This document shows positions 1 to 64,000 of a stretch of DNA of 64,000 bases, in pieces. The DNA is from Streptomyces beigongshangae. GTDB lineage: Bacteria > Actinomycetota > Actinomycetes > Streptomycetales > Streptomycetaceae. Both the position numbers and the translations under genes were made by a program. The notes under the pieces were generated by a model that saw nothing but the letters and a program-made list of their open reading frames with translations, was not told where the DNA came from and searched no databases. The stretch covers positions 1 through 64,000 of the forward strand of contig NZ_JAHKJW010000004.1 of NCBI RefSeq assembly GCF_019710745.1, given 5' to 3'. The first letter of the stretch is position 1. Every line of letters begins with the position of its first letter.

Positions 1-461
1 CCCGGGGGGCCGGCGGCCCCGCTGCGGGCGGCCGCCGGGGGCGGGCCCGCGGGGGCGCGCTCGGGAGCGCCGGCCTGCTGGTTGGCGGAGGAGGCGAGCG
101 TACGGCTGCGGACCCGGTAGAGGCCGGTGTCGAGGTCGTCCGCCTTCTCCAGGTGGACCTTGATGGTGCCCATGAAGGTGTAGCGCTGCTGCTTGGCGTA
201 GTCGCGCACCATGCCGGCCAGCTCGTCGCCGAGCTGGCCCGAGTAGGGGCTGAGCCGCTCGAAGTCCGGCGTGCTCAGCTCCACGATGAAGTCGTTGGGG
301 ACGACGGTCCGGTCGCGGTTCCAGATCGTCGCGTTGTTGTCGCACTCGCGCTGGAGCGCTCCCGCGATCTCCACGGGCTGGACCTCGGACTTGAACACCT
401 TGGCGAAGGTGCCGTTGACCAGACCTTCGAGACGTTGCTCGAACTTCTTCAGGACTCCCAT
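1..461 (-). CDS. fhaA: FhaA-like DUF3662/FHA protein, N-terminal part
   Basis: Only the N-terminal ~153 codons are in the window; the gene runs off the left edge. The ATG at 461 follows a strong ribosome binding site (GGAGGAGGTGCCCC). The visible protein starts MGVLKKFEQRLEGLVNGTF and continues through the DUF3662 domain, with the segments EVQPVEIAGALQRE and VPNDFIVELS. It then enters an Ala/Pro/Gly-rich linker of the kind that leads to a C-terminal FHA domain in this family. Family knowledge: FhaA proteins bind phosphothreonine partners of PknA/PknB-type kinases and act in cell-envelope and division control. The FHA domain itself lies outside the window, so its presence is inferred from the N-terminal family match. 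Confidence 0.88.
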   Translation of the reverse strand, partial: MGVLKKFEQRLEGLVNGTFAKVFKSEVQPVEIAGALQRECDNNATIWNRDRTVVPNDFIVELSTPDFERLSPYSGQLGDELAGMVRDYAKQQRYTFMGTIKVHLEKADDLDTGLYRVRSRTLASSANQQAGAPERAPAGPPPAAARSGAAGPP

Positions 462-1079
462 GGGGCACCTCCTCCTTCGTCGTTGCCCTGGTACTGCTTA
501 CTGATCGTATCCACGCGCCGGGAAATCGGCTGGTTCCCCCTGTCGGCCCGGTCGACGGATGTCGACGCCCGCTGAAGTCCCCTCCCGAAGTTCCCTCCGA
601 AGCTCCCCTTCGAACTCCCCCGGGGCACTCCGTATGGAGAGGATCGTAGAGGTGGCTTCACCACAGTGTCCCGCACCCCGTAGTGGACCCCGGCCCCTCA
701 TGGGGAGATGACCGGGACCGGTACGAGGTTGATACGTGAACCGATTCTGCTCGGCGCGGGGAGGGCGGGAGCGGTGGGAGCGGCGGGGACGGGCGGGGCG
801 GAGGCGGGCGCGGGAGGGGCGCGGGAGGCCGTCCGGCCGGTGGGGCGGGTGCCGGGGGAGGGTCTCCGGCCGGTGGGGCGGGGTGCTGCCGGGAGCTCGC
901 CGGGAGCTTGCCGGAAGCCTGCGGGAAGCCTGTCGACAGGCCGCTGTCCTCCCGCGGCCGCTCCGGGGACCTCGTGCCGCCCCCGGAAACGGATGTGAAT
1001 CCACCCCGACCAGCGTGCTAATCTTCTGCATGTCGGAAGGCGCTCACCCACCTGGTGGGAAACGGACGACACACCCAAT
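462..1079. other. Intergenic region between fhaA and tRNA-Leu
   Basis: About 620 bases with no supportable gene; open frames here are GC-rich shadows with no ribosome binding site. It must hold the leftward fhaA promoter and the rightward tRNA promoter. Just upstream of the tRNA the sequence TGCTAATCTTC (about 1016-1026) could serve as a -10 element for the tRNA. The middle (about 835-930) contains repeated GGCCGGTGGGGCGGG-type GC-rich segments with no evident function. Confidence 0.5.
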
Positions 1080-1166
1080 GCGCGGGTGGCGGAATAGGCA
1101 GACGCGCTGGATTCAGGTTCCAGTGCCCGAAAGGGCGTGGGGGTTCAACTCCCCCCTCGCGCACCA
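1080..1166 (+). tRNA. tRNA-Leu (anticodon CAG)
   Basis: The 87-nt sequence folds as a class II tRNA. The acceptor stem is GCGCGGG paired with CTCGCGC. The anticodon stem CTGGA/TCCAG closes the 7-base loop TTCAGGT, giving anticodon CAG, which reads the common leucine codon CUG. A variable arm follows, then the T stem GGGGG/CCCCC with loop TTCAACT. The discriminator base is A and the 3' CCA is encoded. The long variable arm and the anticodon both support leucine. Confidence 0.95.
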
Positions 1167-1169
1167 CAG

Positions 1170-1222
1170 GAGACGGGTCTCCGCCAGGACGGAAGTTCTG
1201 GCGGGGGCCCGTCTCTCGTTGT
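1170..1222 (+). terminator. Terminator after tRNA-Leu
   Basis: A two-part hairpin directly follows the tRNA. GAGACGGG (1170-1177) pairs with CCCGTCTC (1208-1215), and an inner CCGCCAGGA/TTCTGGCGG stem lies within it. A T-rich run (TCGTTGTTGT) follows. This is the expected intrinsic terminator of the tRNA transcript. Confidence 0.8.
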
Positions 1223-1553
1223 TGTGACAGTTCGTACGGCGGTCCCTCTGTACGGAGGTCTCGCGGGGGATGTTTCCCGGCGGCTCCCCGGCGGCTCCCC
1301 GGCGGCTCTCCGGCGGCTTCTCGACGGTGAGGTATCTCACGGTCGGTGCGGTGCGGTCTGCCGGTTCGGACCAGGTGATCCGCCGGGCGTCCGTCGTACG
1401 GGGGCGATCGTGGTGCAGGGGGCGACCGTGCGGGGACGGCTGTGGTGCAGGGTCGACGGCTGGGGTGCAGGGGTCGTTGCCGTGGACAGGGGTGCGGCCC
1501 GCGTGTCCCGGCCGCGATGGCGGGCCGGGGCACGCGGGCCGTGCGGTACCGGG
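1223..1553. other. Intergenic region between tRNA terminator and azoreductase 3' end
   Basis: About 330 bases with no supportable gene. It contains four near-tandem copies of an 11-base unit, CCGGCGGCTCC, at about 1278-1320. A small dyad, GTGAG-GTAT-CTCAC, sits at 1327-1340, followed by repeats of a GGTGCAGGG motif between 1410 and 1475. I see no promoter or RNA I can support. Confidence 0.45.
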
Positions 1554-2213
1554 TCAGGCGGCGTTCGAGGTGAACTGCCCGGCGAGGGTCCTCCCCCTGG
1601 CGGCCGCGTCCTCCAGGGCCTTGGCGCGGGACGCCTCGGCGAGCGGGACCAGCTCCGCCATCGCCGGCATCTGCGCGGCCATCGTGAGCTCCGGGACGAT
1701 GAACTCGACGTCCATGCCGAGCATGTCCTTGAGGACGGACCCCAGGTAGTTCTGCACGTACTCGTAGCCCTCGCGGGGGGTGCCCGGCCCGTAGGCGCCG
1801 CCGCGGCTGGCCACGACGGTGACGGGGGTGCCCTTGGCCGACGGGGTGTCGCCCGCGGTGCGGCCGACGACGATGATGTTGTCCAGCCACGCCTTGAGCG
1901 TTGACGGGATCGAGAAGTTGTACATGGGCGCGCCGATCAGGACGGCGTCCGCCCGCTCCAGCTCCTCGATGAGCTCCAGGCGCCGGGCGAAGGCGGCGGC
2001 CTGCTCCGGGGTGTGCTCCGACGGATCGGTGAAGGCGGCGCTGTGGGCGTCGGCGGAGATGTGCGGGACGGGGTGCGCGTAGAGGTCGCGGTAGATCACC
2101 GTGCCCTGCGGGTGCTGCTCCTCCCATGCCTGGCGGAAGGCGGCCGTGACGGCGCGGGACGCCGAGGCGGGACCGGGGGAGACGGACGAGTCCAGGTGCA
2201 GCAGGGTGGCCAT
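1554..2213 (-). CDS. FMN-dependent NAD(P)H azoreductase-type flavoprotein
   Basis: A 219-aa flavodoxin-fold protein of the AzoR/NAD(P)H-quinone oxidoreductase family. Family knowledge: these cytosolic homodimers use FMN and NAD(P)H for two-electron reduction of quinones and azo compounds. The early phosphate-binding stretch SSVSPGPASASR (about 9-20) and the FMN-binding PMYNFSIPSTLKAWLD (96-111) are the family signatures. I placed the start at the ATG at 2213 because GGAG lies 6 bases upstream; an in-frame ATG at 2225 has no comparable site. The gene is divergent from an HxlR regulator, a common arrangement for an electrophile- or quinone-responsive pair. The true substrate is unknown. Confidence 0.9.
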   Translation of the reverse strand: MATLLHLDSSVSPGPASASRAVTAAFRQAWEEQHPQGTVIYRDLYAHPVPHISADAHSAAFTDPSEHTPEQAAAFARRLELIEELERADAVLIGAPMYNFSIPSTLKAWLDNIIVVGRTAGDTPSAKGTPVTVVASRGGAYGPGTPREGYEYVQNYLGSVLKDMLGMDVEFIVPELTMAAQMPAMAELVPLAEASRAKALEDAAARGRTLAGQFTSNAA

Positions 2214-2441
2214 GGGGTTCTCCATCAGGTGTGCGAAAGGGCGCGTGAAAGGTCCACGAGGGGTCTGCGAGGGGTCCGCAAGGGGTCCGCAAGGGTTCAC
2301 GGGGTTCGCAGGGGTCGCCGTGGGACGGGTGCCGGCTGGGCCCGGCGCACGTTCACGGCTTGCTTTTTCGTTCGTCACTATGAATAACACAGGAGCTTAC
2401 TTTTTTTCATCCCCACGCGGAAGGGCAAGTACTCTGAAGGC
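2214..2441. promoter_or_regulatory. Divergent azoreductase / HxlR promoter region
   Basis: The 228-bp divergent region is locally AT-rich near 2375-2410 (TATGAATAACACAGG, then a run of seven or more T), unlike its surroundings. Closer to the HxlR start is GCAAGTACTCTG, with the palindromic core AGTACT. HxlR regulators normally bind such intergenic dyads and control the neighbour as well as themselves, so the operator is likely here. The exact site is not proven. Confidence 0.5.
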
Positions 2442-2813
2442 ATGGCGGTGCAGGAAAACCACGACGCTGCGTCGTGCAGACGGGTCGACGACGGCATCAC
2501 CCGTGTCTTCCAGGTGATCGGGAAGCGCTGGACGGGCCCGATCGTGGCCGTACTGCTGCCCGCTCCCGTGCACTTCGCCGACCTGCGCCGCGCCATCCCC
2601 GGCATCAGCGAACGCATGCTCTCCGACCGGCTCACGGAACTGGCGTCGGTCGGAGTGGTGGTGCGGGAGGTCGACGAGGGGCCGCCGCTGCGTGTCTCCT
2701 ACCGGCTGACGGAGGCCGGCTCCGCACTGGAGCCCGCGCTCACCGAACTGGGCGCGTGGGCGAAGAAGTACCTGACGGTGGAGGGCCGTTGCTCGGAGGA
2801 GTTCCGGAAGTAG
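2442..2813 (+). CDS. HxlR-family transcriptional regulator
   Basis: A 123-aa winged-helix protein. The whole length matches the HxlR (DUF24) family: a recognition region around FQVIGKRWTGPIVAVLL, then FADLRRAIPGISERMLSDRLTELASVGVV, and the wing REVDEGPPLRVSYRLTEAG. Family knowledge: these small dimers respond to reactive electrophiles or oxidants, sometimes through a cysteine. Here a Cys is present at residue 12 (in ASCRRVDD), near the N-terminus, and a second in the C-terminal tail (GRCSEEF). The gene is divergent from the azoreductase it probably controls. The Shine-Dalgarno is weak (GAAGG almost touching the ATG), so translation may be leaderless. Confidence 0.9.
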   Translation: MAVQENHDAASCRRVDDGITRVFQVIGKRWTGPIVAVLLPAPVHFADLRRAIPGISERMLSDRLTELASVGVVVREVDEGPPLRVSYRLTEAGSALEPALTELGAWAKKYLTVEGRCSEEFRK

Positions 2814-2998
2814 CGGTGAGTGGTCCGGGGAGGAACACCGCCGGCAGCCGACTGCCGGTTGCTGTCCGTCGGCCGTCGGCCGCGCTGGACCGGCGGGTTT
2901 TCCACAAATGCGGAGTTGTCCACAGGAGCGCACGCGGACCGGGAGCCGGGGGTACGGTCGTCACGAATCGACGTTCGTGCGCGGGGGAGATGGTTCGG

Positions 2999-4471
2999 GT
3001 GAGCGGTACCGACGATGGTGCGGCGGCCGGAGCGGCTGAGGCAGCCGGCTCTGGAGCCGGCTCTGGGGCTGGGGCTGGGGCTGGGGCTGTGAGGATTCCG
3101 CAGGTGCGCGGGTTCGCGCGGCGGCCGGCGGAAGGCTCGTCCAAGGCGGAGGGCAAGGCCCTGCGGGAACGCGTCCCGCGCGGTGCGCACGCGTCGCTGG
3201 AGACGGGCGGCGACCGCCCGGACGCGGTGCGGGCCGTCGAGGAGTCCGGCCGCGGCCGTCTGCCCGAACTCACACCGCTGCGGGTGGGCAGGATGGCGGC
3301 CACGCCGTTCGCCTTCCTGCGCGGTTCGGCCGGCCTCATGGCGTACGACCTGGCGCGTACGCCCGTGACGGGTATCGGCGCCCAGATCTGCGGCGACGCG
3401 CACGCGGGGAACTTCGGCCTGTACGGGGACGCGCGCGGCGGGCTCGTCATCGACCTGAACGACTTCGACGAGACGGTGCACGGGCCGTGGGAGTGGGACC
3501 TCAAACGCCTGGCGACCTCGCTGGTGCTCGCCGCGCGCGAGGCGGGAGCGGACGAGGACACCTGCCGCAAGGCCGCGCACTTCACGGCCGGCTCCTACCG
3601 GCGCACGATGCGGCTGCTCGCGAAGCTCCCGGCCCTGGACGCGTGGAACGCCATCGCGGACGAGGAACTGGTCTCGCACGCCGACGCGCGCGATCTGCTC
3701 GGCACGCTGGAGCGGGTCTCGGAGAAGGCGCGGGGCAACACCAGCGGGCGGTTCGCGGCGAAGTCGACGGAGCGCGTCGAGGACGGGGGATGGCGCTTCG
3801 TCGACGCCCCGCCCGTGCTGCGCCGCGTCGGGGACGGTGAGGCCACCGCGGTCGCGCTGGCCCTGGAGGAGTACCTGGGCACGCTGTCCCCGGACCGCCT
3901 CCCGCTCCTCGCGCGGTACGCGGTGCACGACGTCGCCTTCCGTGTGGTCGGCACCGGAAGCGTGGGCACGCGCTCGTACGTGGTACTGCTCCTCGACCAC
4001 CGGGACGAGCCGCTGGTCCTCCAGGTGAAGGAGGCCCGAGCGTCCGTGCTGGTGCCGTATCTGGACGCGGTCGGCTTCCCGGTGCCGGAGGTCGAGCACG
4101 AGGGCCGCCGGGTCGTCCTCGGCCAGAAGCGCATGCAGGTCGTCAGCGACAACCTCCTGGGCTGGACGACGGTCGAGGGACGCCCGTTCCAGGTGCGGCA
4201 GTTCCGTAACCGCAAGGGCAGCGTCGATCCGGCGGCGCTGGCCGCGGACCAGATAGACGACTACGCCCGGATGACGGGGGCGCTGCTGGCACGGGCGCAC
4301 GCCCACAGCGCCGATCCGTGGTTGCTCTCGGGGTACTGCGGCAAGAACGAGGAGCTGGACGAGGCGATCGCGGACTTCTCGGTGGCGTACGCGGACCGCA
4401 CCGAGGCGGACCACGCGGAGCTCGTGTCGGCCGTGCGGGCGGGGCGGATCGCGGGAGAGCTGGGGGTCTGA
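2999..4471 (+). CDS. DUF2252 family protein
   Basis: About 490 aa, of the DUF2252 family. Recognisable blocks are TPFAFLRGSAGLMAYDLA, ICGDAHAGNFG, VIDLNDFDETVHGPWEWDLK and, near the C-terminus, GALLARAHAHS. The family has been related to the aminoglycoside-phosphotransferase/kinase-like fold, and the conserved HAGN and DxNDFD segments would be the nucleotide/metal-binding parts; no substrate is known to me. I chose the GTG at 2999, about 9 bases after GGGGGAG; an in-frame ATG at 2990 abuts that site. The first ~30 residues are Ala/Gly-rich and low complexity, ending in repeated GAGA. Confidence 0.82.
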   Translation: MSGTDDGAAAGAAEAAGSGAGSGAGAGAGAVRIPQVRGFARRPAEGSSKAEGKALRERVPRGAHASLETGGDRPDAVRAVEESGRGRLPELTPLRVGRMAATPFAFLRGSAGLMAYDLARTPVTGIGAQICGDAHAGNFGLYGDARGGLVIDLNDFDETVHGPWEWDLKRLATSLVLAAREAGADEDTCRKAAHFTAGSYRRTMRLLAKLPALDAWNAIADEELVSHADARDLLGTLERVSEKARGNTSGRFAAKSTERVEDGGWRFVDAPPVLRRVGDGEATAVALALEEYLGTLSPDRLPLLARYAVHDVAFRVVGTGSVGTRSYVVLLLDHRDEPLVLQVKEARASVLVPYLDAVGFPVPEVEHEGRRVVLGQKRMQVVSDNLLGWTTVEGRPFQVRQFRNRKGSVDPAALAADQIDDYARMTGALLARAHAHSADPWLLSGYCGKNEELDEAIADFSVAYADRTEADHAELVSAVRAGRIAGELGV

Positions 4472-4518
4472 GCAGGCGATTTCGGGTGGCGGGCCGGGAC
4501 GTGGCCTAGGCTGGGCGG

Positions 4519-5613
4519 GTGACGACCCCGGAAGCTCACCAGTCCCCGTCCGAGCCGCAGTCCGGGCCGCAGTCCGGGCCCTCCGCGGAGCCGGTCGCCG
4601 GCGCCGGTGCCGAGCCGTTGGCCGGTCCCTCCGGCGAACCCGCCACCGAACCTGCCGACGAGTCGTCCGCCGAGTCGTCTGCCGGGCCCTTCGCCGAGGA
4701 CGGGGCCGCAGCCGGCTCGGAGGCCGGAACCGACACGGAGACCGGCACCGGCACCGGTACCGAAGCCGCGACCGGGGCCGGTGCCGGAGCCGGGGCCGGT
4801 GCTGAGGGTGGTGCTTCGGGGGACGGGGGCGAGCGGCCCGAGGAGCGGTTGGAGCGGGCCGTGCGGGCGGCCGAGCAGGCCCTGATCGAGTTCGAGATCG
4901 CCGTGGAGACGTTCCGGGTCGAGGTGGAGAACTTCTCCCGGCTGCACCACCAGCGGCTCGGGCCGATGTACGCGCGGCTCGACGAGCTGGAGGCGCAGAT
5001 CGCCGAGGCGCGGGCGGCGAGCACCGGTGACCCGGAGGACGTGCGCAAGGCCCAGGAGGCCCGGGCCAGGGTCATGCCGATGCCGGGCATCGAGGAGCTG
5101 TTCCACGACTGGCTCGACTCGGACGGGCTGTCCCCGGAGGCCTCGGCCATGCTGACCGAGCAGCCGGTGCGGCCGCCGCAGCGGGTGCGACCGAGCGACG
5201 AGGCCCGCAAGCTCTACCGGGAGCTCGTCCGCAAGGCACACCCCGACCTCGCGCAGGACGACACGGAGCGCGCGCGGCGCGACGAGTTCATCGCCCGCGT
5301 CAACGCGGCCTACGGCCGGGGGGACGAGGCGCTGCTCCGGGAGCTGTCCGAGGAGTGGGCGGCCGGTCCGGTGCCCGAGGAGTGGCGGCCGAGTCGCAGC
5401 GAGGAGCTCTACGCCCGGCTGGAGTGGCTCGCCCAGCGCAAGGAACTGCTCTCGCTCGTGGCCCGCGACCTGGAGGAGAGCGCGATCGGCGGAATGCTCC
5501 GGATCGCGCCCGACGACCCCGACCGGCTGCTGGAGGAGATCGCCGAGCAACTGCTGGCGCAGGTGAGCGAGCGCGAGGCCGAACTGGCGGGACTGCTCGG
5601 CAGCGACGCCTGA
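4519..5613 (+). CDS. J-domain (DnaJ-like) protein with coiled coil
   Basis: A 364-aa protein starting at GTG 4519. Residues 1-105 are a low-complexity Glu/Pro/Ala/Gly/Thr tail. Residues ~107-165 form a likely coiled coil (ERLERAVRAAEQALIEFE onward). A J-domain core follows at ~227-280 with the invariant HPD tripeptide at ~240-242 in LVRKAHPDLAQDD, then a helical C-terminus. Family knowledge: J proteins stimulate DnaK ATPase and deliver clients. There is no zinc-finger or classical DnaJ C-domain, so this is a type III J protein with an unknown client. The long acidic N-terminus is unusual. Only 63 bases separate it from the downstream rhodanese gene. Confidence 0.8.
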   Translation: MTTPEAHQSPSEPQSGPQSGPSAEPVAGAGAEPLAGPSGEPATEPADESSAESSAGPFAEDGAAAGSEAGTDTETGTGTGTEAATGAGAGAGAGAEGGASGDGGERPEERLERAVRAAEQALIEFEIAVETFRVEVENFSRLHHQRLGPMYARLDELEAQIAEARAASTGDPEDVRKAQEARARVMPMPGIEELFHDWLDSDGLSPEASAMLTEQPVRPPQRVRPSDEARKLYRELVRKAHPDLAQDDTERARRDEFIARVNAAYGRGDEALLRELSEEWAAGPVPEEWRPSRSEELYARLEWLAQRKELLSLVARDLEESAIGGMLRIAPDDPDRLLEEIAEQLLAQVSEREAELAGLLGSDA

Positions 5614-5676
5614 GGATTCCTCCCGGCCGGGCCGCGGCGGACCGGTGTGTCCGGCCGGTCCGGTAGCGTCGGGGGC

Positions 5677-6024
5677 ATGAGTTTCGGAGCTGGTGTGCCC
5701 ACGGTCGAGGTCGGGGATCTCAAGGACGGGGATTTCCTGCTGGACGTCCGTGAGGACGACGAGTGGCAGGCGGGTCACGCCGAAGGGGCGCTGCACATCC
5801 CCATCAGCGAGTTCGTGGCCCGTTACGGCGAACTGACCGAGGCGGCGCCGCAGGACGGCAGGGTCAATGTGATCTGCCGTTCCGGTGGCCGGTCGGCGCA
5901 GGTCGCGATGTACCTGAACCAGCAGGGCGTCGACGCGGTGAACGTCGCCGGCGGCATGCAGGTCTGGGCGGCCGAGGGCCGTCCCGTGGTGGACGCGGAG
6001 GGCAAACCGGGGTCCGTGCTGTAG
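5677..6024 (+). CDS. Single-domain rhodanese-like sulfurtransferase
   Basis: A 115-aa single rhodanese domain with the expected blocks LLDVREDDEWQAGHAEGALHIPI and the active-site loop ICRSGGRSAQ, Cys at residue 67. Family knowledge: the cysteine carries a persulfide in sulfur transfer, or it detoxifies cyanide. The start at 5677 (MSFGAGVP) gives a normal-length domain; an in-frame start at 5647 would only add a glycine-rich tail. The C-terminus ends at VDAEGKPGSVL with no membrane segment, so it is cytosolic. Confidence 0.9.
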   Translation: MSFGAGVPTVEVGDLKDGDFLLDVREDDEWQAGHAEGALHIPISEFVARYGELTEAAPQDGRVNVICRSGGRSAQVAMYLNQQGVDAVNVAGGMQVWAAEGRPVVDAEGKPGSVL

Positions 6025-6105
6025 CGAGCCCGAGCCCGACTTTCGGCCGAGCGCTCCTTCGCCCCTACGGCGTCCCAAGGTGTTCCACGGCGTCCCGCGG
6101 CTTGC

Positions 6106-7254
6106 TCATCCCAGAGGGTGCGCCGCCAGCAGGTCCCCCAGCGTCTCCTCGTGTGCTGCCGCCGGGCCGAGCGAGAGCTCCAGGTGCTTGGCCCAGGCGT
6201 GGTAGCGGTGCAGCGGATATTCGGTGTCCGCGCCGAAGCCCCCGTGCAGGTGCTGGGCGGTCTGCACGACCCGGCGTACGCCCTCGGAGGCCCAGATCTT
6301 GGCGACGGCCACGTCACCGGACGCGGGCAGCGCCCCGCCCGCACCCGTGCCGATGCGCCAGGCGGCCTGCCAGAGGGTCGCCTCCATCGCGCGCAGATCG
6401 ATGTAGCGGTCGGCGGCCTGCACGGCCACGGCCTGGAACGTGGCGATCGGGAAGCCGAACTGCTCCCGCTTGCCGGTGTACTCGCTCGTCATGGCGAGCA
6501 CACGCTCACCGAGTCCGAGGGCCAGCGCGCAGGTCCCGGTGACGAGCAGGTTCCGCAGCCACTCCCAGGCGCCGTCGGCCTCGATGACGTCACCCGCGGG
6601 GACCCGTACGGAATCCAGTCGCAGTTCGCCGAGCGACTCGCCCGTCGTGGAGATCTGCTCGACGAGCACGGCGCCCCGGTGGCCGCGTGGTACGAGGGCC
6701 AGCACGGAGCGGCCCGAACCGGCGTTCGGGCCGGTGTTCAGGGCGGGTACGAGGACGAAGTCGGCGTTCCGCGCCCAGGGGACGGCCGTCTGCAGCCCGT
6801 CCAGTACCCACGCGTCGCCGTCCCGCCGGGCGCTCACGGCGAGTTCGGCGCCGTCGTGGCCGGTGCGGCCGTGCGCGGCGACGGTCAGCACCAGTTCGCC
6901 CCGGCCGGCCCGTGCGAGCAGGCGGGCCCGCAACTCCTCCCCGCCGTACGCCTGTACGGCGACGGCGGCCGCCGTGCTCTCCAGCAGCGGCACCCTGGCG
7001 AGCACCTTCGCAGACTCCCGCAGCACCAGGCACAGGGCGACCACGTCCAGACCGGCGCCGCCGTGGCGCTCGTCGAGCAGCAGACTCAGCAGGTCCGCGT
7101 CGGCGAGCCGGGCCCACAGAACGCGGTCGAAGTCGTCCGCGACGGCGCCCGCGGTCAGCGCGGGACTCGGCACACCGTCCGGCGCGACCCCCGCGAAGAC
7201 CGCCTTCGCCGCTTCCACGGCCGCCTGCTGTTCCTCGCCGAAGGTGAAGTCCAC
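6106..7254 (-). CDS. Acyl-CoA dehydrogenase family protein (catalytic Glu not evident)
   Basis: A 382-aa protein with the acyl-CoA dehydrogenase fold. The FAD-binding GKREQFGFPIATFQAVAVQ and the C-terminal QTAQHLHGGFGADTEYPLHRY are family hallmarks. I chose the GTG at 7254 (VDFTFGEEQQ), preceded by GGAAGG; an in-frame ATG at 7275 (MSWKGG) is the alternative. The C-terminal YEG-type segment that supplies the catalytic glutamate in medium-chain enzymes reads HRYHAWAK here. The helix that carries the base in isovaleryl-type enzymes also lacks an obvious Glu. Family knowledge: actinobacterial heteromeric FadE pairs contain such non-catalytic subunits. No partner FadE lies next to it. Confidence 0.85.
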   Translation of the reverse strand: MDFTFGEEQQAAVEAAKAVFAGVAPDGVPSPALTAGAVADDFDRVLWARLADADLLSLLLDERHGGAGLDVVALCLVLRESAKVLARVPLLESTAAAVAVQAYGGEELRARLLARAGRGELVLTVAAHGRTGHDGAELAVSARRDGDAWVLDGLQTAVPWARNADFVLVPALNTGPNAGSGRSVLALVPRGHRGAVLVEQISTTGESLGELRLDSVRVPAGDVIEADGAWEWLRNLLVTGTCALALGLGERVLAMTSEYTGKREQFGFPIATFQAVAVQAADRYIDLRAMEATLWQAAWRIGTGAGGALPASGDVAVAKIWASEGVRRVVQTAQHLHGGFGADTEYPLHRYHAWAKHLELSLGPAAAHEETLGDLLAAHPLG

Positions 7255-7562
7255 GGTCCCGCCCTTCCAGCTCATCCAGCTCGTCCGGATCGTCCGCGTG
7301 CCTGGCCCGTGCGCGTGCCCGGCCCGTGTGCTCCGTCCGGGTGCCGGGCCGGCCCGGCGGAGCGTCAAGATAGAACAGGTTCTACAAGAAGGGAACGGCG
7401 GTGCGCCGGAAGGGCGGACCCGTAGGGTGTCCACCGCTGTGGACGGCCCCGTGGCCGCCGTGCCCCCTGGGCTGTGCCCGGCGGGTGGGCCTGAGTACCG
7501 TTCCGGTGCGGCCGTCACGGGACGGGCGGCGGTACTCGGCAGACACGGGAAGACGGGACGCA

Positions 7563-8396
7563 ATGGACGCGCACGACGAGGATGCGAACGCCCGGCCCGT
7601 GCCGGGCGAGCCGGTGGCCGCCGTCCCCGGACCTCCTCCGCCCGCCGGTTCCGCCCCCGCCGGTCCTCCGCCCGCCGGTCCTTCGCCCGCCGACGGCTTC
7701 CCTCCTCTTCCCCCCGCTGGCATCGCCGCCCTCTCCCTCCCCTTCCAGATCGCCGCCGCGTTCGCACTGGCGTTCGTCGCCATGGCTGCCTGTGTCCACC
7801 TCGGCATGGTCTTCCTGCACGTCGCGCCGTCGAACACGGTCACCAAGCAGCACGGGCGGACGATCGACGAGTGGATCTACCCGGAGTTCGAGCAGAACTG
7901 GAAGCTCTTCGCGCCCAACCCGCTGCAGCAGAACATCGCGGTCCAGGTGCGTGCCGAGGTGAAGGGCACGGACGGGGCCATCAGGACGACCCGCTGGTAC
8001 GACCTCTCCGCGCTGGACGGCCAAGCCATCGACGGCAATCTGCTGCCCAGCCACACCCAGCAGAACGAACTGCGCCGGGCCTGGGACTTCTTCGTGTCCA
8101 CGCACGACGACGCGAACCGCCCGAACGGTCTGCGCGGCGACCTCTCCGAGCGCTACCTGCGCCGGATCGTGGTCCTGCGTCTCGACCGGGAGGAGGCGGG
8201 CGGTCGGGAGGCCGTGATCCAGCAGGTCCAGGTCCGCTCCCGTACGGTCAACGTGCCGCCGCCCGAGTGGAGCGATGAGCAGGTGTCCGACAAGCCCGTC
8301 CTGCGCCGGCTGCCCTGGTGGCCGGTGTCCGGGACCGACCGGGCGGCCGGGACGCGCCCCGACACCTCCACGGGGACGGCGGCGAGCGCCCGGTGA
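7563..8396 (+). CDS. DUF5819 family membrane protein
   Basis: A 277-aa protein. A Pro/Ala-rich N-terminus is followed by one membrane segment at ~60-90 (IAAAFALAFVAMAACVHLGM). The conserved DUF5819-type region comes next: PSNTVTKQHGRTIDEWIYPE, FEQNWKLFAPNPLQQNIAVQ, and further on WDFFVSTH. The W-K-L-F-A-P-N-P stretch is the strongest signature. The stop overlaps the start of the HTTM gene (GTGA), so the two are translationally coupled and probably act together. No biochemical function is known to me. Confidence 0.78.
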   Translation: MDAHDEDANARPVPGEPVAAVPGPPPPAGSAPAGPPPAGPSPADGFPPLPPAGIAALSLPFQIAAAFALAFVAMAACVHLGMVFLHVAPSNTVTKQHGRTIDEWIYPEFEQNWKLFAPNPLQQNIAVQVRAEVKGTDGAIRTTRWYDLSALDGQAIDGNLLPSHTQQNELRRAWDFFVSTHDDANRPNGLRGDLSERYLRRIVVLRLDREEAGGREAVIQQVQVRSRTVNVPPPEWSDEQVSDKPVLRRLPWWPVSGTDRAAGTRPDTSTGTAASAR

Positions 8397-9808
8397 GCGA
8401 TCAGGACGACCGCCCGCTGGCCGACCGCGCCGACGCACCCTCGGGCGCCTTCTCGGATGCCCCCTCGGACGCACCCCCAGGCACCCTCCCGGACGCCCCC
8501 GGCCGGTCGCGGCCGGCCGGGCGGGTCGGCCGGTTCGACCGGGAGCACCGTCTCGACCGGATACTCGCGCAGGTCATCGGCCGCCTCACCGGACAGGCCC
8601 TCGGGCCGTACCAGAGCGCCGTGATCCGCATGGGGTTCGCCGGGACCTGGCTGCTCTTCCTGCTGCGGGAGTTCCCGCACCGCCAGGAGATGTACGGGCC
8701 CGACGGGCCCTGGAGCTGGGACCTCGCCCAGCAGCTCACCGCGAGCAATCACGCCTTCACGGTCCTGGTCTGGGCCGACGGCCGGTTCTGGTTCGAGACG
8801 GTCTTCGCGTTCGCCGTGCTCTCCAGCGCCCTGCTCCTGCTCGGCTGGCGCACCCGCACCATGTCCGTGCTGTTCCTGGTCGGTGTGCTCTCCCTCCAGA
8901 ACCGCAGCATCTTCATGGGGGACGGCGGCGACAACGTCATCCACCTGATGGCGATCTACCTGGTGTTCACGCGCTGCGGCCAGGTGTGGTCCCTGGACGC
9001 CCGGCGCGAGCGCCGGGCGTCGGCGCGGATACGCGCGCACGGCGGGCGCCGCGGACCGGACCGGACCGGTGTCGCCCTGTGGACCGTGCTCGGTCTCGCC
9101 CTGGCGGCCGCCACGCTCGCGGGGAAGATCGACGGCGGTCTGGCCGGCGGCTGGCGGACGGTCCACTGGGGCCTCTGGGCGGTCCAGGGCCTGTGGTGGC
9201 TGGCCGGGCGGTACACCCGGAGCATCCAGCCGCGCGTCCTCCTCGACGTCGTCGCCAACCTCGTCCACAACGCCGCGCTCTTCGTGATCATGGCCGAGGC
9301 GTGTCTGATCTACGCGACCGCCGGCTGGTACAAGGTCCAGGGCTCGCGCTGGCAGGACGGCACGGCGGTGTACTACCCGCTGCACCTGGACTACTTCTCC
9401 CCCTGGCCCGCGCTGTCCGACGCCCTGTCCGCGAGCGGCACCATGGTCATGCTGGTGACGTACGGGACGGTGATCGCGCAGGTCGCCTTCCCCTTCACGC
9501 TGTTCAACCGGCGGGTGAAGAACATCCTGCTGGCGGGCATGATGACGGAGCACGCGGTGATCGCCCTCGTGCTGGGCCTGCCGTTCTTCTCGCTCGCGAT
9601 GATCGCCGCCGACGCCGTCTTCCTGCCGACGTCCTTCCTGCGCCGCCTCGGCGGACGGGCCGCACGGGGGCGCGAACGGCTGGCACGCGCGCGGGGCCGG
9701 CTCTCCGCCCGCCTGGGACGTGCGGTCCCGGGGCCGCGCGAGGAGGATCCGGAGGCCCCGCGCCCCCCGGAGACGGCCGGGCACCCGCACGTAGGCTTCA
9801 CGGCATGA
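8393..9808 (+). CDS. HTTM-domain integral membrane protein
   Basis: A 471-aa protein starting at a GTG that overlaps the upstream stop. After a Pro/Asp-rich N-terminus (~1-45) it has several hydrophobic helices with the HTTM (vitamin K-dependent gamma-carboxylase-like) pattern: MGFAGTWLLFLLREFPHRQE, VLSLQNRSIFMGDGGDNVIH and IYATAGWYKVQGSRWQDGTA, followed by YYPLHLDYFSPWP. The charged C-terminal tail (RGRERLARARGRLSARLG) is cytosolic by appearance. Bacterial HTTM proteins mostly have no proven substrate; pairing with a DUF5819 protein is the only contextual clue. Its last bases overlap the next gene (ATGA). Confidence 0.82.
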   Translation: MSDQDDRPLADRADAPSGAFSDAPSDAPPGTLPDAPGRSRPAGRVGRFDREHRLDRILAQVIGRLTGQALGPYQSAVIRMGFAGTWLLFLLREFPHRQEMYGPDGPWSWDLAQQLTASNHAFTVLVWADGRFWFETVFAFAVLSSALLLLGWRTRTMSVLFLVGVLSLQNRSIFMGDGGDNVIHLMAIYLVFTRCGQVWSLDARRERRASARIRAHGGRRGPDRTGVALWTVLGLALAAATLAGKIDGGLAGGWRTVHWGLWAVQGLWWLAGRYTRSIQPRVLLDVVANLVHNAALFVIMAEACLIYATAGWYKVQGSRWQDGTAVYYPLHLDYFSPWPALSDALSASGTMVMLVTYGTVIAQVAFPFTLFNRRVKNILLAGMMTEHAVIALVLGLPFFSLAMIAADAVFLPTSFLRRLGGRAARGRERLARARGRLSARLGRAVPGPREEDPEAPRPPETAGHPHVGFTA

Positions 9809-10620
9809 GGGACCCGCACGACCCCCAGCCCGCATCCGGCCCCGTCCCCGTCCCGGAGGCCGGTTCCGCCTCGGCCTCCGCCTCGGCCTCCGAGTCCGTG
9901 GATGCCTGGCACCGGCTCGCCGATACCGCCGTGCTGCTCGACGGCTTCCATGCCCTCAAGCACGCGGTCCGCTTCGGGGCCGAGGTCCGGGCGGCGGTCG
10001 CCACGGACCGGGCGGCCGCGCTCGCGCTCGCCGACGAACTGGCTCCCGACGTACGGGACACGCTGGACGTCCTCCTGGCGGAGGTCCCGGAGCCCGCGTA
10101 CCGGGCGCTCGTCCCGCGTCCGCACCCCACCGGGGTGGCCGCCCTGGCGGTACGCCCCTCGCGGGAGGCCAACCTGCGGGCGCTCACCCGTACCCCCCGC
10201 ACCGCGCCCGTGGTCGTCCTCGACCAGCCGCGCGACCTCGGCAACGCGGGGGCGGTGATCCGGCTCGCGGCCGGGTTCGGCGCGACCGGGGTCGTCACCA
10301 CCGGCACGCTCGATCCGTGGCACCCCACGGTCGTGCGGGGCGGGGCGGGGCTGCACTTCGCCACGGCGGTCGAGCGGCTGGCCGTGGACGAACTGCCCGC
10401 CGGGCCGGTGTTCGCCCTCGACCCGGAGGGCGAGGACATCCGGGGGGTGAAGCTCCCGGACGACGCGGTCCTCGCGTTCGGTTCGGAGCGGAGTGGGTTG
10501 TCGGTCGCCCTGCGGGGGCGCAGCGACCACTTGGTGTCCCTGCCGATGCGGGCGCAGGTGTCCAGTTACAACCTGGCCACCAGCGTGGCGATGGCCCTGT
10601 TCCACTGGAGTGCGTCGTAG
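9805..10620 (+). CDS. TrmH/SpoU-type RNA 2'-O-methyltransferase
   Basis: A 271-aa member of the SPOUT class. The three C-terminal knot motifs are clear: motif 1 NAGAVIRLA (147-155), motif 2 LAFGSERSGL (223-232) and motif 3 LPMRAQVSSYNLATSVAMAL (246-265). The N-terminal third (from ~33) is the usual substrate-binding domain, after an Ala/Ser-repeat tail (SASASASASES). Family knowledge: it transfers methyl from S-adenosylmethionine to a ribose 2'-OH of rRNA or tRNA; the exact nucleotide cannot be told from sequence. The start ATG overlaps the HTTM stop. Confidence 0.88.
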   Translation: MRDPHDPQPASGPVPVPEAGSASASASASESVDAWHRLADTAVLLDGFHALKHAVRFGAEVRAAVATDRAAALALADELAPDVRDTLDVLLAEVPEPAYRALVPRPHPTGVAALAVRPSREANLRALTRTPRTAPVVVLDQPRDLGNAGAVIRLAAGFGATGVVTTGTLDPWHPTVVRGGAGLHFATAVERLAVDELPAGPVFALDPEGEDIRGVKLPDDAVLAFGSERSGLSVALRGRSDHLVSLPMRAQVSSYNLATSVAMALFHWSAS

Positions 10621-10715
10621 GGACGCCTCGTGGGTTCGTGGGTAGGGACGCCTCGTTGAGGACGTTCGGCTGCGTCGTGGCCGGTCGCGCAGTTCCCCGC
10701 GCCCCCGCGGGGCGC
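10621..10715. terminator. Convergent region with short repeats
   Basis: The 95 bases between the convergent RNA methylase and paaN genes carry two copies of AGGGACGCCTCGT. They end in GCGCAGTTCCCCGCGCCCCCGCGGGGCGC, of which the CGCCCCCGCGGGGCG part can fold as a GC-rich hairpin. The same GCGCAGTTCCCCGC sequence recurs in the 48-bp palindrome at 50114. Bidirectional termination is likely. Confidence 0.5.
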
Positions 10716-12410
10716 TCACGCCTCGCTGCGGATCTCCACCACCCGGAAGCGGTTGGACACGAACGCGCCGTCGCACAGGGCGGCGTTGGCCGCGGGGTTG
10801 CCGCCCGAGCCGTGGAAGTCGGAGAAGGCGGCCGTCTGGTTGACGTACACCCCGCCCGTCAGGTTCAGGGAGAGCTGGGCCGCCTCGTCCAGGCATGCCT
10901 CCCGCACGGCCTCCTCGACGTCCTCCGAGGTCGTGTACGCGCCGACGGTCATCGCGCCCTTCTCGCGGACCGTCCGGCGCAGCAGCTCCACGGCGTCGGC
11001 CGCCGAGTCGACCGCGACGGCGAACGAGACCGGACCGAAGCACTCGCTCATGTAGGCGGCCCGGTCGTCGGGCTTGCCGCCGTCGAGCTTCACGATCACC
11101 GGGGTGCGGACCACCGCGTCGGGGAACTCCGGGTTGGTGATCTCCCGGGAGGGGAGGGCGACTTCGCCCAGACCGGGCGCCGCCTCGACGCGGGCCTTCA
11201 CGTCCGGGTTCACGATCGCGCCCAGCAGGCCGTTCGCCCGGGTGTCGTCCCTGAGGAGCCCGTCGACCGCCCCGGCCAGGTCGGCGACCACCTCGTCGTA
11301 CGACTTGGGGCCCTCCTCCGTGCGGATTCCGGCGCGCGGGACGAGGAGGTTCTGCGGGGTCGTGCACATCTGGCCGCTGTAGAGGGAAAGGGAGAACGCG
11401 AGGTTGGACAGCATCCCCTTGTAGTCGTCGGTGGACTCCACGATCACCGTGTTGACGCCGGCCTTCTCCGTGTAGACCTGCGCCTGGCGGGCGTTGGCCT
11501 CCAGCCAGTCGCCGAACTCCGTCGAGCCGGTGTAGTCGATGATCCGGATCTCGGGACGGGTGGCCAGGGTCTTGGCGATGCCCTCGCCGGGCCGCTCGGC
11601 GGCCAGTGCCACCAGGTTCGGGTCGAAGCCCGCCCCGGCGAGCACCTCGCGGGCCACCTGGACGGTGAGCGCGAGCGGCAGCACCGCGCGCGGATGGGGC
11701 TTCACCAGTACGGCGTTGCCCGTGGCCAGCGAGGCGAACAGGCCCGGATAGCCGTTCCACGTCGGGAAGGTGTTGCAGCCGATCAGCAGCGCGATGCCCC
11801 GCGGCACCGGCGTGAACCGCTTGGTCAGCGCGAGCGGGTCCCGCTTGCCCTGCGGCTTCGTCCACTCCGCCGTGTCGGGGGTGCGGACCTGCTCCGCGTA
11901 CGCGTACGCCACCGCCTCCAGGCCGCGGTCCTGGGCGTGCGGGCCGCCGGCCTGGAACGCCATCATGAAGGCCTGGCCGCTGGTGTGCATGACCGCGTGC
12001 GCGAACTCGTGCGTACGGTCGCTGATCCGCTTGAGGATCTCCAGGCACACCACCGCGCGCACCTCCGCGCCCGCGTCGCGCCACGCGCGCTGCCCGAGGC
12101 GCATGGCGGGCAGCAGGGTGTCGATGTCCGCGTGCGGGTACGTGACGCCCAGCTCGATCCCGTACGGCGAGACCTCGCCGCCCACCCAGTCGTCGGTGCC
12201 CGGCTGGCCGAGGTCGAGGCGGCTGCCGAGCAGCGCGTCGAAGGCGGCCCTGCCCTCGGCCGTGCCCAGGCTGCCGTCCTCCCCGTACGCCTTGGGGTGC
12301 TCCGGGTGCGGCGACCAGTACGCGCGCGTGCGCACCGCCTCCAGCGCCCGGTCGAGGGTGGGCCGGTGCCTGGCGACGAGCTCGTGCGCGGTCGGTGCGG
12401 CGGCAGCCAT
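10716..12410 (-). CDS. paaN: Phenylacetic acid degradation protein PaaN (aldehyde dehydrogenase type)
   Basis: A 564-aa protein matching PaaN end to end (HRPTLDRALEAVRTRAYWSPH near the start, GSGGNPAANAALCDGAFV near the end). It is an aldehyde-dehydrogenase-fold enzyme; the nucleophilic Cys is in LYSGQMCTTPQN at about residue 349. Family knowledge: PaaN-like proteins are linked to oxidation of the ring-opened aldehyde in phenylacetyl-CoA catabolism. There is no separate hydratase domain, so this is the single-domain form. It is divergent from the 3-hydroxyacyl-CoA dehydrogenase gene, across a region with a TetR-type operator. No paaABCDE monooxygenase genes are in the window. Confidence 0.88.
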   Translation of the reverse strand: MAAAAPTAHELVARHRPTLDRALEAVRTRAYWSPHPEHPKAYGEDGSLGTAEGRAAFDALLGSRLDLGQPGTDDWVGGEVSPYGIELGVTYPHADIDTLLPAMRLGQRAWRDAGAEVRAVVCLEILKRISDRTHEFAHAVMHTSGQAFMMAFQAGGPHAQDRGLEAVAYAYAEQVRTPDTAEWTKPQGKRDPLALTKRFTPVPRGIALLIGCNTFPTWNGYPGLFASLATGNAVLVKPHPRAVLPLALTVQVAREVLAGAGFDPNLVALAAERPGEGIAKTLATRPEIRIIDYTGSTEFGDWLEANARQAQVYTEKAGVNTVIVESTDDYKGMLSNLAFSLSLYSGQMCTTPQNLLVPRAGIRTEEGPKSYDEVVADLAGAVDGLLRDDTRANGLLGAIVNPDVKARVEAAPGLGEVALPSREITNPEFPDAVVRTPVIVKLDGGKPDDRAAYMSECFGPVSFAVAVDSAADAVELLRRTVREKGAMTVGAYTTSEDVEEAVREACLDEAAQLSLNLTGGVYVNQTAAFSDFHGSGGNPAANAALCDGAFVSNRFRVVEIRSEA

Positions 12411-12451
12411 GCGGAACCATCTCCTCGTTTCAGGGGTTCAGGGGTTCAGGA

Positions 12452-12489
12452 CTTCAAGAACTCTTCGTCGCTTCAAGAACTCTTCGTCG
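12452..12489. repeat. 19-bp tandem duplication in the paaN leader region
   Basis: CTTCAAGAACTCTTCGTCG occurs twice head to tail (12452-12470 and 12471-12489). Just before it, the 8-base unit CAGGGGTT is also repeated (12431-12446). Both lie in the 5' region of paaN. A recent slippage duplication is the simplest reading. Confidence 0.85.
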
Positions 12490-12531
12490 AGCTCATGACC
12501 TGGGCGGGAACAGCCGGACAGAGTTAGAGTA

Positions 12532-12549
12532 ACCGAACGATCGGTCGGT
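12532..12549. promoter_or_regulatory. TetR-type operator (PaaR candidate), site 1
   Basis: ACCGAACGATCGGTCGGT is an 18-bp inverted repeat, symmetric except at one base pair (positions 6/13). It sits between divergent paaN and the 3-hydroxyacyl-CoA dehydrogenase gene, about 52 bases before the latter's ATG. Dyads of this form are typical of TetR repressors, and a TetR gene is the second gene of the same operon (14113-14703). A near copy lies in front of the first bkd operon. Confidence 0.75.
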
Positions 12550-12601
12550 ACAAGGGGGTCCGCCGAACCTGTGGAAAACCCCGTGCGGGAGGATCGCGAG
12601 C

Positions 12602-14116
12602 ATGACAGCACTCGACCTCGCCGGCCCGGTGGCCGTCGTCGGCACCGGCACCATGGGCCAGGGCATCGCCCAGGTGGCGCTCGCCGCCGGCCACCCCGTG
12701 CGGCTGTACGACACCGCCCCCGGCCGCGCCCGGGCGGCGGCCGAAGCGATCGGCACCCGTCTCGACCGGCTCGTCGAGAAGGACCGGCTGACCGGCGCCG
12801 AGCGCGACGCCGCGCGGGCTCGTCTGCACCCCGCCGAGAGCCTCGCCGAACTCGCCGACTCGGGGCTGGTCCTCGAAGCCGTCCTGGAGCGACTGGACGT
12901 CAAACAGCAGCTGTTGCGCGAGCTGGAGGACATCGTCGCGGACGACTGCCTGCTCGCCACCAACACCTCCTCCCTGTCGGTGACCGCGATCGGCGGCGCC
13001 CTGCGCAACCCCGGCCGGTTCGTCGGGCTGCACTTCTTCAACCCCGCGCCGCTGCTGCCCCTCGTGGAGGTCGTCTCCGGGTTCGCCACCGACGTCACGT
13101 CGGCCACGCGCGCGTACGAGCTGGCCCGCGCCTGGGGGAAGACCCCGGTGGCCTGCGCCGACACCCCGGGCTTCATCGTCAACCGCATCGCGCGGCCCTT
13201 CTACGCCGAGGCATTCGCGGTCCACGAGGCCCAGGCCGCCGACCCGGCGACCGTCGACGCGGTCCTGCGCGAGTCGGGCGGCTTCCGGATGGGCGCCTTC
13301 GAACTGACCGACCTCATCGGCCAGGACGTCAACGAGTCCGTCACGCGCTCCGTCTGGGAGGCATTCTTCCAGGACGTGCGGTTCACGCCCTCGCTGGCCC
13401 AGCGCAGGCTCGTCGAGTCGGGCCGCCTCGGCCGCAAGACCGGGCACGGCTGGTACGACCACGGGGCGGGCGGTGAGCGGCCCGAGCCGCACACCGCGGA
13501 GAAGGTGCCGCCGCCCGCGTACGTCGTCGCGGAGGGCGATCTGGGCCCCGCCGCCGAACTGCTCGCGCTGATCCGCGAGGCGGGCATCCAGGTCCGCGAG
13601 GAAGAGGAGGACCACGGCACGCGCCTGGTGCTGCCGGGCGGCGGGCAGCTGGCCCTCGCCGACGGCCAGACCGCCGTCGAGTTCCGTGACGTCGTCTACT
13701 TCGACCTGGCGCTCGACTACCGCAGGGCGACCCGGATCGCCCTGTCCCACGCGCAGGACACCCAGACGCGGACCCTCGCCGAGGCGACCGGCCTCTTCCA
13801 GGCGCTCGGCAAGGACGTCAGCGTCATCGGGGACGTGCCCGGCCTGATCGTCGCCCGCACGGTGGCCCGCATCATCGACCTGGCGCACGACGCCGTCGCC
13901 AAGGGGGTGGCCACCGAGGAGGACATCGACACGGCGATGCGCCAGGGCGTCAACTACCCCCTCGGGCCCTTCGAGTGGAGCCGCAGACTCGGCCGGAGCT
14001 GGGCCTACGACGTCCTGGACGACCTGCACATGCGCGACCCGTCAGGACGTTACGCACCGTCCCTCGCGCTCTACCGCCACGCGTACGCCTCCGAGAAGCG
14101 TGAGGGCACCCCATGA
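12602..14116 (+). CDS. paaH: 3-hydroxyacyl-CoA dehydrogenase (PaaH type, duplicated C-domain)
   Basis: A 504-aa protein. A Rossmann NAD domain with GTGTMGQGIAQ (~15-25), catalytic-region motifs NTSSLSVTAI and GLHFFNPAPLLPLVEVV, and a first 3HCDH C-terminal domain (TPGFIVNRIARPFY) are followed by a second copy (VPGLIVARTVARIID ... GVNYPLGPFEW). This double layout is typical of the PaaH/3-hydroxyadipyl-CoA dehydrogenase group. Family knowledge: it oxidises 3-hydroxyadipyl-CoA or related 3-hydroxyacyl-CoA with NAD+. The ATGA overlap with the TetR gene shows one transcription unit. It could also serve general fatty acid beta-oxidation; paaN next door favours the phenylacetate role. Confidence 0.88.
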   Translation: MTALDLAGPVAVVGTGTMGQGIAQVALAAGHPVRLYDTAPGRARAAAEAIGTRLDRLVEKDRLTGAERDAARARLHPAESLAELADSGLVLEAVLERLDVKQQLLRELEDIVADDCLLATNTSSLSVTAIGGALRNPGRFVGLHFFNPAPLLPLVEVVSGFATDVTSATRAYELARAWGKTPVACADTPGFIVNRIARPFYAEAFAVHEAQAADPATVDAVLRESGGFRMGAFELTDLIGQDVNESVTRSVWEAFFQDVRFTPSLAQRRLVESGRLGRKTGHGWYDHGAGGERPEPHTAEKVPPPAYVVAEGDLGPAAELLALIREAGIQVREEEEDHGTRLVLPGGGQLALADGQTAVEFRDVVYFDLALDYRRATRIALSHAQDTQTRTLAEATGLFQALGKDVSVIGDVPGLIVARTVARIIDLAHDAVAKGVATEEDIDTAMRQGVNYPLGPFEWSRRLGRSWAYDVLDDLHMRDPSGRYAPSLALYRHAYASEKREGTP

Positions 14117-14703
14117 CCACCGCCAGGCGGGACACCTACACGCCGGACACGCTGCTCTCCGTGGCCGTGCGGGTCTTCAACGAGCGCGGCTACGACGGCA
14201 CCTCCATGGAGCACCTCTCCAGGGCGGCCGGCATCTCCAAGTCGTCGATATACCACCACGTCACCGGCAAGGAGGAGCTGCTGCGCCGGGCCGTCAGCCG
14301 GGCGCTCGACGGCCTCTTCGGGATCCTCGACGAGGACCGCGCGCGCGAGGGGCGTGCCGTGGAGCGCCTGGAGCACGTCACCCGGCGCATGGTGGAGGTC
14401 CTCACCGCCGAACTGCCCTACGTGACGCTGCTGCTGCGGGTGCGCGGCAACACCGGTACCGAGCGCTGGGCCCTGGAGCGGCGCCGGGAGTTCGACCACG
14501 AGGTGGCCGCGCTCCTGAAGGCGGCGGCGGCCGACGGGGACGTGCGCGGTGACGTGGAGTTCCGGCTCGCGACCCGGCTGGTCTTCGGGATGATCAACTC
14601 GATAGTCGAGTGGTACCGGCCCGACGGGCGGGGCATGGGCGAGCGCGAGGTCGCCGACGCGGTGGTGCGGATGGTCTTCGGGGGGCTGCGGCGGGAAGGC
14701 TGA
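14113..14703 (+). CDS. TetR-family regulator (PaaR candidate)
   Basis: A 196-aa protein with an N-terminal helix-turn-helix (SMEHLSRAAGISKSSIYHHV, ~36-55) in the classic TetR layout, then an all-helical ligand domain. It overlaps the end of the dehydrogenase gene by ATGA. From its position it should autoregulate this operon and act on paaN through the dyad at 12532. A matching site at 15421 suggests it also acts on the first bkd operon. The inducer is unknown; a CoA thioester such as phenylacetyl-CoA would fit PaaR-type regulators. Confidence 0.87.
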   Translation: MTTARRDTYTPDTLLSVAVRVFNERGYDGTSMEHLSRAAGISKSSIYHHVTGKEELLRRAVSRALDGLFGILDEDRAREGRAVERLEHVTRRMVEVLTAELPYVTLLLRVRGNTGTERWALERRREFDHEVAALLKAAAADGDVRGDVEFRLATRLVFGMINSIVEWYRPDGRGMGEREVADAVVRMVFGGLRREG

Positions 14704-14818
14704 ACGGGGCGCCCGGAAGCCCTCGGACGGAACCCGGTCAAAGCTCCGGTCGGAGTCCGATCAAAGCTCCGGAGGGCGTCCGGACGGAACCCGGTCGGAG
14801 TCCGGCCAGGGCCCCGGC
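14704..14818. terminator. Convergent spacer with repeated GGACGGAACCCGGTC
   Basis: Between the TetR and Lrp genes, which end towards each other. GGACGGAACCCGGTC occurs twice (about 14724 and 14779), with GGTCGGAGTCCG and ATCAAAGCTCCGG-type segments also duplicated. The repeats can pair with their partial inverted copies, but no clean stem with a T-run is visible. Termination here is inferred only from gene orientation. Confidence 0.4.
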
Positions 14819-15319
14819 TCACCCCTGGGGTTCCAGGTCCTCCTCCTCGAACACCAGCAGCGTCCGCGTGCTGAGCACCTCGGGGATGGCCTGGAGACGG
14901 GTGAGCACCAGCTCGCGCAGGGCCCTGTTGTCCGGGGCGTGCACCAGGAGCAGCACGTCGAAGTCACCGCCCATCAGCGCGATGTGGGACGCCCCGGGAA
15001 GCACCCTGAGCTGCTCGCGCACGGTGCGCCAGGTGTTCTGCACGATCTTGAGCGTGATGTACGCCGAGGTGCCGTGCCCTGCGCGCTCGTGGTCGACCCG
15101 GGCGCCGAAGCCGCGGATCACGCCGTCCTCGACCAGGCGGTTGATGCGGGCGTAGGCGTTGGCCCGGGACACGTGGACCCGTTCGGCGACGGACCGTATC
15201 GAGGCGCGGCCGTCCGCCTGGAGCATCTGCAGGATGTCCTGGTCGATGGAGTCGAGGGGGCGCGGCGGCGGCAGGGGCGTGCCGGGGTCCGGTCCCTCGG
15301 CCATTTGTTCAGGTGCCAT
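14819..15319 (-). CDS. bkdR: Lrp/AsnC-family regulator, BkdR type
   Basis: A 166-aa protein. An AsnC-type helix-turn-helix (LDSIDQDILQMLQADGRAS ... VSRANAYARINRLVEDG) is followed by a RAM/AsnC ligand domain (AYITLKIVQNTW, then GASHIALMGGDFDVLLLVHA). It is divergent from the first bkd operon, the position held by bkdR in several Streptomyces, where it tunes branched-chain keto acid oxidation to amino-acid supply. I placed the start at ATG 15319, after GGAGGCGGGGGGAC; a further in-frame ATG at 15340 would add seven residues and overlap the dyad at 15339. Confidence 0.86.
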   Translation of the reverse strand: MAPEQMAEGPDPGTPLPPPRPLDSIDQDILQMLQADGRASIRSVAERVHVSRANAYARINRLVEDGVIRGFGARVDHERAGHGTSAYITLKIVQNTWRTVREQLRVLPGASHIALMGGDFDVLLLVHAPDNRALRELVLTRLQAIPEVLSTRTLLVFEEEDLEPQG

Positions 15320-15338
15320 GTCCCCCCGCCTCCCTACC

Positions 15339-15357
15339 ATGGACGTACTGCGTCCAT
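15339..15357. promoter_or_regulatory. Lrp-type dyad in bkdR leader
   Basis: ATGGACG-TACTG-CGTCCAT: perfect 7-bp arms and a 5-bp spacer, about 20 bases upstream of the bkdR start. Lrp/AsnC proteins often autoregulate through such a dyad. A second looser dyad, TGTGGA-N10-TCCACA, lies at 15365-15386. Confidence 0.65.
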
Positions 15358-15420
15358 CTCAGGTTGTGGAGAACCGTTTGTCCACAGCCTGGAGGGGCCT
15401 GTAGCCAAAATGTGCCGACG

Positions 15421-15438
15421 ACCGAACAATCGGTAGGT
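15421..15438. promoter_or_regulatory. TetR-type operator (PaaR candidate), site 2
   Basis: ACCGAACAATCGGTAGGT matches the operator at 12532-12549 in 16 of 18 positions. It lies 54 bases before the first bkd E1-alpha start, at nearly the same distance as site 1 from its gene. The shared motif and spacing are the evidence for co-control by the TetR gene at 14113. Confidence 0.7.
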
Positions 15439-15492
15439 GAGGCGCGTCACTCATGGCGGGCCCCGAAGCCACTCCCACGAGGAGGTGCCGAC

Positions 15493-16668
15493 ATGACGGT
15501 CATGGAGCAGCGGGGCGCGTACCGGCCCACGCCACCGCCCGCCTGGCAGCCCCGTACCGACCCCGCGCCGCTGCTGCCCGACGCGCTGCCCCACCGCGTC
15601 CTCGGCACCCGTGCGGCCGACGGGGTCGCCCCGGATCTGCTGCGCAGGCTGTACGCGCACCTGGTACGGGGCCGCCGGTACAACGCGCAGGCCACCGCCC
15701 TCACCAAGCAGGGCCGCCTGGCCGTCTACCCCTCCTCCACCGGCCAGGAGGCCTGCGAGGTCGCCGCCGCGCTCGTCCTGGAGGAGCGCGACTGGCTCTT
15801 CCCGAGCTACCGGGACACCCTCGCGGCCGTCGCCCGGGGCCTCGACCCCGTCCAGGCACTGACCCTGCTGCGCGGCGACTGGCACACCGGCTACGACCCC
15901 CACGAGCACCGCGTCGCCCCCCTGAGCACACCGCTCGCCACCCAGCTCCCGCACGCCGTGGGCCTCGCGCACGCCGCCCGCCTCAAGGGTGACGACGTGG
16001 TCGCGCTCGCCCTGGTCGGCGACGGCGGCACCAGCGAGGGCGACTTCCACGAGGCGCTGAACTTCGCCGCCGTCTGGCGGGCCCCGGTGGTCTTCCTGGT
16101 CCAGAACAACGGCTTCGCGATCTCCGTCCCGCTCGACCGGCAGACCGCCGCCCCCTCACTGGCCCACAAGGCCGTCGGGTACGGGATGCCGGGCCGGCTG
16201 GTCGACGGGAACGACGCCGCCGCGATGCACGAGGTCCTCGGCGAGGCGGTCGCCCACGCCCGCGCGGGTGGCGGTCCGACGCTCGTGGAGGCGGTCACGT
16301 ACCGCATGGAGGCCCACACGAACGCGGACGACGACAAGCGCTACCGCGACGACGCCGAGGTCGAGGCGTGGCGCGCGCACGACCCGATACTCCTCCTGGA
16401 GCGCGAGCTCACCGGGCGCGGACTGCTCGACGAGGACGGGATGCGCGCCGTGCGCGAGGACGCCGAGGCGATGGCCGCGGACCTGCGCGCGCGCATGAAC
16501 CAGGACCCGCCGCTCGACCCCGCGGACCTGTTCGCGCACGTCTACGCCCGGCCCACCACGCAACTCCTGGAGCAGGAGGCACAGCTGCGGGCCGAACTGG
16601 ACGCCGGCGCCGAGGCGGACCGGCACGAGGACGACGAGGCGTACGACCGGGAAGGAAGCGCGCGATGA
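15493..16668 (+). CDS. bkdA: Branched-chain 2-oxo acid dehydrogenase E1 alpha subunit (first cluster)
   Basis: A 391-aa thiamine-diphosphate-dependent subunit. The cofactor motif runs from VGDGGTSEGDFHEALNFAAV to QNNGFAIS (~175-213), and the phosphorylation-loop-like YRMEAHTNADDDKRYR follows. Family knowledge: with E1 beta it decarboxylates the 2-oxo acids of Val, Leu and Ile and passes the acyl group to E2 lipoate. That makes branched starter units for fatty acids and polyketides. A perfect GAGGAGGT precedes the ATG. S. avermitilis carries paired clusters named bkdABC and bkdFGH about 12 kb apart, and I cannot say which this one is. E1 beta overlaps its stop. Confidence 0.9.
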   Translation: MTVMEQRGAYRPTPPPAWQPRTDPAPLLPDALPHRVLGTRAADGVAPDLLRRLYAHLVRGRRYNAQATALTKQGRLAVYPSSTGQEACEVAAALVLEERDWLFPSYRDTLAAVARGLDPVQALTLLRGDWHTGYDPHEHRVAPLSTPLATQLPHAVGLAHAARLKGDDVVALALVGDGGTSEGDFHEALNFAAVWRAPVVFLVQNNGFAISVPLDRQTAAPSLAHKAVGYGMPGRLVDGNDAAAMHEVLGEAVAHARAGGGPTLVEAVTYRMEAHTNADDDKRYRDDAEVEAWRAHDPILLLERELTGRGLLDEDGMRAVREDAEAMAADLRARMNQDPPLDPADLFAHVYARPTTQLLEQEAQLRAELDAGAEADRHEDDEAYDREGSAR

Positions 16669-17672
16669 CCACCGTCGCGGTGAAGCCGGCCACCATGGCC
16701 CAGGCCCTCGGACGCGCCCTGCGCGACGCGCTGGCCGACGATCCGGCCGTCCACGTCATGGGCGAGGACGTGGGCGCCCTCGGCGGCGTCTTCCGGGTCA
16801 CCGACGGACTCGCGAAGGAGTTCGGCGAGGACCGCGTCACGGACACGCCCCTCGCCGAGGCGGGCATCCTCGGCACGGCGGTCGGCATGGCCATGTACGG
16901 TCTGCGGCCGGTCGTCGAGATGCAGTTCGACGCCTTCGCGTACCCCGCCTTCGAGCAGCTGCTCTCGCACGTGGCGAAGATGCGCAACCGCACGCGCGGG
17001 GCGATGCCGCTGCCCCTCACCGTCCGCGTGCCCTACGGCGGCGGCATCGGCGGCGTCGAGCACCACAGCGACTCCTCCGAGGCGTACTACATGGCGACCC
17101 CGGGGCTGCACGTCGTCACCCCCGCGACGGTCCCCGACGCGTACGGCCTGCTGCGCGCGGCCATCGCCTCCGACGACCCGGTCGTCTTCCTGGAACCCAA
17201 ACGGCTGTACTGGTCGAAGGACTCCTGGAACCCCGACGAGCCGCGGGCCGTGGAGCCGATCGGCCGCGCGGTGGTCCGCCGCCGGGGCCGCAGCGCCACG
17301 CTCGTCACGTACGGGCCGTCCCTGCCCGTCTGCCTGGAGGCCGCGGAGGCGGCCCGGGCCGAGGGCTGGGACCTGGAGGTCGTCGACCTGCGCTCCCTGG
17401 TGCCGTTCGACGACGAGACGGTCTGCGCCTCCGTGCGGCGCACCGGCCGGGCCGTCGTGGTGCACGAGTCGGGCGGTTTCGGCGGACCCGGCGGGGAGAT
17501 CGCCGCGCGCGTCACCGAGCGGTGCTTCCACCACCTGGAGGCGCCGGTGCTGCGGGTGGCCGGGTTCGACATCCCGTATCCGCCGCCGATGCTGGAGCGG
17601 CACCACCTGCCCGGTGTGGACCGCATCCTGGACGCGGTGGCCCGGCTCCAGTGGGAGGCGCAGAGCCGATGA
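16665..17672 (+). CDS. bkdB: Branched-chain 2-oxo acid dehydrogenase E1 beta subunit (first cluster)
   Basis: A 335-aa transketolase-like beta subunit. HVMGEDVGALGGVFRVT (~28-44), DTPLAEAGILGTAVGMA and VRVPYGGGIGGVEHHS are the standard E1-beta blocks, and the C-terminal transketolase domain has VVVHESGGFGGPGGEIAARV. It completes the TPP site at the heterotetramer interface. The ATG overlaps the alpha-subunit stop, and the gene's own stop overlaps the E2 start, so the three subunits are translationally coupled. Confidence 0.92.
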   Translation: MTTVAVKPATMAQALGRALRDALADDPAVHVMGEDVGALGGVFRVTDGLAKEFGEDRVTDTPLAEAGILGTAVGMAMYGLRPVVEMQFDAFAYPAFEQLLSHVAKMRNRTRGAMPLPLTVRVPYGGGIGGVEHHSDSSEAYYMATPGLHVVTPATVPDAYGLLRAAIASDDPVVFLEPKRLYWSKDSWNPDEPRAVEPIGRAVVRRRGRSATLVTYGPSLPVCLEAAEAARAEGWDLEVVDLRSLVPFDDETVCASVRRTGRAVVVHESGGFGGPGGEIAARVTERCFHHLEAPVLRVAGFDIPYPPPMLERHHLPGVDRILDAVARLQWEAQSR

Positions 17673-19156
17673 CCCGCGCCTCCGACATGTTCAGCCGTGA
17701 ATTCAAGCTGCCCGACCTCGGTGAGGGGCTCACCGAGGCCGAGATCGTCCGCTGGCTCGTCCAGGTCGGTGACGTCGTCGCCGTCGACCAGCCCGTCGTC
17801 GAGGTCGAGACGGCCAAGGCGATGGTCGAGGTCCCCTGCCCGTACGGCGGCGTGGTCACCGCCCGCTACGGCGAGGAGGGTACCGAACTGCCGGTCGGCT
17901 CCCCGCTGCTGACGGTCGCGGTGGGCGGCGCACCGGCCCTCGACACCCCGGGCCCCGACGCACCGGCCTCCGACGGACGGACCTCCGGCGGGCGGGCTCT
18001 CGGCACGTCGGTCCCCGACGGGCGGGACTCCGGGGACCGGCCCTCCGGGGACCGCGACTCCGGGAACCGGGCCTCCGGCCGTGCGGACGAGGGTTCCGGG
18101 AACGTGCTCGTGGGCTACGGGACGCAGGCGCCCGCAGCCCGGCGCCGGAGGGTGCGGCCGTCCGTGCCCGGCGCGGCTCCCACAGGGCCCGCCACCACCC
18201 GGCGTCCGGCGCGGGAGGAGCGGCCGACCGCGGCCGGCACCGGCACCGGCACCGGCACCGGCACCGGCACCGGTGCCGGGACCCGGACCGACGGTCCCGT
18301 GCCGGTGATCTCGCCGCTGGTGCGCCGGCTGGCCCGGGAGAACGGGCTCGACCTGCGGGAACTGACGGGTTCGGGACCCGAGGGCCTGATCATGCGCGCG
18401 GACGTGGAGCATGCCGTGCGGGCCGGCGCGCCCGCGTCGGCCGCCGCCCCGGCGGCCACCCGCGCGTCCGGCACCCGCGTCCCCCTCAAGGGCGTCCGCG
18501 GTGCCGTCGCCGACAAGCTCTCGCGCAGCCGTCGCGAGATCCCCGACGCGACCTGCTGGGTGGACGCCGACGCGACCGAACTGATGGAGGCGCGCCGCCG
18601 GATGAACGAGGCCGGCGGGCCGAGGATCTCCCTCATCGCGCTCCTCGCTCGGATCTGCACGGCCGCGCTGGCCCGCCACCCCGAGCTCAACTCGACGGTC
18701 GACACGGACGCCCGCGAGGTCGTACGGCTGGACGGGGTGCACCTCGGGTTCGCCGCGCAGACCGAGCGCGGACTCGTCGTGCCGGTGGTGAAGGGCGCGC
18801 ACGAGCGGGACGCGGAGTCGCTGAGCGCGGAGTTCGCCCGGCTCACCGAGGCGGCCCGGACCGGGACGCTCACCCCGGCGGACCTCACCGGCGGGACCTT
18901 TACGCTGAACAACTACGGGGTGTTCGGCGTGGACGGCTCCACGCCGATCATCAACCACCCCGAGGCGGCCATGCTCGGCGTCGGCCGGATCGTCCCCAAA
19001 CCCTGGGTACACCGGGGCGAACTGGCGGTGCGGCAGGTCGTGCAGCTCTCGCTCACCTTCGACCACCGGGTGTGCGACGGCGGCACGGCGGGCGGTTTCC
19101 TGCGGTATGTGGCGGACTGCGTGGAACAGCCGGCGGTGCTCCTGCGGACCCTGTGA
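17669..19156 (+). CDS. bkdC: Branched-chain 2-oxo acid dehydrogenase E2 acyltransferase (first cluster)
   Basis: 495 aa. One lipoyl domain carries the modified Lys at about residue 50 (VEVETAKAMVEV). A long linker follows, with repeated DSGDRPSGDR-type and Gly-Thr repeats (a GGCACC microsatellite at about 18235-18272). Next is the peripheral subunit-binding domain (ISPLVRRLARENGLDLRE), then the catalytic domain ending in LTFDHRVCDGGTAGG, His at ~466. Family knowledge: it transfers branched acyl groups from lipoate to CoA. No E3 (lipoamide dehydrogenase) gene is present here, so E3 must be supplied from elsewhere. Confidence 0.92.
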   Translation: MTRASDMFSREFKLPDLGEGLTEAEIVRWLVQVGDVVAVDQPVVEVETAKAMVEVPCPYGGVVTARYGEEGTELPVGSPLLTVAVGGAPALDTPGPDAPASDGRTSGGRALGTSVPDGRDSGDRPSGDRDSGNRASGRADEGSGNVLVGYGTQAPAARRRRVRPSVPGAAPTGPATTRRPAREERPTAAGTGTGTGTGTGTGAGTRTDGPVPVISPLVRRLARENGLDLRELTGSGPEGLIMRADVEHAVRAGAPASAAAPAATRASGTRVPLKGVRGAVADKLSRSRREIPDATCWVDADATELMEARRRMNEAGGPRISLIALLARICTAALARHPELNSTVDTDAREVVRLDGVHLGFAAQTERGLVVPVVKGAHERDAESLSAEFARLTEAARTGTLTPADLTGGTFTLNNYGVFGVDGSTPIINHPEAAMLGVGRIVPKPWVHRGELAVRQVVQLSLTFDHRVCDGGTAGGFLRYVADCVEQPAVLLRTL

Positions 19157-19280
19157 CCCCCGGGGCCGGCGGCCTTCCGGCACGGCCTTCCCGTACGGCC
19201 CCGTCACCACCCCGTCACCACCCCGTCCACATGCTGTGCGCGGGGGTGGAAATGATCCACCGGGCACCCATACTCGTGGG

Positions 19281-20258
19281 GTGACCGCGTTCGAGCCGCC
19301 CAGCGCACCCGGTGTCCCCGGTGCCTTCGGAGTACCCGGTTCCCCGGGCGCATCCGGTGGGGACGCCCATGACGCCGTCGTGCTCGCCGGGGGTGCCGCC
19401 CGCCGTCTCGGCGGAGCGGACAAGCCGGCCGTGCGCGTGGGCGGCCGGGCGCTGCTCGACCGGGTCCTGGCCGCCTGCTCCGGCGCGGTCACCACCGTCG
19501 TGGTCGCGGAGCCCCGGCCCACCGCGCGCCCCGTGCGATGGGCGCGCGAGGAACCTCCCGGCGGGGGCCCGCTCGCCGCGCTGGACGCCGGTCTGCGGCA
19601 CACCGCCGCCGAGCACGTCGTGGTGCTCTCCGCCGACCTGCCGTTCCTGGACGGGGCGACGGTGGGGAGACTGCTGACGGCTCTTCACGAGTCGGGTGGC
19701 GACGGCGTGTTGCTCACCGACCGGGACGGCCGTGACCAGCCTCTCGTGGCCGCGTACCGCCGTTCCGCGCTGCGCCGCGAGCTGGACGCCCTGCGCGCCG
19801 CACACGGCGAGCTGGCCGGACTGCCGCTGCGACGGCTCACCGGCGCGCTCGAAGTGACCCGTATCACCGACCCCGTCGCGTCCTTCGACTGCGACACCTG
19901 GGACGACATCGCCGTCGCCCGGGCACGTATCAGGGAGCATGGGCACGTGTTGGATGAATGGATTACCGCAGTCAAGGACGAGCTGGGCGTCGACCTGGAC
20001 GTCGACACCGGCATCCTGCTCGACCTCGCCCGCGACGCCGCTCACGGTGTGGCCCGTCCGGCGGCCCCGCTGACGACGTTCCTCGTCGGGTACGCGGCGG
20101 GCCGGGCCGAGGGGGGCCCGGAAGCGGTCGCGGAGGCCGTCCGCAAGGCGACGGCGCTGGCGCTGCGCTGGGCCGCGGAGGCCGATTCCGACGTTCCGGC
20201 GGCCTCGGCGACCCCGGGCGCCGGTTCCGGCGCCCCGGCGACCCCGGACGCCGGATGA
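19281..20258 (+). CDS. MobA-like NTP transferase fused to a DUF6457-type domain
   Basis: 325 aa. Residues ~30-225 form a MobA-like nucleotidyltransferase: the signature VVLAGGAARRLGGADKPAV binds nucleotide, and SADLPFLDG is the metal-binding aspartate motif. Family knowledge: MobA adds GMP to molybdopterin cofactor. From ~233 (HVLDEWITAVKDELGVDLDV) begins a ~75-residue helical domain of the DUF6457 kind. The gene overlaps moeA by ATGA, which supports a cofactor role. A different NTP-sugar substrate cannot be ruled out. The start GTG at 19281 has only a weak GTGGG upstream, and the first 28 residues are Pro/Gly-rich. Confidence 0.82.
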   Translation: MTAFEPPSAPGVPGAFGVPGSPGASGGDAHDAVVLAGGAARRLGGADKPAVRVGGRALLDRVLAACSGAVTTVVVAEPRPTARPVRWAREEPPGGGPLAALDAGLRHTAAEHVVVLSADLPFLDGATVGRLLTALHESGGDGVLLTDRDGRDQPLVAAYRRSALRRELDALRAAHGELAGLPLRRLTGALEVTRITDPVASFDCDTWDDIAVARARIREHGHVLDEWITAVKDELGVDLDVDTGILLDLARDAAHGVARPAAPLTTFLVGYAAGRAEGGPEAVAEAVRKATALALRWAAEADSDVPAASATPGAGSGAPATPDAG

Positions 20259-21667
20259 CCGCCTCGGGGCAGTACGAGGAGGTCGGCTTCGACGTCGAGG
20301 ACATCCTTGCCCTGATCAAGGAAGGCGGTGCGCGGATGCCCGACGACTCCGCAGCCACCGGAGCCCGCCCTCCCGGCCCCTCCCCGGACCCGCACGGCGG
20401 CGACGGGAAGGAAGGGAAGGACAGGAAGGCCGGGAAGGACAGGAAGGCCGGGAAGGAAGACCCGGGGCACCACGCCACCACGTCCTGGCAGCGGGCCCGC
20501 GCCCTTGCCGGGCGTGCCCCCCGCCGCCCGGGCGCCCCCGTCCCCGCCCCCCTGGACGCCGCGCTGGGCCTCGTCCTCGCGGCCCCGCTCACCGCCCTCA
20601 CGGACCTCCCGTCCTTCGACACGTCCGCCATGGACGGCTGGGCGGTCGCCGGGCCGGGCCCGTGGGACGTACGGGCCGAGGGAGTGCTCGCCGGCCACGA
20701 CGCGCCGCAGTGCCTCGCCGACGGCGAGGCGGTCCGGATCGCCACGGGCGCGCGGATCCCGCGGGACGCCTCCGCCGTGCTCCGCAGCGAGCACGGCCGC
20801 TGCGACGACAAGGGCCGACTGCACGCGGTCCGCGACATGGTGCCGGGACAGGACATCCGGTCCCGCGGCCAGGAGTGCCGTTCCGGCGTCTCCCTGCTGC
20901 CGTCCGGCACGCTGGTCACCCCGGCCGTCCTCGGACTCGCCGCCGCCGCCGGGTACGACACGCTCTCCGTCCTTCCCCGGCCGCGCGTGGAGATCCTGGT
21001 CCTCGGCGACGAGCTGCTCACCGGAGGACTGCCGCACGACGGGCTGATCCGGGACGCGCTCGGCCCGATGCTGCCGCCCTGGCTGCGCGCGCTCGGCGCG
21101 AAGGTCGGCACGGTGCGCCGGCTCGGCGACGACGCGGAGGCCCTGCGCAGGGCCCTGCGGAAATCCAGGGCCGACCTCATCGTGACCACCGGGGGCACCG
21201 CTGCGGGCCCCGTCGACCACGTGCATCCCGTTCTGCACCGCATCGGCGCCGAGCTGCTGGTGGACGGCGTCGGGGTGCGCCCCGGCCACCCGATGCTGCT
21301 GGCACGCCTCAAGGAGGACCAGCACCTCGTGGGGCTGCCGGGCAACCCGCTCGCCGCCGTCTCCGGCCTCCTCACGCTGGCCGAGCCGCTGCTGCGCACC
21401 CTCGCGGGCCGTGCGGCTCCGGAGCCGTACACGCTGCCGCTCCAGGACGCCGCGCATGGCCACCCGCACGACACCCGGCTCGTCCCCGTCGTGCTGCGCC
21501 GGGACCGGGCCGTGCCGCTGCGCTACAACGGACCGGCCATGCTGCGGGGCATCGCCGTGGCAGACGCCCTTGCCGTCGTCCCGCCCGGCGGCGCACGGCC
21601 GGGTCAGGAACTGGAGATCCTCGACCTGCCCTGGACCATGGCGGGAATCGAGGTGTGTTTCACGTGA
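20255..21667 (+). CDS. moeA: Molybdopterin molybdenumtransferase MoeA
   Basis: 470 aa. After an N-terminal extension of ~85 residues with a KDRKAGKDRKAGKE repeat, the MoeA core appears: TSAMDGWAVAGPG, IATGARIPRDASAV, the GDELLTGG motif, TTGGTAAGPVDHVHP and VGLPGNPLAAVSGLL. Family knowledge: MoeA inserts molybdate into adenylylated molybdopterin. The start overlaps the MobA-like gene, and the stop overlaps the downstream K+-channel GTG inside a parS palindrome. The N-terminal extension is longer than usual for the family and may tether a partner or be disordered. Confidence 0.9.
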   Translation: MTASGQYEEVGFDVEDILALIKEGGARMPDDSAATGARPPGPSPDPHGGDGKEGKDRKAGKDRKAGKEDPGHHATTSWQRARALAGRAPRRPGAPVPAPLDAALGLVLAAPLTALTDLPSFDTSAMDGWAVAGPGPWDVRAEGVLAGHDAPQCLADGEAVRIATGARIPRDASAVLRSEHGRCDDKGRLHAVRDMVPGQDIRSRGQECRSGVSLLPSGTLVTPAVLGLAAAAGYDTLSVLPRPRVEILVLGDELLTGGLPHDGLIRDALGPMLPPWLRALGAKVGTVRRLGDDAEALRRALRKSRADLIVTTGGTAAGPVDHVHPVLHRIGAELLVDGVGVRPGHPMLLARLKEDQHLVGLPGNPLAAVSGLLTLAEPLLRTLAGRAAPEPYTLPLQDAAHGHPHDTRLVPVVLRRDRAVPLRYNGPAMLRGIAVADALAVVPPGGARPGQELEILDLPWTMAGIEVCFT

Positions 21668-21670
21668 AAC
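21657..21670. promoter_or_regulatory. parS: parS centromere site 1 (ParB binding)
   Basis: GTTTCACGTGAAAC is a perfect 14-bp parS core; the flanks give TGTTTCACGTGAAACT, one base off the 16-bp consensus. It overlaps the moeA stop and the downstream GTG start, so its bases are constrained by two reading frames as well as by ParB. Streptomyces chromosomes carry many parS sites clustered around oriC. Confidence 0.9.
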
Positions 21671-22761
21671 TTCCGGGCCACGACGCGATCGCCCGCCAGG
21701 CGGACGAACATCTGGTAACCCATCAGGTGACGCTGCCGCGCCAACGGGTGGAACGCCCTTTGCGCCAGGTCACCAAACGAGTCGTGATAGCACTGGTGGT
21801 GCTGGTCGGTACGGCCCTCATCGTCTATTTCGACCGGGACGGCTACACCGACAACTCCGACGGTCCCGTCGACCTGCTCGACGCCTTCTACTATGCGACC
21901 GTCACCCTCTCCACCACCGGATACGGCGACATCACGCCGGTCAGTGACGGCGCCCGCTTCACCAACATCTTCCTGATCACGCCGCTGCGCGTGCTCTTTC
22001 TGATCATCCTGGTCGGCACCACTCTCGAGGTCCTCACCGAACGCACCCGGGAGGAGTGGCGACTGAACCGCTGGAGGACCGCCTTGAGGGAGCACACCGT
22101 TGTCATCGGGTTCGGCACGAAGGGCCGCTCGGCGATCCAGACCGTGTGCGCGACGGGCCTGAAGAAGGAGCAGGTCGTGGTGGTCGACCCCAGCTCCAAG
22201 GTGATCGACGCGGCGACGGCGGACGGTTACGCGGGAGTGGTGGGCGACGCCACGCGCAGTGACGTCCTGCTCCGGGCCGAGGTGCAGCGGGCGCGGCAGA
22301 TCATCATCGCCACCCAGCGCGACGACACCGCCGTGCTCGTCACGCTGACGGCCCGGCAGCTCAACCGCAAGGCGAAGATCGTGGCCGCCGTGCGCGAGGA
22401 GGAGAACGCGCCGCTGCTGAAGCAGTCCGGTGCCGACGCCGTCATCACCAGCGCGAGCGCGGCCGGCCGGCTCCTCGGGCTCTCCGTGCTCAGTCCCAGC
22501 GCGGGCATGGTCATGGAGGACCTCATCCAGCAGGGCAGCGGCCTGGACATGGTCGAGCGACCCGTCATAAAGGCGGAGGTCGGCAAGGGCGTCCGCGAGA
22601 TCGAGGACCTGGTGGTGAGTGTCGTGCGAGGGCACCGGGTGCTCGGCTACGACGATCCGGCCATCGGGAAGGTGCAGCTGACGGACCGCCTGATCACCAT
22701 CGTGCGGGTCAGCCCGCACCGACAGGTCGCGCCGGACATGAAACCGCTGCCGCAGGACTGA
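21664..22761 (+). CDS. Two-TM potassium channel with RCK (TrkA-N/C) domain
   Basis: 365 aa. A first membrane helix (~41-58, VVIALVVLVGTALIVYF) leads to a pore loop with the K+ selectivity filter TTGYGD at ~84-89 and a second helix (~99-120, FLITPLRVLFLIILVGTTLEVL). A cytosolic TrkA-N/RCK domain follows (VVIGFGTKGRSAIQTV ... VVVDPSSKVID ... GDATRSDVL) and then a TrkA-C domain. Family knowledge: MthK/Kch-type tetrameric K+ channels gated by RCK ligands. The GTG at 21664 overlaps the moeA stop; an in-frame GTG at 21655 is possible. The start lies inside the parS palindrome. Confidence 0.9.
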   Translation: MKLPGHDAIARQADEHLVTHQVTLPRQRVERPLRQVTKRVVIALVVLVGTALIVYFDRDGYTDNSDGPVDLLDAFYYATVTLSTTGYGDITPVSDGARFTNIFLITPLRVLFLIILVGTTLEVLTERTREEWRLNRWRTALREHTVVIGFGTKGRSAIQTVCATGLKKEQVVVVDPSSKVIDAATADGYAGVVGDATRSDVLLRAEVQRARQIIIATQRDDTAVLVTLTARQLNRKAKIVAAVREEENAPLLKQSGADAVITSASAAGRLLGLSVLSPSAGMVMEDLIQQGSGLDMVERPVIKAEVGKGVREIEDLVVSVVRGHRVLGYDDPAIGKVQLTDRLITIVRVSPHRQVAPDMKPLPQD

Positions 22762-22800
22762 ATCCCCGCGCGACGGGTCGCCGGGAGTAGCCTCGCCCGC

Positions 22801-23781
22801 ATGCGAGCGATCACGATTCCTGAACCTGGTGGGCCCGAGGCGCTGGTGTGGGACGAGGTCCCGGACCCGGAGCCCGGTGAGGGCGAGGTACTGGTCGAGG
22901 TGGCGGCGAGCGCGGTGAACCGTGCCGACCTGCTGCAACGGCAGGGCCTCTACGACCCGCCGCCCGGCGCGTCCCCCTGTCCCGGGCTCGAATGCTCGGG
23001 CCGGATCGCCGCGCTCGGCCCCGGTACCTCGGGGTGGAGCGTCGGGGACGAGGTGTGCGCGCTGCTCTCGGGCGGCGGCTACGCCGAAAAGGTGGTCGTC
23101 CCGGCCGGGCAGCTGCTGCCCGTGCCCGAGGGCGTCGCCCTCGACAAGGCGGCCGCCCTGCCGGAGGTGACCTGCACGGTCTGGTCCAACGTCTTCATGA
23201 TCGCCCACCTCCGGCCCGGCGAGACACTGCTGGTGCACGGCGGGTCGAGTGGGATCGGCACCATGGCGATCCAGCTGGCCAAGGCCGTCGGCGCGAAGGT
23301 CGCCGTCACCGCGGGCAGCCGGGCGAAGCTGGACTTCTGCGCGGAACTCGGTGCTGACGTGCTCGTCGACTACCGCGAGCAGGACTTCGTCGAGGAGGTC
23401 GGGGCCGCCACCGACGGGGCGGGCGCCGACGTCATCCTCGACAACATGGGTGCCAAGTACCTCGACCGCAACATCCGGGCCCTCGCCGTCAACGGACGCC
23501 TGGCGATCATCGGCATGCAGGGCGGTATGAAGGGCGAGCTGAACATCGGAGCGCTCCTGGGCAAGCGGGGGACCGTCACGGCGACCTCGCTGCGGGCCCG
23601 GCCGGCCGGGGAGAAGGCGTCCATCGTCGCGGCCGTACGGGAGCACGTCTGGCCGCTGGTGGCGGCAGGCCGGGTGCGGCCGGTGGTGGACCGGGAGCTG
23701 CCGATGAGCGAGGCGGCGACCGCGCACCGGGTGCTGGAGGAGAGCAGCCACATCGGGAAGGTGCTGCTGACGCTGCCCTAG
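22801..23781 (+). CDS. NAD(P)H quinone oxidoreductase, PIG3/zinc-independent MDR type
   Basis: 326 aa of the medium-chain dehydrogenase/reductase superfamily. The GroES-like N-domain (VNRADLLQRQGLYDPPPG) precedes a Rossmann domain with LVHGGSSGIGTMAIQLAKAVG at ~146-166. There are no zinc-ligand cysteines in the usual places. The PIG3 (TP53I3-like) group is suggested by RADLLQRQGLY and by IRALAVNGRLAIIGMQGG. Family knowledge: one-electron or two-electron reduction of quinones with NADPH. It stands alone as a single gene. Confidence 0.9.
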   Translation: MRAITIPEPGGPEALVWDEVPDPEPGEGEVLVEVAASAVNRADLLQRQGLYDPPPGASPCPGLECSGRIAALGPGTSGWSVGDEVCALLSGGGYAEKVVVPAGQLLPVPEGVALDKAAALPEVTCTVWSNVFMIAHLRPGETLLVHGGSSGIGTMAIQLAKAVGAKVAVTAGSRAKLDFCAELGADVLVDYREQDFVEEVGAATDGAGADVILDNMGAKYLDRNIRALAVNGRLAIIGMQGGMKGELNIGALLGKRGTVTATSLRARPAGEKASIVAAVREHVWPLVAAGRVRPVVDRELPMSEAATAHRVLEESSHIGKVLLTLP

Positions 23782-23879
23782 GCGCCCCGTCCCCGTGCCG
23801 TCCCCCCAGCCCCGGTGTATTTGCGGGACAGCCCGGGTGCCCCCGCGGGTCAGCCCCGGTGTATCCGCGTATCCGCGGA

Positions 23880-24308
23880 TCAGCTCCGGCGTGCCCGCAG
23901 GGCGAAGAACGCGAGGCCGAGGCCCAGGCCGATGAGGACCAGGCCGGTGCCGAGCGGGAGCACCCTCAGGACGGGCTCCGACGCGCGTACGGGACGGTCG
24001 GCGGTCTCGTGCGCGTCGACGGGGCGGGCGGGCGGCTCGGCCGGCCGCTCGGGCACCGCGGAGGTCTCCGGAACGACGGGAGCCTCCCGGTCCCGGTTCG
24101 CTGAGCCGTCCGGATGAGCCGGCGGTCCGGTCCGGTCCGTCGGCGGTGCCGACCGCCCCGGGCGCTCACGCCCCTCTCCCGCCCGGCTGCCGGCCCGCGA
24201 CTCGGCGGGGACCGGCTCGTACGCGGCGGCGTACGACGGGTGTGCGGGGCCTGCCAGGACGAGCAGCAGCAGGCCGGTCACGCGGAGGGTGCGAAGCCAT
24301 GGAGTCAC
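23880..24308 (-). CDS. Secreted/membrane-anchored low-complexity protein
   Basis: I do not recognise a family. From the GTG at 24308 (preceded by GGGAGGGGG) the protein is 142 aa. It has a signal-like segment (LRTLRVTGLLLLVLAGPAHPS, then YAAAY), a disordered Pro/Glu/Arg-rich middle, and a C-terminal membrane helix (LPLGTGLVLIGLGLGLAFFAL) ending in RARRS. This looks like an exported stalk anchored at the cytoplasmic membrane. An ATG at 24359 is an alternative start without a ribosome binding site. Confidence 0.6.
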   Translation of the reverse strand: MTPWLRTLRVTGLLLLVLAGPAHPSYAAAYEPVPAESRAGSRAGEGRERPGRSAPPTDRTGPPAHPDGSANRDREAPVVPETSAVPERPAEPPARPVDAHETADRPVRASEPVLRVLPLGTGLVLIGLGLGLAFFALRARRS

Positions 24309-24498
24309 GCCGGTGACCCCCTCCCGGTACGGAAGGACCAAGATCGACGGCAACAGCATCACACGGGGAGCCCGCCCCGGCATCCCGGTCCCCGCCGGCG
24401 CCCTCCGTCCGACGCGAGCGGTGGATCCGTACACGGTGGATCACGTTCGGGAGGGGGCACCACGGTGGTGACGTGTGTGCGTGCGAGAGAATGGCGGC

Positions 24499-25041
24499 AT
24501 GGAGATGCCGAGGAACGAAAGCTCGCCGGAGAACCCCCAGATCCTGGTCGTGGGCCAGGACGGGATGGCTCTGGGCGGCGGTGGGGACGAGGACTCCCGT
24601 GAGGTCCCGGTGACGGAGATGGTGGAACAGCCCGCCAAGGTCATGCGTATCGGGAGCATGATCAAGCAGCTGCTCGAGGAGGTGCGTGCGGCCCCCCTGG
24701 ACGAGGCGAGCCGGGTACGGCTCAAGGAGATTCACGCCAGTTCGGTGAAGGAGCTGGAGGACGGGCTCGCCCCCAACCTGGTGGAGGAACTGGAACGGCT
24801 CTCCCTGCCGTTCACGGACGAGGGCATCCCTTCCGACGCGGAGCTGCGGATCGCGCAGGCTCAGCTGGTCGGCTGGCTGGAGGGCCTCTTCCACGGGATC
24901 CAGACCACCCTGTTCGCCCAGCAGATGGCCGCCAGGGCCCAGCTGGAGCAGATGCGCCGAGCGTTGCCGCCGGGCATGGGCGGCGAGGACGAGGTGGACC
25001 CGCGGGCGGCGGGCGGCCGCACGGGCGGCCCGTACCTGTAG
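24499..25041 (+). CDS. bpa: Bacterial proteasome activator Bpa/PafE
   Basis: 180 aa, close to the length of mycobacterial Bpa. The core matches the family: RIGSMIKQLLEEVRAAPLDE, SSVKELEDGLAPNLVEELER, ELRIAQAQLVGWLEGLFHGI and TLFAQQMAARAQLEQMRR. The C-terminus is GGPYL, a hydrophobic-Tyr-X-like tail that docks into the 20S proteasome. Family knowledge: it forms a dodecameric ring that opens the 20S gate without ATP to degrade unfolded proteins. The start at 24499 (MEMPRNES) is chosen by family length. The gene is divergent from the anchored protein and convergent with a kinase gene. Confidence 0.88.
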   Translation: MEMPRNESSPENPQILVVGQDGMALGGGGDEDSREVPVTEMVEQPAKVMRIGSMIKQLLEEVRAAPLDEASRVRLKEIHASSVKELEDGLAPNLVEELERLSLPFTDEGIPSDAELRIAQAQLVGWLEGLFHGIQTTLFAQQMAARAQLEQMRRALPPGMGGEDEVDPRAAGGRTGGPYL

Positions 25042-25132
25042 GCCCTCGTACCGGTAGGTCCCGGAGGCGCGCACCGAGTGCACAGCGCGCACGGGTGACT
25101 TGAACACGTGGACGACTTCGAGAGACGAGCAG

Positions 25133-25166
25133 CGAGGGGGTCCGGCGGGGATGCCGGGCCCCCTCG
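25133..25166. terminator. Bidirectional terminator between bpa and kinase
   Basis: CGAGGGGGTCCGGC (25133-25146) pairs with GCCGGGCCCCCTCG (25153-25166), 14 bp with one G-T pair and loop GGGGAT. It lies between two convergent genes. Confidence 0.8.
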
Positions 25167-25192
25167 TCCGTGCGGACGCCAGCGGGAGCGGG

Positions 25193-26839
25193 TCAGGCGG
25201 GGTTGCCCGTCGACACGTAGAGCTGGATCCTGGGCATGTCCTTGGGGTCGACGTCCGAGCCCGACTCGGGGATCTGGGTCATGACCGTGCCCTCGCCGTA
25301 GGCGTTCTCGTCCACCGGCTTGGACTCGTACAGCCAGCCCGCCGCCTGGAAGCACGCCTTCACGGAGTCGATGTTCTTGAACTTGAACTCCGGGACCTTG
25401 ATCTTGTCCGCGTCGTTGTACGACTCGTCGGGCTCCGTGCACTCGGTCTTGTCGATCTTCTTCGTGGTGTCGGGACCCTTGTGCCCGGCCACCTTCTCCG
25501 AAGCCGACGCACGGGCGCTCTCGGCGTCGTACGGCTCCTTCTTGTCGTCGTCCCCGCCCAGCGTCAGGGCGGCGATCAGCCCGCCGACGGCGACGAGCGC
25601 GACGACGATCGAGCCCACGACCACCGGCATGCTGCTCTTGCGCCCGCCCCCGCCGGAACCGGAGTTCTGCGGGGACTGCGGGGACATCGTGTACGGCGGG
25701 GTCGGCAGGCCCTGCTGCGGGGAGTACGCCGCGCCCTGGGCCGGCGCCGGGTAGCCGCCCTGCTGCGGGTAGCCGTACGACGGGGCGGGCGTGTGCGCGG
25801 GCGGCGGTGTCGGCGGGCCGTAGGCGCCGGGCCGGTACGGCGTCTGCACGGTGCCCTGGGGCGGCTGGGCCGACTGGTCGACGGGCGGGAACACCGCGGA
25901 GCTGACACCGGCTCCGCTCGGCGTCTGCGCACCGGGCACGATGCTCGGAGGCGCGGCCTGGAAGGACTGGGCCACGCGCAGGCACTCGTCGCGCATCGAC
26001 TCGGCGCTCACGAAGCGTTCGTTCGGGTTCTTCTTCAGCGCGCGGGCGATCAGCGCGTCCACCGCGGGCGGCAGCGAGCGGTTGACCGAGGAGGGCGCGA
26101 CGGGCGTCTCCTGGACGTGCGCGTACGCGATGGCCAGCGGTGAGTCCGCCTCGAACGGCAGCCGTCCGGTGACCAGCTGGAACAGCATGATGCCGACGGA
26201 GTACAGGTCGGAACGGGCGTCGACACCGCGGCCGAGGGCCTGCTCCGGGGAGAGGTACTGGGGGGTGCCGACGACCATGCCGGTCTGGGTCATCGAGGTC
26301 ACACCGGACTGCATGGCGCGGGCGATGCCGAAGTCCATGACCTTCACCACACCGCGCTTCGTCATCATGACGTTGCCCGGCTTGATGTCGCGGTGCACCA
26401 GGCCCATCTCGTGGCTGATCTCCAGCGCGGCCAGCACATCCGCGGTGATCTTCAGGGCCTTGTCCGCGGGCATGGCGCCGTGCTGCGCGATGTCCTGGTC
26501 GAGGACCGAGCCGAGCGGGCGGCCCTCGACGTACTCCATGACGATGTACGGGGTCGTCACCCCGTCCAGGTCGTCCTCGCCGGTGTCGAAGACCGAGACG
26601 ATGTTCGTGTGCGTGAGTTTGGCCACCGACTGGGCCTCGCGCCGGAAGCGCTCGCGGAATGCCTGCTCCCGCCCGAGGTCGGTGTGCAGTGTCTTGATCG
26701 CGACCTGCCGGTCGAGCACGGAGTCGTATGCGAGATGCACCGAAGCCATGCCGCCCTCGCCGAGCAGGTCGCGCAGCTGGTAGCGCCCGCCCGCGACCGA
26801 GCGCCCTGCATAGCGGTCATGTGCGCCGTCCTGGCTCAT
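25193..26839 (-). CDS. PknB-type Ser/Thr protein kinase with one extracellular PASTA-like domain
   Basis: 548 aa. The kinase domain occupies ~18-280: glycine loop GEGGMASV, Lys49 in VAIKTL, HRDIKPGNVM (Asp151), DFGIAR and activation segment SMTQTGMVVGTPQYLSPEQA. A Pro/Gln/Tyr-rich juxtamembrane linker follows (YGYPQQGGYPAPAQG), then one membrane helix (MPVVVGSIVVALVAVGGLIA). An extracellular tail carries a single PASTA-like domain ending VTMTQIPESG-type and LYVSTGNPA; two Cys (ECTEPD, KACFQ) could form a disulfide. Family knowledge: such kinases sense muropeptides and phosphorylate envelope and FHA proteins. A second kinase is divergent from it. Confidence 0.93.
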   Translation of the reverse strand: MSQDGAHDRYAGRSVAGGRYQLRDLLGEGGMASVHLAYDSVLDRQVAIKTLHTDLGREQAFRERFRREAQSVAKLTHTNIVSVFDTGEDDLDGVTTPYIVMEYVEGRPLGSVLDQDIAQHGAMPADKALKITADVLAALEISHEMGLVHRDIKPGNVMMTKRGVVKVMDFGIARAMQSGVTSMTQTGMVVGTPQYLSPEQALGRGVDARSDLYSVGIMLFQLVTGRLPFEADSPLAIAYAHVQETPVAPSSVNRSLPPAVDALIARALKKNPNERFVSAESMRDECLRVAQSFQAAPPSIVPGAQTPSGAGVSSAVFPPVDQSAQPPQGTVQTPYRPGAYGPPTPPPAHTPAPSYGYPQQGGYPAPAQGAAYSPQQGLPTPPYTMSPQSPQNSGSGGGGRKSSMPVVVGSIVVALVAVGGLIAALTLGGDDDKKEPYDAESARASASEKVAGHKGPDTTKKIDKTECTEPDESYNDADKIKVPEFKFKNIDSVKACFQAAGWLYESKPVDENAYGEGTVMTQIPESGSDVDPKDMPRIQLYVSTGNPA

Positions 26840-27204
26840 CTTCCTGCGTCCCCCATCGGCCGTGCGCCGTCACGCGGGCGAAAGCTGCCGGTGTGGCCCC
26901 CGCGGCCGGTGATCTCTATGGTTATTCCCGGCCAAGTCTGCCCCAGGGCACCGACACGTCAAGCTCGGTGCCCGTTCCGTGACCGTACGCGAAGGAACGG
27001 TCGCGGAAGCGTTACAGGTGTCCTACCGCCGGTACACAGCATGTGCACCCGTATGTGCACCCGCGGCCCGTCCGCGGGTCCGGCGACCGGGTCCATCCCG
27101 GACCGACGCCTCGCGCGGAGGCTGTAGCGTGGCCCGACGGAGACCGTAACAACCACCGCGCGTACTACGTCGACCGGTGCGGACAGAAACGACGGCGAGG
27201 ACCG
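26840..27204. promoter_or_regulatory. Divergent promoter region between two kinase genes
   Basis: 365 bases without a supportable gene. Visible elements: the dyad CCGTTCC-N15-GGAACGG (about 26972-27000), an ATGTGCACCCGT/ATGTGCACCCGC tandem direct repeat (about 27041-27064), and a short AT-rich stretch TCTATGGTTATTCC near 26917. Promoters for both kinases must lie here; I cannot assign the exact hexamers. Confidence 0.5.
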
Positions 27205-28773
27205 ATGGCACAGCAGCAGCGCGCTCAGGGCCCGTCCGACCCCGAGGCGACTGGCGGCGGTATGTCAGATGCGCCGGAGTTGTGGGGTAACGGCGGGCTG
27301 GTCGGGGACGGCCGGTACCGGCTGACCCACAGGCTCGGCCGGGGCGGAATGGCCGAGGTGTTCGCGGCGGAGGACGTCCGCCTGGGACGGACCGTCGCGG
27401 TCAAGCTGCTCCGCGCCGACCTGGCGGAGGACCCCACCTCGAAGGCGCGCTTCACGCGCGAGGCGCAGTCGGTCGCCGGCCTCAACCACCATGCGGTGGT
27501 GGCGGTCTACGACTCGGGCGAGGACGTGTTCGCCCACCAGACCGTGCCGTACATCGTGATGGAGCTCGTCGAGGGCCGCACGATCCGCGACCTCCTCATC
27601 AACGCCGAGGCACCGGGGCCCGAGCAGGCGCTCATCATCGTCTCCGGGGTGCTGGAGGCGCTCGCCTACTCGCACCAGCACGGCATCGTGCACCGGGACA
27701 TCAAGCCCGCGAACGTGATCATCACCAACACCGGCGCGGTGAAGGTGATGGACTTCGGCATCGCGCGCGCCCTGCACGGCGCCCAGTCGACGATGACGCA
27801 GACCGGCATGGTCATGGGCACGCCCCAGTACCTGTCGCCGGAGCAGGCGCTCGGCAAGGCGGTCGACCACCGGAGCGACCTGTACGCGACGGGCTGTCTG
27901 CTCTACGAACTGCTCGCGCTGCGGCCCCCGTTCACCGGTGAGACCCCGCTGTCGGTGGTCTACCAGCACGTCCAGGACATCCCGGTGCCCCCCTCCGAGG
28001 TCTCGGACGGGGTGCCGCCGGAGCTCGACGGCCTGGTCATGCGCTCGCTCGCGAAGGAGCCGGACGACCGGTTCCAGACCGCGGAGGAGATGCGCGGAAC
28101 CGTCCAGTACGCACTGCAGATGCTGTACGAGGAGGGCGGCCACACCGGCACCTGGAACACCGGCCCGGTCACCGCGTACGAGGGCAGCACCTCGGTGATG
28201 GGCATGGCGGGCGCGGCCGGGCTGCCGCACTCCGGCGACATGGGAACCGCTCCGATCCCGGCACCGCTGCTGCCCCAGGGCCGCGGCGGAGGCGACGACG
28301 GGGGTTTCGAGGGCAACGGCAACCGGGGCAGCGGCCGCGGCAAGCTGTGGATCCTCGCGGTCCTCGCGGTGATCGCGATCGCGGCGGGGGTGGCGCTGGC
28401 GATGAACGGCGGTGGCGGCGAGGGCGGCGGGCAGGACTCCACGACGTCGCCGAGCGCCTCGGAGAGCGAGAAGAAGAGCACTCCGAGCAAGGACACGTCG
28501 AAGGAACCGACGGACGAGCAGACGAACGAGGACTCGACCACGGGCGGCTCCTCGGACTACCAGCCGTCCTACCGGCCGTCGCCGACCTACTCGCCCACCC
28601 CCACACGGGTCGAGCCCTCGGCACAGCCCACGACCGAGGAGCCCACCGCGTCCGAGACGCCGGACGACGACCCGACCCCGACGAACGAGGACCCGCCCCC
28701 GGTGGAGTCGCCGGCTGCCGACGGCGGCACGAACGGGGAGCCCGGCGGCGAGAGCGGCGGCGGCGGAACCTGA
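27205..28773 (+). CDS. Transmembrane Ser/Thr protein kinase
   Basis: 522 aa starting at ATG 27205 after GGCGAGG. Kinase domain ~37-300: GRGGMAEV, Lys67 in VAVKLL, HRDIKPANVI (Asp165), DFGIAR and STMTQTGMVMGTPQYLSPEQ. One membrane helix (LWILAVLAVIAIAAGVALAM) follows. The extracellular part has no PASTA repeat; it is a Ser/Thr/Pro/Glu-rich disordered stalk (YQPSYRPSPTYSPTPTRVEP). Its sensor function is therefore unknown. The paralogous kinase at 25193 is divergent, pointing to an ancient duplication. Confidence 0.92.
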   Translation: MAQQQRAQGPSDPEATGGGMSDAPELWGNGGLVGDGRYRLTHRLGRGGMAEVFAAEDVRLGRTVAVKLLRADLAEDPTSKARFTREAQSVAGLNHHAVVAVYDSGEDVFAHQTVPYIVMELVEGRTIRDLLINAEAPGPEQALIIVSGVLEALAYSHQHGIVHRDIKPANVIITNTGAVKVMDFGIARALHGAQSTMTQTGMVMGTPQYLSPEQALGKAVDHRSDLYATGCLLYELLALRPPFTGETPLSVVYQHVQDIPVPPSEVSDGVPPELDGLVMRSLAKEPDDRFQTAEEMRGTVQYALQMLYEEGGHTGTWNTGPVTAYEGSTSVMGMAGAAGLPHSGDMGTAPIPAPLLPQGRGGGDDGGFEGNGNRGSGRGKLWILAVLAVIAIAAGVALAMNGGGGEGGGQDSTTSPSASESEKKSTPSKDTSKEPTDEQTNEDSTTGGSSDYQPSYRPSPTYSPTPTRVEPSAQPTTEEPTASETPDDDPTPTNEDPPPVESPAADGGTNGEPGGESGGGGT

Positions 28774-28797
28774 TCCCGGCGGGGCCGGGGAGGGCCA

Positions 28798-28831
28798 CGG
28801 ACCGGGCGCGTCAGGTGACGCGCCCGGTCCG
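28798..28831. terminator. Bidirectional terminator, kinase / PPOX
   Basis: CGGACCGGGCGCGTCA pairs with TGACGCGCCCGGTCCG around a GG loop, a 16-bp perfect stem. It covers the last codons of the minus-strand PPOX gene and stops the plus-strand kinase transcript. Confidence 0.8.
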
Positions 28832-29233
28832 GCGTTCCCCGCCGATGCCCATGGAGTGCACCGTGGCCAGGTGCGGGGTGATGCCGAGGTAGACGGGCTC
28901 GAACGGACCGCCGTCCACGCGCAGGGGGACGGGGCCGAAGCGTTCGAGCTGCGCGGCGGTCGGCTCGACCGGCTCGCACACCCCGACAACCTGCACGGAC
29001 CACCGCTCCGCACCCGCCGGGGCGCAGGACAGGTTGTCCGCGCCGTAGGCGACGACACTGCCCGCGCACACCCGGTGGTGACCGTGTCCCCCGTGCATCC
29101 GCAGCAGGACGCGGCCGTCCGTCACGATGTGCCGGGCGGGCGCCAGGAAGGGCAGGGCGCGCACGCTGGCCGCCACCCGGCCGTACGCGACGTGGCCGAG
29201 CAGGCCGGCGGCGGTGTGCTGGTCGGTCGGCAT
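28811..29233 (-). CDS. Pyridoxamine 5'-phosphate oxidase-family flavin-binding protein
   Basis: A 140-aa split-barrel protein of the PNPOx/F420- or FMN-binding group: GHVAYGRVAASVRALPFLAPA, VLLRMHGGHGHHRVCAGSVVAYGADN and VQVVGVCEPVEP match the small 'PPOX family' proteins of actinomycetes. Which flavin or deazaflavin it binds and which substrate it reduces are unknown. It ends inside a terminator hairpin and is transcribed away from the repeat block at 29301. Confidence 0.78.
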   Translation of the reverse strand: MPTDQHTAAGLLGHVAYGRVAASVRALPFLAPARHIVTDGRVLLRMHGGHGHHRVCAGSVVAYGADNLSCAPAGAERWSVQVVGVCEPVEPTAAQLERFGPVPLRVDGGPFEPVYLGITPHLATVHSMGIGGERRTGRVT

Positions 29234-29552
29234 GCCCCCAATGTGCGGTACGCGGATGATCCCGCAGAAGGGACGCGGGGCCTTTCACACCGGGCCGAAG
29301 GTCCCGCCCGCCCGCGCCGGCCCGGTCCCGCCCGTCCGCGCCGGCCCGGTCCCGCCCGCCCGCGCCGGCCCGGTCCCGCCCGCCCGCACCGGCCCGACTC
29401 CGGTCACCCGCACCGGCCCGGTTCCGGTCACCCGTGCCGGCCCGACTCCGGTCACCCGTGCCAGGGCTCTCCTTCAGCCGCCCGTGCCGGGCATCCCCCA
29501 GCCGCCCGTGCCGGGCACCCCGTGCCGCCCCGGCGCTACGAAGGGCGGCAGC
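29234..29552. other. Intergenic region with tandem repeats
   Basis: 319 bases between the PPOX promoter side and the response-regulator 3' end. Half of it is the 24-bp repeat array described separately; a second small repeat, CAGCCGCCCGTGCCGGGCA (two copies near 29477-29517), follows. The plus-strand frame through the array would encode an 8-residue Pro/Ala/Arg repeat but has no start signal and continues antisense to the response regulator, so I do not call a gene. Confidence 0.55.
29301..29462. repeat. 24-bp tandem repeat array (about 6.8 copies)
   Basis: The unit begins GTCCCGCCCGCCCGCGCC and ends in GGCCCG (24 bp). Starts are at 29301, 29325, 29349, 29373, 29397, 29421 and 29445. The first four units are nearly identical; the last three diverge in the first half to ACTCCGGTCACCCG-type. 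Because the unit is a multiple of 3, every frame stays open through it. Confidence 0.9.
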
Positions 29553-30215
29553 TCACCGTTGTTTTCCCGCCTGCAGCCGGGCCACGTAGGCCGCCGCCTG
29601 TGCGCGGCGCTCCATGCCGAGCTTGGCCAGCAGGCTGGAGACGTAGTTCTTGATCGTCTTCTCGGCCAGGTGCAGCCGTTCGCCGATCACGCGGTTGGTG
29701 AGCCCCTCGCCGATCAGGTCCAGGATCCTGCGTTCCTGGTCGGTGAGGTTCGCGAGCCTGGAGTCGCCCTTGGGGCCGCCCCCGTCGCGCAGCCGCTCCA
29801 GGACACGGGCGGTCGCCTCCGGATCGAGCAGCGACTTGCCCGCCGCGACGTCACGGATCGCCGAGAGCAGTTCGTCACCGCGGATCGCCTTCAGCGCGTA
29901 GCCCGAGGCACCCGCCATGATCGCGTCGAAGAGGGCCTCGTCGTCGGCGTACGAGGTGAGCATGAGGCACTTGACCGACTCGTCCCGGGAGCGGATCTCC
30001 CGGCAGACCTCGACCCCGCTGCCGTCCGGCAGCCGTACGTCCAGGACGGCGACGTCGGGGCGCGTGGCCGGAATGCGTGCCATCGCGTCGGCCGCCGTAC
30101 CGGCCTCGCCGACCACCTCGATGTCGTCCTCCATCGACAGCAGCTCGTGCACCCCCCGGCGGACCACCTCATGGTCGTCGAGAAGAAATACAGTGATTTT
30201 TCCTTCTTCGTGCAC
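29553..30215 (-). CDS. LuxR-type (NarL/DevR-like) response regulator
   Basis: 220 aa. Receiver domain with the acidic pocket [11 protein letters not shown] (~11-21) and phospho-acceptor Asp59 in [13 protein letters not shown]; conserved [13 protein letters not shown] and [13 protein letters not shown] (Lys) follow. The C-terminal LuxR helix-turn-helix is at ~150-210 ([21 protein letters not shown] ... [14 protein letters not shown]). The fold matches DevR/DosR-like regulators. No sensor kinase gene is adjacent, so it may be an orphan. I chose the GTG at 30215 ([10 protein letters not shown]); no strong ribosome binding site precedes it. Confidence 0.9.
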
Positions 30216-30621
30216 GGAGCAAGTCTCACACACGATCTTTCCGCTCGCCCTGGATGAACTCTTCCCGTCGCCGGGGTGGCCGGGATAACGTGCCGGTGTT
30301 CCGGCCCCCTGCGAGGCTGTGACCAGTGCTGCGACCGGCAACCGCTCCCGACCTTCGCGAAGTACTCGGAAGTCCAAGTGAAATTACTTGGAAACCCGAG
30401 TAAAAATGCAGGTCAGGAGGGGTTTCACAGAAATGTGGCGCACTGGGTAACGTGCTTGTTGCAGGGTGCTCGCCGGGGCACCTGTCACGCCTGTTCCCTG
30501 CCGAGGGCACCCACCCCGTGCACGGGTACGGAGAGCGGGCGAGCCGCTCCCCGGTCCTCGAAAGGACTGGGGAACCCCAGTTCCCGGCAACCCCGGGGGC
30601 CGGACCGACGGAGGAGCACAC
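30216..30621. other. Divergent region before second bkd operon
   Basis: 406 bases without a supportable gene. It is locally AT-rich at 30355-30440 and holds the 40-bp nested palindrome. The 3' half (about 30460-30600) contains AAAGGACTGGGGAACCCCAGTTCC, in which ACTGGGG and CCCCAGT form a short dyad. Promoters for the response regulator and the bkd operon must lie here. Confidence 0.5.
30363..30402. promoter_or_regulatory. 40-bp nested palindromic operator candidate
   Basis: Two nested inverted repeats share one centre. The outer arms are TACTCGG (30363-30369) and CCGAGTA (30396-30402). The inner arms are TCCAAGT (30373-30379) and ACTTGGA (30386-30392), with a 6-base spacer GAAATT. All 28 arm bases pair perfectly. 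It sits 220 bases before the second bkd E1-alpha start and 148 bases before the divergent response regulator start. Confidence 0.75.
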
Positions 30622-31794
30622 GTGACCGTGGAGAGCACTGCCGCGCGTAAGCCGCGACGCAGCGCCGGTGTCAAGCGCACCGCTGCGAAGAAGCCGCCGG
30701 GCGCCCGGCCCGACCTCGTACAGTTGCTGACCCCGGAGGGGAAGCGCGTCAAGAATGGCGAATTCGACGCGTACGTAGCCGACATCACCCCGGAAGAGCT
30801 GCGCGGGCTGTACCGCGACATGGTGCTCACCCGGCGCTTCGACGCCGAGGCCACCTCCCTGCAGCGCCAGGGCGAGCTGGGCCTGTGGGCCTCGCTGCTC
30901 GGCCAGGAGGCCGCCCAGATCGGCTCCGGACGGGCCACCCGCGAGGACGACTACGTCTTCCCGACCTACCGCGAGCACGGCGTGGCCTGGTGCCGCGGAG
31001 TCGACCCGACCAACCTGCTCGGCATGTTCCGCGGCGTGAACAACGGCGGCTGGGACCCGAACGGCAACAACTTCCACCTGTACACGATCGTCATCGGCTC
31101 GCAGACGCTGCACGCCACCGGCTATGCCATGGGCGTCGCCAAGGACGGCGCCGACTCGGCCGTGATCGCGTACTTCGGGGACGGCGCCTCCAGCCAGGGC
31201 GACGTTGCCGAATCATTCACCTTCTCCGCGGTCTACAACGCGCCCGTCGTGTTCTTCTGCCAGAACAACCAGTGGGCGATCTCCGAGCCCACCGAGCGCC
31301 AGAGCCGCGTCCCGCTCTACCAGCGCGCACAGGGGTACGGCTTCCCGGGCGTCCGCGTGGACGGCAACGACGTCCTCGCCTGCCTCGCCGTCACGAAGTG
31401 GGCGCTGGAGCGGGCCCGCCGGGGCGAGGGGCCGACCCTCGTCGAGGCGTACACGTACCGCATGGGCGCCCACACCACCTCCGACGACCCGACCAAGTAC
31501 CGGGCCGACGAGGAGCGCGAGGCGTGGGAGGCGAAGGACCCGATCCTGCGCCTGCGCACGTACCTGGAGGACTCAAACCACGCGGACGAGGGATTCTTCG
31601 CGGAACTCGACGCCGAGAGCGAGGCGTTGGGCAGACGAGTGCGCGAAGCCGTCCGTGCCATGCCGGACCCGGACCGATTCGCCATCTTCGAGAACGTGTA
31701 CGCGGACGGGCACGCGCTCGTCGACGAGGAGCGGGCCCAGTTCGCCGCCTACCAGGCGTCGTTCGCCGATGAAGGGGAGGGCAAGCAGCGATGA
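30622..31794 (+). CDS. bkdA: Branched-chain 2-oxo acid dehydrogenase E1 alpha subunit (second cluster)
   Basis: 390 aa from a GTG at 30622 with GGAGGAG upstream. Lys/Arg-rich N-terminus (~1-30), then the E1-alpha fold with the thiamine-diphosphate motif from FGDGASSQGDVAESFTFSAV to QNNQWAIS (~185-218) and the loop YRMGAHTTSDDPTKYR. It is a paralogue of the E1 alpha at 15493, only moderately similar outside the motifs. Two such clusters near one another are known in S. avermitilis and S. coelicolor. ATGA overlap with E1 beta shows coupling. Confidence 0.92.
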   Translation: MTVESTAARKPRRSAGVKRTAAKKPPGARPDLVQLLTPEGKRVKNGEFDAYVADITPEELRGLYRDMVLTRRFDAEATSLQRQGELGLWASLLGQEAAQIGSGRATREDDYVFPTYREHGVAWCRGVDPTNLLGMFRGVNNGGWDPNGNNFHLYTIVIGSQTLHATGYAMGVAKDGADSAVIAYFGDGASSQGDVAESFTFSAVYNAPVVFFCQNNQWAISEPTERQSRVPLYQRAQGYGFPGVRVDGNDVLACLAVTKWALERARRGEGPTLVEAYTYRMGAHTTSDDPTKYRADEEREAWEAKDPILRLRTYLEDSNHADEGFFAELDAESEALGRRVREAVRAMPDPDRFAIFENVYADGHALVDEERAQFAAYQASFADEGEGKQR

Positions 31795-32771
31795 CAGCGG
31801 AAAAGATGGCGCTGGCCAAGGCGATCAACGAATCGTTGCGCACGGCCCTCGACGCGGACCCCAAGGTCCTGATCATGGGCGAGGACGTCGGCAAGCTCGG
31901 CGGTGTGTTCCGGGTGACCGACGGCCTGCAGAAGGACTTCGGCGAGGACCGGGTCATCGACACCCCGCTCGCCGAGTCGGGCATCGTCGGCACGGCGATC
32001 GGCCTCGCGCTGCGCGGCTACCGCCCGGTCGTGGAGATCCAGTTCGACGGGTTCGTCTTCCCGGCGTACGACCAGATCGTCACGCAGCTCGCGAAGATGC
32101 ACGCGCGGGCGCTCGGCAAGATCAAGCTCCCCGTCGTCATCCGCATCCCGTACGGCGGCGGCATCGGCGCGGTCGAGCACCACTCCGAGTCCCCCGAAGC
32201 GCTCTTCGCGCACGTGGCGGGCCTGAAGGTGGTCTCCCCGTCGAACGCGGGCGACGCCTACTGGATGATGCAGCAGGCCATCCACAGCGACGACCCGGTG
32301 ATCTTCTTCGAGCCGAAGCGGCGCTACTGGGACAAGTCCGAGGTGAACCGCGAGGCGATCCCCGGGCCGCTGCACAGGGCACGCGTGGTGCGCGAAGGCA
32401 CCGATCTGACGCTGGCCGCCTACGGACCGATGGTGAAGGTCTGCCAGGAGGCCGCGGCGGCCGCCCAGGAGGAGGGCAAGTCCCTGGAGGTGCTGGACCT
32501 GCGGTCGATGTCCCCGATCGACTTCGATTCGATCCAGACCTCGGTCGAGAGGACCCGCCGCCTGGTCGTGGTGCACGAGGCGCCGGTGTTCCTCGGGACG
32601 GGCGCGGAGATCGCGGCCCGGATCACCGAGCGGTGCTTCTACCACCTGGAGGCGCCGGTCCTGCGGGTCGGCGGCTACCACGCGCCGTATCCGCCGGCCC
32701 GCCTGGAGGACGAGTACCTGCCGGGCCTGGACCGGGTGCTCGACGCCGTCGACCGCTCGCTGGCGTACTGA
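31791..32771 (+). CDS. bkdB: Branched-chain 2-oxo acid dehydrogenase E1 beta subunit (second cluster)
   Basis: 326 aa. VLIMGEDVGKLGGVFRVTDG, DTPLAESGIVGTAIGLALRG and IRIPYGGGIGAVEHHSESPE mark the pyrimidine-binding half. LVVVHEAPVFLGTGAEIAAR is in the C-terminal domain. It pairs with the upstream alpha subunit to make the decarboxylase heterotetramer. Ten bases separate it from the E2 gene, which has its own GGAGAGGG ribosome binding site. Confidence 0.93.
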   Translation: MTAEKMALAKAINESLRTALDADPKVLIMGEDVGKLGGVFRVTDGLQKDFGEDRVIDTPLAESGIVGTAIGLALRGYRPVVEIQFDGFVFPAYDQIVTQLAKMHARALGKIKLPVVIRIPYGGGIGAVEHHSESPEALFAHVAGLKVVSPSNAGDAYWMMQQAIHSDDPVIFFEPKRRYWDKSEVNREAIPGPLHRARVVREGTDLTLAAYGPMVKVCQEAAAAAQEEGKSLEVLDLRSMSPIDFDSIQTSVERTRRLVVVHEAPVFLGTGAEIAARITERCFYHLEAPVLRVGGYHAPYPPARLEDEYLPGLDRVLDAVDRSLAY

Positions 32772-32781
32772 GGAGAGGGTC

Positions 32782-34263
32782 GTGACGACGATGACAGAAA
32801 CGGCCTCGGGGCTGCGCGAGTTCAGGATGCCCGACGTGGGCGAGGGCCTGACCGAGGCGGAGATCCTCAAGTGGTACGTCCAGCCCGGTGACACGGTCAC
32901 CGACGGGCAGGTGGTCTGCGAGGTCGAGACCGCGAAGGCCGCCGTCGAGCTGCCGATCCCCTACGACGGGGTGGTGCACGAGCTGCGCTTCCCCGAGGGG
33001 ACGACGGTGGACGTGGGCCAGGTGATCATCGCGGTGGACGTGTCGGGCGGAGCGGCCCCGACCGCACCGGCCGTGGCACAGGCCCCGGCCGTACCGGCCG
33101 TGACGGCACCCCCGGCGGAGCCCGAGCCGGAGGGCCGCAAGCCGGTCCTCGTCGGGTACGGGGTCGCGGTGTCCTCCACGAAGCGCCGTCCCCGCAGGGG
33201 CGTTCCGGTCCGGCAGGCGGAGGCGGCCGCGGCGGTGCGGGGCGAGCTGAACGGCCACGCGGCACCGGCGGCCCGTCCGCTGGCCAAGCCGCCGGTGCGC
33301 AAGCTGGCCAAGGACCTCGGGGTCGACCTCGCGTCGGTCACGCCCTCCGGCCCGGACGGGATCATCACCCGCGAGGACGTGCACGCGGCGGTGGCCCCGG
33401 CCCCGGCGGCGGAGCCCTCCGGCACCGAGGCACCCCCGGTGGCCCCGGCACCGGCCCCCGTCGGTGCTCCGGCCCCGGCCGGCACCACGGCTGCGGCCCC
33501 GCTCGCCCCGTCCCCGTCTCTTTCGCCGTCTCCGTCTCTTTCTCCGTCCTCGTCCGACGGCGTGCGGGAGATCCGGGTGCCGGTCAAGGGCGTCCGCAAG
33601 GCGACCGCGGCCGCGATGGTGGGGTCGGCGTTCACCGCGCCGCACGTCACAGAGTTCGTCACGGTCGACGTGACACGCACGATGAAGCTGGTCGAGGAGC
33701 TCAAGCAGGACAAGGACATGCAGGGGCTGCGGGTCAATCCGCTGCTGCTGATCTCCAAGGCCCTGCTGGTCGCCGTCAAGCGCCACCCCGAGATCAACGC
33801 CTCCTGGGACGAGGCGAACCAGGAGATCGTCCGAAAGCACTACGTGAACCTGGGCATCGCGGCGGCCACCCCCCGCGGCCTGATCGTCCCGAACATCAAG
33901 GACGCCCACGCCAAGACGCTGCCGCAGCTCGCCGAGGCGCTCGGGGAGCTGGTGGGCACCGCCCGCGAGGGGCGGACCTCACCGGCGGCCATGCAGGGGG
34001 GCACGGTGACGATCACCAATGTCGGGGTGTTCGGCGTCGACACCGGTACACCGATCCTCAACCCCGGTGAGTCGGCGATCCTCGCCGTCGGGTCGATCAA
34101 GCTCCAGCCGTGGGTGCACAAGGGGAAGGTCAAGCCCCGTCAGGTGACGACGCTGGCGCTGTCCTTCGACCACCGGCTGGTGGACGGCGAGCTGGGGTCC
34201 AAGGTCCTCGCCGATGTGGCGGCGGTCCTGGAGCGCCCCAAGCGATTGATCACCTGGGGATAG
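32782..34263 (+). CDS. bkdC: Branched-chain 2-oxo acid dehydrogenase E2 acyltransferase (second cluster)
   Basis: 493 aa. N-terminal lipoyl domain with the modified Lys at ~52 (CEVETAKAAVELP), a Pro/Ala-rich linker, a subunit-binding domain (KPPVRKLAKDLGVDLASV), a second flexible linker containing a Ser-Pro-Ser-Leu repeat, and the catalytic core ending LALSFDHRLVDGELGS (His ~464). It forms the core of the complex. The GTG start is set by GGAGAGGGTC just upstream; an ATG three codons later is possible. No E3 gene follows; a strong terminator does. Confidence 0.93.
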   Translation: MTTMTETASGLREFRMPDVGEGLTEAEILKWYVQPGDTVTDGQVVCEVETAKAAVELPIPYDGVVHELRFPEGTTVDVGQVIIAVDVSGGAAPTAPAVAQAPAVPAVTAPPAEPEPEGRKPVLVGYGVAVSSTKRRPRRGVPVRQAEAAAAVRGELNGHAAPAARPLAKPPVRKLAKDLGVDLASVTPSGPDGIITREDVHAAVAPAPAAEPSGTEAPPVAPAPAPVGAPAPAGTTAAAPLAPSPSLSPSPSLSPSSSDGVREIRVPVKGVRKATAAAMVGSAFTAPHVTEFVTVDVTRTMKLVEELKQDKDMQGLRVNPLLLISKALLVAVKRHPEINASWDEANQEIVRKHYVNLGIAAATPRGLIVPNIKDAHAKTLPQLAEALGELVGTAREGRTSPAAMQGGTVTITNVGVFGVDTGTPILNPGESAILAVGSIKLQPWVHKGKVKPRQVTTLALSFDHRLVDGELGSKVLADVAAVLERPKRLITWG

Positions 34264-34299
34264 GCGCCGGCCCCCGCCGGCCGGCGAGGGCTGATCGCA

Positions 34300-34336
34300 C
34301 GGTGCCCCGCACCCCTCGAAGGGGTGCGGGGCACCG
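34300..34336. terminator. Terminator after second bkd operon
   Basis: GGTGCCCCGCACCCCT (34301-34316) pairs with AGGGGTGCGGGGCACC (34320-34335), 16 bp with a CGA loop, plus an outer C-G pair. It lies between two convergent genes, so it probably acts both ways. Confidence 0.85.
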
Positions 34337-34384
34337 CGCGACCTGTCCGCCCAGCTGCTCCTGCGCCACTTCTCCGCTTACTTG

Positions 34385-35281
34385 TTACTTGGCGAAGCCG
34401 TAGTTCATGAGCTTCTTCGCGTCCGACTCGCGCGCCGCGATGGACGTCGAGGCGAGCACGGTCCCGATGACCGTCTTCCCGTTGCGGGTCGCCGCGAAGA
34501 CCAGGCAGTACTTGGCCTCCGGACCGGAACCGGTCTTCACACCGATCGAACCGCTGTAGCTGCTGAGCAGTCCGTTCGTGTTGGTCCACGGCGCCATCGT
34601 GCGGGTGCCGCCGGTCTTCGTGATCGTCTTGGCCGTGTACTTCTTCGTCTTCACGATCGCACGGAAGTTGGCACTCTTCATCGCGCTGCTGGTGATCTTC
34701 GTCAGATCGCGCGGTGTGGAGTAGTTGGAACCGTTGCCGATGCCGTCGAACGAGTCGAACTTCGTGTTGGTGAGGCCGAGGTCCTTGGCCTGCTTGTTCA
34801 TCTTGCCGATGAACGACTTCACCCGGGCGGCCCGCGTCGAGCCGGAACCGAACTTGTCGGCGAGGGCGTACGCGGCGTCGCAGCCGGACGGCAGCATCAG
34901 GCCGTACAGGAGCTGGCGGACGGTGACCTTGTCGCCGACGATCAGACGGGCCGACGAGGCGGTGTTGGCGACGATGTAGTCGCTGTACGCCTTCTGAATG
35001 GTGACCTTGGTGTCAAGGTTGAGGTTCGGCTGTGACAGCACCACCTTCGCAGTCATGATCTTCGTCGTGGAGCCGGTGGAACGCCGGGTGTCCGCGGCCT
35101 TGGTGTAGAGGGACTTACCCGTGCCGTTGTTCATCACGAAGCCGCCCTTGGCGGCGATCGTGGGCACGGTGAGTGCTTGCGCGGGCGCCGTACCGAGGGC
35201 GCCGGTCGCGAGCACGGCTCCGGTGGTGAAGACCACAGCGGCAGCTCTGCGAACCTGTTGACCCTTTATGGCGGTTATCAA
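34385..35281 (-). CDS. D-alanyl-D-alanine peptidase/transpeptidase (S11, K15-like, SGC motif)
   Basis: About 298 aa; secreted, with a signal peptide (QQVRRAAAVVFTTGAVLATG) and a likely cleavage after APAQA. Penicillin-binding motifs: nucleophile STTK (Ser71), KTG at 249-251, and in place of the usual S-x-N a S-G-C (Ser132-Cys134) in MLPSGCDAAYALAD. Family knowledge: the Streptomyces K15 DD-transpeptidase has the same Ser-Gly-Cys, so I read this as a K15-like peptidoglycan enzyme. No ATG or GTG fits; I use TTG 35281 (GGGG eight bases upstream), with TTG 35314 as the alternative. Confidence 0.87.
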   Translation of the reverse strand: MITAIKGQQVRRAAAVVFTTGAVLATGALGTAPAQALTVPTIAAKGGFVMNNGTGKSLYTKAADTRRSTGSTTKIMTAKVVLSQPNLNLDTKVTIQKAYSDYIVANTASSARLIVGDKVTVRQLLYGLMLPSGCDAAYALADKFGSGSTRAARVKSFIGKMNKQAKDLGLTNTKFDSFDGIGNGSNYSTPRDLTKITSSAMKSANFRAIVKTKKYTAKTITKTGGTRTMAPWTNTNGLLSSYSGSIGVKTGSGPEAKYCLVFAATRNGKTVIGTVLASTSIAARESDAKKLMNYGFAK

Positions 35282-35444
35282 GTCGATTACCCCGATTACG
35301 TTGAAAGCACCCAAGTGGTGCCAAATGCCCCAGGAGAGCTGCCACTTGCCAGTGGCGCCTTCCCTTCAGACATGTAACTAGCACAAAAGGATGCGCGGGT
35401 TCGGAACCGGACCGCCTCTTTTTACCTCATCCATATCTTGGACC

Positions 35445-35460
35445 ACGCATGACCATGCGT
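35445..35460. promoter_or_regulatory. GntR operator candidate
   Basis: ACGCATG-AC-CATGCGT, a perfect inverted repeat with 7-bp arms and a 2-bp spacer. It ends 24 bases before the GntR start codon, with TTGTATCTATGCTGTG (possible -10 TATGCT) in between. The position suits autoregulation of the GntR/MFS operon. Confidence 0.7.
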
Positions 35461-35484
35461 ACGTGTTGTATCTATGCTGTGCGC

Positions 35485-36219
35485 ATGTCTTCAGCCCCGC
35501 CCCCTGCCGTGCCCGTGCCCGAACAGCAGACCGACCAGCAGACCGACTTGCGGAACGAGCGGCGGGACGAGCAGCGGGTCGTGAAGCGGCCTCCCGCCGC
35601 GGAGCGCGTCTACGCGCACGTCAAGCGGGCCGTACTGGAGCGCCGTTACGAGGGCGGGACGCTGCTCACCGAGGGCGAGCTGGCCGAGGCCGTCGGCGTC
35701 TCGCGGACACCGGTGCGCGAAGCGCTGCTCAAGCTGGAGGTCGAGGGCCTGATCCGGCTCTACCCGAAGAAGGGCGCCCTCGTGCTGCCCGTCTCCGCGC
35801 AGGAGATCGCGGACGTGGTGGAGACCCGCCAGCTCGTCGAGGAGCACGCCGTCCGCAAGGCGGTGCCGGCCCCGCCCGCGCTGATCGCGCGCCTCACCGA
35901 ACTCCTGGCGGAGCAGGAGGAGCAGGCCGCCGCCGGTGACCTGGCCGGGGCCGCCGTCACCGACCGCTGCTTCCACGCGGAGATCGTCCGCAGCGGCGGC
36001 AACGAGATCCTCTCCCGCCTCTACGACCAGCTGCGCGACCGGCAGCTGAGGATGGGTGTCGCCGTGATGCACGCCCACCCCGACCGGATCACCAAGACGC
36101 TCTCCGAGCACCAGGAGATCCTCGACGCACTGCGCTCCGGCGACGCCGAGGCGGCGGTCGCGCTGGTCCACCGGCACGTCAGCTGGTTCTCCAACCTGGC
36201 ACGGGGGGACGTCCGATGA
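35485..36219 (+). CDS. GntR-family (FadR/FCD subfamily) transcriptional regulator
   Basis: 244 aa. A disordered Gln/Asp/Arg-rich N-terminus (~1-45) precedes the winged helix-turn-helix (RVYAHVKRAVLERRYEGG ... LAEAVGVSRTPVREALLKLE). The all-helical FCD ligand domain follows, with metal-binding residues in FHAEIVRSGGN and SEHQEILDALRSGDAEAA and the final HRHVSWF. Family knowledge: FCD regulators release DNA on binding small carboxylates. The gene overlaps the MFS transporter (ATGA), so it likely controls uptake or export of its own ligand. Confidence 0.92.
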   Translation: MSSAPPPAVPVPEQQTDQQTDLRNERRDEQRVVKRPPAAERVYAHVKRAVLERRYEGGTLLTEGELAEAVGVSRTPVREALLKLEVEGLIRLYPKKGALVLPVSAQEIADVVETRQLVEEHAVRKAVPAPPALIARLTELLAEQEEQAAAGDLAGAAVTDRCFHAEIVRSGGNEILSRLYDQLRDRQLRMGVAVMHAHPDRITKTLSEHQEILDALRSGDAEAAVALVHRHVSWFSNLARGDVR

Positions 36220-37595
36220 GCTCGACCCCGCCGTCCCCGTCCCCCTCTTCGCCGTCCTCGCCGTCCTCACCGTCCTCGGCGTCCTCGTCGGCCCTCCCCG
36301 GTGACCCGCCGGGCGGCCGTCGCGCCGTCACGGTCTGGTCCGTCGGCGTCTCCGTCTACTTCGTCGCGGTCATCTTCCGCACGTCGCTGGGGGTGGCCGG
36401 CCTCGACGCCGCCGACCGCTTCCACGTCAACGCCTCCGCGCTGTCGACCTTCTCGATCCTCCAGCTCCTCGTCTACGCGGGCATGCAGATACCCGTCGGC
36501 CTGATGGTCGACCGGCTCGGCACCAAGAGGGTGCTGACCCTCGGCGTCGTGCTGTTCACGGCCGGACAGCTGGGCTTCGCCTTCTCGCCGACGTACGGAA
36601 CGGCGCTGGCCTCGCGGGCGCTGCTCGGGTGCGGTGACGCGATGACCTTCATCAGCGTGCTGCGCCTCGGCACACGGTGGTTCCCCGCCCGCCGCGGACC
36701 GCTCGTCGCGCAGCTCGCCGGGCTGGTGGGCATGGCCGGCAACCTCGTCTCGACGCTCGTGCTGGCCCGGCTGCTGCACGGCGTCGGCTGGACGGCCGCG
36801 TTCGCGGGCAGCTCGGCCGCCGGTGTCGTCGTCCTCGTCCTGATGCTGCTCTTCCTCAAGGACCACCCCGAGGGGCACGGCCCGGAGCCGTCCCCGCACC
36901 GGGGAGGGGCGTACGTACGCCGTCAGATCGCGGCGTCCTGGCGGGAGCCCGGGACGCGGCTCGGACTGTGGGTGCACTTCACGACCCAGTTCCCGGCGAT
37001 GGTGTTCCTGCTGCTGTGGGGGCTGCCGTTCCTCGTCGAGGCCCAGGGCCTGTCCCGGGCGACGGCCGGTGAACTCCTCACGCTGGTCGTGCTCTCCAAC
37101 ATGACCATCGGGCTGGTGTACGGGCAGATCGTCGCCCGGCACCACGCGGCGCGGCTGCCGCTGGCCCTCGGCACGGTCCTGTCGACGGCCGTCGTGTGGG
37201 CCGCCACGCTCGCGTACCCCGGCGATCACGCGCCGATGTGGCTGCTGGTCGTGGAGTGCGCGGTGCTCGGCGCGTGCGGGCCCGCGTCGATGATCGGCTT
37301 CGACTTCGCGCGTCCCGCGAACCCGCCCGAGCGGCAGGGGACCGCCTCCGGCATCACCAACATGGGCGGGTTCGTCGCCTCCATGACGACACTGCTCGCG
37401 GTCGGGGTGCTGCTGGACGCCACCGGCGGGAGCTACACCGTCGCGTTCTCCGCGGTGTTCGTGCTGCAGGCGCTCGGGATCAGTCAGATCCTCCGGCTGC
37501 GGAAGCCGGCGGTCCGGCGGGAGCGGGAGCGGTTGGCGGCGAGCCGGGTGGAGACGGCGCACGTGCCCGCGCGGGCGACCGGCACGGCCCTCTGA
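36216..37595 (+). CDS. MFS transporter
   Basis: 459 aa. After a Ser/Pro repeat (SPSSPSSPSSPSSASSS, ~10-26) there are about 12 hydrophobic helices. The MFS loop motif between TM2 and TM3 is seen as GLMVDRLGTKRVLTLG. Further blocks are CGDAMTFISVLRLGTRWFP and GTASGITNMGGFVASMTTLL. The layout resembles anion/nitrate- or sugar-phosphate-type MFS importers, but the substrate is not identifiable. Coupled to the GntR regulator by ATGA. A 44-bp palindromic terminator follows. Confidence 0.9.
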   Translation: MSSTPPSPSPSSPSSPSSPSSASSSALPGDPPGGRRAVTVWSVGVSVYFVAVIFRTSLGVAGLDAADRFHVNASALSTFSILQLLVYAGMQIPVGLMVDRLGTKRVLTLGVVLFTAGQLGFAFSPTYGTALASRALLGCGDAMTFISVLRLGTRWFPARRGPLVAQLAGLVGMAGNLVSTLVLARLLHGVGWTAAFAGSSAAGVVVLVLMLLFLKDHPEGHGPEPSPHRGGAYVRRQIAASWREPGTRLGLWVHFTTQFPAMVFLLLWGLPFLVEAQGLSRATAGELLTLVVLSNMTIGLVYGQIVARHHAARLPLALGTVLSTAVVWAATLAYPGDHAPMWLLVVECAVLGACGPASMIGFDFARPANPPERQGTASGITNMGGFVASMTTLLAVGVLLDATGGSYTVAFSAVFVLQALGISQILRLRKPAVRRERERLAASRVETAHVPARATGTAL

Positions 37596-37603
37596 CCACC
37601 TGC

Positions 37604-37647
37604 GACCGGCCGACGTCGCCGGGCCGGCCCGGCGACGTCGGCCGGTC
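37604..37647. terminator. 44-bp perfect palindrome, bidirectional terminator
   Basis: GACCGGCCGACGTCGCCGGG on the left is mirrored exactly on the right; the sequence is symmetric over 44 bases with no spacer. It lies between the convergent MFS and hydrolase genes. Confidence 0.8.
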
Positions 37648-37760
37648 AGCCGTGGTGACCGGCGTTCGTCGGCCGGTCGCGGGTGATCGGCGCCCGTCGG
37701 GCGGCTGTGGTGGGTGGTGCCCGCCGGGACCGGACGGCGGCGGCCGGCGCCCGCGGGTGG

Positions 37761-38831
37761 TCAGAGGGCCGTGCCGGGGCGGAGGGTTCGGTGGAGCCAG
37801 CGCAGGCGGGTCTCGCGTGCGTCGCGGCTCAGGGCCGCCCGCGGGGCGAAGGTGTCGAAGCCGTGGAACGCGCCCGGCCAGACATGCAGTTCGGCCCGGC
37901 CCCCGCTGCGCCAGAGCGCGTCGGCGTAGGCGACGCCCTCGTCCCTGAACATCTCGGCCGACCCCACGTCCACATAGGCGGGCGGAAGGCCGGACAGGTC
38001 CGTGGCGCGGGCGGGAGCGGCGTAGGGCGGCACTTCGGCGGTGCCGTACAGCTCGCCCAGCAGCGCCTGCCACATGGTCGCGCCGGAGATCCGGTCCCCG
38101 GTGCCGACACCGTCCAGCTGGTGGCTGGAGAAGGTGGTGCCGCGGTCGTCGAGCATGGGACTCAGGAGGAGCTGCCCGGCCGGGACGGGACCGCCCCGGT
38201 CGCGGAGGAGCAGGGCGAGCGCCGCGGCGAGCCCGCCCCCGGCGCTCTTGCCGCCCACGACGATCCGCTCCGCGTCGATGCCCAGCGTGCGCGCGTTCCC
38301 GGCGGTCCACACCAGCCCGGAGCGGCAGTCCTCCACCTGCGCGGGATACCGCGCCCGCGGCGCCAGCCGGTACTCGACGGAGACGACGGCCAGCCCCAGC
38401 GGAAGGGCCCAGTCGGCCAGCAGCCGCGGAAGCACGGACCACGCGTTGCCCATGACCATGCCTCCGCCGTGCATGTAGTACAGCAGCGGGAGCGGTCCGG
38501 TGAGCCCGGCCGGCCGGGCGCTCACCAGCATGACGTCCGGCCCGTCGTCCCCGCCCGGTACCCGTAGTTCCTCGACGTCGAAGGCGCCGCCGGCCCGCAG
38601 GTCGGAGAGCGTCGGTCGGGGACGGACGGCGGCGTCGCGCTCCTGCGCGGCCGCGAGGTTGCCGGCGGTCAGCGGCACCCTCGTCCCCGCAGCCCCCGCA
38701 GCCCCCGCAGCCCCGGCCCTCCGGGCCGCCAGCGCGGCGCCCAGTTCGGGGTCGAACGGCGGTACCGGCACGGGTACGGGCACGATGCCGGTGCCTGCTC
38801 CGGCCTCCGGTGACGAGCCATCGATACGCAT
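37761..38831 (-). CDS. Alpha/beta hydrolase of the HSL (esterase/lipase) family
   Basis: 356 aa. Oxyanion motif HGGGMVMGN, nucleophile elbow VVGGKSAGGG (Ser), acid DVGSAEMFRDEG and His in WPGAFHGFDTF form the HSL catalytic set. VVSVEYRLAPRARYPAQVED is a family signature. Family knowledge: these cytosolic esterases hydrolyse short-chain carboxylic esters. The start at 38831 (MRIDGSSPEAG) has AGGAG five bases upstream; the earlier in-frame start lacks one. Residues 40-50 carry an AGAAGAAGAAG repeat. Confidence 0.9.
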   Translation of the reverse strand: MRIDGSSPEAGAGTGIVPVPVPVPPFDPELGAALAARRAGAAGAAGAAGTRVPLTAGNLAAAQERDAAVRPRPTLSDLRAGGAFDVEELRVPGGDDGPDVMLVSARPAGLTGPLPLLYYMHGGGMVMGNAWSVLPRLLADWALPLGLAVVSVEYRLAPRARYPAQVEDCRSGLVWTAGNARTLGIDAERIVVGGKSAGGGLAAALALLLRDRGGPVPAGQLLLSPMLDDRGTTFSSHQLDGVGTGDRISGATMWQALLGELYGTAEVPPYAAPARATDLSGLPPAYVDVGSAEMFRDEGVAYADALWRSGGRAELHVWPGAFHGFDTFAPRAALSRDARETRLRWLHRTLRPGTAL

Positions 38832-39195
38832 GACACTCCTGAACAACCCAGAGGAAAGCCGCCATGCCTTCATAAGGTGCTTTGTGGACAAATTCGGAAG
38901 GCAATCGGGACGGCGCCGCGGACGATATATTCTCCGTGCTCAGGGTGAATGAAGAAACGCGGGAAACGGACGAACCGCAGATGACCGTCTGTGCTTTTCC
39001 GCATACTTTTCATGCCGCGCATGCCGTACACACCGCACATACCCCGCATGCTGGGCCACAGTGGCGGCATGTCGGGTACGGAGCCGGCCCGTCGCCTCCG
39101 GTGCCACCGGAACCGGCGCCCTGCCGCGGAGGGTCCTGGACGTGAGCCCCGTCGCTACGGCTCCCCGTGTCTCGACTGCCTGGAGGGCGTGTCAG
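38832..39195. other. Divergent intergenic region, hydrolase / lectin kinase
   Basis: 364 bases without a supportable gene. Less GC-rich than its surroundings between 38880 and 39010. Candidate -10 GATATATTCTCC (38925-38936) for a rightward transcript. Several GCATGC/CGCATG half-sites occur at 39010-39070 (GCCGCGCATGCCG, CCCGCATGCTGG), possibly operators for a local regulator. Confidence 0.45.
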
Positions 39196-41127
39196 GTGTA
39201 TCCGCTGCACAGTTCCGACCCGACGACCATGGGCCGTTACCGCTTGCTCGGCCGGCTCGGTTCCGGGGGCATGGGGAGCGTCTACCTCGGCCGGACCCCC
39301 GGGGGGCGGCCCGCCGCGGTCAAAGTGATCAACGCCCATCTCCAGTACGACCCGGCGGCGCTGGGCCGCTTCCGCCGGGAGGTGGAGACGCTGGGGACCA
39401 TCCGCAACGCGTTCACGGCGGCGCTCATCGACGCCGAGGTGACCAACCCGCCGTTCTGGATGGCGACCGAGTACGTGCCCGGCCCGACCCTGGCCGGGGC
39501 GGTCGAGGCATCGGGTCCGTTCCCGGCCGACCTGGCCCGCGCGGTGCTGGCCGCGCTGGCCGAAGGACTGGCCGACGTCCATGTGCACAACGTGCTGCAC
39601 CGCGACATCAAGCCGCAGAACGTCATCCTCTCGGCCACCGGGCCCCAGCTCATCGACTTCGGCATAGCCCGTGGCGAGGAGATGTCGCACCTCACGCAGG
39701 TCGGCACCGCCATCGGCACCCCTGGATTCATCGCGCCCGAGACCCTCACCCGGAGCGAGGCCGGGCCCGCGTCAGACGTGTTCGCGCTCGGCGTCACCAT
39801 GGCCTACTGCCTCACGGGCCGTCCGCCGTACGGGCAGGGCTCGCCGGCCACCCTCTCCTACCGCACCGTGCACGAGGAGATGGACCTCGGCGGGGTCCCC
39901 GCGGAGATGGCCCGGCTGATCGCCGCCTGTGCGCACCGGGATCCGGCACGGCGTCCGGAGCCGCACCGCATCGTGGAACTCTGCGACAGCGAGACCGACA
40001 TCGTGCGGCACCCCGCCTACCAGCGGATCATCGCCATGGCGTCCTCCGCGGACACGGCGGCGACCCCTGCTCCCGCAGCGTCCACACCCCCGCCCACGCC
40101 CACGCCCACGGTTGCGGACTCCGCCCCGCCGGTCGATCCGGCCGCCGCGACCGCCGTGCAGACGCGGTTCATGCCGTCCGCGCCCCCGCCCCGGCCTCCG
40201 TCGCGGAACGATCCGGCCGCCGCGTCCGCGCACGGCACAGGGCCGGCCCGGTTCCGCCGCAAGCCGTTCGTCGTCGTCGGCGCGGTGGTCGCCGTCGCCG
40301 TCGCGGCAGCCACGGTGGTCGCCCTGGAGGGCTCCGGCTCGGACGCCGAGGCCAAGGACCCGCGAGCGTCCGTGAGCCGCGACGCCTCCCGGGGAAGCAC
40401 GGCGGACGACGGGAACCGGCGGAAGGGCGGGAAGCCGGCCGCGGCCCTGCCGCAGTCGCTGGAGGTGAAGCCCCGGCGGGTCCTGGAGACCGGTGAATTC
40501 GTGCAGGCCGCACACGTGAAGCTGGTCATGCAGGAGGACGGGAACCTCGTCTCCTACGACGAGAACGACCGGCCCCGCTGGGCGACCAGGACGTCCGGCG
40601 CGAATTACCGGGCGATCTTCCAGGAGGACGGGAACCTGGTCGTCCACAATGCCGAGGACAAGCCGGTGTGGGCCAGTAATACGGGGTCTGCCGAGGGTGG
40701 TGTTCTCGAACTGCGTGCCGACGGCGACGTGGTCATCACCCGCAACGGCCAGGACGTCTTCCGGACCAGCACGGACCCCGAGGCCCCGCAGTCGCTGAAG
40801 GTCGAGCCCCGGCGGGTCCTGGAGGCCGGTGAATTCGTGCAGGCCGCGCATGTGAAGCTGGTCATGCGGGAGGACGGGAACCTCGTCTCCTACGACGAGA
40901 ACAACCGAATCCGCTGGGAATCCAGGACATCGGGCGCGAATTACCGGGCGATCTTCCAGGAGGACGGCAATCTGGTCGTCCACAATGCCGAGGACAAGCC
41001 GGTGTGGGCCAGTAATACGGGGTCCGCCGAGGGTGGTGTTCTCGAACTGCGTGCCGACGGCGACGTGGCCATCACCCGCAACGGCCAGGACGTCTTCCGG
41101 ACCAGCACGGCCGACCGATCCCGCTGA
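39196..41127 (+). CDS. Transmembrane Ser/Thr kinase with tandem bulb-type (mannose-binding-like) lectin domains
   Basis: 643 aa from GTG 39196, eight bases after GGAGGG. Kinase domain ~13-270: GSGGMGSVYLG, Lys43, HRDIKPQNVI (Asp137), DFGIAR, TAIGTPGFIAPE. A Pro/Thr-rich linker precedes one membrane helix (~356-378, FVVVGAVVAVAVAAATVVAL). The extracellular part is two near-identical 112-residue B_lectin repeats (419-530, 531-642). Each has two copies of the mannose-lectin signature Q/R-x-D-x-N-x-V-x-Y: EDGNLVSYDEN and FQEDGNLVVHN. Family knowledge: this lectin fold binds alpha-D-mannose. The architecture parallels plant lectin receptor kinases. The His in the second sub-site may weaken binding. 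Confidence 0.9.
   Translation: MYPLHSSDPTTMGRYRLLGRLGSGGMGSVYLGRTPGGRPAAVKVINAHLQYDPAALGRFRREVETLGTIRNAFTAALIDAEVTNPPFWMATEYVPGPTLAGAVEASGPFPADLARAVLAALAEGLADVHVHNVLHRDIKPQNVILSATGPQLIDFGIARGEEMSHLTQVGTAIGTPGFIAPETLTRSEAGPASDVFALGVTMAYCLTGRPPYGQGSPATLSYRTVHEEMDLGGVPAEMARLIAACAHRDPARRPEPHRIVELCDSETDIVRHPAYQRIIAMASSADTAATPAPAASTPPPTPTPTVADSAPPVDPAAATAVQTRFMPSAPPPRPPSRNDPAAASAHGTGPARFRRKPFVVVGAVVAVAVAAATVVALEGSGSDAEAKDPRASVSRDASRGSTADDGNRRKGGKPAAALPQSLEVKPRRVLETGEFVQAAHVKLVMQEDGNLVSYDENDRPRWATRTSGANYRAIFQEDGNLVVHNAEDKPVWASNTGSAEGGVLELRADGDVVITRNGQDVFRTSTDPEAPQSLKVEPRRVLEAGEFVQAAHVKLVMREDGNLVSYDENNRIRWESRTSGANYRAIFQEDGNLVVHNAEDKPVWASNTGSAEGGVLELRADGDVAITRNGQDVFRTSTADRSR
40450..41121. repeat. 336-bp tandem duplication encoding the two lectin domains
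   Basis: Two head-to-tail copies at 40450-40785 and 40786-41121, nearly identical over long stretches, for example GGCGAATTACCGGGCGATCT and the GGCCAGTAATACGGGGTC blocks. Being a multiple of 3 it keeps frame. The very low divergence points to a recent duplication or gene conversion. Confidence 0.92.
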
Positions 41128-41206
41128 CGGCACCGACCACGACCGTCCCCCTGTGTGCCTGTGTTCCGTTGTCCCGTCCACCGCCGTACGGCAGGTCAGG
41201 GCATTG

Positions 41207-41232
41207 CCGGCAGGGCGTGCACGCCCTGCCGG
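41207..41232. terminator. 26-bp palindromic terminator
   Basis: CCGGCAGGGCGTG and its exact complement form a gap-free 26-bp palindrome between the convergent kinase and MDMPI genes. Confidence 0.8.
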
Positions 41233-41281
41233 GATCCCGCCGCGAGCAGCACCCGGCACGGGTCCGACAGGCCGGGAGGCA

Positions 41282-42106
41282 TCACGGCGTGACGGCGAAG
41301 TTCCTGAGGATCGCCGCCGTCAGGTCCGGGTCGCCCTCCGTCTTCAGGCGGTCCGCCACCGCTTCCGGGGTCACCCGGCCGCAGGCCAGGCGGAAGTAGG
41401 TCTCCCAGTCGAGGGCGAGGGTCGCGGCCGGGCCGAGGGACGGGGTGCCGTCTATCGAACCGACGCCGTCGGCGTCCACGCGGACCGTGCGCAGGAAATC
41501 GACGGGCCCGTGGACGTCGAAGACGACCGCGGAGTTCGCCGGGGCGCCCGCGTCCTTGGCGACGACCTTGGGGAGTCTGCTGAGCAGCACGTCACGGGTG
41601 ATGTACGCACCCGGCGAGTCGAGGTTGCCCGGCTGGCCGAGGGCGGTGCGCAGGTCCTGCTCGTGCACCCACAGGTCGAACGCCCGGATGCGCATGGACT
41701 GCTCAAGGGTGACCTCGGTGCCCAGCGGGCCGCGCACCAGCGTGTCGGGCTGCCGCGACTCGTTGCGCAGCTGACGGTTGCGGCGGATGACCGTGTACTC
41801 CAGCTCGGAGGTCATCTCCGGAGCGGTGTGGTGACGGCGGACGTCGACCTGCATCTCCATGTACCGCTGGTGCTCGTTCGTCACGTGGTACAGGTCACGC
41901 GGGAGGGTGTGGATCGGGCGGGGGTCGCCCAGCGCCTCGCAGTCGAGCCCGATCACATGGGAGACGATGTCGCGCACCGACCAGCCGGGGCACGGGGTCC
42001 GCCGGTTCCATTCATTCTCCACCAGCGGCGACACCAGCTCGGATATCGCATCGATGGAGTGCGTCCAGGCGTCGGCGTAGGACTGAAGGCTGGGATGCAG
42101 ACTCAC
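41282..42106 (-). CDS. Mycothiol-dependent maleylpyruvate isomerase (MDMPI)-family protein
   Basis: 274 aa. The N-terminal DinB/MDMPI four-helix domain shows NRRTPCPGWSVRDIVSHVIG with a metal-ligand His, plus RAFDLWVHEQDLRTALG. The C-terminal sterol-carrier-like domain is at ~170-274 (ALDWETYFRLACGRVTPE). Family knowledge: MDMPI-type enzymes use mycothiol, the actinobacterial thiol; most members in Streptomyces have unknown substrates. It is divergent from a carbon-nitrogen hydrolase gene. Confidence 0.87.
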   Translation of the reverse strand: MSLHPSLQSYADAWTHSIDAISELVSPLVENEWNRRTPCPGWSVRDIVSHVIGLDCEALGDPRPIHTLPRDLYHVTNEHQRYMEMQVDVRRHHTAPEMTSELEYTVIRRNRQLRNESRQPDTLVRGPLGTEVTLEQSMRIRAFDLWVHEQDLRTALGQPGNLDSPGAYITRDVLLSRLPKVVAKDAGAPANSAVVFDVHGPVDFLRTVRVDADGVGSIDGTPSLGPAATLALDWETYFRLACGRVTPEAVADRLKTEGDPDLTAAILRNFAVTP

Positions 42107-42260
42107 GAAACGGGACCCCTCGGGCGGTTGGGCGCGGGCAGTGCACAGGCAGCGGGTGTCTTGGGACGCTAAGTTACGCTGCTGTGAGGCACCCCGGCAG
42201 TGCTTTGGTGTGACGATCGTAGGCCCGTATCAAAGGCTCGAATGCCAGGACGGTGGTAGT

Positions 42261-43097
42261 GTGCGCGCCTCTCTCCTCCAGATCGCCGTGGACGAAGCCG
42301 AACCGGTCGACGTCCGCAGACAGCGGGTTGCCTCGCTGGTACGGCAGCAAACCGACTCCGACCTGGTCATTCTGCCGGAACTGTGGACGACCGGAGCCTT
42401 CGCCTTCGAGTCGTTCGACACGGGGGCCGAGCCGCTCGAAGGGCCCACGTACGAGGTGATGGCCAAGGCGGCGAGCGACGCGGGCGTGTGGCTGCACGCC
42501 GGCTCGATCCCCGAGCGGGTCGCCCCCGACGGCGCGGCGGACGGGGGCGCGGCGGGCGGAAGCGCGGGGGCGCTGTTCAACACCTCCCTCGTCTTCTCGC
42601 CCTCCGGCGAGCTCGCCGCCTCGTACCGCAAGATCCACCGCTTCGGCTTCGACAAGGGCGAGGCCGTGCTGATGGGCGCCGGCTCCGAACTCGTCACCGT
42701 CCGGCTGCCGGAGACCACGCTCGGTCTGACCACGTGCTACGACCTCCGCTTCCCCGAGCTCTTCCGCGGCCTCGTCGACGCCGGGGCCGAGACGCTCGTC
42801 GTCTGTGCGGGCTGGCCCGAACGTCGGCGCTCGCACTGGACGCTGCTCGCGCGGGCGCGGGCCGTCGAGGACCAGTCGTTCGTGCTCGCCTGCGGAACGG
42901 CCGGGACGCACGCGGGGGTTCCGCAGGCGGGGCACTCGATCGTGGTCGATCCGTGGGGGGAGGTCCTCGCGGAGGCGGGGGCCGGGGAGGAGGTCCTCAC
43001 GGTGGAGTTCGATCCCGGGAGGGTGGGGGCCACCCGGGAGCAGTTCCCCGCGCTGAAGGACCGGGTGCTGGGTGTCGGGGTGCCGGGCCGGGGATGA
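42261..43097 (+). CDS. Carbon-nitrogen hydrolase (nitrilase superfamily)
   Basis: 278 aa from GTG 42261. The catalytic triad is Glu40 (VILPELWTTGAF), Lys124 (YRKIHRFGFDKGE) and Cys159 (LTTCYDLRFPEL). Family knowledge: Nit2/omega-amidase-like or related amidases hydrolyse amide or nitrile bonds. ELFRGLVDAGAETLVVCAGW and a final R-x-x-FP block fit the omega-amidase group, but the substrate is not certain. Residues 89-103 are an inserted Ala/Gly-rich loop (DGAADGGAAGGSAG). The ribosome binding site is weak; leaderless translation is possible. Confidence 0.88.
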   Translation: MRASLLQIAVDEAEPVDVRRQRVASLVRQQTDSDLVILPELWTTGAFAFESFDTGAEPLEGPTYEVMAKAASDAGVWLHAGSIPERVAPDGAADGGAAGGSAGALFNTSLVFSPSGELAASYRKIHRFGFDKGEAVLMGAGSELVTVRLPETTLGLTTCYDLRFPELFRGLVDAGAETLVVCAGWPERRRSHWTLLARARAVEDQSFVLACGTAGTHAGVPQAGHSIVVDPWGEVLAEAGAGEEVLTVEFDPGRVGATREQFPALKDRVLGVGVPGRG

Positions 43098-43190
43098 GTC
43101 CGGGGACGAGTCCGGGGTTCCGTCCCCGCGCCCCGTACCCCGCGCCCCTGGGACCTCGTCCTCCCCCGCGCCCCGTTCCGGGGCCGGTCG

Positions 43191-43685
43191 TCAGTCCGAC
43201 TCGCGCTCCTTCTCCGCCAGGTGGACGACGCACACCGCCACCGCGATCATCAGCGCCGGATCCGCGTCCTCCCGTACGACCTCGACGCCGTACGTCTCCC
43301 GTACGCGCAGCCAGCGGCGCGAGATGTGGGCCAGCAGGTCCCCGTCGTGCTCGACGGCGAACTCCCGGTCGAGGATCCTGCCGCTGACGTCGAGCTCGGG
43401 CCCGTCGGCGAGGGAGACGCGGTAGTGGTTGCGGAGCAGTGACAGCCGCTTGCGACGGACGGTCGCCAGGGGCTCGCCGTCCCGCTCGACGACCATCGTG
43501 TCCCGCAGGGCGAGCATCTTCTTGTGGATGTCGATCAGCACGCGCCCCTGCCGGTCCTTCAGCTCGAAGGTGTCCCGCAGCCGCATCGCCTTGCCGTCGA
43601 CGAGGAAGGCCTTGCGGCCCTGCTCGTCCTCGATCCAGTAGTCGTCGCCGATACCCAGGAGCCGGTCGCGCACGAGGAATTTCAT
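43191..43685 (-). CDS. LURP-one-related / scramblase-like protein
   Basis: 164 aa, a single tubby-like beta-barrel domain: MKFLVRDRLLGIGDDYWIED, DTFELKDRQGRVLIDIHKKM, LRDTMVVERDGEPLATVRRK and a C-terminal hydrophobic helix (ALMIAVAVCVVHLAEKE). Family knowledge: LOR proteins are related to phospholipid scramblases; bacterial members have no proven function. Its ATG overlaps the end of the GlxA gene (CATG), so the two are co-transcribed on the minus strand. Confidence 0.82.
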   Translation of the reverse strand: MKFLVRDRLLGIGDDYWIEDEQGRKAFLVDGKAMRLRDTFELKDRQGRVLIDIHKKMLALRDTMVVERDGEPLATVRRKRLSLLRNHYRVSLADGPELDVSGRILDREFAVEHDGDLLAHISRRWLRVRETYGVEVVREDADPALMIAVAVCVVHLAEKERESD

Positions 43686-44671
43686 GTCTTTGGTGCTTCC
43701 CCGGCGGCGGGCCCGAAACGCCGCCGGTAGGCCGACGGGCTGAGACCCGTCTCCTGCCGCAGCCGCGCGCGCAGGTTGGCGGCGGTGCCGAGACCGCTGC
43801 GCCGTGCCACGGTGTCGAGCCGTTCCTCGCCGCGTTCGATGAGCCGGCAGGCCAGCGCCACGCGTTCGGCCGTCAGCCAGGCCAGCGGGGTCGTACCGAG
43901 CTGGGCGCGGAAGCGGCGGTGCAGCGTGGCCGGGCTGACCGCCGCCCGCGCCGCGAGGTCCGCGACCGTCAGGGGCTCGCCGACGCGCTCCCCGGCCCAG
44001 GCGAGCAGCGGCGCCAGCGACTCGTCCGGTACGTCGGGCACCGGCCGTTCGACGAACTGCCGCTGCCCGCCGTCGCGATGGGCGGCGAAGACGAGCCGCC
44101 GGGACACGGCGTTCGCGACCTCGGCGCCGTGGTCGCGCCGCACGATGTGCAGTCCGAGGTCGAGGGCGGCCGCGCTGCCCGCCGCGGTCAGCACGTCCCC
44201 CTCGTCCACGAAGAGGACGTCCGGCTCCAGGAGGACGTCCGGGTGGAGCTCCCTGAACAGGCCGGCCCAGCGCCAGTGCGTGGTGGCCCGGCGCCCTTCC
44301 AGGATTCCCGCCTCGGCGAGCGCGAAGCTGCCGGTGCACAGGCTGACGACACGGGCGCCCCGCGCGTGCGTGCGCCGGACCGCGTCGAGCACGGCCGCAC
44401 CGCGCGGTACGACGTTGTCGGGGCGGCCCGGTACGACGAGGGTGTCCGCGCCGTCGACCGCGTCCAGCCCGGGCACCCCGCTCAGCGTGAAGAAGCCGTG
44501 GTTCATCCGGATACCGGGAGTGGGCGTGCACAGCGTCAGCTCGTACAGCGGCGCCGGGAGGCCGAGCTCGGGACGGGGCAGCCCGAACAGCTCGGTGGCC
44601 ACGCCGACCTCGAAGGGGTTGGTGCCCTCGTCGACGATCACGGCCACGCGGTGCGAGGATCCATGCGTCAT
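43682..44671 (-). CDS. GlxA-family regulator: DJ-1/PfpI domain plus AraC helix-turn-helix
   Basis: 329 aa. The N-terminal DJ-1/PfpI-like domain has the elbow VVSLCTGSFALAEAGIL (Cys112), which here is probably a ligand pocket. The C-terminal AraC double helix-turn-helix (~225-320) shows LTVADLAARAAVSPATLHRR and a second unit ending TGLSPSAYRRRF. Family knowledge: such regulators respond to small metabolites (for example carnitine or arginine in other bacteria). It is divergent from the cupin gene, its likely target. Confidence 0.92.
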   Translation of the reverse strand: MTHGSSHRVAVIVDEGTNPFEVGVATELFGLPRPELGLPAPLYELTLCTPTPGIRMNHGFFTLSGVPGLDAVDGADTLVVPGRPDNVVPRGAAVLDAVRRTHARGARVVSLCTGSFALAEAGILEGRRATTHWRWAGLFRELHPDVLLEPDVLFVDEGDVLTAAGSAAALDLGLHIVRRDHGAEVANAVSRRLVFAAHRDGGQRQFVERPVPDVPDESLAPLLAWAGERVGEPLTVADLAARAAVSPATLHRRFRAQLGTTPLAWLTAERVALACRLIERGEERLDTVARRSGLGTAANLRARLRQETGLSPSAYRRRFGPAAGEAPKT

Positions 44672-44722
44672 GTGCGATTTCTAGCACTCGTCCGGCGGAT
44701 CCGTCACGGCCACGATGAGTCC

Positions 44723-45280
44723 ATGACCAACGAACCCGCGGTCCGCGAAGCCGCAAGCGACAAAGCCGCACGTCATGAAGCCGCAGCCGATGCACCCACC
44801 GCCGACGCACCCGCCGCCGACGAAGCCGCAGTCGACGAAGCCGCAGTCGACGGGCCTGCCGTGTCCGGGCCTGCCGTGTCCGGACCCGCCGTGTCCGGAC
44901 CCGTCGCGCTCTCCGCCGCCCTCGCGTCCTTCACCGAGCTGTGGAGTCCTCGTATCGTCGCGTCGGTCAACGACTACGACGTGCGCCTCGCCAAGGTGGC
45001 GGGCGAGCACGTGTGGCACACGCACGACCACACCGACGAGTTCTTCCTGGTCGTGCGGGGGGAGCTGCTCATCGAACTGCGCGAGCCGGCCGGCGAGCGC
45101 ACGGTCACCCTTCCCGAGGGCTCGCTCTACACGGTGCCGCGCGGCGTCGAGCACAGGCCGTCCGCCCCGTCGGGCGCCGCGATCCTGCTCTTCGAGCCCA
45201 CCGGCACGCTGACCGTCGGCGACCGGCACGAAGAGGTCCCCGGCCACGTGGACGTCACGACGGGGCACCCGCTCGGGTGA
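44723..45280 (+). CDS. Cupin-domain protein with Ala-rich N-terminal repeat
   Basis: 185 aa. Residues ~75-165 are a single cupin barrel: HVWHTHDHTDEFFLVVRGEL gives metal-binding His-x-His and Glu, and LYTVPRGVEHRPSAPSGA supplies the second motif His. Residues 1-63 are a low-complexity tail made of AADAPTADAPAADEAAVDE and three PAVSG units. Family relatives start near VALSAALASFTELWSP, so the tail looks like an added expansion, or the real start is internal. Divergent from the GlxA regulator. Substrate unknown. Confidence 0.8.
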   Translation: MTNEPAVREAASDKAARHEAAADAPTADAPAADEAAVDEAAVDGPAVSGPAVSGPAVSGPVALSAALASFTELWSPRIVASVNDYDVRLAKVAGEHVWHTHDHTDEFFLVVRGELLIELREPAGERTVTLPEGSLYTVPRGVEHRPSAPSGAAILLFEPTGTLTVGDRHEEVPGHVDVTTGHPLG

Positions 45281-45413
45281 CCGCGTGGCCCTCGGCGGGG
45301 AGCGGCCCGGGTGTGCCGGCCCGCCCCGTCGGGGGTGGGCCGGGCCGGCTCCCGCTGCGCGCGGAGGACGGTGGCGGAGGACGGTGGCGGCGTACCCCCG
45401 AGGCGTACGCCGG

Positions 45414-45662
45414 TCAGGCGCCGTACCCGTCGCTGTAGCCGCCGGGGTTGTGGCGGCGGTCGTCGACCACCCGCGTGGCCGGCGGCGGCACCATGACCCT
45501 GCGCCGCTTGGCGATGCTGCTGAACGTCGCCACGCCGATCAGTCCGACGATCATGAAGATGATGCCGACCAGGTCGAGGTTGACCCCCTGCATGTCCCAG
45601 TCGGTCGCGAATGTGAGGATCGCCCCTACGGCGATCAGAATGATGCACCCGCCCAGGCCCAT
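45414..45662 (-). CDS. DUF6458 family small membrane protein
   Basis: 82 aa with two membrane helices (GLGGCIILIAVGAILTFATD and LVGIIFMIVGLIGVATFSS) and a basic, Pro-rich cytosolic tail (AKRRRVMVPPPATRVVDDRR). This short two-helix hairpin protein is common in Streptomyces and is named DUF6458. The start at 45662 has GGAGG seven bases upstream; a longer frame to 45872 has none. Function unknown. Confidence 0.82.
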   Translation of the reverse strand: MGLGGCIILIAVGAILTFATDWDMQGVNLDLVGIIFMIVGLIGVATFSSIAKRRRVMVPPPATRVVDDRRHNPGGYSDGYGA

Positions 45663-45872
45663 GGGTGTCGCCTCCTGTTGCGCACGGTGTGGTGCCGGGC
45701 CCGGGGACCGTGCGGTTCCCGGGTGCCGTGCGGGTACCCGGACCCGGCGCCTCCATGCGCCCGGCGCCTCCGTGCGGGGGGCACGCGCAGGAGTGGACGG
45801 CACATCAGGCAGGCTGCGGCGGGGGCGGCTTGCCGGGCACGGCCCGCCGGCCGGGTCCCTCCGCGGGGCCAA

Positions 45873-47171
45873 CTACCCTTCCAGGAAGGACACCAGGGAG
45901 TTCGCCAGCAGGAACGGGTCGTCCGCGGCGCACAGTTCGCGGGCGCTGTGCATCGACAGGATGGCCACGCCGATGTCGACCGTCCTGATGCCGTGGCGGG
46001 CCGCGGTGATGGGGCCGATGGTCGTGCCGCAGGGCATGGAGTTGTTGGAGACGAAGGTCTGGAAGGGGACGTCGGCCTTCTCGCAGGCCGCGGTGAAGAG
46101 CGCGCGGCCCGAGCCGTCGGTGGCGTAGCGGTTGTTGACGTTCACCTTGAGGATCGGTCCCCGGCCCGCGCGCGGGTGGTGCGTCGGGTCGTGCCGCTCC
46201 GCGTAGTTGGGGTGCACGGCGTGACCCGTGTCGGAGGAGAGGCAGACCGTGCCGGCGAGGGCGCGCGCCCGGTCCTCGTAGGACCCTCCCCGCGCGTGGA
46301 CCGAACGTTCCAGCACGTTGCCGAGCAGCGGTCCGTCCGCTCCCGTGTCGGACTGCGAACCGTTCTCCTCGTGGTCGAACGCCGCCAGGACCGGGATGTA
46401 CGGCAGCGGGTCCCCGGCGGTCGCCACGGCCGCCAGCGCCGCCGTTCCGGCGTGCACGGACAGCAGGTTGTCCATCCGGGGGCCCGCGACCAGCTCCCCG
46501 TCGCGGCCCAGGTAGGCGGGGGGTTCGACGGAGTGGACCATCAGGTCCCAGCCGGTGGTCTCCCCCTCGGGGATCCCGGCCTCCTGCTCCAGGAAGCGGA
46601 TCAGGTCGCCGTCGCGCACGTCGTCGCCCAGGCCCCAGACGGGCTGCAGATGGCGCTGCTTGTCGAGCTTGAGGCCCTCGGAGATGACGGAACGGTCCAG
46701 GTGGACGGCGAGCTGCGGCACCCGCAGCAGCGGGCGGTCGACGGTGACGAGCCGTGTCGAGCCGTCCCGCAGCGACAGGCGTCCGGCCAGGCCGAGGTCC
46801 CGGTCCAGCCAGGAGTTGAGCAGCGGACCGCCGTAGATCTCGACGGCGACCTGTCTGAAGCCGTGGGCGCCGCTGTCCGGGCGGGGCTTCACCCGCAGGT
46901 TGGGGGAGTCGGTGTGCGCCCCGACGATGCGGAAGGCGGTGTGCGGCTCGGCGCCCTCCGGTACGTACCAGGCCACGATCGCGCCTCCGCGCAGCACGTA
47001 CTTCCCGCCGGTGGTCCCGTCCCACGCGTCGGTCTCCGCGACCTGACGGAAACCGGCCTTCTCCAGCCGCTCGGCGGCGTTCGCCACCGCGTGGTACGGG
47101 GACGGGCTCGCCGCCAGGAAGGACATGAGGTCGTCGGTGTGTCCGCGGTCGAAGCGGGGCGGTGTGCGCAT
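45873..47171 (-). CDS. apeB: M18 family aminopeptidase
   Basis: 432 aa. Zinc-binding and catalytic segments of the M18 family: GAHTDSPNLRVKP (His, Asp), FDHEENGSQSDTGADG (Glu-Glu), SSDTGHAVHPNYAERHD and the C-terminal ILSMHSARELCA. Family knowledge: cytosolic dinuclear zinc aminopeptidases that prefer acidic N-terminal residues and form large dodecamers. A terminator for the upstream acyl-CoA dehydrogenase lies just before its start. It is a single-gene unit. Confidence 0.9.
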   Translation of the reverse strand: MRTPPRFDRGHTDDLMSFLAASPSPYHAVANAAERLEKAGFRQVAETDAWDGTTGGKYVLRGGAIVAWYVPEGAEPHTAFRIVGAHTDSPNLRVKPRPDSGAHGFRQVAVEIYGGPLLNSWLDRDLGLAGRLSLRDGSTRLVTVDRPLLRVPQLAVHLDRSVISEGLKLDKQRHLQPVWGLGDDVRDGDLIRFLEQEAGIPEGETTGWDLMVHSVEPPAYLGRDGELVAGPRMDNLLSVHAGTAALAAVATAGDPLPYIPVLAAFDHEENGSQSDTGADGPLLGNVLERSVHARGGSYEDRARALAGTVCLSSDTGHAVHPNYAERHDPTHHPRAGRGPILKVNVNNRYATDGSGRALFTAACEKADVPFQTFVSNNSMPCGTTIGPITAARHGIRTVDIGVAILSMHSARELCAADDPFLLANSLVSFLEG

Positions 47172-47191
47172 GGGTTCACCTTAACGACGTA

Positions 47192-47227
47192 CCAGGGCCC
47201 GCTCCCGGGGATGGGAGCGGGCCCTGG
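47192..47227. terminator. Terminator of the large acyl-CoA dehydrogenase transcript
   Basis: CCAGGGCCCGCTCCC (47192-47206) pairs perfectly with GGGAGCGGGCCCTGG (47213-47227) over loop GGGGAT. It lies downstream of the minus-strand dehydrogenase and upstream of the aminopeptidase start. Confidence 0.82.
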
Positions 47228-47324
47228 TGAGAGGTCTGTGCGGGTCCGGACGTTCCGTTCGTTTCCGGGGTGAGCCGTGCCGGCGGCGGGTGTGCGGGGG
47301 CCGGTCGCGCGGTTCCCCACGCCC

Positions 47325-47424
47325 TGTCCCCAAGGGCCGCACCCCCGTCCCCAAGGGGTTGCGCCCCGGTTCCCAAGGGGCCGCACCCCCGTCCCCGAAG
47401 GGCCGCGCCCTGGTCCCCGGGCCC
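47325..47424. repeat. Imperfect ~21-bp tandem repeats
   Basis: Four to five copies of a GTCCCCAAGGGCCGCACCCC-like unit, 20-23 bases each, in the short spacer downstream of the acyl-CoA dehydrogenase stop. Each copy contains CCCC...GGGG and may form small hairpins. Confidence 0.65.
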
Positions 47425-47434
47425 CGCAGGGGGG

Positions 47435-49261
47435 TCAGAACGCCGTCTCGTCCAGTTCCATCAGGTCCAGGTCGACCGCCTCGGCGAGCTTGCGGGCCGT
47501 GGCCACCGTAGGCAGGACGTTCGCGGCGAAGAACTTGGCCGCCGCGATCTTGCCCGTGTAGAACGCGCGGTCCTTCGCCGAGGCCGTCTCCAGCTTCTCG
47601 GCGGCGACGGCCGCGCCCTTCAGGAGCAGGTGGCCGACGACGACGTCCCCGGCGGCCATCAGCAGGCGGGTGGTGTTCAGCCCGACCTTGTAGATGTTCT
47701 TGACGTCCTGCTCGGTCGCCGCGAGGTCGGTGAGCATCAGGCCGACGACGGCCTCCAGCTCGACGGCCGCCCCGGCGAGGTGCTCGCGCGCGGCGGACAG
47801 CTCCTCGCCGCCCGTGCCGAGCGCCAGGAACTTCTTGATGTCCTCCGCGAGCGAGTTCAGCGCCGCGCCCTGGTTGCGGACTATCTTCCGGAAGAAGAAG
47901 TCCTGGCCCTGGATCGCGGTCGTGCCCTCGTACAGCGTGTCGATCTTGGCGTCCCGGATGTACTGCTCGACCGGGTACTCCTGGAGGAAGCCGGAACCGC
48001 CGTACGTCTGCAGCGACTGGGCGAGCTGCTCGTAGCCCTTCTCGGAGCCGTAGCCCTTCACGATCGGCAGGAGCAGGTCGTTCATGGCCTCCAGGGCGGA
48101 GGCGTCCGCGCCCTCGGCCTCCTTGACCTGGATCTCGTCCTGGATCGCGGCGGTGTGCAGCACGAGCGCGCGCATGCCCTCCGCGTACGCCTTCTGCGTC
48201 ATCAGCGAGCGGCGCACGTCGGGGTGGTGCGTGATGGTGACCTTGGGCGCGGTCTTGTCCATGAACTGCGCGAGGTCGGGGCCCTGGACGCGCTCCTTGG
48301 CGTACTCCAGCGCGTTCAGGTAGCCCGTCGAGAGCGTGGATATCGCCTTCGTGCCGACCATCATGCGGGCGAACTCGATGATGCGGAACATCTGGCGGAT
48401 GCCGTCGTGCTTGTCGCCGACGAGCCAGCCCCTGGCGGGGTGGCGGTCGCCGAACGTCATCTCGCAGGTGTTGGACGCCTTGAGGCCCATCTTGTGCTCG
48501 ACGTTCGTCGCGTACACGCCGTTGCGCTCGCCCAGCTCGCCGGTCTCGAAGTCGAACTCGTACTTCGGGACCAGGAACAGGGACAGGCCCTTGGTGCCGG
48601 GGCCCGCGCCCTCGGGGCGGGCGAGCACGTAGTGGAGGATGTTCTCCGACATGTCGTGCTCACCGGACGTGATGAACCGCTTCACGCCCTCGATGTGCCA
48701 GGAGCCGTCCTCCTGCCGGACCGCCTTCGTGCGGCCCGCGCCGACGTCCGAGCCGGCGTCCGGCTCGGTGAGCACCATCGTGGAGCCCCACTGCCGGTCG
48801 ACGGCGATCCTCGCGATGTGCTTCTGGACCTCGTTGCCCTCGTCGAAGAGGATGCCCGCGAACGCGGGGCCCGAGGAGTACATCCAGACCGCCGGGTTCG
48901 CGCCGAGCACCAGCTCCGCGTACGCCCAGATCAGGGAGCGGGGCGCGGTGGTGCCGCCGATCTCCTCCGGCAGGCCGAGCCGCCAGTACTCGGAGTCCAT
49001 GAATGCCTGGTAGGACTTCTTGAAGGACGCCGGGACGGGCGCCGTGTTCGTCTCCGGGTCGAAGACGGGCGGGGTGCGGTCGGCGTCCGCGAAGGACTCC
49101 GCCAGCTCGTTCTCCGACAGGCGGGTCAGCTCTTCGAGGATGCTCTTGGCGGTCTCGGTGTCCATCTCCGCGAACGGGCCGGTGCCGTACAGCTTGTCGC
49201 GCCCGAGCACCTCGAAGAGGTTGAACTCGATGTCGCGGAGATTCGACTTGTAGTGCCCCAT
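47435..49261 (-). CDS. Acyl-CoA dehydrogenase, large (FadE5-like) type
   Basis: 608 aa, with a C-terminal extension of ~140 residues beyond the basic fold. [58 protein letters not shown] and the catalytic glutamate in [15 protein letters not shown] (Glu445) are intact. Family knowledge: this group oxidises a broad range of long acyl-CoAs in beta-oxidation with FAD. Unlike the gene at 6106 it keeps the catalytic base. It lies about 1 kb from a divergent SseB-pirin pair; see findings for a possible link with the pirin. Confidence 0.92.
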
Positions 49262-49533
49262 GGCGACGGCTCCGTTAGGGATCGGGGAGGTGGTGATTCC
49301 TCGTACCTGGTTCGAGCTGCGGATGCGGGTCTGCCCGCGCCCGGTTCGCGTACCAACTGGTGGCTACGATCTGGTAGCTACGATGATGCTACCCGTCGGT
49401 AATAAGAAGCAACCCCTGGCCGTCCAAGTGTGAGCAGGGTCTACATTCGGATGCGAGTCGGCGGGGCCGCCACCTGTTCGACGAAATCCGGCATGCGCGG
49501 CCCCGGGCCCCCTGCCGTCGGTACGCTTGGCCC
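49262..49533. promoter_or_regulatory. Divergent promoter region with TACC-N4-GGTA dyad
   Basis: The acyl-CoA dehydrogenase side holds TACCCGTCGGTA (49390-49401), a 4-bp-arm dyad reminiscent of TetR/FadR sites in front of fatty-acid genes. Just before it are two imperfect direct repeats, TGGTGGCTACGATC and TGGTAGCTACGATG (about 49359-49386). The stretch is locally AT-rich (GGTAATAAGAAGC). No regulator gene is adjacent. Confidence 0.5.
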
Positions 49534-50031
49534 ATGTACGGCTACGACCAGAACGTGGGACCGGGGCAGCAGCAGTACGCGCAGTCCCAGCCGCCGCCCC
49601 AGCAGCAGATGCCCGGTGGGGTCGGTGGGGTCGGCGGGTACGGCCAGCAGCCACCGCTCTACCCCGAGCCGTCGCCGCCGTCGCTCGCGGACGCCGTGCG
49701 CGCGTTCACCACGGGTTCGCTGACCCCGGAGGACTTCCAGCAGATCTTCGCCACGTCCAAGGTCTACTGTCCGCGCGGCGACAACCCCGGGTTCCTGGCG
49801 CTGCACAACACCCAGCAGCCCGTGATCCCGATGTTCACCTCGCTCAAGGAGCTGCGCCGGTACGCCGGCAAGGAGTCCAAGTACTTCGTGATCACCGGTG
49901 CCGAGGTGATCGACCTGCTCCCCACCGGGTACGGCTTCGTCCTGGACATGGAGGGGGAGCACCGCATCGTCTTCGACGCGAAGGCGGTCGAGCAGATGGT
50001 GGACTTCGCGATGCGCCGCATGTACGGCTGA
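49534..50031 (+). CDS. SseB-family protein
   Basis: 165 aa. A Gln/Pro/Gly-rich N-terminus (MYGYDQNVGPGQQQYAQSQP, to ~45) precedes an SseB-like domain: LTPEDFQQIFATSKVYCPRG, PVIPMFTSLKELRRYAG and GYGFVLDMEGEHRIVFDAKA. Family knowledge: the 'SseB' name comes from a type III secretion protein, but the actinobacterial members are not linked to secretion. A single Cys sits at residue 79. A 48-bp palindrome follows the gene. Confidence 0.8.
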   Translation: MYGYDQNVGPGQQQYAQSQPPPQQQMPGGVGGVGGYGQQPPLYPEPSPPSLADAVRAFTTGSLTPEDFQQIFATSKVYCPRGDNPGFLALHNTQQPVIPMFTSLKELRRYAGKESKYFVITGAEVIDLLPTGYGFVLDMEGEHRIVFDAKAVEQMVDFAMRRMYG

Positions 50032-50113
50032 GGTCTTTCCCGGTCCTGCCCGGATCGGTGGCCCGCATCCGGTGGCCCGGGTGTGTTGTGCGCCGCGGGC
50101 CGGCGGGGGCCGT

Positions 50114-50161
50114 TCGCGCAGTTCCCCGCACCCCTTCGAAGGGGTGCGGGGAACTGCGCGA
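50114..50161. terminator. 48-bp perfect palindrome
   Basis: From TCGCGCAGTTCCCCGCACCC to its exact mirror around TTCGAA, every base pairs with no spacer. It lies 83 bases after the SseB-family stop and serves best as a terminator. The core is like the 34300 terminator (GCACCCC-TCGA-AGGGGTGC). Confidence 0.85.
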
Positions 50162-50213
50162 TCAGTCACCCATGGGCCGCCCCCGCACGACGGCCCCGCC
50201 CCGACCACCCCAT

Positions 50214-50243
50214 GACGCCCGGAGGGAATTCCCTCCGGGCGTC
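50214..50243. promoter_or_regulatory. 30-bp perfect palindrome upstream of pirin
   Basis: GACGCCCGGAGGGAA is mirrored exactly to the right around AATT. It is 64 bases before the pirin ATG, immediately upstream of the AT-rich AGAAAGTTCTACATTCAAC promoter segment. It could be a second terminator or a regulatory dyad; position favours regulation. Confidence 0.55.
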
Positions 50244-50306
50244 CCGCGTTCCGGGTGGCAGAAAGTTCTACATTCAACTAAACTCGAAGCACAAGGAGGT
50301 ACCGAC

Positions 50307-51278
50307 ATGCCTGCAGTGACCGTCGAGAACCCGTTGGCCCTGCCCCGTGTGGTGGCGTCGACCGAGGCCGTGGCCCGTCCCGTGCTGACCGTGACCACCG
50401 CGCCGAGCGGCTTCGAGGGCGAGGGCTTCCCGGTCCGGCGCGCGTTCGCCGGGATCAACTACCGCCACCTCGACCCGTTCATCATGATGGACCAGATGGG
50501 CGAGGTGGAGTACGCGCCGGGCGAGCCGAAGGGCACCCCCTGGCACCCGCACCGCGGCTTCGAGACCGTGACCTACATCATCGACGGCGTCTTCGACCAC
50601 AAGGACTCCAACGGCGGTGGCGGCACCATCACCAACGGCGACACCCAGTGGATGACGGCGGGCTCGGGCCTGCTGCACATCGAGGCCCCGCCGGAGTCGC
50701 TGGTCATGTCGGGCGGTCTCTTCCACGGCCTGCAGCTGTGGGTGAACCTCCCCGCCAAGGACAAGATGATGGCGCCGCGCTACCAGGACATCCGCGGCGG
50801 CTCCGTCCAGCTGCTCTCCACCGCCGACGGCGGCGCGCTCCTGCGGGTCATCGCCGGTGAGCTGGACGGCCACGAGGGTCCCGGCATCACGCACACGCCG
50901 ATCACCATGGTCCACGCGACCGTCGCGCCCGGTGCCGAGCTCACGCTGCCGTGGCGCGAGGACTTCAACGCCCTCGCGTACGTGATGGCGGGCCGCGGCA
51001 CCGTCGGTGCCGAGCGCCGTCCGGTCCACACCGGCCAGACGACCGTCTTCGGCGCCGGTTCCTCGCTGACCGTCCGTGCGGACGAGCGGCAGGACTCGAA
51101 CACGCCTGACCTGGAGGTCGTCCTGCTGGGCGGCCGGCCGATCCGGGAGCCGATGGCCCACTACGGTCCGTTCGTGATGAACACCCGCGACGAGCTGCAG
51201 CAGGCATTCGAGGACTTCCAGAAGGGCCGCCTCGGCACGGTCCCCGCGGTGCACGGCATGTCGGAGGGCGGGCTCTAG
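50307..51278 (+). CDS. Pirin-family protein
   Basis: 323 aa with two cupin barrels. The N-terminal pirin signature with metal-binding His/Glu is DPFIMMDQMGEVEYAPGEPK, then WHPHRGFETVTYIIDG and SGLLHIEAPPE; the C-terminal barrel has THTPITMVHATVAPGAEL. A perfect AAGGAGGT precedes the ATG by seven bases. Family knowledge: pirins are iron proteins acting as redox-sensitive modulators, some with quercetinase activity. In a Streptomyces a pirin has been reported to interact with an acyl-CoA dehydrogenase (recalled, not checked). Confidence 0.92.
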   Translation: MPAVTVENPLALPRVVASTEAVARPVLTVTTAPSGFEGEGFPVRRAFAGINYRHLDPFIMMDQMGEVEYAPGEPKGTPWHPHRGFETVTYIIDGVFDHKDSNGGGGTITNGDTQWMTAGSGLLHIEAPPESLVMSGGLFHGLQLWVNLPAKDKMMAPRYQDIRGGSVQLLSTADGGALLRVIAGELDGHEGPGITHTPITMVHATVAPGAELTLPWREDFNALAYVMAGRGTVGAERRPVHTGQTTVFGAGSSLTVRADERQDSNTPDLEVVLLGGRPIREPMAHYGPFVMNTRDELQQAFEDFQKGRLGTVPAVHGMSEGGL

Positions 51279-51298
51279 GCCCCGACGCTCCCCGGGAG

Positions 51299-51329
51299 GG
51301 CCCCTGTCCGAACCGGACAGGGGCCTTTT
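51299..51329 (+). terminator. Intrinsic terminator after pirin
   Basis: GGCCCCTGTCCG pairs with CGGACAGGGGCC over loop AAC, followed by TTTTCC. A textbook stem-loop plus T-run, 20 bases after the pirin stop. Confidence 0.9.
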
Positions 51330-51380
51330 CCGTCCCGGCCCTTTCCGACCGGGCCCGTTTCAACGGGCTCGGTCCGTCCG

Positions 51381-51478
51381 GGCCCGTGCGTCCCGGCTCA
51401 TGGGTCCTGGTCCGTGCGTTCCGGCCCGTGCGTTCCGGCCCGTGCGTCCCGGTCCGTGCGTCCCGGCCCGTGCGTCCC
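51381..51478. repeat. 14-bp tandem repeat array (7 units)
   Basis: Units of GGCCCGTGCGTCCC and GGTCCGTGCGTCCC type at 51381, 51395, 51409, 51423, 51437, 51451 and 51465; the second unit is degenerate. The array ends 58 bases before the start of the permease gene and lies in its leader or promoter region. Confidence 0.88.
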
Positions 51479-51536
51479 GGTCCTCGTTCGGTCCTGTGGG
51501 AGTGCCGCCCCGACCGCCGCGTGCTCAGGTGAGAAC

Positions 51537-52691
51537 GTGCAGTCCCCTCCCACCGGGTCCGCCGGGAGCCGCGCCGAATCCGTCGGGAACGCTCCCGGAG
51601 CCGATCCGCTCCTGCCCGGGCCCGTGCGCCGCGTGGCCGCCTGGTGCCTCGTCGTGCTGCTGGTCACCGGGGTCGTCCTGGTGGGGGTGCGGCTGTGCGA
51701 GGAACTCAGGACCGCCGTGGTGCCCGTGCTGCTCGCGCTCCTCGGCACCGCCCTGCTCGGGCCGCTGTACCGGTGGCTGGTACGGGCGAAGGTCAACCGG
51801 TCGGTCGCGGCCGGAGCGACGTGCGCGGCCGTGGTCGCCGTCGTCGGCGGGGCCGCCTACATCGTCGTCGCCGCGCTGATCGACACCGGTGACCAGATCG
51901 CCGCCTCGCTCAAGGAGTCGGCCCGGTGGCTGTCCGATCACTTCGGGACGGCCGGCACCTCCCTGGACGACCTCGCCTCCGATGCCTGGGAGCTGCTCGG
52001 CAAGTTCGGCGGGACGGCGGCGTCCGGGGTGATCAGCGGATTCGGTGTCGTGGGGGAGGCCGTCGCCATGGCCGTCCTCGCGCTGCTGCTCGTCTTCTTC
52101 TTCCTGCGGGACGCGCACCGGGTGCCCGGCGTCCTGCGCTCGCTGGCGCCCCGGCGGTCGGGGGACACCGTCGAGGCGATGGCGCGGCGGGCGTACCGGG
52201 CCGTCGAGGGGTTCATGCGCGGCACGACCCTCATCGCGCTCATCGACGCCGGCTGCATCACTGTGGGGCTGCTCGTGCTGCGGGTGCCGGGAGCGCTCGG
52301 GCTGGGCGCGCTGGTGTTCGTCGGCGCGTACATCCCCTACCTGGGCGCCTTCCTCTCCGGCGCGGTGGCCGTCCTGGTGGCGCTCGCCGACCGGGGGTTC
52401 GTGATCGCCCTGTGGGCGCTGGGGATCGTCCTGGCCGTCCAGGTCCTGGAGGGGCATGTGCTGCAACCGGTGATCCAGAGCCGGACCGTCCAGATGCACC
52501 CCGCCGTCGTGCTGCTGGCCATCACCGCGGGCGCGTCGGTCGCGGGGATCCTCGGGATGCTGCTGGCGGTGCCCCTTACGGCCGCGGCGTTCGGGGTGGT
52601 CGCGGAACTGCGGGGCCGTTACGCGTCCCCGTCGCCCGGGGGAGCGGAGACGGCACCCTCGGGCAGCTCCGGCCCGGGCTCCTTCTCGTAG
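51537..52691 (+). CDS. AI-2E family (UPF0118) permease
   Basis: 384 aa with about eight membrane helices: WCLVVLLVTGVVLVGVRLCE, AVVAVVGGAAYIVVAALIDT, VAMAVLALLLVFFFLRDAHR, LGLGALVFVGAYIPYLGAFL and AVQVLEGHVLQPVIQSRTVQ. The last is the family signature region (EGHVLQPVIQ). Family knowledge: members export autoinducer-2 or act as Na+(Li+)/H+ antiporters; in actinomycetes the substrate is unknown. I chose the GTG at 51537 after AGGTGAG; earlier starts fall inside the 14-bp repeat array. Confidence 0.88.
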   Translation: MQSPPTGSAGSRAESVGNAPGADPLLPGPVRRVAAWCLVVLLVTGVVLVGVRLCEELRTAVVPVLLALLGTALLGPLYRWLVRAKVNRSVAAGATCAAVVAVVGGAAYIVVAALIDTGDQIAASLKESARWLSDHFGTAGTSLDDLASDAWELLGKFGGTAASGVISGFGVVGEAVAMAVLALLLVFFFLRDAHRVPGVLRSLAPRRSGDTVEAMARRAYRAVEGFMRGTTLIALIDAGCITVGLLVLRVPGALGLGALVFVGAYIPYLGAFLSGAVAVLVALADRGFVIALWALGIVLAVQVLEGHVLQPVIQSRTVQMHPAVVLLAITAGASVAGILGMLLAVPLTAAAFGVVAELRGRYASPSPGGAETAPSGSSGPGSFS

Positions 52692-54874
52692 AGCTCGAAC
52701 CAGATGCTCTTGCCCTCGCCCTGCGGGTCGACCCCCCACGCGTCGGCGAGCAGCTCGGTGAGGACCAGGCCCCGCCCGGAGGAGGCCATCTCACCGGGGT
52801 GCCGCTTGTGGGGCAGGTCGTCGCTGCCGTCCGTCACCTGGATCCGTATCCGGCGGGCAGCCGCAGTGCCCGTCACCCCTGCCGCGCCCGTCGCCCCTGC
52901 CGCGCCCGCCCCCTCTGCCGTGCCCGGCGCACCCGACACCTCGGCGACGAGCAGTGCGTCCCCGTCCGTGTGGACGAGGACGTTCGTGATCATCTCGGAG
53001 GCCAGCAGCACCGCCGAGTCGACCTGGTCGGCGGAGGTCCAGTCGTGCAGGAACTCCCGCAGCTGCTGCCGCGTCACCGCGACCTTCCGGGGCTCGGCCT
53101 GCGCGACGGTCAGCACGGTGCGCCGTACGGCGGGCCGCGGGAACGCCGAGCCGCCGGGAGCGTAGTCCTCCTCTCCCGCCCGGTACAGCAGCAGTACCGC
53201 TATGTCGTCCTCGCGGCGGTCCACCAGAGGGCCGGTCGTGTGGTGCGAGGAGGGCCCGTGCACGCCCTGGACCAGCGCGTCGGCGAGCACTTCCATGTCG
53301 CCGTCGTGGTCCTCCAGGATCCTGCGGATCCTGAGCCAGCCGGTGTCCAGGTCGTGCCCGCCGGTCTCGATCAGCCCGTCCGTGCAGAGCAGCATCGTCT
53401 CGCCGGGCTCCAGCACGATCCGCGTCGTCGGGTAGTCGGCGTCCGGGTCGACGCCCAGCGGCAGTCCGCCCGCGGTGGCCCGGCTCAGCACGGTCCCGTC
53501 CGCCATGCGGATCGCCGGGTCCGGGTGGCCCGCCCTGGCCATCTCCAGTACGCCGGTCTCCGGGTCCACCTCCACGTACAGGCAGGTCGCGAAGCGCGGG
53601 TCCGCCGCCTCGTCGTCGGACGTGATCCCGTACAGGAAGCGTGAGGCGCGTGAGAGGACCGCGTCCGGGCGGTGCCCCTCGGAGGCGTAGGCCCGCAGCG
53701 CGATCCGCAACTGGCCCATCAGCCCCGCGGCGCGTACGTCATGGCCCTGGACGTCGCCGATGACCAGCGCGAAGCGACCGCCGGCGGGGCTCGTCCGCGC
53801 GGTGCCGCCGGGCAGCGGGATCATGTCGTACCAGTCGCCGCCCACCTGGAGGCCGCCGCCCGTGGGCACGTACCGGGCCGCGACGCTCATCCCCGGGATC
53901 TTCGGTCCCAGGGTCGGCAGCATCGAGCGCTGGAGGCCGTCCGTGAGCTCCCGCTCGGACTCGGTGACGCCGGCCCGTGAGAGGGCCTGCGCCAGCATGC
54001 GCGCCACCGTCGTCAGCACGGACCGTTCGTCGGGTGTGAAGGTGACCGGATACGTGAAGGCCGCCATCCACGCGCCCATCGTGCGCCCCGCCACCGTGAG
54101 CGGCAGGAACGCCCAGGACCGGCGGTCGAAGTGCTGGACGAGCGGCCAGGCGGCCGGATAGCGGGCGTGGTAGTCCTCCGGGGAGGAGAGGTAGACGGCG
54201 CGACCGGTGCGGACGACCTCCGCGGCCGGGTAGTCCGTGTCCAGGGGCATCTGGGAGAACGGGTCCTCGTCCCCCGGCTGCTGCCCGTGGTGGCCGATGA
54301 CGGTGAGCCGGTCGGCCTCCGCGCCGAAGACCGCGAGCCCGTCCGGCGAGAAGCCGGGCATCGACAGGCCGGCCGCGACCCTCAGCACCTCGGACGTGGA
54401 CCGCGCCTCGGCCAGCGCGCGCCCCGCGTCCAGCAGGAACGCCTCGCGCGAGCGCCGCCAGTCCCCCGTCACGGGGGTGCGCGCGGCGGCGCCCGGCGGC
54501 GGCTCGGTGACCTCCTGGAGGGTGCCGATGAGCTGGTACGACCCGGTGTCCGGATCGATCGACGGCTTGGAGCGGCTGCGCACGGTGCGGACCACCCGGC
54601 CCTGGTCGTCCATGACCCTCAGCCGCAGCTCGGCGAGTGTCCGCTCGGCGGCGGCGAGCTGGACGACCCCGTTGACCTCGTTCCAGTCGACGGGGTGGAA
54701 ACGGGCCCGTATGCCGGCCTCCGTGAGCACGGCCGGCTCCGCGGGCAGGCCGAGGAGCCGGGATGCCTCGGCGTCGAGAGCGACCTTCCCGGCGGCGTGG
54801 TCCCATCTCCACAGGCCGGTGGCGAGGGTAACGAGGACGTCCCCCACAGAAGGAAGGGGATCATCTGTGCGCAT
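52619..54874 (-). CDS. PAS-GAF-SpoIIE (PP2C) phosphatase with anti-sigma-like kinase domain
   Basis: 751 aa. In order: a PAS-like domain (~10-115, LATGLWRWDHAAGKVALDAE), a GAF domain (~150-310, RSWAFLPLTVAGRTMGAWMA), a SpoIIE phosphatase domain (~330-560, VGGDWYDMIPLPGG, VIGDVQGHDVRAAGLMGQLR, CTDGLIETGGHDLD), and a C-terminal HATPase_c domain (~590-735, DQVDSAVLLASEMITNVLVH, GRGLVLTELLADAWG). Family knowledge: such proteins control sigma factors through anti-anti-sigma dephosphorylation and anti-sigma-like kinase activity. The 3' end overlaps the end of the permease on the opposite strand by 73 bases. The start at 54874 is chosen by domain layout. Confidence 0.92.
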   Translation of the reverse strand: MRTDDPLPSVGDVLVTLATGLWRWDHAAGKVALDAEASRLLGLPAEPAVLTEAGIRARFHPVDWNEVNGVVQLAAAERTLAELRLRVMDDQGRVVRTVRSRSKPSIDPDTGSYQLIGTLQEVTEPPPGAAARTPVTGDWRRSREAFLLDAGRALAEARSTSEVLRVAAGLSMPGFSPDGLAVFGAEADRLTVIGHHGQQPGDEDPFSQMPLDTDYPAAEVVRTGRAVYLSSPEDYHARYPAAWPLVQHFDRRSWAFLPLTVAGRTMGAWMAAFTYPVTFTPDERSVLTTVARMLAQALSRAGVTESERELTDGLQRSMLPTLGPKIPGMSVAARYVPTGGGLQVGGDWYDMIPLPGGTARTSPAGGRFALVIGDVQGHDVRAAGLMGQLRIALRAYASEGHRPDAVLSRASRFLYGITSDDEAADPRFATCLYVEVDPETGVLEMARAGHPDPAIRMADGTVLSRATAGGLPLGVDPDADYPTTRIVLEPGETMLLCTDGLIETGGHDLDTGWLRIRRILEDHDGDMEVLADALVQGVHGPSSHHTTGPLVDRREDDIAVLLLYRAGEEDYAPGGSAFPRPAVRRTVLTVAQAEPRKVAVTRQQLREFLHDWTSADQVDSAVLLASEMITNVLVHTDGDALLVAEVSGAPGTAEGAGAAGATGAAGVTGTAAARRIRIQVTDGSDDLPHKRHPGEMASSGRGLVLTELLADAWGVDPQGEGKSIWFELYEKEPGPELPEGAVSAPPGDGDA

Positions 54875-55054
54875 TGACCCACTGTATGAACAGGTGAACG
54901 AGAGGTGCCACCGAGGCAGGTGAGGCGCAGACGGCCGCCTGTCCCCGCGGGCTCTCCCCGCGCGCGGTCGCGCGGCTTTCCCGAAGACCGCGTCGGAGGC
55001 CACCCCGGAGGCTATTGCGGGCGGCGATCACGGGGCGGCCGGTACCCTTGCCTG

Positions 55055-55070
55055 TGTTTCACGTGAAACA
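55055..55070. promoter_or_regulatory. parS: parS centromere site 2 (ParB binding)
   Basis: TGTTTCACGTGAAACA is the exact 16-bp parS consensus, and the palindrome extends one base each side to 18 bp (55054-55071). It lies in the spacer 32 bases before the aspS start, so ParB bound here could also affect the aspS promoter. Confidence 0.95.
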
Positions 55071-55102
55071 CGTCCCCGATCGCGAAGACTGGATGAACGA
55101 CG

Positions 55103-56872
55103 ATGCATCGGTACAGGTCCCACACCTGCGGCGAGCTCCGCGCCTCTGACGTCGGCAGCGACGTCCGGCTGAGCGGCTGGCTGCACAATCGCCGAGACCT
55201 GGGCGGCATCCTCTTCATCGACCTGCGCGACCACTACGGCATCACGCAGCTCGTCGCCCGCCCCGGCACCCCTGCGTACGAGGCCCTCGACAAGGTCTCC
55301 AAGGAGTCCACGGTCCGGGTCGACGGCAAGGTCGTCTCGCGCGGCGCGGAGAACGTGAACGCGGAGCTGCCGACCGGTGAGGTCGAGGTCGAGGTGGGCG
55401 AGGTCGAGCTGCTCGGCGCCGCCGCCCCGCTGCCCTTCACGATCAACACCGAGGACGGTGTGAACGAGGAGCGGCGCCTGGAGTACCGCTTCCTCGACCT
55501 GCGCCGTGAGCGCATGCACCGCAACATCCTGCTGCGTACGTCGGTCATCTCGGCCATCCGCCACAAGATGACGGCGCTGGGCTTCAACGAGATGGCGACC
55601 CCGATCCTCAGCGCGACCTCCCCCGAGGGCGCGCGCGACTTCGTCGTCCCGTCCCGGCTGAACCCGGGTCGCTTCTACGCCCTGCCCCAGGCCCCGCAGC
55701 AGTTCAAGCAGCTGCTGATGATCTCGGGCTTCGACCGGTACTTCCAGATCGCGCCCTGCTTCCGTGACGAGGACGCGCGCGCGGACCGTTCGCCGGGCGA
55801 GTTCTACCAGCTCGACGTGGAGATGTCCTTCGTCGAGCAGGAGGACGTCTTCCAGCCGATCGAGAAGCTCATGACCGAGCTGTTCGAGGAGTTCGGCAAC
55901 GGCCGCCACGTCACCTCGCCGTTCCCGCGGATCCCGTTCCGCGAGTCGATGCTCAAGTACGGCTCCGACAAGCCGGACCTGCGGGCCCAGCTGGAGCTCG
56001 TCGACATCACCGACGTCTTCGAGGGCTCGGAGTTCAAGGCATTCGCCGGCAAGCACGTACGGGCGCTGCCGGTGCCGGACGTGTCCGCGCAGCCCCGGAA
56101 GTTCTTCGACCAGCTCGGCGACTACGCGGTCTCGCAGGGCGCGAAGGGCCTGGCCTGGGTGCGGGTGGCCGAGGACGGTTCGCTGACCGGCCCGATCGCC
56201 AAGTTCCTCACCGAGGAGAACGTCGCCGAGCTGACGAAGCGCCTGTCGCTGGCGGCCGGCCATGCGGTGTTCTTCGGCGCGGGCGAGTTCGACGAGGTCT
56301 CCAAGATCATGGGTGCGGTGCGCGTCGAGGCCGCCAAGCGCGCCGGGCACTTCGAAGAGGGCGTCTTCCGCTTCTGCTGGATCGTCGACTTCCCGATGTA
56401 CGAGAAGGACGAGGAGACCGGGAAGATCGACTTCTCGCACAACCCGTTCTCGATGCCGCAGGGCGGTCTGGAGGCCCTGGAGACCCAGGACCCCCTGGAC
56501 ATCCTGGGCTGGCAGTACGACATCGTCTGCAACGGCGTCGAGCTGTCCTCCGGCGCCATCCGGAACCACGAGCCGGAGATCATGCTCAAGGCCTTCGAGA
56601 TCGCGGGCTACGACCGGGAGACGGTCGAGGAGCAGTTCGCGGGCATGCTGCGCGCGTTCCGCTTCGGCGCACCTCCGCACGGCGGCATCGCCCCCGGTGT
56701 GGACCGTATCGTCATGCTCCTCGCCGACGAGCCGAACATCCGGGAGACCATCGCGTTCCCGCTGAACGGCAACGCGCAGGACCTCATGATGGGCGCGCCG
56801 ACGGAACTGGACGAGACGCGGCTGCGTGAGCTGCACATCTCGGTGCGCAAGCCGGTGAACCAGGCGAAGTAG
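55103..56872 (+). CDS. aspS: Aspartyl-tRNA synthetase
   Basis: 589 aa, the length of bacterial-type AspRS with a GAD insertion. The N-terminal OB-fold anticodon-binding domain ([20 protein letters not shown]) precedes the class II core: motif 2 [20 protein letters not shown] and motif 3 [15 protein letters not shown]. The GAD insertion is at ~285-420. Family knowledge: it charges tRNA-Asp; whether it also mischarges tRNA-Asn cannot be read here. The start is ATG 55103, with a weak GGAT upstream. A strong terminator follows. Confidence 0.97.
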
Positions 56873-56914
56873 GGCCCGTCCGGGCCCGGGCCGGGAACCG
56901 ACAGCACGTCGCTG

Positions 56915-56952
56915 TGGGGCGGTGCCACCTCTCCGGAGGTGGCACCGCCCCA
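56915..56952. terminator. Terminator after aspS
   Basis: TGGGGCGGTGCCACCT (56915-56930) pairs with AGGTGGCACCGCCCCA (56937-56952), 16 bp, between the convergent aspS and a small minus-strand gene. Confidence 0.88.
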
Positions 56953-56975
56953 TGGCTGTTCGGTCGCCCGGCTGT

Positions 56976-57296
56976 TCAGGGGAGGGCCCCGTGGTCGTCC
57001 TCGTCGGGGAAGGTCTCGCGGTCCGGGGACGGGGGGAGCGGCGGGAGGCGCAGGTCGCCCGGTACCGGTCCGTCGCCGCGGCTCCGGGCGTAGCGGTGCA
57101 CGCGTACGTCCAGGTTCAGGCGCCGGGACTTCCTGCTGAGGCGCCGCCGCTCACGTCGCCCGGCCTCGTCGTCGTCCAGCTCGTGGTACCTCCGGCGGTT
57201 CTCCCAGAAGGAGCGTTCCTGGGCGGCCGCCGCCTCTCCGGGCGTGCCACTGCCGGGACCGCCCGGCTCGTCCGCGTCGCCCGTCTCGTCTGCCAT
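56976..57296 (-). CDS. Small charged protein of unknown function
   Basis: 106 aa, not recognised. The sequence is highly charged and probably disordered apart from a basic helix: RSFWENRRRYHELDDDEAGR, then RRERRRLSRKSRRLNLDVRV. Tail FPDEDDHGALP. The position next to aspS and codon usage support a real gene; the ATG at 57296 has no strong ribosome binding site. It marks the left edge of the putative peptide-maturation cluster but is on the other strand. Confidence 0.6.
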   Translation of the reverse strand: MADETGDADEPGGPGSGTPGEAAAAQERSFWENRRRYHELDDDEAGRRERRRLSRKSRRLNLDVRVHRYARSRGDGPVPGDLRLPPLPPSPDRETFPDEDDHGALP

Positions 57297-57675
57297 GGTT
57301 CACACGGTGGCACGAATCGGCGATTACGGGGAGTGCGTATTCGACTTTTCTCATACGGGTGAAAATGGTTTGTCTCAGGACGTAGAGATCCGGACATGGC
57401 GCATTCCCTGTAACTGTAAGTCACCTGTACGTGGAGCGGTCCACTCCGATCCGGAGTCACCGCGCGGGACCTGCCCGGCGAAGGAACGCACCCCCTCACG
57501 CACCCCCTCGCGCGCTCCCCGACGCTCCGGCCCCCGGGGTCACTTACCGGCCATCCATCTCGTTGACCGCGAAGCGCCCCTCGTCGCACGCTCCTCCAGC
57601 ACGCGGTCTCCCCGTTCCCGGGGCGGCTTCGGAGGGGCCCCAGGCTGCCCGGGGCCGGACGAGAGGAAGACAACG
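57297..57675. promoter_or_regulatory. Promoter region of the candidate RiPP operon
   Basis: 379 bases with no supportable gene, clearly less GC-rich at 57330-57430 than the rest of the window. Elements: a direct repeat CTGTAACTGTAAG (57408-57420), a dyad GTGGA-GCGG-TCCAC (57431-57444), and TTTCTCATACGGGTG (about 57348). These would suit a regulated promoter, but no regulator gene is visible in the operon. Confidence 0.5.
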
Positions 57676-57846
57676 ATGGCCCTCAGCACGGAGAACCAGC
57701 ACAAGCCGGTCCGCAAGTCGCTGACCGAGCGCACCCAGGACGAACTCGAGATCGCAGGGTTCGACGAGGTCGAGACCCCCGAGGCGGACATCGTCAGCCT
57801 CGGCGGCGCCAGCTACACCAAGATGCTCGGCAAGATCTACTCCTGA
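57676..57846 (+). CDS. Candidate RiPP precursor peptide
   Basis: 56 aa with a good ribosome binding site (AGAGGAAG, about seven bases upstream). An N-terminal leader-like half (MALSTENQHKPVRKSLTER then TQDELEIAGFDEVETPEAD) ends in a Leu-Gly-Gly-Ala (SLGGA) before a short C-terminal segment ASYTKMLGKIYS. The DELEIAGFDEVE stretch has the acidic, amphipathic look of a leader bound by PqqD-like domains; Gly-Gly-Ala suggests a possible cleavage point. There is no Cys. Residues that could be modified in the core are two Tyr, Ser, Thr, Lys, Met. It is first in a co-directional operon with a PqqD-like gene next. No known precursor family is recognised. Confidence 0.75.
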   Translation: MALSTENQHKPVRKSLTERTQDELEIAGFDEVETPEADIVSLGGASYTKMLGKIYS

Positions 57847-57853
57847 CGGCTCC

Positions 57854-57890
57854 CTCGGGGCTCCGGCGCGCGAGACACCGGAGCCCCGAG
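57854..57890 (+). terminator. Hairpin between precursor and biosynthetic genes (attenuator candidate)
   Basis: CTCGGGGCTCCGG (57854-57866) pairs perfectly with CCGGAGCCCCGAG (57878-57890), loop of 11. It begins 8 bases after the precursor stop. RiPP operons commonly use such a leaky terminator to make more precursor than enzymes; a stabilising 3' stem is the alternative. No T-run immediately follows. Confidence 0.75.
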
Positions 57891-57931
57891 ATCCGCCGTG
57901 CCGGACCCCGGAGAGCGAGAGCCGTTTTTCG

Positions 57932-58168
57932 ATGCAGCGCATCACCTCGGAACTGCCCTACTTGGACCAGGCAGGCCATGTCTACGTGCCGCTCGCCGGA
58001 CCGGCACGCTCCTGTCTGAAGCTCAACCGCCACGCGTCCCGGATCTGGCGTGAGGCCCTGCGCCGCCCCGTGGACCTCGAAGACCTGCCCGCGCCGGACC
58101 GGGACTTCCTGCTCGGCCTCACCCGGCGCGGCGTCCTGCACACCGCGCCCGCGCCGGAGGGAGGGTGA
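57932..58168 (+). CDS. PqqD-like peptide-recognition (RRE) protein
   Basis: 78 aa. Pattern of a PqqD/RRE winged helix: two short beta strands (ISSELPYLDQAG-like start, HVYVPLAGPARSCLKLN), the Leu-Asn-x-x-Ala turn (LKLNRHASRIWREAL) and a C-terminal helix with LTRRGVLHTAP. Family knowledge: RREs bind the leader of a RiPP precursor and present it to the modifying enzymes, notably radical SAM proteins (as in PQQ and mycofactocin biosynthesis). It is followed two bases later by the radical SAM gene. The Shine-Dalgarno is distant. Confidence 0.78.
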   Translation: MQRITSELPYLDQAGHVYVPLAGPARSCLKLNRHASRIWREALRRPVDLEDLPAPDRDFLLGLTRRGVLHTAPAPEGG

Positions 58169-58169
58169 G

Positions 58170-59999
58170 ATGGGTCCGCCGACACAGCCGGCCATCGCCT
58201 TCGTCAACCCCTCGGTCGGCTTCTCCGACCGCCGCAAGTCCAAGCCGATCGGGCTGGCCTACATCATGGCCTACCTGGAGAAACACGGATTCCCCAGCTC
58301 GGGCTTCGACTTCGGGGACTCCGAGGACGACGCCGTCGAGCTCGCCGGGACCTACGGTCTGGACCGCTTCGACGTCGTCGGGTTCTCCGTCTACAACGAG
58401 TCGCTCCGCGCGGCGGTCGCGATGGCCGGGTGGATCAAGAGCCGTCGCCCGGACTGCCTGATCGTCCTCGGCGGCCCGCACGCGACCGCCGTGCACGAGC
58501 ACATCCTGCGCCGCCATCCCTGCGTCGACGTCGTGGTCCGGCGCGAGGGCGAGGAGGCGATGCTCGAACTCGTCCGCGGCCTCGGCGACCGGGCCCGGCT
58601 GACCGGAATCAGGGGCACCACCTGGCGTGCTCCCGACGGCAGCGGGGATGACGGCAGCGGGGATGACGGCAGCGGGGATGACGGCAGCCGTGGCGGCGGC
58701 GATGACAGCAGTGGCGGCACTGGAACCGGCACCGGCGCCGTTGGCCTGCTGGTCAACAAGGACCGGGATCTCGTGCCCGACCTCGATCAGATCCCGTTCC
58801 CCGACGCCGAGTTCACCTCGCACTCCGGCTACCCCGACCTCACGTACTACGACGAGGTCCAGGGCAGGCTGAAGGCGGCGCTGACGATCTGCAGCAGCCG
58901 CAGCTGCCCGTACAACTGCTCCTTCTGCGGTGTGCTGACCATCGGACGCACGTACCGGTCGCGCGAGGCGGAGCGGGTCGTCGCGGAACTGTTCCACTTC
59001 CGTGAGCGGCACGGCGTCACCTACGAGCACGTCTACTTCAGCGACGCCAACTTCTTCGTGTCGCCGGCCCGTGCCCTGGAGGTCGCCGAGGCGCTGTACG
59101 AGGCCGATCCGCGGGTCACCTTCAGTTTCGGCACCCGGGTCAACCAGATCCTCAAGGCAGCCGAGGTCCTGCCCCGCCTCAAGGAGTGCGGGCTGCGGTT
59201 CATCGAACTCGGCATCGAGTCCGCCTCGGAACCGGTCCTGGAACGGCTCGCCAAGCATGTGAAGCCCGAGGTCAACATGGCGGCCGTACGCCTGCTGCGG
59301 CGTCTCGGCATCGAGATCTCCCTCGACTTCATCATGCTGGACCCGGCCACCACCCTGGCCGACATCCGCGCCAACATGGAGTTCCTGCGCGAGGCCGGCT
59401 TCTACGACTACGTACCGCACGACCACCTCTACACCGCCCTCGTGCTCTACGAGGGCACGCCGATCCGCGACTTCTACGCCCGGCGGTTCGGTGTCGTCTT
59501 CGACCCGGACGACCTGCCCAACCCCTTCGCGCTCTTCGAACTGACCGAGGTGCAGCGGTTCAGCGACACGCTGCGGGCCTTCCGGAAGCAGTGGCAGGGC
59601 CGGATCGACCGTGCCCTGGCCCAGGGGGAACTCGCGCTCGCCTCCCTCGGGGACGATTTCGCGGAGGACGGCTCCCGGAGGGACGGCCCCCCGGAGGTCG
59701 GCTCCCGGAGAGCCGGCTCCCCGGGGTACGGCGAGGGCTTCTCCCGCATGTCGCACGCCCGGCTGCAGCTCGACGTGGTGTCGCTGCGCCACGCGCCCAA
59801 CCTCTTGGCGGAGCGGCTGCTGACGGACGCCGAAGCCGGGTTCCCGCTGCTGGACCGGGGCGGACTGGAAGCTCTGCTGCCCTGCCCGGGACACGACGGT
59901 GTCCCCCTGCACGACCTGATCGCACGCACCGAGGCCATGGCGCGGGAGGCGGGCTGCGCGCGGGCTCCGGACGCCGTCGGCCCGCACGGGAGGGACTAG
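58170..59999 (+). CDS. Cobalamin-binding radical SAM enzyme
   Basis: 609 aa. N-terminal B12-binding domain (~5-140: FVNPSVGFSDRRKSKPIGLA, VVGFSVYNES, CLIVLGGPHATAVHEHILRR). The radical SAM core carries the CxxxCxxC cluster at Cys246-Cys250-Cys253 (SCPYNCSFCGV). An inserted linker (~157-188) contains three GDDGS units. HVYFSDANFFVSPARALEVA and IELGIESASEPVLERLAKHV are core motifs. Family knowledge: such enzymes carry out C-methylation, cyclisation or ring-contraction on unactivated carbons. Start ATG 58170, preceded by GGAGGGAGGGTGAG. The C-terminal ~90 residues are outside the core and contain GSRRDGPPEVGSRRAGSPGY. Confidence 0.88.
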   Translation: MGPPTQPAIAFVNPSVGFSDRRKSKPIGLAYIMAYLEKHGFPSSGFDFGDSEDDAVELAGTYGLDRFDVVGFSVYNESLRAAVAMAGWIKSRRPDCLIVLGGPHATAVHEHILRRHPCVDVVVRREGEEAMLELVRGLGDRARLTGIRGTTWRAPDGSGDDGSGDDGSGDDGSRGGGDDSSGGTGTGTGAVGLLVNKDRDLVPDLDQIPFPDAEFTSHSGYPDLTYYDEVQGRLKAALTICSSRSCPYNCSFCGVLTIGRTYRSREAERVVAELFHFRERHGVTYEHVYFSDANFFVSPARALEVAEALYEADPRVTFSFGTRVNQILKAAEVLPRLKECGLRFIELGIESASEPVLERLAKHVKPEVNMAAVRLLRRLGIEISLDFIMLDPATTLADIRANMEFLREAGFYDYVPHDHLYTALVLYEGTPIRDFYARRFGVVFDPDDLPNPFALFELTEVQRFSDTLRAFRKQWQGRIDRALAQGELALASLGDDFAEDGSRRDGPPEVGSRRAGSPGYGEGFSRMSHARLQLDVVSLRHAPNLLAERLLTDAEAGFPLLDRGGLEALLPCPGHDGVPLHDLIARTEAMAREAGCARAPDAVGPHGRD

Positions 60000-60003
60000 C
60001 CGC

Positions 60004-60915
60004 ATGACCGCGACAGTCAGCACGAGCATCACAGGCAGCACGAGGTACCCGATCCCCGAACTGGGCCCGCCCGGTGTCCACGGGATCTGCTTCAGCTGCG
60101 ACTCGATCAAGGGCATGGACACCGCCGAGGAGACGGCCATCCGGCTCGGCTCCACCGCGACCTGGTACGGCGTCGGAATCCTGGCCACCGACCAGGAACT
60201 GGCGGAGTACTGGGCGGAGTTCTGCCGCCGGCACGGACTGCACGCGCTGTTCCACCCGCTCGACCTGGACGTGTGCGGTACCGACCCGCTCGACGACCGG
60301 CTGCTGCGCTCGATCGGGAAACGCGCCGACGAACTGGGCTCACCCTGGCTCAACATCGACCTGGCGATGTGGGTCCGCGAGGGGGAGACGCTGCTGGAGT
60401 CCCTGGTGCCCATGGCACTCGTCGACGAGGCCGTCGACCGGGCGGTGGACCGGATCAAGCACGCCCAGGACGTCATCGGCCGTCCGCTGACCGTCGAGAA
60501 CGCCCCCTATCCGTTCGTGGTCGGCGACCGGGACATCCTCACCCTGATGACACGGATCGCGGAGCGGGCCGACTGCCTCATGACCATCGACGTCGGGCAC
60601 CTCTACGGACTGAGGACGCAGTGCGGTCTGCCGCCGGTGCTGCCGAGCGACGACGACATCGCCTGGGACCGGGTCGTCGAGGCGCACATGAGCGGCACGT
60701 TCCTGCGCCGCTTCGAGGGCGGGGTGCGCGTGGTCGACGACAAGCACGACTGGCCGGTCGGCGAGGAGGTGTGGGAACTCGCCGACGCGCTGCTCCCCCG
60801 CGCTCCCCGGCTGCGGTCGGTGATGGCCGAGGCGGAGGGCATGAGCGCGGACGAACTGACGAGCAGCGTACGGCGCTTCGCCGCCCGCGCCGACCACTGG
60901 TGGAGCGCCTCGTGA
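60004..60915 (+). CDS. DUF692-like multinuclear iron oxidase (MNIO candidate)
   Basis: 303 aa, TIM-barrel. The MNIO/DUF692 landmarks are visible: HPLDLDVCGTDPLDDRLL, RPLTVENAPYPF (Glu165-Asn166), CLMTIDVGHLYGLR (Asp196, His199), VVEAHMSGTF (Glu, His228) and VVDDKHDWPVGEEVWELADA (His248). Family knowledge: MbnB and TglH, members of this family, use two or three irons to oxidise RiPP residues, mostly Cys. The barrel also resembles xylose-isomerase-like epimerases, so the call is by motif order. Four bases separate it from the radical SAM stop. Confidence 0.75.
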   Translation: MTATVSTSITGSTRYPIPELGPPGVHGICFSCDSIKGMDTAEETAIRLGSTATWYGVGILATDQELAEYWAEFCRRHGLHALFHPLDLDVCGTDPLDDRLLRSIGKRADELGSPWLNIDLAMWVREGETLLESLVPMALVDEAVDRAVDRIKHAQDVIGRPLTVENAPYPFVVGDRDILTLMTRIAERADCLMTIDVGHLYGLRTQCGLPPVLPSDDDIAWDRVVEAHMSGTFLRRFEGGVRVVDDKHDWPVGEEVWELADALLPRAPRLRSVMAEAEGMSADELTSSVRRFAARADHWWSAS

Positions 60916-61787
60916 CCCATGAAACGGTTCTCGACGCCTCCGACGCCTCCGATCCGTCGGCCGCCCCGGCCGCCCCTCTCGACTACGTCAGGGTGACCGA
61001 CACGACTTGGCGCGTCCTCAACGCGACCGCCGGGCGGCGCGCCGAACTGCTCGACGCGCTGCCCCCGGCCGAGCGCGCGGTCGTCGCCGCGGGCACGTCG
61101 GGGCCGGGCTTCGCCATGGAGCAGGCCCGGCGCCGCAAGACCGTCGCCAACGTGCTGAACGTCAGTTTCCCGGTCACCTTCTTCGCGTACTACGGGCGGA
61201 CCGGCGCGGAGGGCCTGCACACCTTCCTGGACAGCGGGTTCTGGCAGCGCAGGCCCGCCCAGCCCGGGTCCGTGTTCCCGCCCGCGGCCACCGCGTCGGC
61301 CGCCTTCGCCGGGTTCCTGCGCGCCTCCGACTGGCTCGCCCGGCAGGAGGACTGGGTCGGCGAGGCCTTCGCCTTCGAGGACGCCCACCTCTTCGGCGGC
61401 GCCACGGCCGGCCCGCGCCCGTGCCCCGCCGGCCGCCCCCGCCTGGTGTCCGGCGCCTGGACCGCGGAGGCCACGTTCGACGTACCCGCGTACGGCGGGC
61501 TGCTGCGCGAGCGGGGCGCCGTCGATCCGTGGACCGAGGCGTTGCTGATGGTCAAACGCCGTCCCGAACCGCTCGCCGTCGTGTCGGTCCCGGCCGGGGA
61601 GCGTATCCGCCGGGTGCGGCTCACGGGTGACACCGTCGCCGCGTTGCGCTGGCTGTGGGACACCGGCGTACCGGTGCCCGAGGGCGCCACCGGGGCGCCC
61701 GCCTACGCGAGGGCGGTCGGTGCCGGACTGGTGGACGCCGCCGGACCGGTGGACACCGCCGGACCGGTGGACGGGGCCGCTCGGTGA
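60912..61787 (+). CDS. Uncharacterised RiPP-cluster protein (possible MNIO partner)
   Basis: 291 aa, family not recognised. It starts at a GTG that overlaps the DUF692 stop and ends overlapping the transporter start, so its product is needed in step with both. Visible features: an Ala/Asp/Ser tail (~1-20), a helical segment (RAELLDALPPAERAVVAAGT), AMEQARRRKTVANVLNVSF, PVTFFAYYGRTGAEGLHTFL, a WQRRPAQPGSVFPPAAT stretch, then DWLARQEDWVGEAFAFEDAH and a C-terminal PVDTAGPVD repeat. Known MNIOs act with an adjacent partner protein (MbnC, TglI); position is the only reason to suggest the same here. Confidence 0.7.
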   Translation: MTHETVLDASDASDPSAAPAAPLDYVRVTDTTWRVLNATAGRRAELLDALPPAERAVVAAGTSGPGFAMEQARRRKTVANVLNVSFPVTFFAYYGRTGAEGLHTFLDSGFWQRRPAQPGSVFPPAATASAAFAGFLRASDWLARQEDWVGEAFAFEDAHLFGGATAGPRPCPAGRPRLVSGAWTAEATFDVPAYGGLLRERGAVDPWTEALLMVKRRPEPLAVVSVPAGERIRRVRLTGDTVAALRWLWDTGVPVPEGATGAPAYARAVGAGLVDAAGPVDTAGPVDGAAR

Positions 61788-63184
61788 CCTCCGGGACCCC
61801 ACGGCCTCCCGACCAGGCTTCCGTTCAGCAGGTCCAGCAGGTCCAGCAGGTCCAGCAGGTCCAGCATGCCGAGCGTGTCCGGCACGTCCGCCGGGGCTAT
61901 CTGCTGGTCTCCGGTCTCGACTGCTTCGCCGACATGCTCCTCACCGTGACGTCGGTCCTGCTGTTGCAGTCGCTGGGCATGGGCTCGGGCGCGGTGTTCG
62001 CCCTGATCGCCGCGGTGTGGATCGTGGAGGGGGTCTCCGAGATCCCCACCGGCGTCCTGGCCGACCTGCTCGGCCGTCGCGTCTCGGTCGCGATCAGCTT
62101 CGTCCTGCGGGCGATCGGCTACGGCGCCCTGTTCTTCAGCGGCGACGTGTACGTCGCCGCCGCCGGGGTCCTCCTCGCCGCGCTGGGCGGCACCTTCGCC
62201 TCCGGCGCCCTGGAGGCGTGGGCCGTGGACGAGACGAGGGCCGGGGATCCGCGCGGCCTGGACCGGCTCTTCGCCCAGGGCAGGATCGCCGAGAACACCG
62301 GCCTCGTCCTGGGCACGCTGGCCGGTGCCGCGCTGGGCACGCTCGACCTGACGCTGCCCCAGATCGTCGCGGGCGTCTGCTGCGCGCTGGCGGCCGTCCT
62401 GTCCCTGCGGCTCATGACCGGCGAATCACGCCCGGACGGGTCGAAAGGCCCGGACCGGACAGACCGTCCTCGTGAGGCGTTCGCCCCGCGACTGCGGGCA
62501 TCGTGCGGCGAGGTCATGACCGGGACCCGGCTCACCCTGCGGGGCGACAAGGTGCTGATCGCCCTGATCGTCGCCACCGCACTGCTGTGGCTGTTCCGGG
62601 GCGTCCCCGGCGTGCAGTGGACGGTGGTGTACGAGGGACTCGTCGGCGGAAACCTGCTGGTGCTCGGTGCCATGCGCAGCGTCGGCTCCCTGCTGGAGAT
62701 CCCGCTGCTCGGCTGGACCCTGAGATTCCAGAAACGCCGGGCCGCCGCGCGCCGGACCGTCATCGTCACCGCTTCCGCGGCCGGCGCCCTCGCCCTCGCC
62801 GGTGCCGCCGTCGTGCGGGAACCGGCCGTCTCCGTCGTCTGTTACGTGTGCTTCTCCACGGCGTTCGGTCTGTGCATGCCCGGTGTGCGGGCGGCCGTGA
62901 ACGAGCGGATCGAGAGCGGGCACCGCGCCACCGTGCTGTCCGTGGCCTCGCTGTTCAACAGCCTGTTCACCGGCGGCGGGCTGGTCCTGACCGGCCTGGC
63001 CGTCGACGGACTCGGCAGCGTCGTCCCGGCCTGGCCGCTCGCGGCGGCCGGCTTCGGCCTCGCGGGCCTGTGGGTGGCGTCCCTGGCCGCGCGCCGGGAC
63101 ACCGCATCCCCCGCCGGACCGACCCGGGAGACGCAGACACCGGCGCCGCCGCCGACGGGCCCTCAAGAGGTGGGCGCGCCATGA
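61784..63184 (+). CDS. MFS transporter of the RiPP cluster
   Basis: 466 aa. A Gln-Val repeat (QQVQQVQQVQQVQHAERVRH) is followed by about 12 membrane helices; EIPTGVLADLLGRRVSVAIS is the MFS motif A between TM2 and TM3. Other helices: VIVTASAAGALALAGAAVVR, FSTAFGLCMPGVRAAVNERI, LFNSLFTGGGLVLTGLAVDG. Sequence type is that of drug/metabolite exporters. As part of the coupled operon (GTGA overlap upstream, ATGA overlap downstream) it would export the mature peptide product or give self-protection. Confidence 0.88.
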   Translation: MTSGTPRPPDQASVQQVQQVQQVQQVQHAERVRHVRRGYLLVSGLDCFADMLLTVTSVLLLQSLGMGSGAVFALIAAVWIVEGVSEIPTGVLADLLGRRVSVAISFVLRAIGYGALFFSGDVYVAAAGVLLAALGGTFASGALEAWAVDETRAGDPRGLDRLFAQGRIAENTGLVLGTLAGAALGTLDLTLPQIVAGVCCALAAVLSLRLMTGESRPDGSKGPDRTDRPREAFAPRLRASCGEVMTGTRLTLRGDKVLIALIVATALLWLFRGVPGVQWTVVYEGLVGGNLLVLGAMRSVGSLLEIPLLGWTLRFQKRRAAARRTVIVTASAAGALALAGAAVVREPAVSVVCYVCFSTAFGLCMPGVRAAVNERIESGHRATVLSVASLFNSLFTGGGLVLTGLAVDGLGSVVPAWPLAAAGFGLAGLWVASLAARRDTASPAGPTRETQTPAPPPTGPQEVGAP

Positions 63185-64000
63185 CCGCCGCCGCTTCTCC
63201 CGTTCCCGCCGCTGCCGACGACGCGTACGTCGAGGACCTGCTCGCCGATCTCCAGCTGGAGCGGGCCGGGCTGCCCGGCCGGAACCGGAATCCGGTACCG
63301 GCGGCCCTGCGAGCCGTCCAGGCCGCCGACGAACTGGACGGCCTGGGTCTTTCCCGGTTCGTCGCCGAGCTCCTGGGCGGGACGGCACCCGTGCCCGCCC
63401 CCACGGCCGTACTCGACCTGGAGGCCGACGAGGAGGGCAGGCGGGCCTCGTACGAGGTCTGGTGCGCGGAGGCGCGCGAGCTGACCGGGGAAGTCTGGCG
63501 GTGGCTGGCCGACCGGCGCCGCGCCTCCGGTGAACTGCCCTGGTGGTGCGGCGGGTCGGCGTTCCCGCTGCCCCGCGAGTCCGTACGGCGGCTCGCCGGG
63601 ATGGCGCCCCCGGTGCCGGACCTCTCGGAGACCGCCGAGACCTGGGCCCACCGAGCCGGACCGACCAGCACGGCCGCCACTACCGCCATCGCGGAGTACA
63701 ACTGGCGCTGGCTGCTGCTGGGCAAGGGGGCGCTGGGGCCGCACGACGGCGGCATCCGGCCGCCGGGACTGCCCGAGCTGAACGAGTTGATCACCCTGCT
63801 CGTCGGAGAGGCACGGCGGCGCGGACTGCTGCCGCTCGCCCACCGGGTGCGGGTGCTGCGGCGCCCGAACACCCCGTCGATGGTCATGCCCGTACGGCTG
63901 CCCGGTTCCTCACTGCTCTCCCTGCCGACCGCCGTCACTCCGGTGACGGTCCAGTACGTGCAGCACGAGCTGGCCCACCTCGCCGAGCACGCGCTGCGTC
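63181..64000 (+). CDS. HExxH-motif protein (putative metallopeptidase), 3' truncated by window
   Basis: 273 codons visible; the gene runs off the right edge. A helical N-terminus (AADDAYVEDLLADLQLERAG) and many Trp (VWRWLADRR, LPWWCGG, YNWRWLLLGKG). Near the edge is VQHELAHLAEHALR, with the zinc-protease HExxH motif at residues 262-266. No M3, M4 or M50 family is recognised, so I do not assign one. The ATGA overlap with the MFS gene places it in the operon. It could be the leader peptidase of the cluster, or a further maturation protein. The third metal ligand, if any, lies beyond the window. Confidence 0.7.
   Translation, partial: MTAAASPVPAAADDAYVEDLLADLQLERAGLPGRNRNPVPAALRAVQAADELDGLGLSRFVAELLGGTAPVPAPTAVLDLEADEEGRRASYEVWCAEARELTGEVWRWLADRRRASGELPWWCGGSAFPLPRESVRRLAGMAPPVPDLSETAETWAHRAGPTSTAATTAIAEYNWRWLLLGKGALGPHDGGIRPPGLPELNELITLLVGEARRRGLLPLAHRVRVLRRPNTPSMVMPVRLPGSSLLSLPTAVTPVTVQYVQHELAHLAEHALR

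What the first reader, a model, noticed from the sequence alone, without database searches (positions are those of the whole stretch)
57676..64000. Candidate undescribed RiPP operon: precursor, PqqD-like RRE, B12 radical SAM, DUF692 oxidase, unknown protein, MFS, HExxH protein
The genes from the DUF692-like enzyme onward overlap by GTGA/ATGA, and all co-directional genes are within a few bases except at the precursor/RRE gap. Seen directly: a 56-codon ORF with a good ribosome binding site, CxxxCxxC plus B12-domain motifs, MNIO-type residue order, a transporter and HExxH. Known: RREs, B12 radical SAM enzymes and MNIOs are each found in RiPP pathways, and a few described pathways pair B12 radical SAM with MNIO. 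I do not know one with this gene set and a Cys-free precursor ending ASYTKMLGKIYS. The right end of the operon is outside the window.
Basis: partly seen in the sequence, partly recalled or inferred. Interest (0 to 1): 0.92.

Follow-up and report, generated by a model that had tools for sequence, protein, structure and literature searches.

The report
Undescribed Streptomyces peptide-tailoring operon
This Streptomyces operon encodes a small precursor peptide whose C-terminal half is almost unchanged among the relatives found, next to a B12/radical-SAM enzyme and an iron oxygenase that are predicted to modify it into a likely exported peptide of a probably new class.

Summary
The window carries a seven-gene operon: 56-aa precursor, 78-aa small protein D, B12-radical SAM enzyme, MNIO (DUF692), MNIO-partner-like protein X, MFS transporter, HExxH protein (ends at contig position 64509). 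The same seven genes lie in the same order in four other loci. Precursor homologues vary at the N-terminus, but residues 23-56 are nearly fixed, with core SLGxASYTKMLGKIY. In 392 Streptomyces genomes the precursor and the HExxH protein occur in the same three.

The four other loci carry an eighth gene, a JmjC oxygenase, missing here. One relative (G313) keeps precursor, D, radical SAM enzyme, transporter and HExxH protein but lacks MNIO and X and has an alpha-KG-HExxH peptide hydroxylase instead. I infer a fixed radical-SAM module and an exchangeable hydroxylase module.

The logic resembles biphenomycin and aminopyruvatide biosynthesis, but precursor and gene set differ and no curated MNIO or radical-SAM model reaches its cut-off. 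Best reading: a new RiPP class; all chemistry is predicted. RRE assignments for D and X failed the sequence tests and stay open.

The parts
57676..57846 (+). Precursor peptide A, 56 aa; conserved block ELEIAGFDEVETPEADIV (presumed leader) and core SLGGASYTKMLGKIYS (leader/core border inferred)
   Evidence: 25 homologues; window plus 24 of them aligned, P0010 left out for its longer N-terminus
57854..57890 (+). 13-bp hairpin just after the precursor stop; may set precursor above enzyme expression (inferred)
   Evidence: Hairpin in the same place in five of five MNIO-type loci with changed but paired stems; no comparable one in G313
57932..58168 (+). D, 78-aa small protein, RRE-like by pattern only; presumed to guide the radical SAM enzyme
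   Evidence: Conserved in all six clusters read, 40-91% to the window's; no family match; not significant against PqqD
58170..59999 (+). B12-binding radical SAM enzyme, 609 aa
   Evidence: Pfam PF02310 and PF04055; 70 homologues at E <= 1e-60 including itself; no NCBIfam cut-off reached among the 25 of 26 families shown
60004..60915 (+). MNIO (DUF692, PF05114) oxygenase, 303 aa, with full putative iron-ligand set
   Evidence: PF05114 90 bits; H84, D119, E165, D196, H199, H228, D246, H248, E276 invariant in five orthologues, mapped by order and spacing to the PbsC ligands quoted in PMC12257519
60912..61787 (+). X, presumed MNIO partner protein
   Evidence: Overlaps the MNIO gene, present in the five MNIO-type loci, not found in G313; 18 homologues; weak DUF4072 similarity below its cut-off
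61784..63184 (+). MFS transporter, presumed exporter
   Evidence: PF07690 73 bits; 41% relative in the G313 cluster
63181..64000 (+). HExxH protein, presumed leader peptidase; continues to contig position 64509 (442 aa)
   Evidence: HELAH and, 25 residues on, SEGWALLLE invariant in six sequences; found in the same three of 392 genomes as the precursor

Best explanation
The operon encodes a conserved precursor peptide together with a B12-radical SAM enzyme and an MNIO oxygenase that are predicted to tailor its core SLGGASYTKMLGKIYS, which makes it a likely new class of ribosomally made, modified peptide (RiPP). Predicted order: the conserved block ELEIAGFDEVETPEADIV acts as leader; D hands it to the radical SAM enzyme, which makes a new C-C bond in the part of the core shared with G313 (S-L-G-x-A-S-Y-x-K-M-L), most likely a C-methylation at or near Tyr47; X hands the leader to the MNIO, which hydroxylates a core residue; in the four other MNIO-type clusters a JmjC oxygenase would add a further oxidation that this strain lacks; the HExxH protein would cut the leader off and the MFS protein would export the product. 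Shown: genes, order, conservation, co-occurrence, and the presence of an alpha-KG-HExxH hydroxylase where MNIO and X are missing (one cluster, G313). Inferred: every chemical step, the leader/core border, the pairing of D and X with their enzymes, cleavage and export.
For: Seven-gene synteny in five loci. Variable N-terminus against near-fixed C-terminal 34 residues (mean majority fraction 0.41 against 0.91). Precursor and HExxH protein in the same 3 of 392 genomes (chance of that 1e-7 if independent). G313 loses MNIO and X together and keeps A, D, rSAM, MFS and HExxH protein, with a TIGR04267 hydroxylase directly upstream (42.3 bits, cut-off 40). JmjC gene in four of five MNIO-type loci. Full MNIO ligand set. 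MNIOs with RRE partners and B12-rSAMs act together in characterised RiPP pathways (PMC12257519, PMC12707348 passages; PMC10635010 abstract).
Against: No chemistry is shown. RRE tests for D and X are negative or not significant. No peptidase family or structure matches the HExxH protein. The alpha-KG-HExxH variant rests on one cluster, just above the model's cut-off. Two of 25 aligned precursors break the aromatic pattern (P0003 has Cys at 47, P0016 Asn at 55), and P0003 is on a 270-kb contig for which no rSAM was linked. Methylation rather than cross-linking is a prior, not a result.
Confidence: 0.72

Rival explanations
1. Biphenomycin-like macrocycle: the MNIO hydroxylates aromatic side chains and the B12-rSAM joins two side chains (Tyr47 with Tyr/Trp55, or Tyr47 with Lys49) by a C-C bond instead of methylating.
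For: In bip/pbs the MNIO makes ortho-tyrosines and the B12-rSAM joins them. Position 47 is Tyr in 24 of 25 rows and position 55 is Tyr or Trp in 24 of 25; K49 is fixed.
Against: No FHAFRF-type motif, arginase or TldD protein in the cluster as read; most B12-rSAMs of RiPP pathways are described as methyltransferases (PMC12707348 passage); P0003 and P0016 lack one of the two aromatic residues.
Confidence: 0.3
2. Peptide-derived redox cofactor or signal of the PQQ/mycofactocin type, cut out of the invariant C-terminus, rather than an exported peptide.
For: The core is kept almost letter for letter across Streptomyces and Wenjunlia; a small protein plus radical SAM enzyme plus peptidase recalls the PQQ and mycofactocin gene sets (recalled).
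Against: Patchy distribution (3 of 392 genomes; 1 of 396 in the phylum draw), an MFS transporter in all six clusters, and no dehydrogenase among the seven genes.
Confidence: 0.08
3. The HExxH protein is a further oxygenase of the alpha-KG-HExxH kind, not the leader peptidase; an outside protease cuts the leader.
For: HExxH proteins of RiPP clusters have turned out to be alpha-KG oxygenases (PMC12636437 passages); no peptidase family matches it.
Against: No TIGR04267 match at E <= 10 and no profile similarity to the G313 hydroxylase; it carries HELAH plus an invariant SEGWALLLE glutamate, a gluzincin-like layout (meaning recalled); G313 has both proteins in one cluster.
Confidence: 0.15

Closest known systems
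Biphenomycin-type clusters bip/bpm/pbs (PMC12707348, PMC12257519, PMC12026744; passages and one section)
   Same: Precursor, B12-rSAM, MNIO plus partner protein, MFS transporter and a metallopeptidase; JmjC and alpha-KG-HExxH hydroxylases also occur in them, as in relatives of this cluster
   Different: Other precursor (FHAFRF motif there), arginase and TldD peptidase there; here a separate small protein D, another HExxH protein, and JmjC and alpha-KG-HExxH not seen together with each other.
Aminopyruvatide cluster apy (PMC10635010 abstract)
   Same: MNIO plus B12-rSAM on one precursor, Tyr-containing core
   Different: P450 and methyltransferase there, none here; MNIO acts on C-terminal Asp there, the core here ends in Ser/Ala; ApyD and ApyH models reach 112 of 750 and 45 of 400 bits here
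Nitrilobacillin (pes) and pfl/pos clusters (PMC13060819, PMC12636437; passages)
   Same: MNIO and alpha-KG-HExxH enzymes both serve as side-chain hydroxylases of RiPP precursors
   Different: Both enzymes act in one cluster there; here they appear as alternatives in different clusters; no B12-rSAM in the passages read
std cluster of Streptomyces thermodiastaticus (PMC13174530, first part)
   Same: Streptomyces, MNIO with RRE partner, MFS permease, strongly conserved C-terminal core without Cys
   Different: YcaO-TfuA and carbamoyltransferase there, SNKEWQE motif; no radical SAM enzyme

Membership tests
RiPP cluster (general) | Short precursor gene conserved next to tailoring enzymes | tested here: met
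RiPP cluster (general) | Peptide product carrying the modifications | not testable with these tools
   Needs expression and mass spectrometry
MNIO superfamily (PF05114) | Family match over cut-off and iron-ligand residues | tested here: met
   90 bits against 25; nine ligands invariant in five orthologues, mapped by spacing to PbsC
Known MNIO subfamilies (BufB, HvfB, ApyH, ChrH, MbnB) | NCBIfam cut-off reached | tested here: not met
   74/310, 64/360, 45/400, 26/600, 11/325 bits
[quoted passage not shown]
Known B12-rSAM subfamilies in NCBIfam (ApyD, rSAM_ocin_1, ArsL and others) | Curated cut-off reached | tested here: not met
   None of the 25 families shown, of 26
PqqD/RRE domain, D | Match to PqqD profile | tested here: inconclusive
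   No Pfam/NCBIfam match; hhalign against three PqqD domains of the own genome E = 0.35; sequence-divergent RREs need a structure, and prediction was off
RRE-containing MNIO partner, X | RRE domain and complex with MNIO | tested here: inconclusive
   hhalign against PqqD E = 0.21; DUF4072 below cut-off; gene adjacency and joint absence in G313 only
Biphenomycin-type cluster | Precursor with FHAFRF/FHTFMF/YHxYxY motif | tested here: not met
   Motif absent from the precursor alignment (motifs)
Biphenomycin-type cluster | MNIO and B12-rSAM orthologous to BipE/BipD | not tested
   Bip sequences could not be reached
alpha-KG-HExxH peptide hydroxylase (TIGR04267), gene upstream of the G313 precursor | Curated cut-off reached | tested here: met
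   42.3 bits against 40
Gluzincin-type peptidase, window HExxH protein | HExxH plus distal Glu, and a peptidase family or structure match | tested here: inconclusive
   Residues invariant in six sequences; no family or PDB sequence match

The most novel reading that the evidence does not exclude
A new RiPP class in which one near-invariant Cys-free core (SLGxASYxKMLGxx[Y/W]) receives a C-C bond from a dedicated B12-radical SAM enzyme and is hydroxylated by exchangeable iron oxygenases: an MNIO with its partner in one branch, an alpha-KG-HExxH enzyme in another, and an optional JmjC oxygenase. MNIO and alpha-KG-HExxH would be natural stand-ins for each other on nearly the same peptide.
Probability: 0.45. 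Interest if true: 0.78.

Novelty: new variant of a known kind. Interest (0 to 1): 0.62.

Why it matters
In the literature searched here, two groups of pathways join an MNIO to a B12-radical SAM enzyme. This would be a third, with its own precursor and HExxH protein and no Cys, C-terminal Asp or FRF motif, so substrate residue and reaction are open and easy to test by co-expression. The natural presence of an alpha-KG-HExxH hydroxylase in place of MNIO and X on nearly the same core is a built-in experiment on which residue these hard-to-predict enzymes oxidise. A core kept almost letter for letter suggests one conserved target or role.

Tried and rejected
Rejected: chance ORF (25 homologues, synteny); bufferin, methanobactin or chryseobasin type (no Cys in the window's precursor; cut-offs not reached); defence system (PADLOC scan of D, X and the HExxH protein: one weak hit, AbiEi for D at E = 0.02); plasmid- or phage-borne system (no plasmid match for rSAM at 1e-50 or the HExxH protein at 1e-5; for the MNIO 144 plasmid records, all under 60% identity, 26-30% in the 20 rows listed; in viral contigs 15 loci with distant rSAMs at 20-31%, not looked at further).

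Nothing gained: PDB sequence searches with D (20 hits, short strands of designed propellers and the like), X (one SSB at E = 0.77) and the HExxH protein; profile comparisons of D, X and the HExxH protein with the G313 hydroxylase and of D with X; PHROGs; promoter scan (no sigma-70-like site); Rfam (no hit over a gathering score). Synonymous changes are fewer in the precursor (0.02-0.11 of same-residue codons) than in the rSAM (0.12-0.23) or MNIO (0.09-0.23), with D between (0.05-0.20); read as codon bias of a strongly expressed gene, not pursued. Not done: comparison with the bip enzymes; contexts of the other rSAM clades of the tree.
Full report
What is there. The window is part of contig C147 of a 9.1-Mb genome. 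A precursor match in a genome of the same genus (G980) falls exactly on the S. tauricus locus L004, so I call the host Streptomyces. Downstream of aspS (55103-56872) and a small reverse-strand ORF, seven co-directional genes follow: precursor A, small protein D, B12-radical SAM enzyme, MNIO, X, MFS transporter, HExxH protein. The last one runs out of the window and ends at C147:64509.

Is it real. The search with A returned 25 homologues, all 25 candidates, with E from 4.2e-24 to 1e-8. The window's A and 24 of them were aligned (P0010, with a longer N-terminus, was left out). The first 22 residues vary freely, the last 34 hardly: mean majority fraction 0.41 against 0.91. S41, L42, G43, A45, K49, M50, L51 and K53 are fixed in 25 of 25 rows, Y47 in 24, Y55 in 22 with two Trp and one Asn. 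All seven genes occur in the same order in L003 (S. phaeochromogenes), L004 (S. tauricus), L005 (Wenjunlia vitaminophila) and L010 (genome G109), with 73-95% identity in the best segments. By equal longest-contig length, an indirect link, 12 of 25 precursors share a contig with a listed rSAM (41 of the 70 compared in the script, the rest by eye) or X homologue; of the other 13, nine lie on contigs under 1.6 kb and four (P0003, P0009, P0021, P0023) stay unlinked.

Distribution. In 392 Streptomyces genomes the precursor is found in 3, the HExxH protein in the same 3, and the MNIO at E <= 1e-20 in 2 of these plus one 25% match in G188. In 20 kb around the G188 match tblastn finds no A, D, X, MFS or HExxH relative, only a distant rSAM (21%, E = 1.5e-7) 6.7 kb away. 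In 394 Streptomycetaceae genomes the precursor is found in 3, the own genome and the places of L004 and L005; in 396 Actinomycetota genomes in 1, the own. The same genomes can recur between draws. The window locus, L003, L004 and L010 lie beside aspS, L005 does not.

The informative variants. In L003, L004, L005 and L010 a JmjC protein follows the HExxH gene (Pfam JmjC_2, 62-67 bits against 22). In the window's genome the HExxH gene is instead followed by the small membrane protein that lies further downstream in L003, L004 and L010, so the JmjC gene and the dioxygenase-domain gene next to it (L003) were probably lost here. G313 has A (core SLGGASYVKMLGRTW), D (43%), rSAM (53%), MFS (41%) and HExxH protein (37%), with 31 bases between rSAM and the longest MFS frame, where MNIO and X would be. 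Five bases upstream of A ends a 501-aa protein that reaches the cut-off of TIGR04267, the alpha-KG-HExxH peptide hydroxylases (42.3 bits against 40). The G313 rSAM is nearly the same as P0064 of S. poriferorum. This variant rests on one cluster.

How it probably works. D stays with the rSAM when MNIO and X are missing, and X is missing with the MNIO: so D would serve the rSAM and X the MNIO, as partner proteins do in characterised MNIO pathways (PMC12707348 and PMC12257519, passages). The MNIO has the full iron-ligand set, mapped by order and spacing, and no Cys in its substrate; a peptide hydroxylase in its place in G313 suggests that it hydroxylates. The rSAM would act on the part of the core common to both branches. 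B12-rSAMs of RiPP pathways mostly methylate (PMC12707348 passage), and in the aminopyruvatide pathway one makes beta-methyltyrosine beside an MNIO (PMC10635010 abstract); in biphenomycin pathways one joins two ortho-tyrosines. I put methylation first and a cross-link second. The HExxH protein has HELAH and an invariant SEGWALLLE 25 residues on, which I recall as gluzincin-like; no family confirms it. A hairpin after the precursor stop, present in five of five MNIO-type loci but not in G313, may help to make more precursor than enzyme; this is inference.

What it is not shown to be. D and X fail the RRE sequence tests tried, X shows only sub-threshold DUF4072 similarity (E = 0.0032 to 0.15), and structure prediction was off. 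No MNIO or rSAM cut-off of NCBIfam is reached. The FHAFRF motif, arginase and TldD peptidase described for biphenomycin clusters are not among the genes read. The core motif appears in no paper of the open-access library. Searches for MNIO with B12/radical SAM list biphenomycin and aminopyruvatide work, other MNIO papers and reviews; most were seen only as listing. Subscription papers are not held, so this is absence in that library only.

Papers: PMC12026744, PMC12257519, PMC12636437, PMC13060819, PMC12452194 and PMC12710340 were seen as passages; PMC12707348 as passages and one section; PMC13174530 as its first part of seven; PMC10635010 as abstract and outline; all others as listing.

Noticed in passing
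L003:14595-15551; L004:14882-15859; L005:14247-15158; L010:13486-14358: JmjC_2 oxygenase gene as eighth gene of the cluster in the four relatives, absent after the HExxH gene in the window's genome.
   Followed up: partly
L014:5770-7272 (G313, minus strand): 501-aa alpha-KG-HExxH peptide hydroxylase (TIGR04267) directly upstream of a precursor of this family in a cluster without MNIO and X.
   Followed up: yes
58635-58690: Tandem GDDGS-type repeat inside the rSAM protein between its B12 and radical SAM domains; at 609 aa the window's protein is longer than the 69 other homologues listed (up to 597 aa).
   Followed up: no
P0003: Precursor with Cys at position 47 and core GAGCTKMLGKTYA on a 270-kb contig for which no rSAM was linked; possibly a decaying cluster.
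   Followed up: no
G188:C88 (L009, L018): MNIO with 25% identity to the window's, in a long frame of 702 codons that runs on past the MNIO part, away from this cluster type.
   Followed up: partly
56916-56951: Strong perfect palindrome after aspS, terminator-like, separating aspS from the operon; only weak Rfam hits.
   Followed up: no
G000:C197:79-873 (L001): A second, canonical MNIO in the same genome, 257 bits to PF05114, at a contig end.
   Followed up: no
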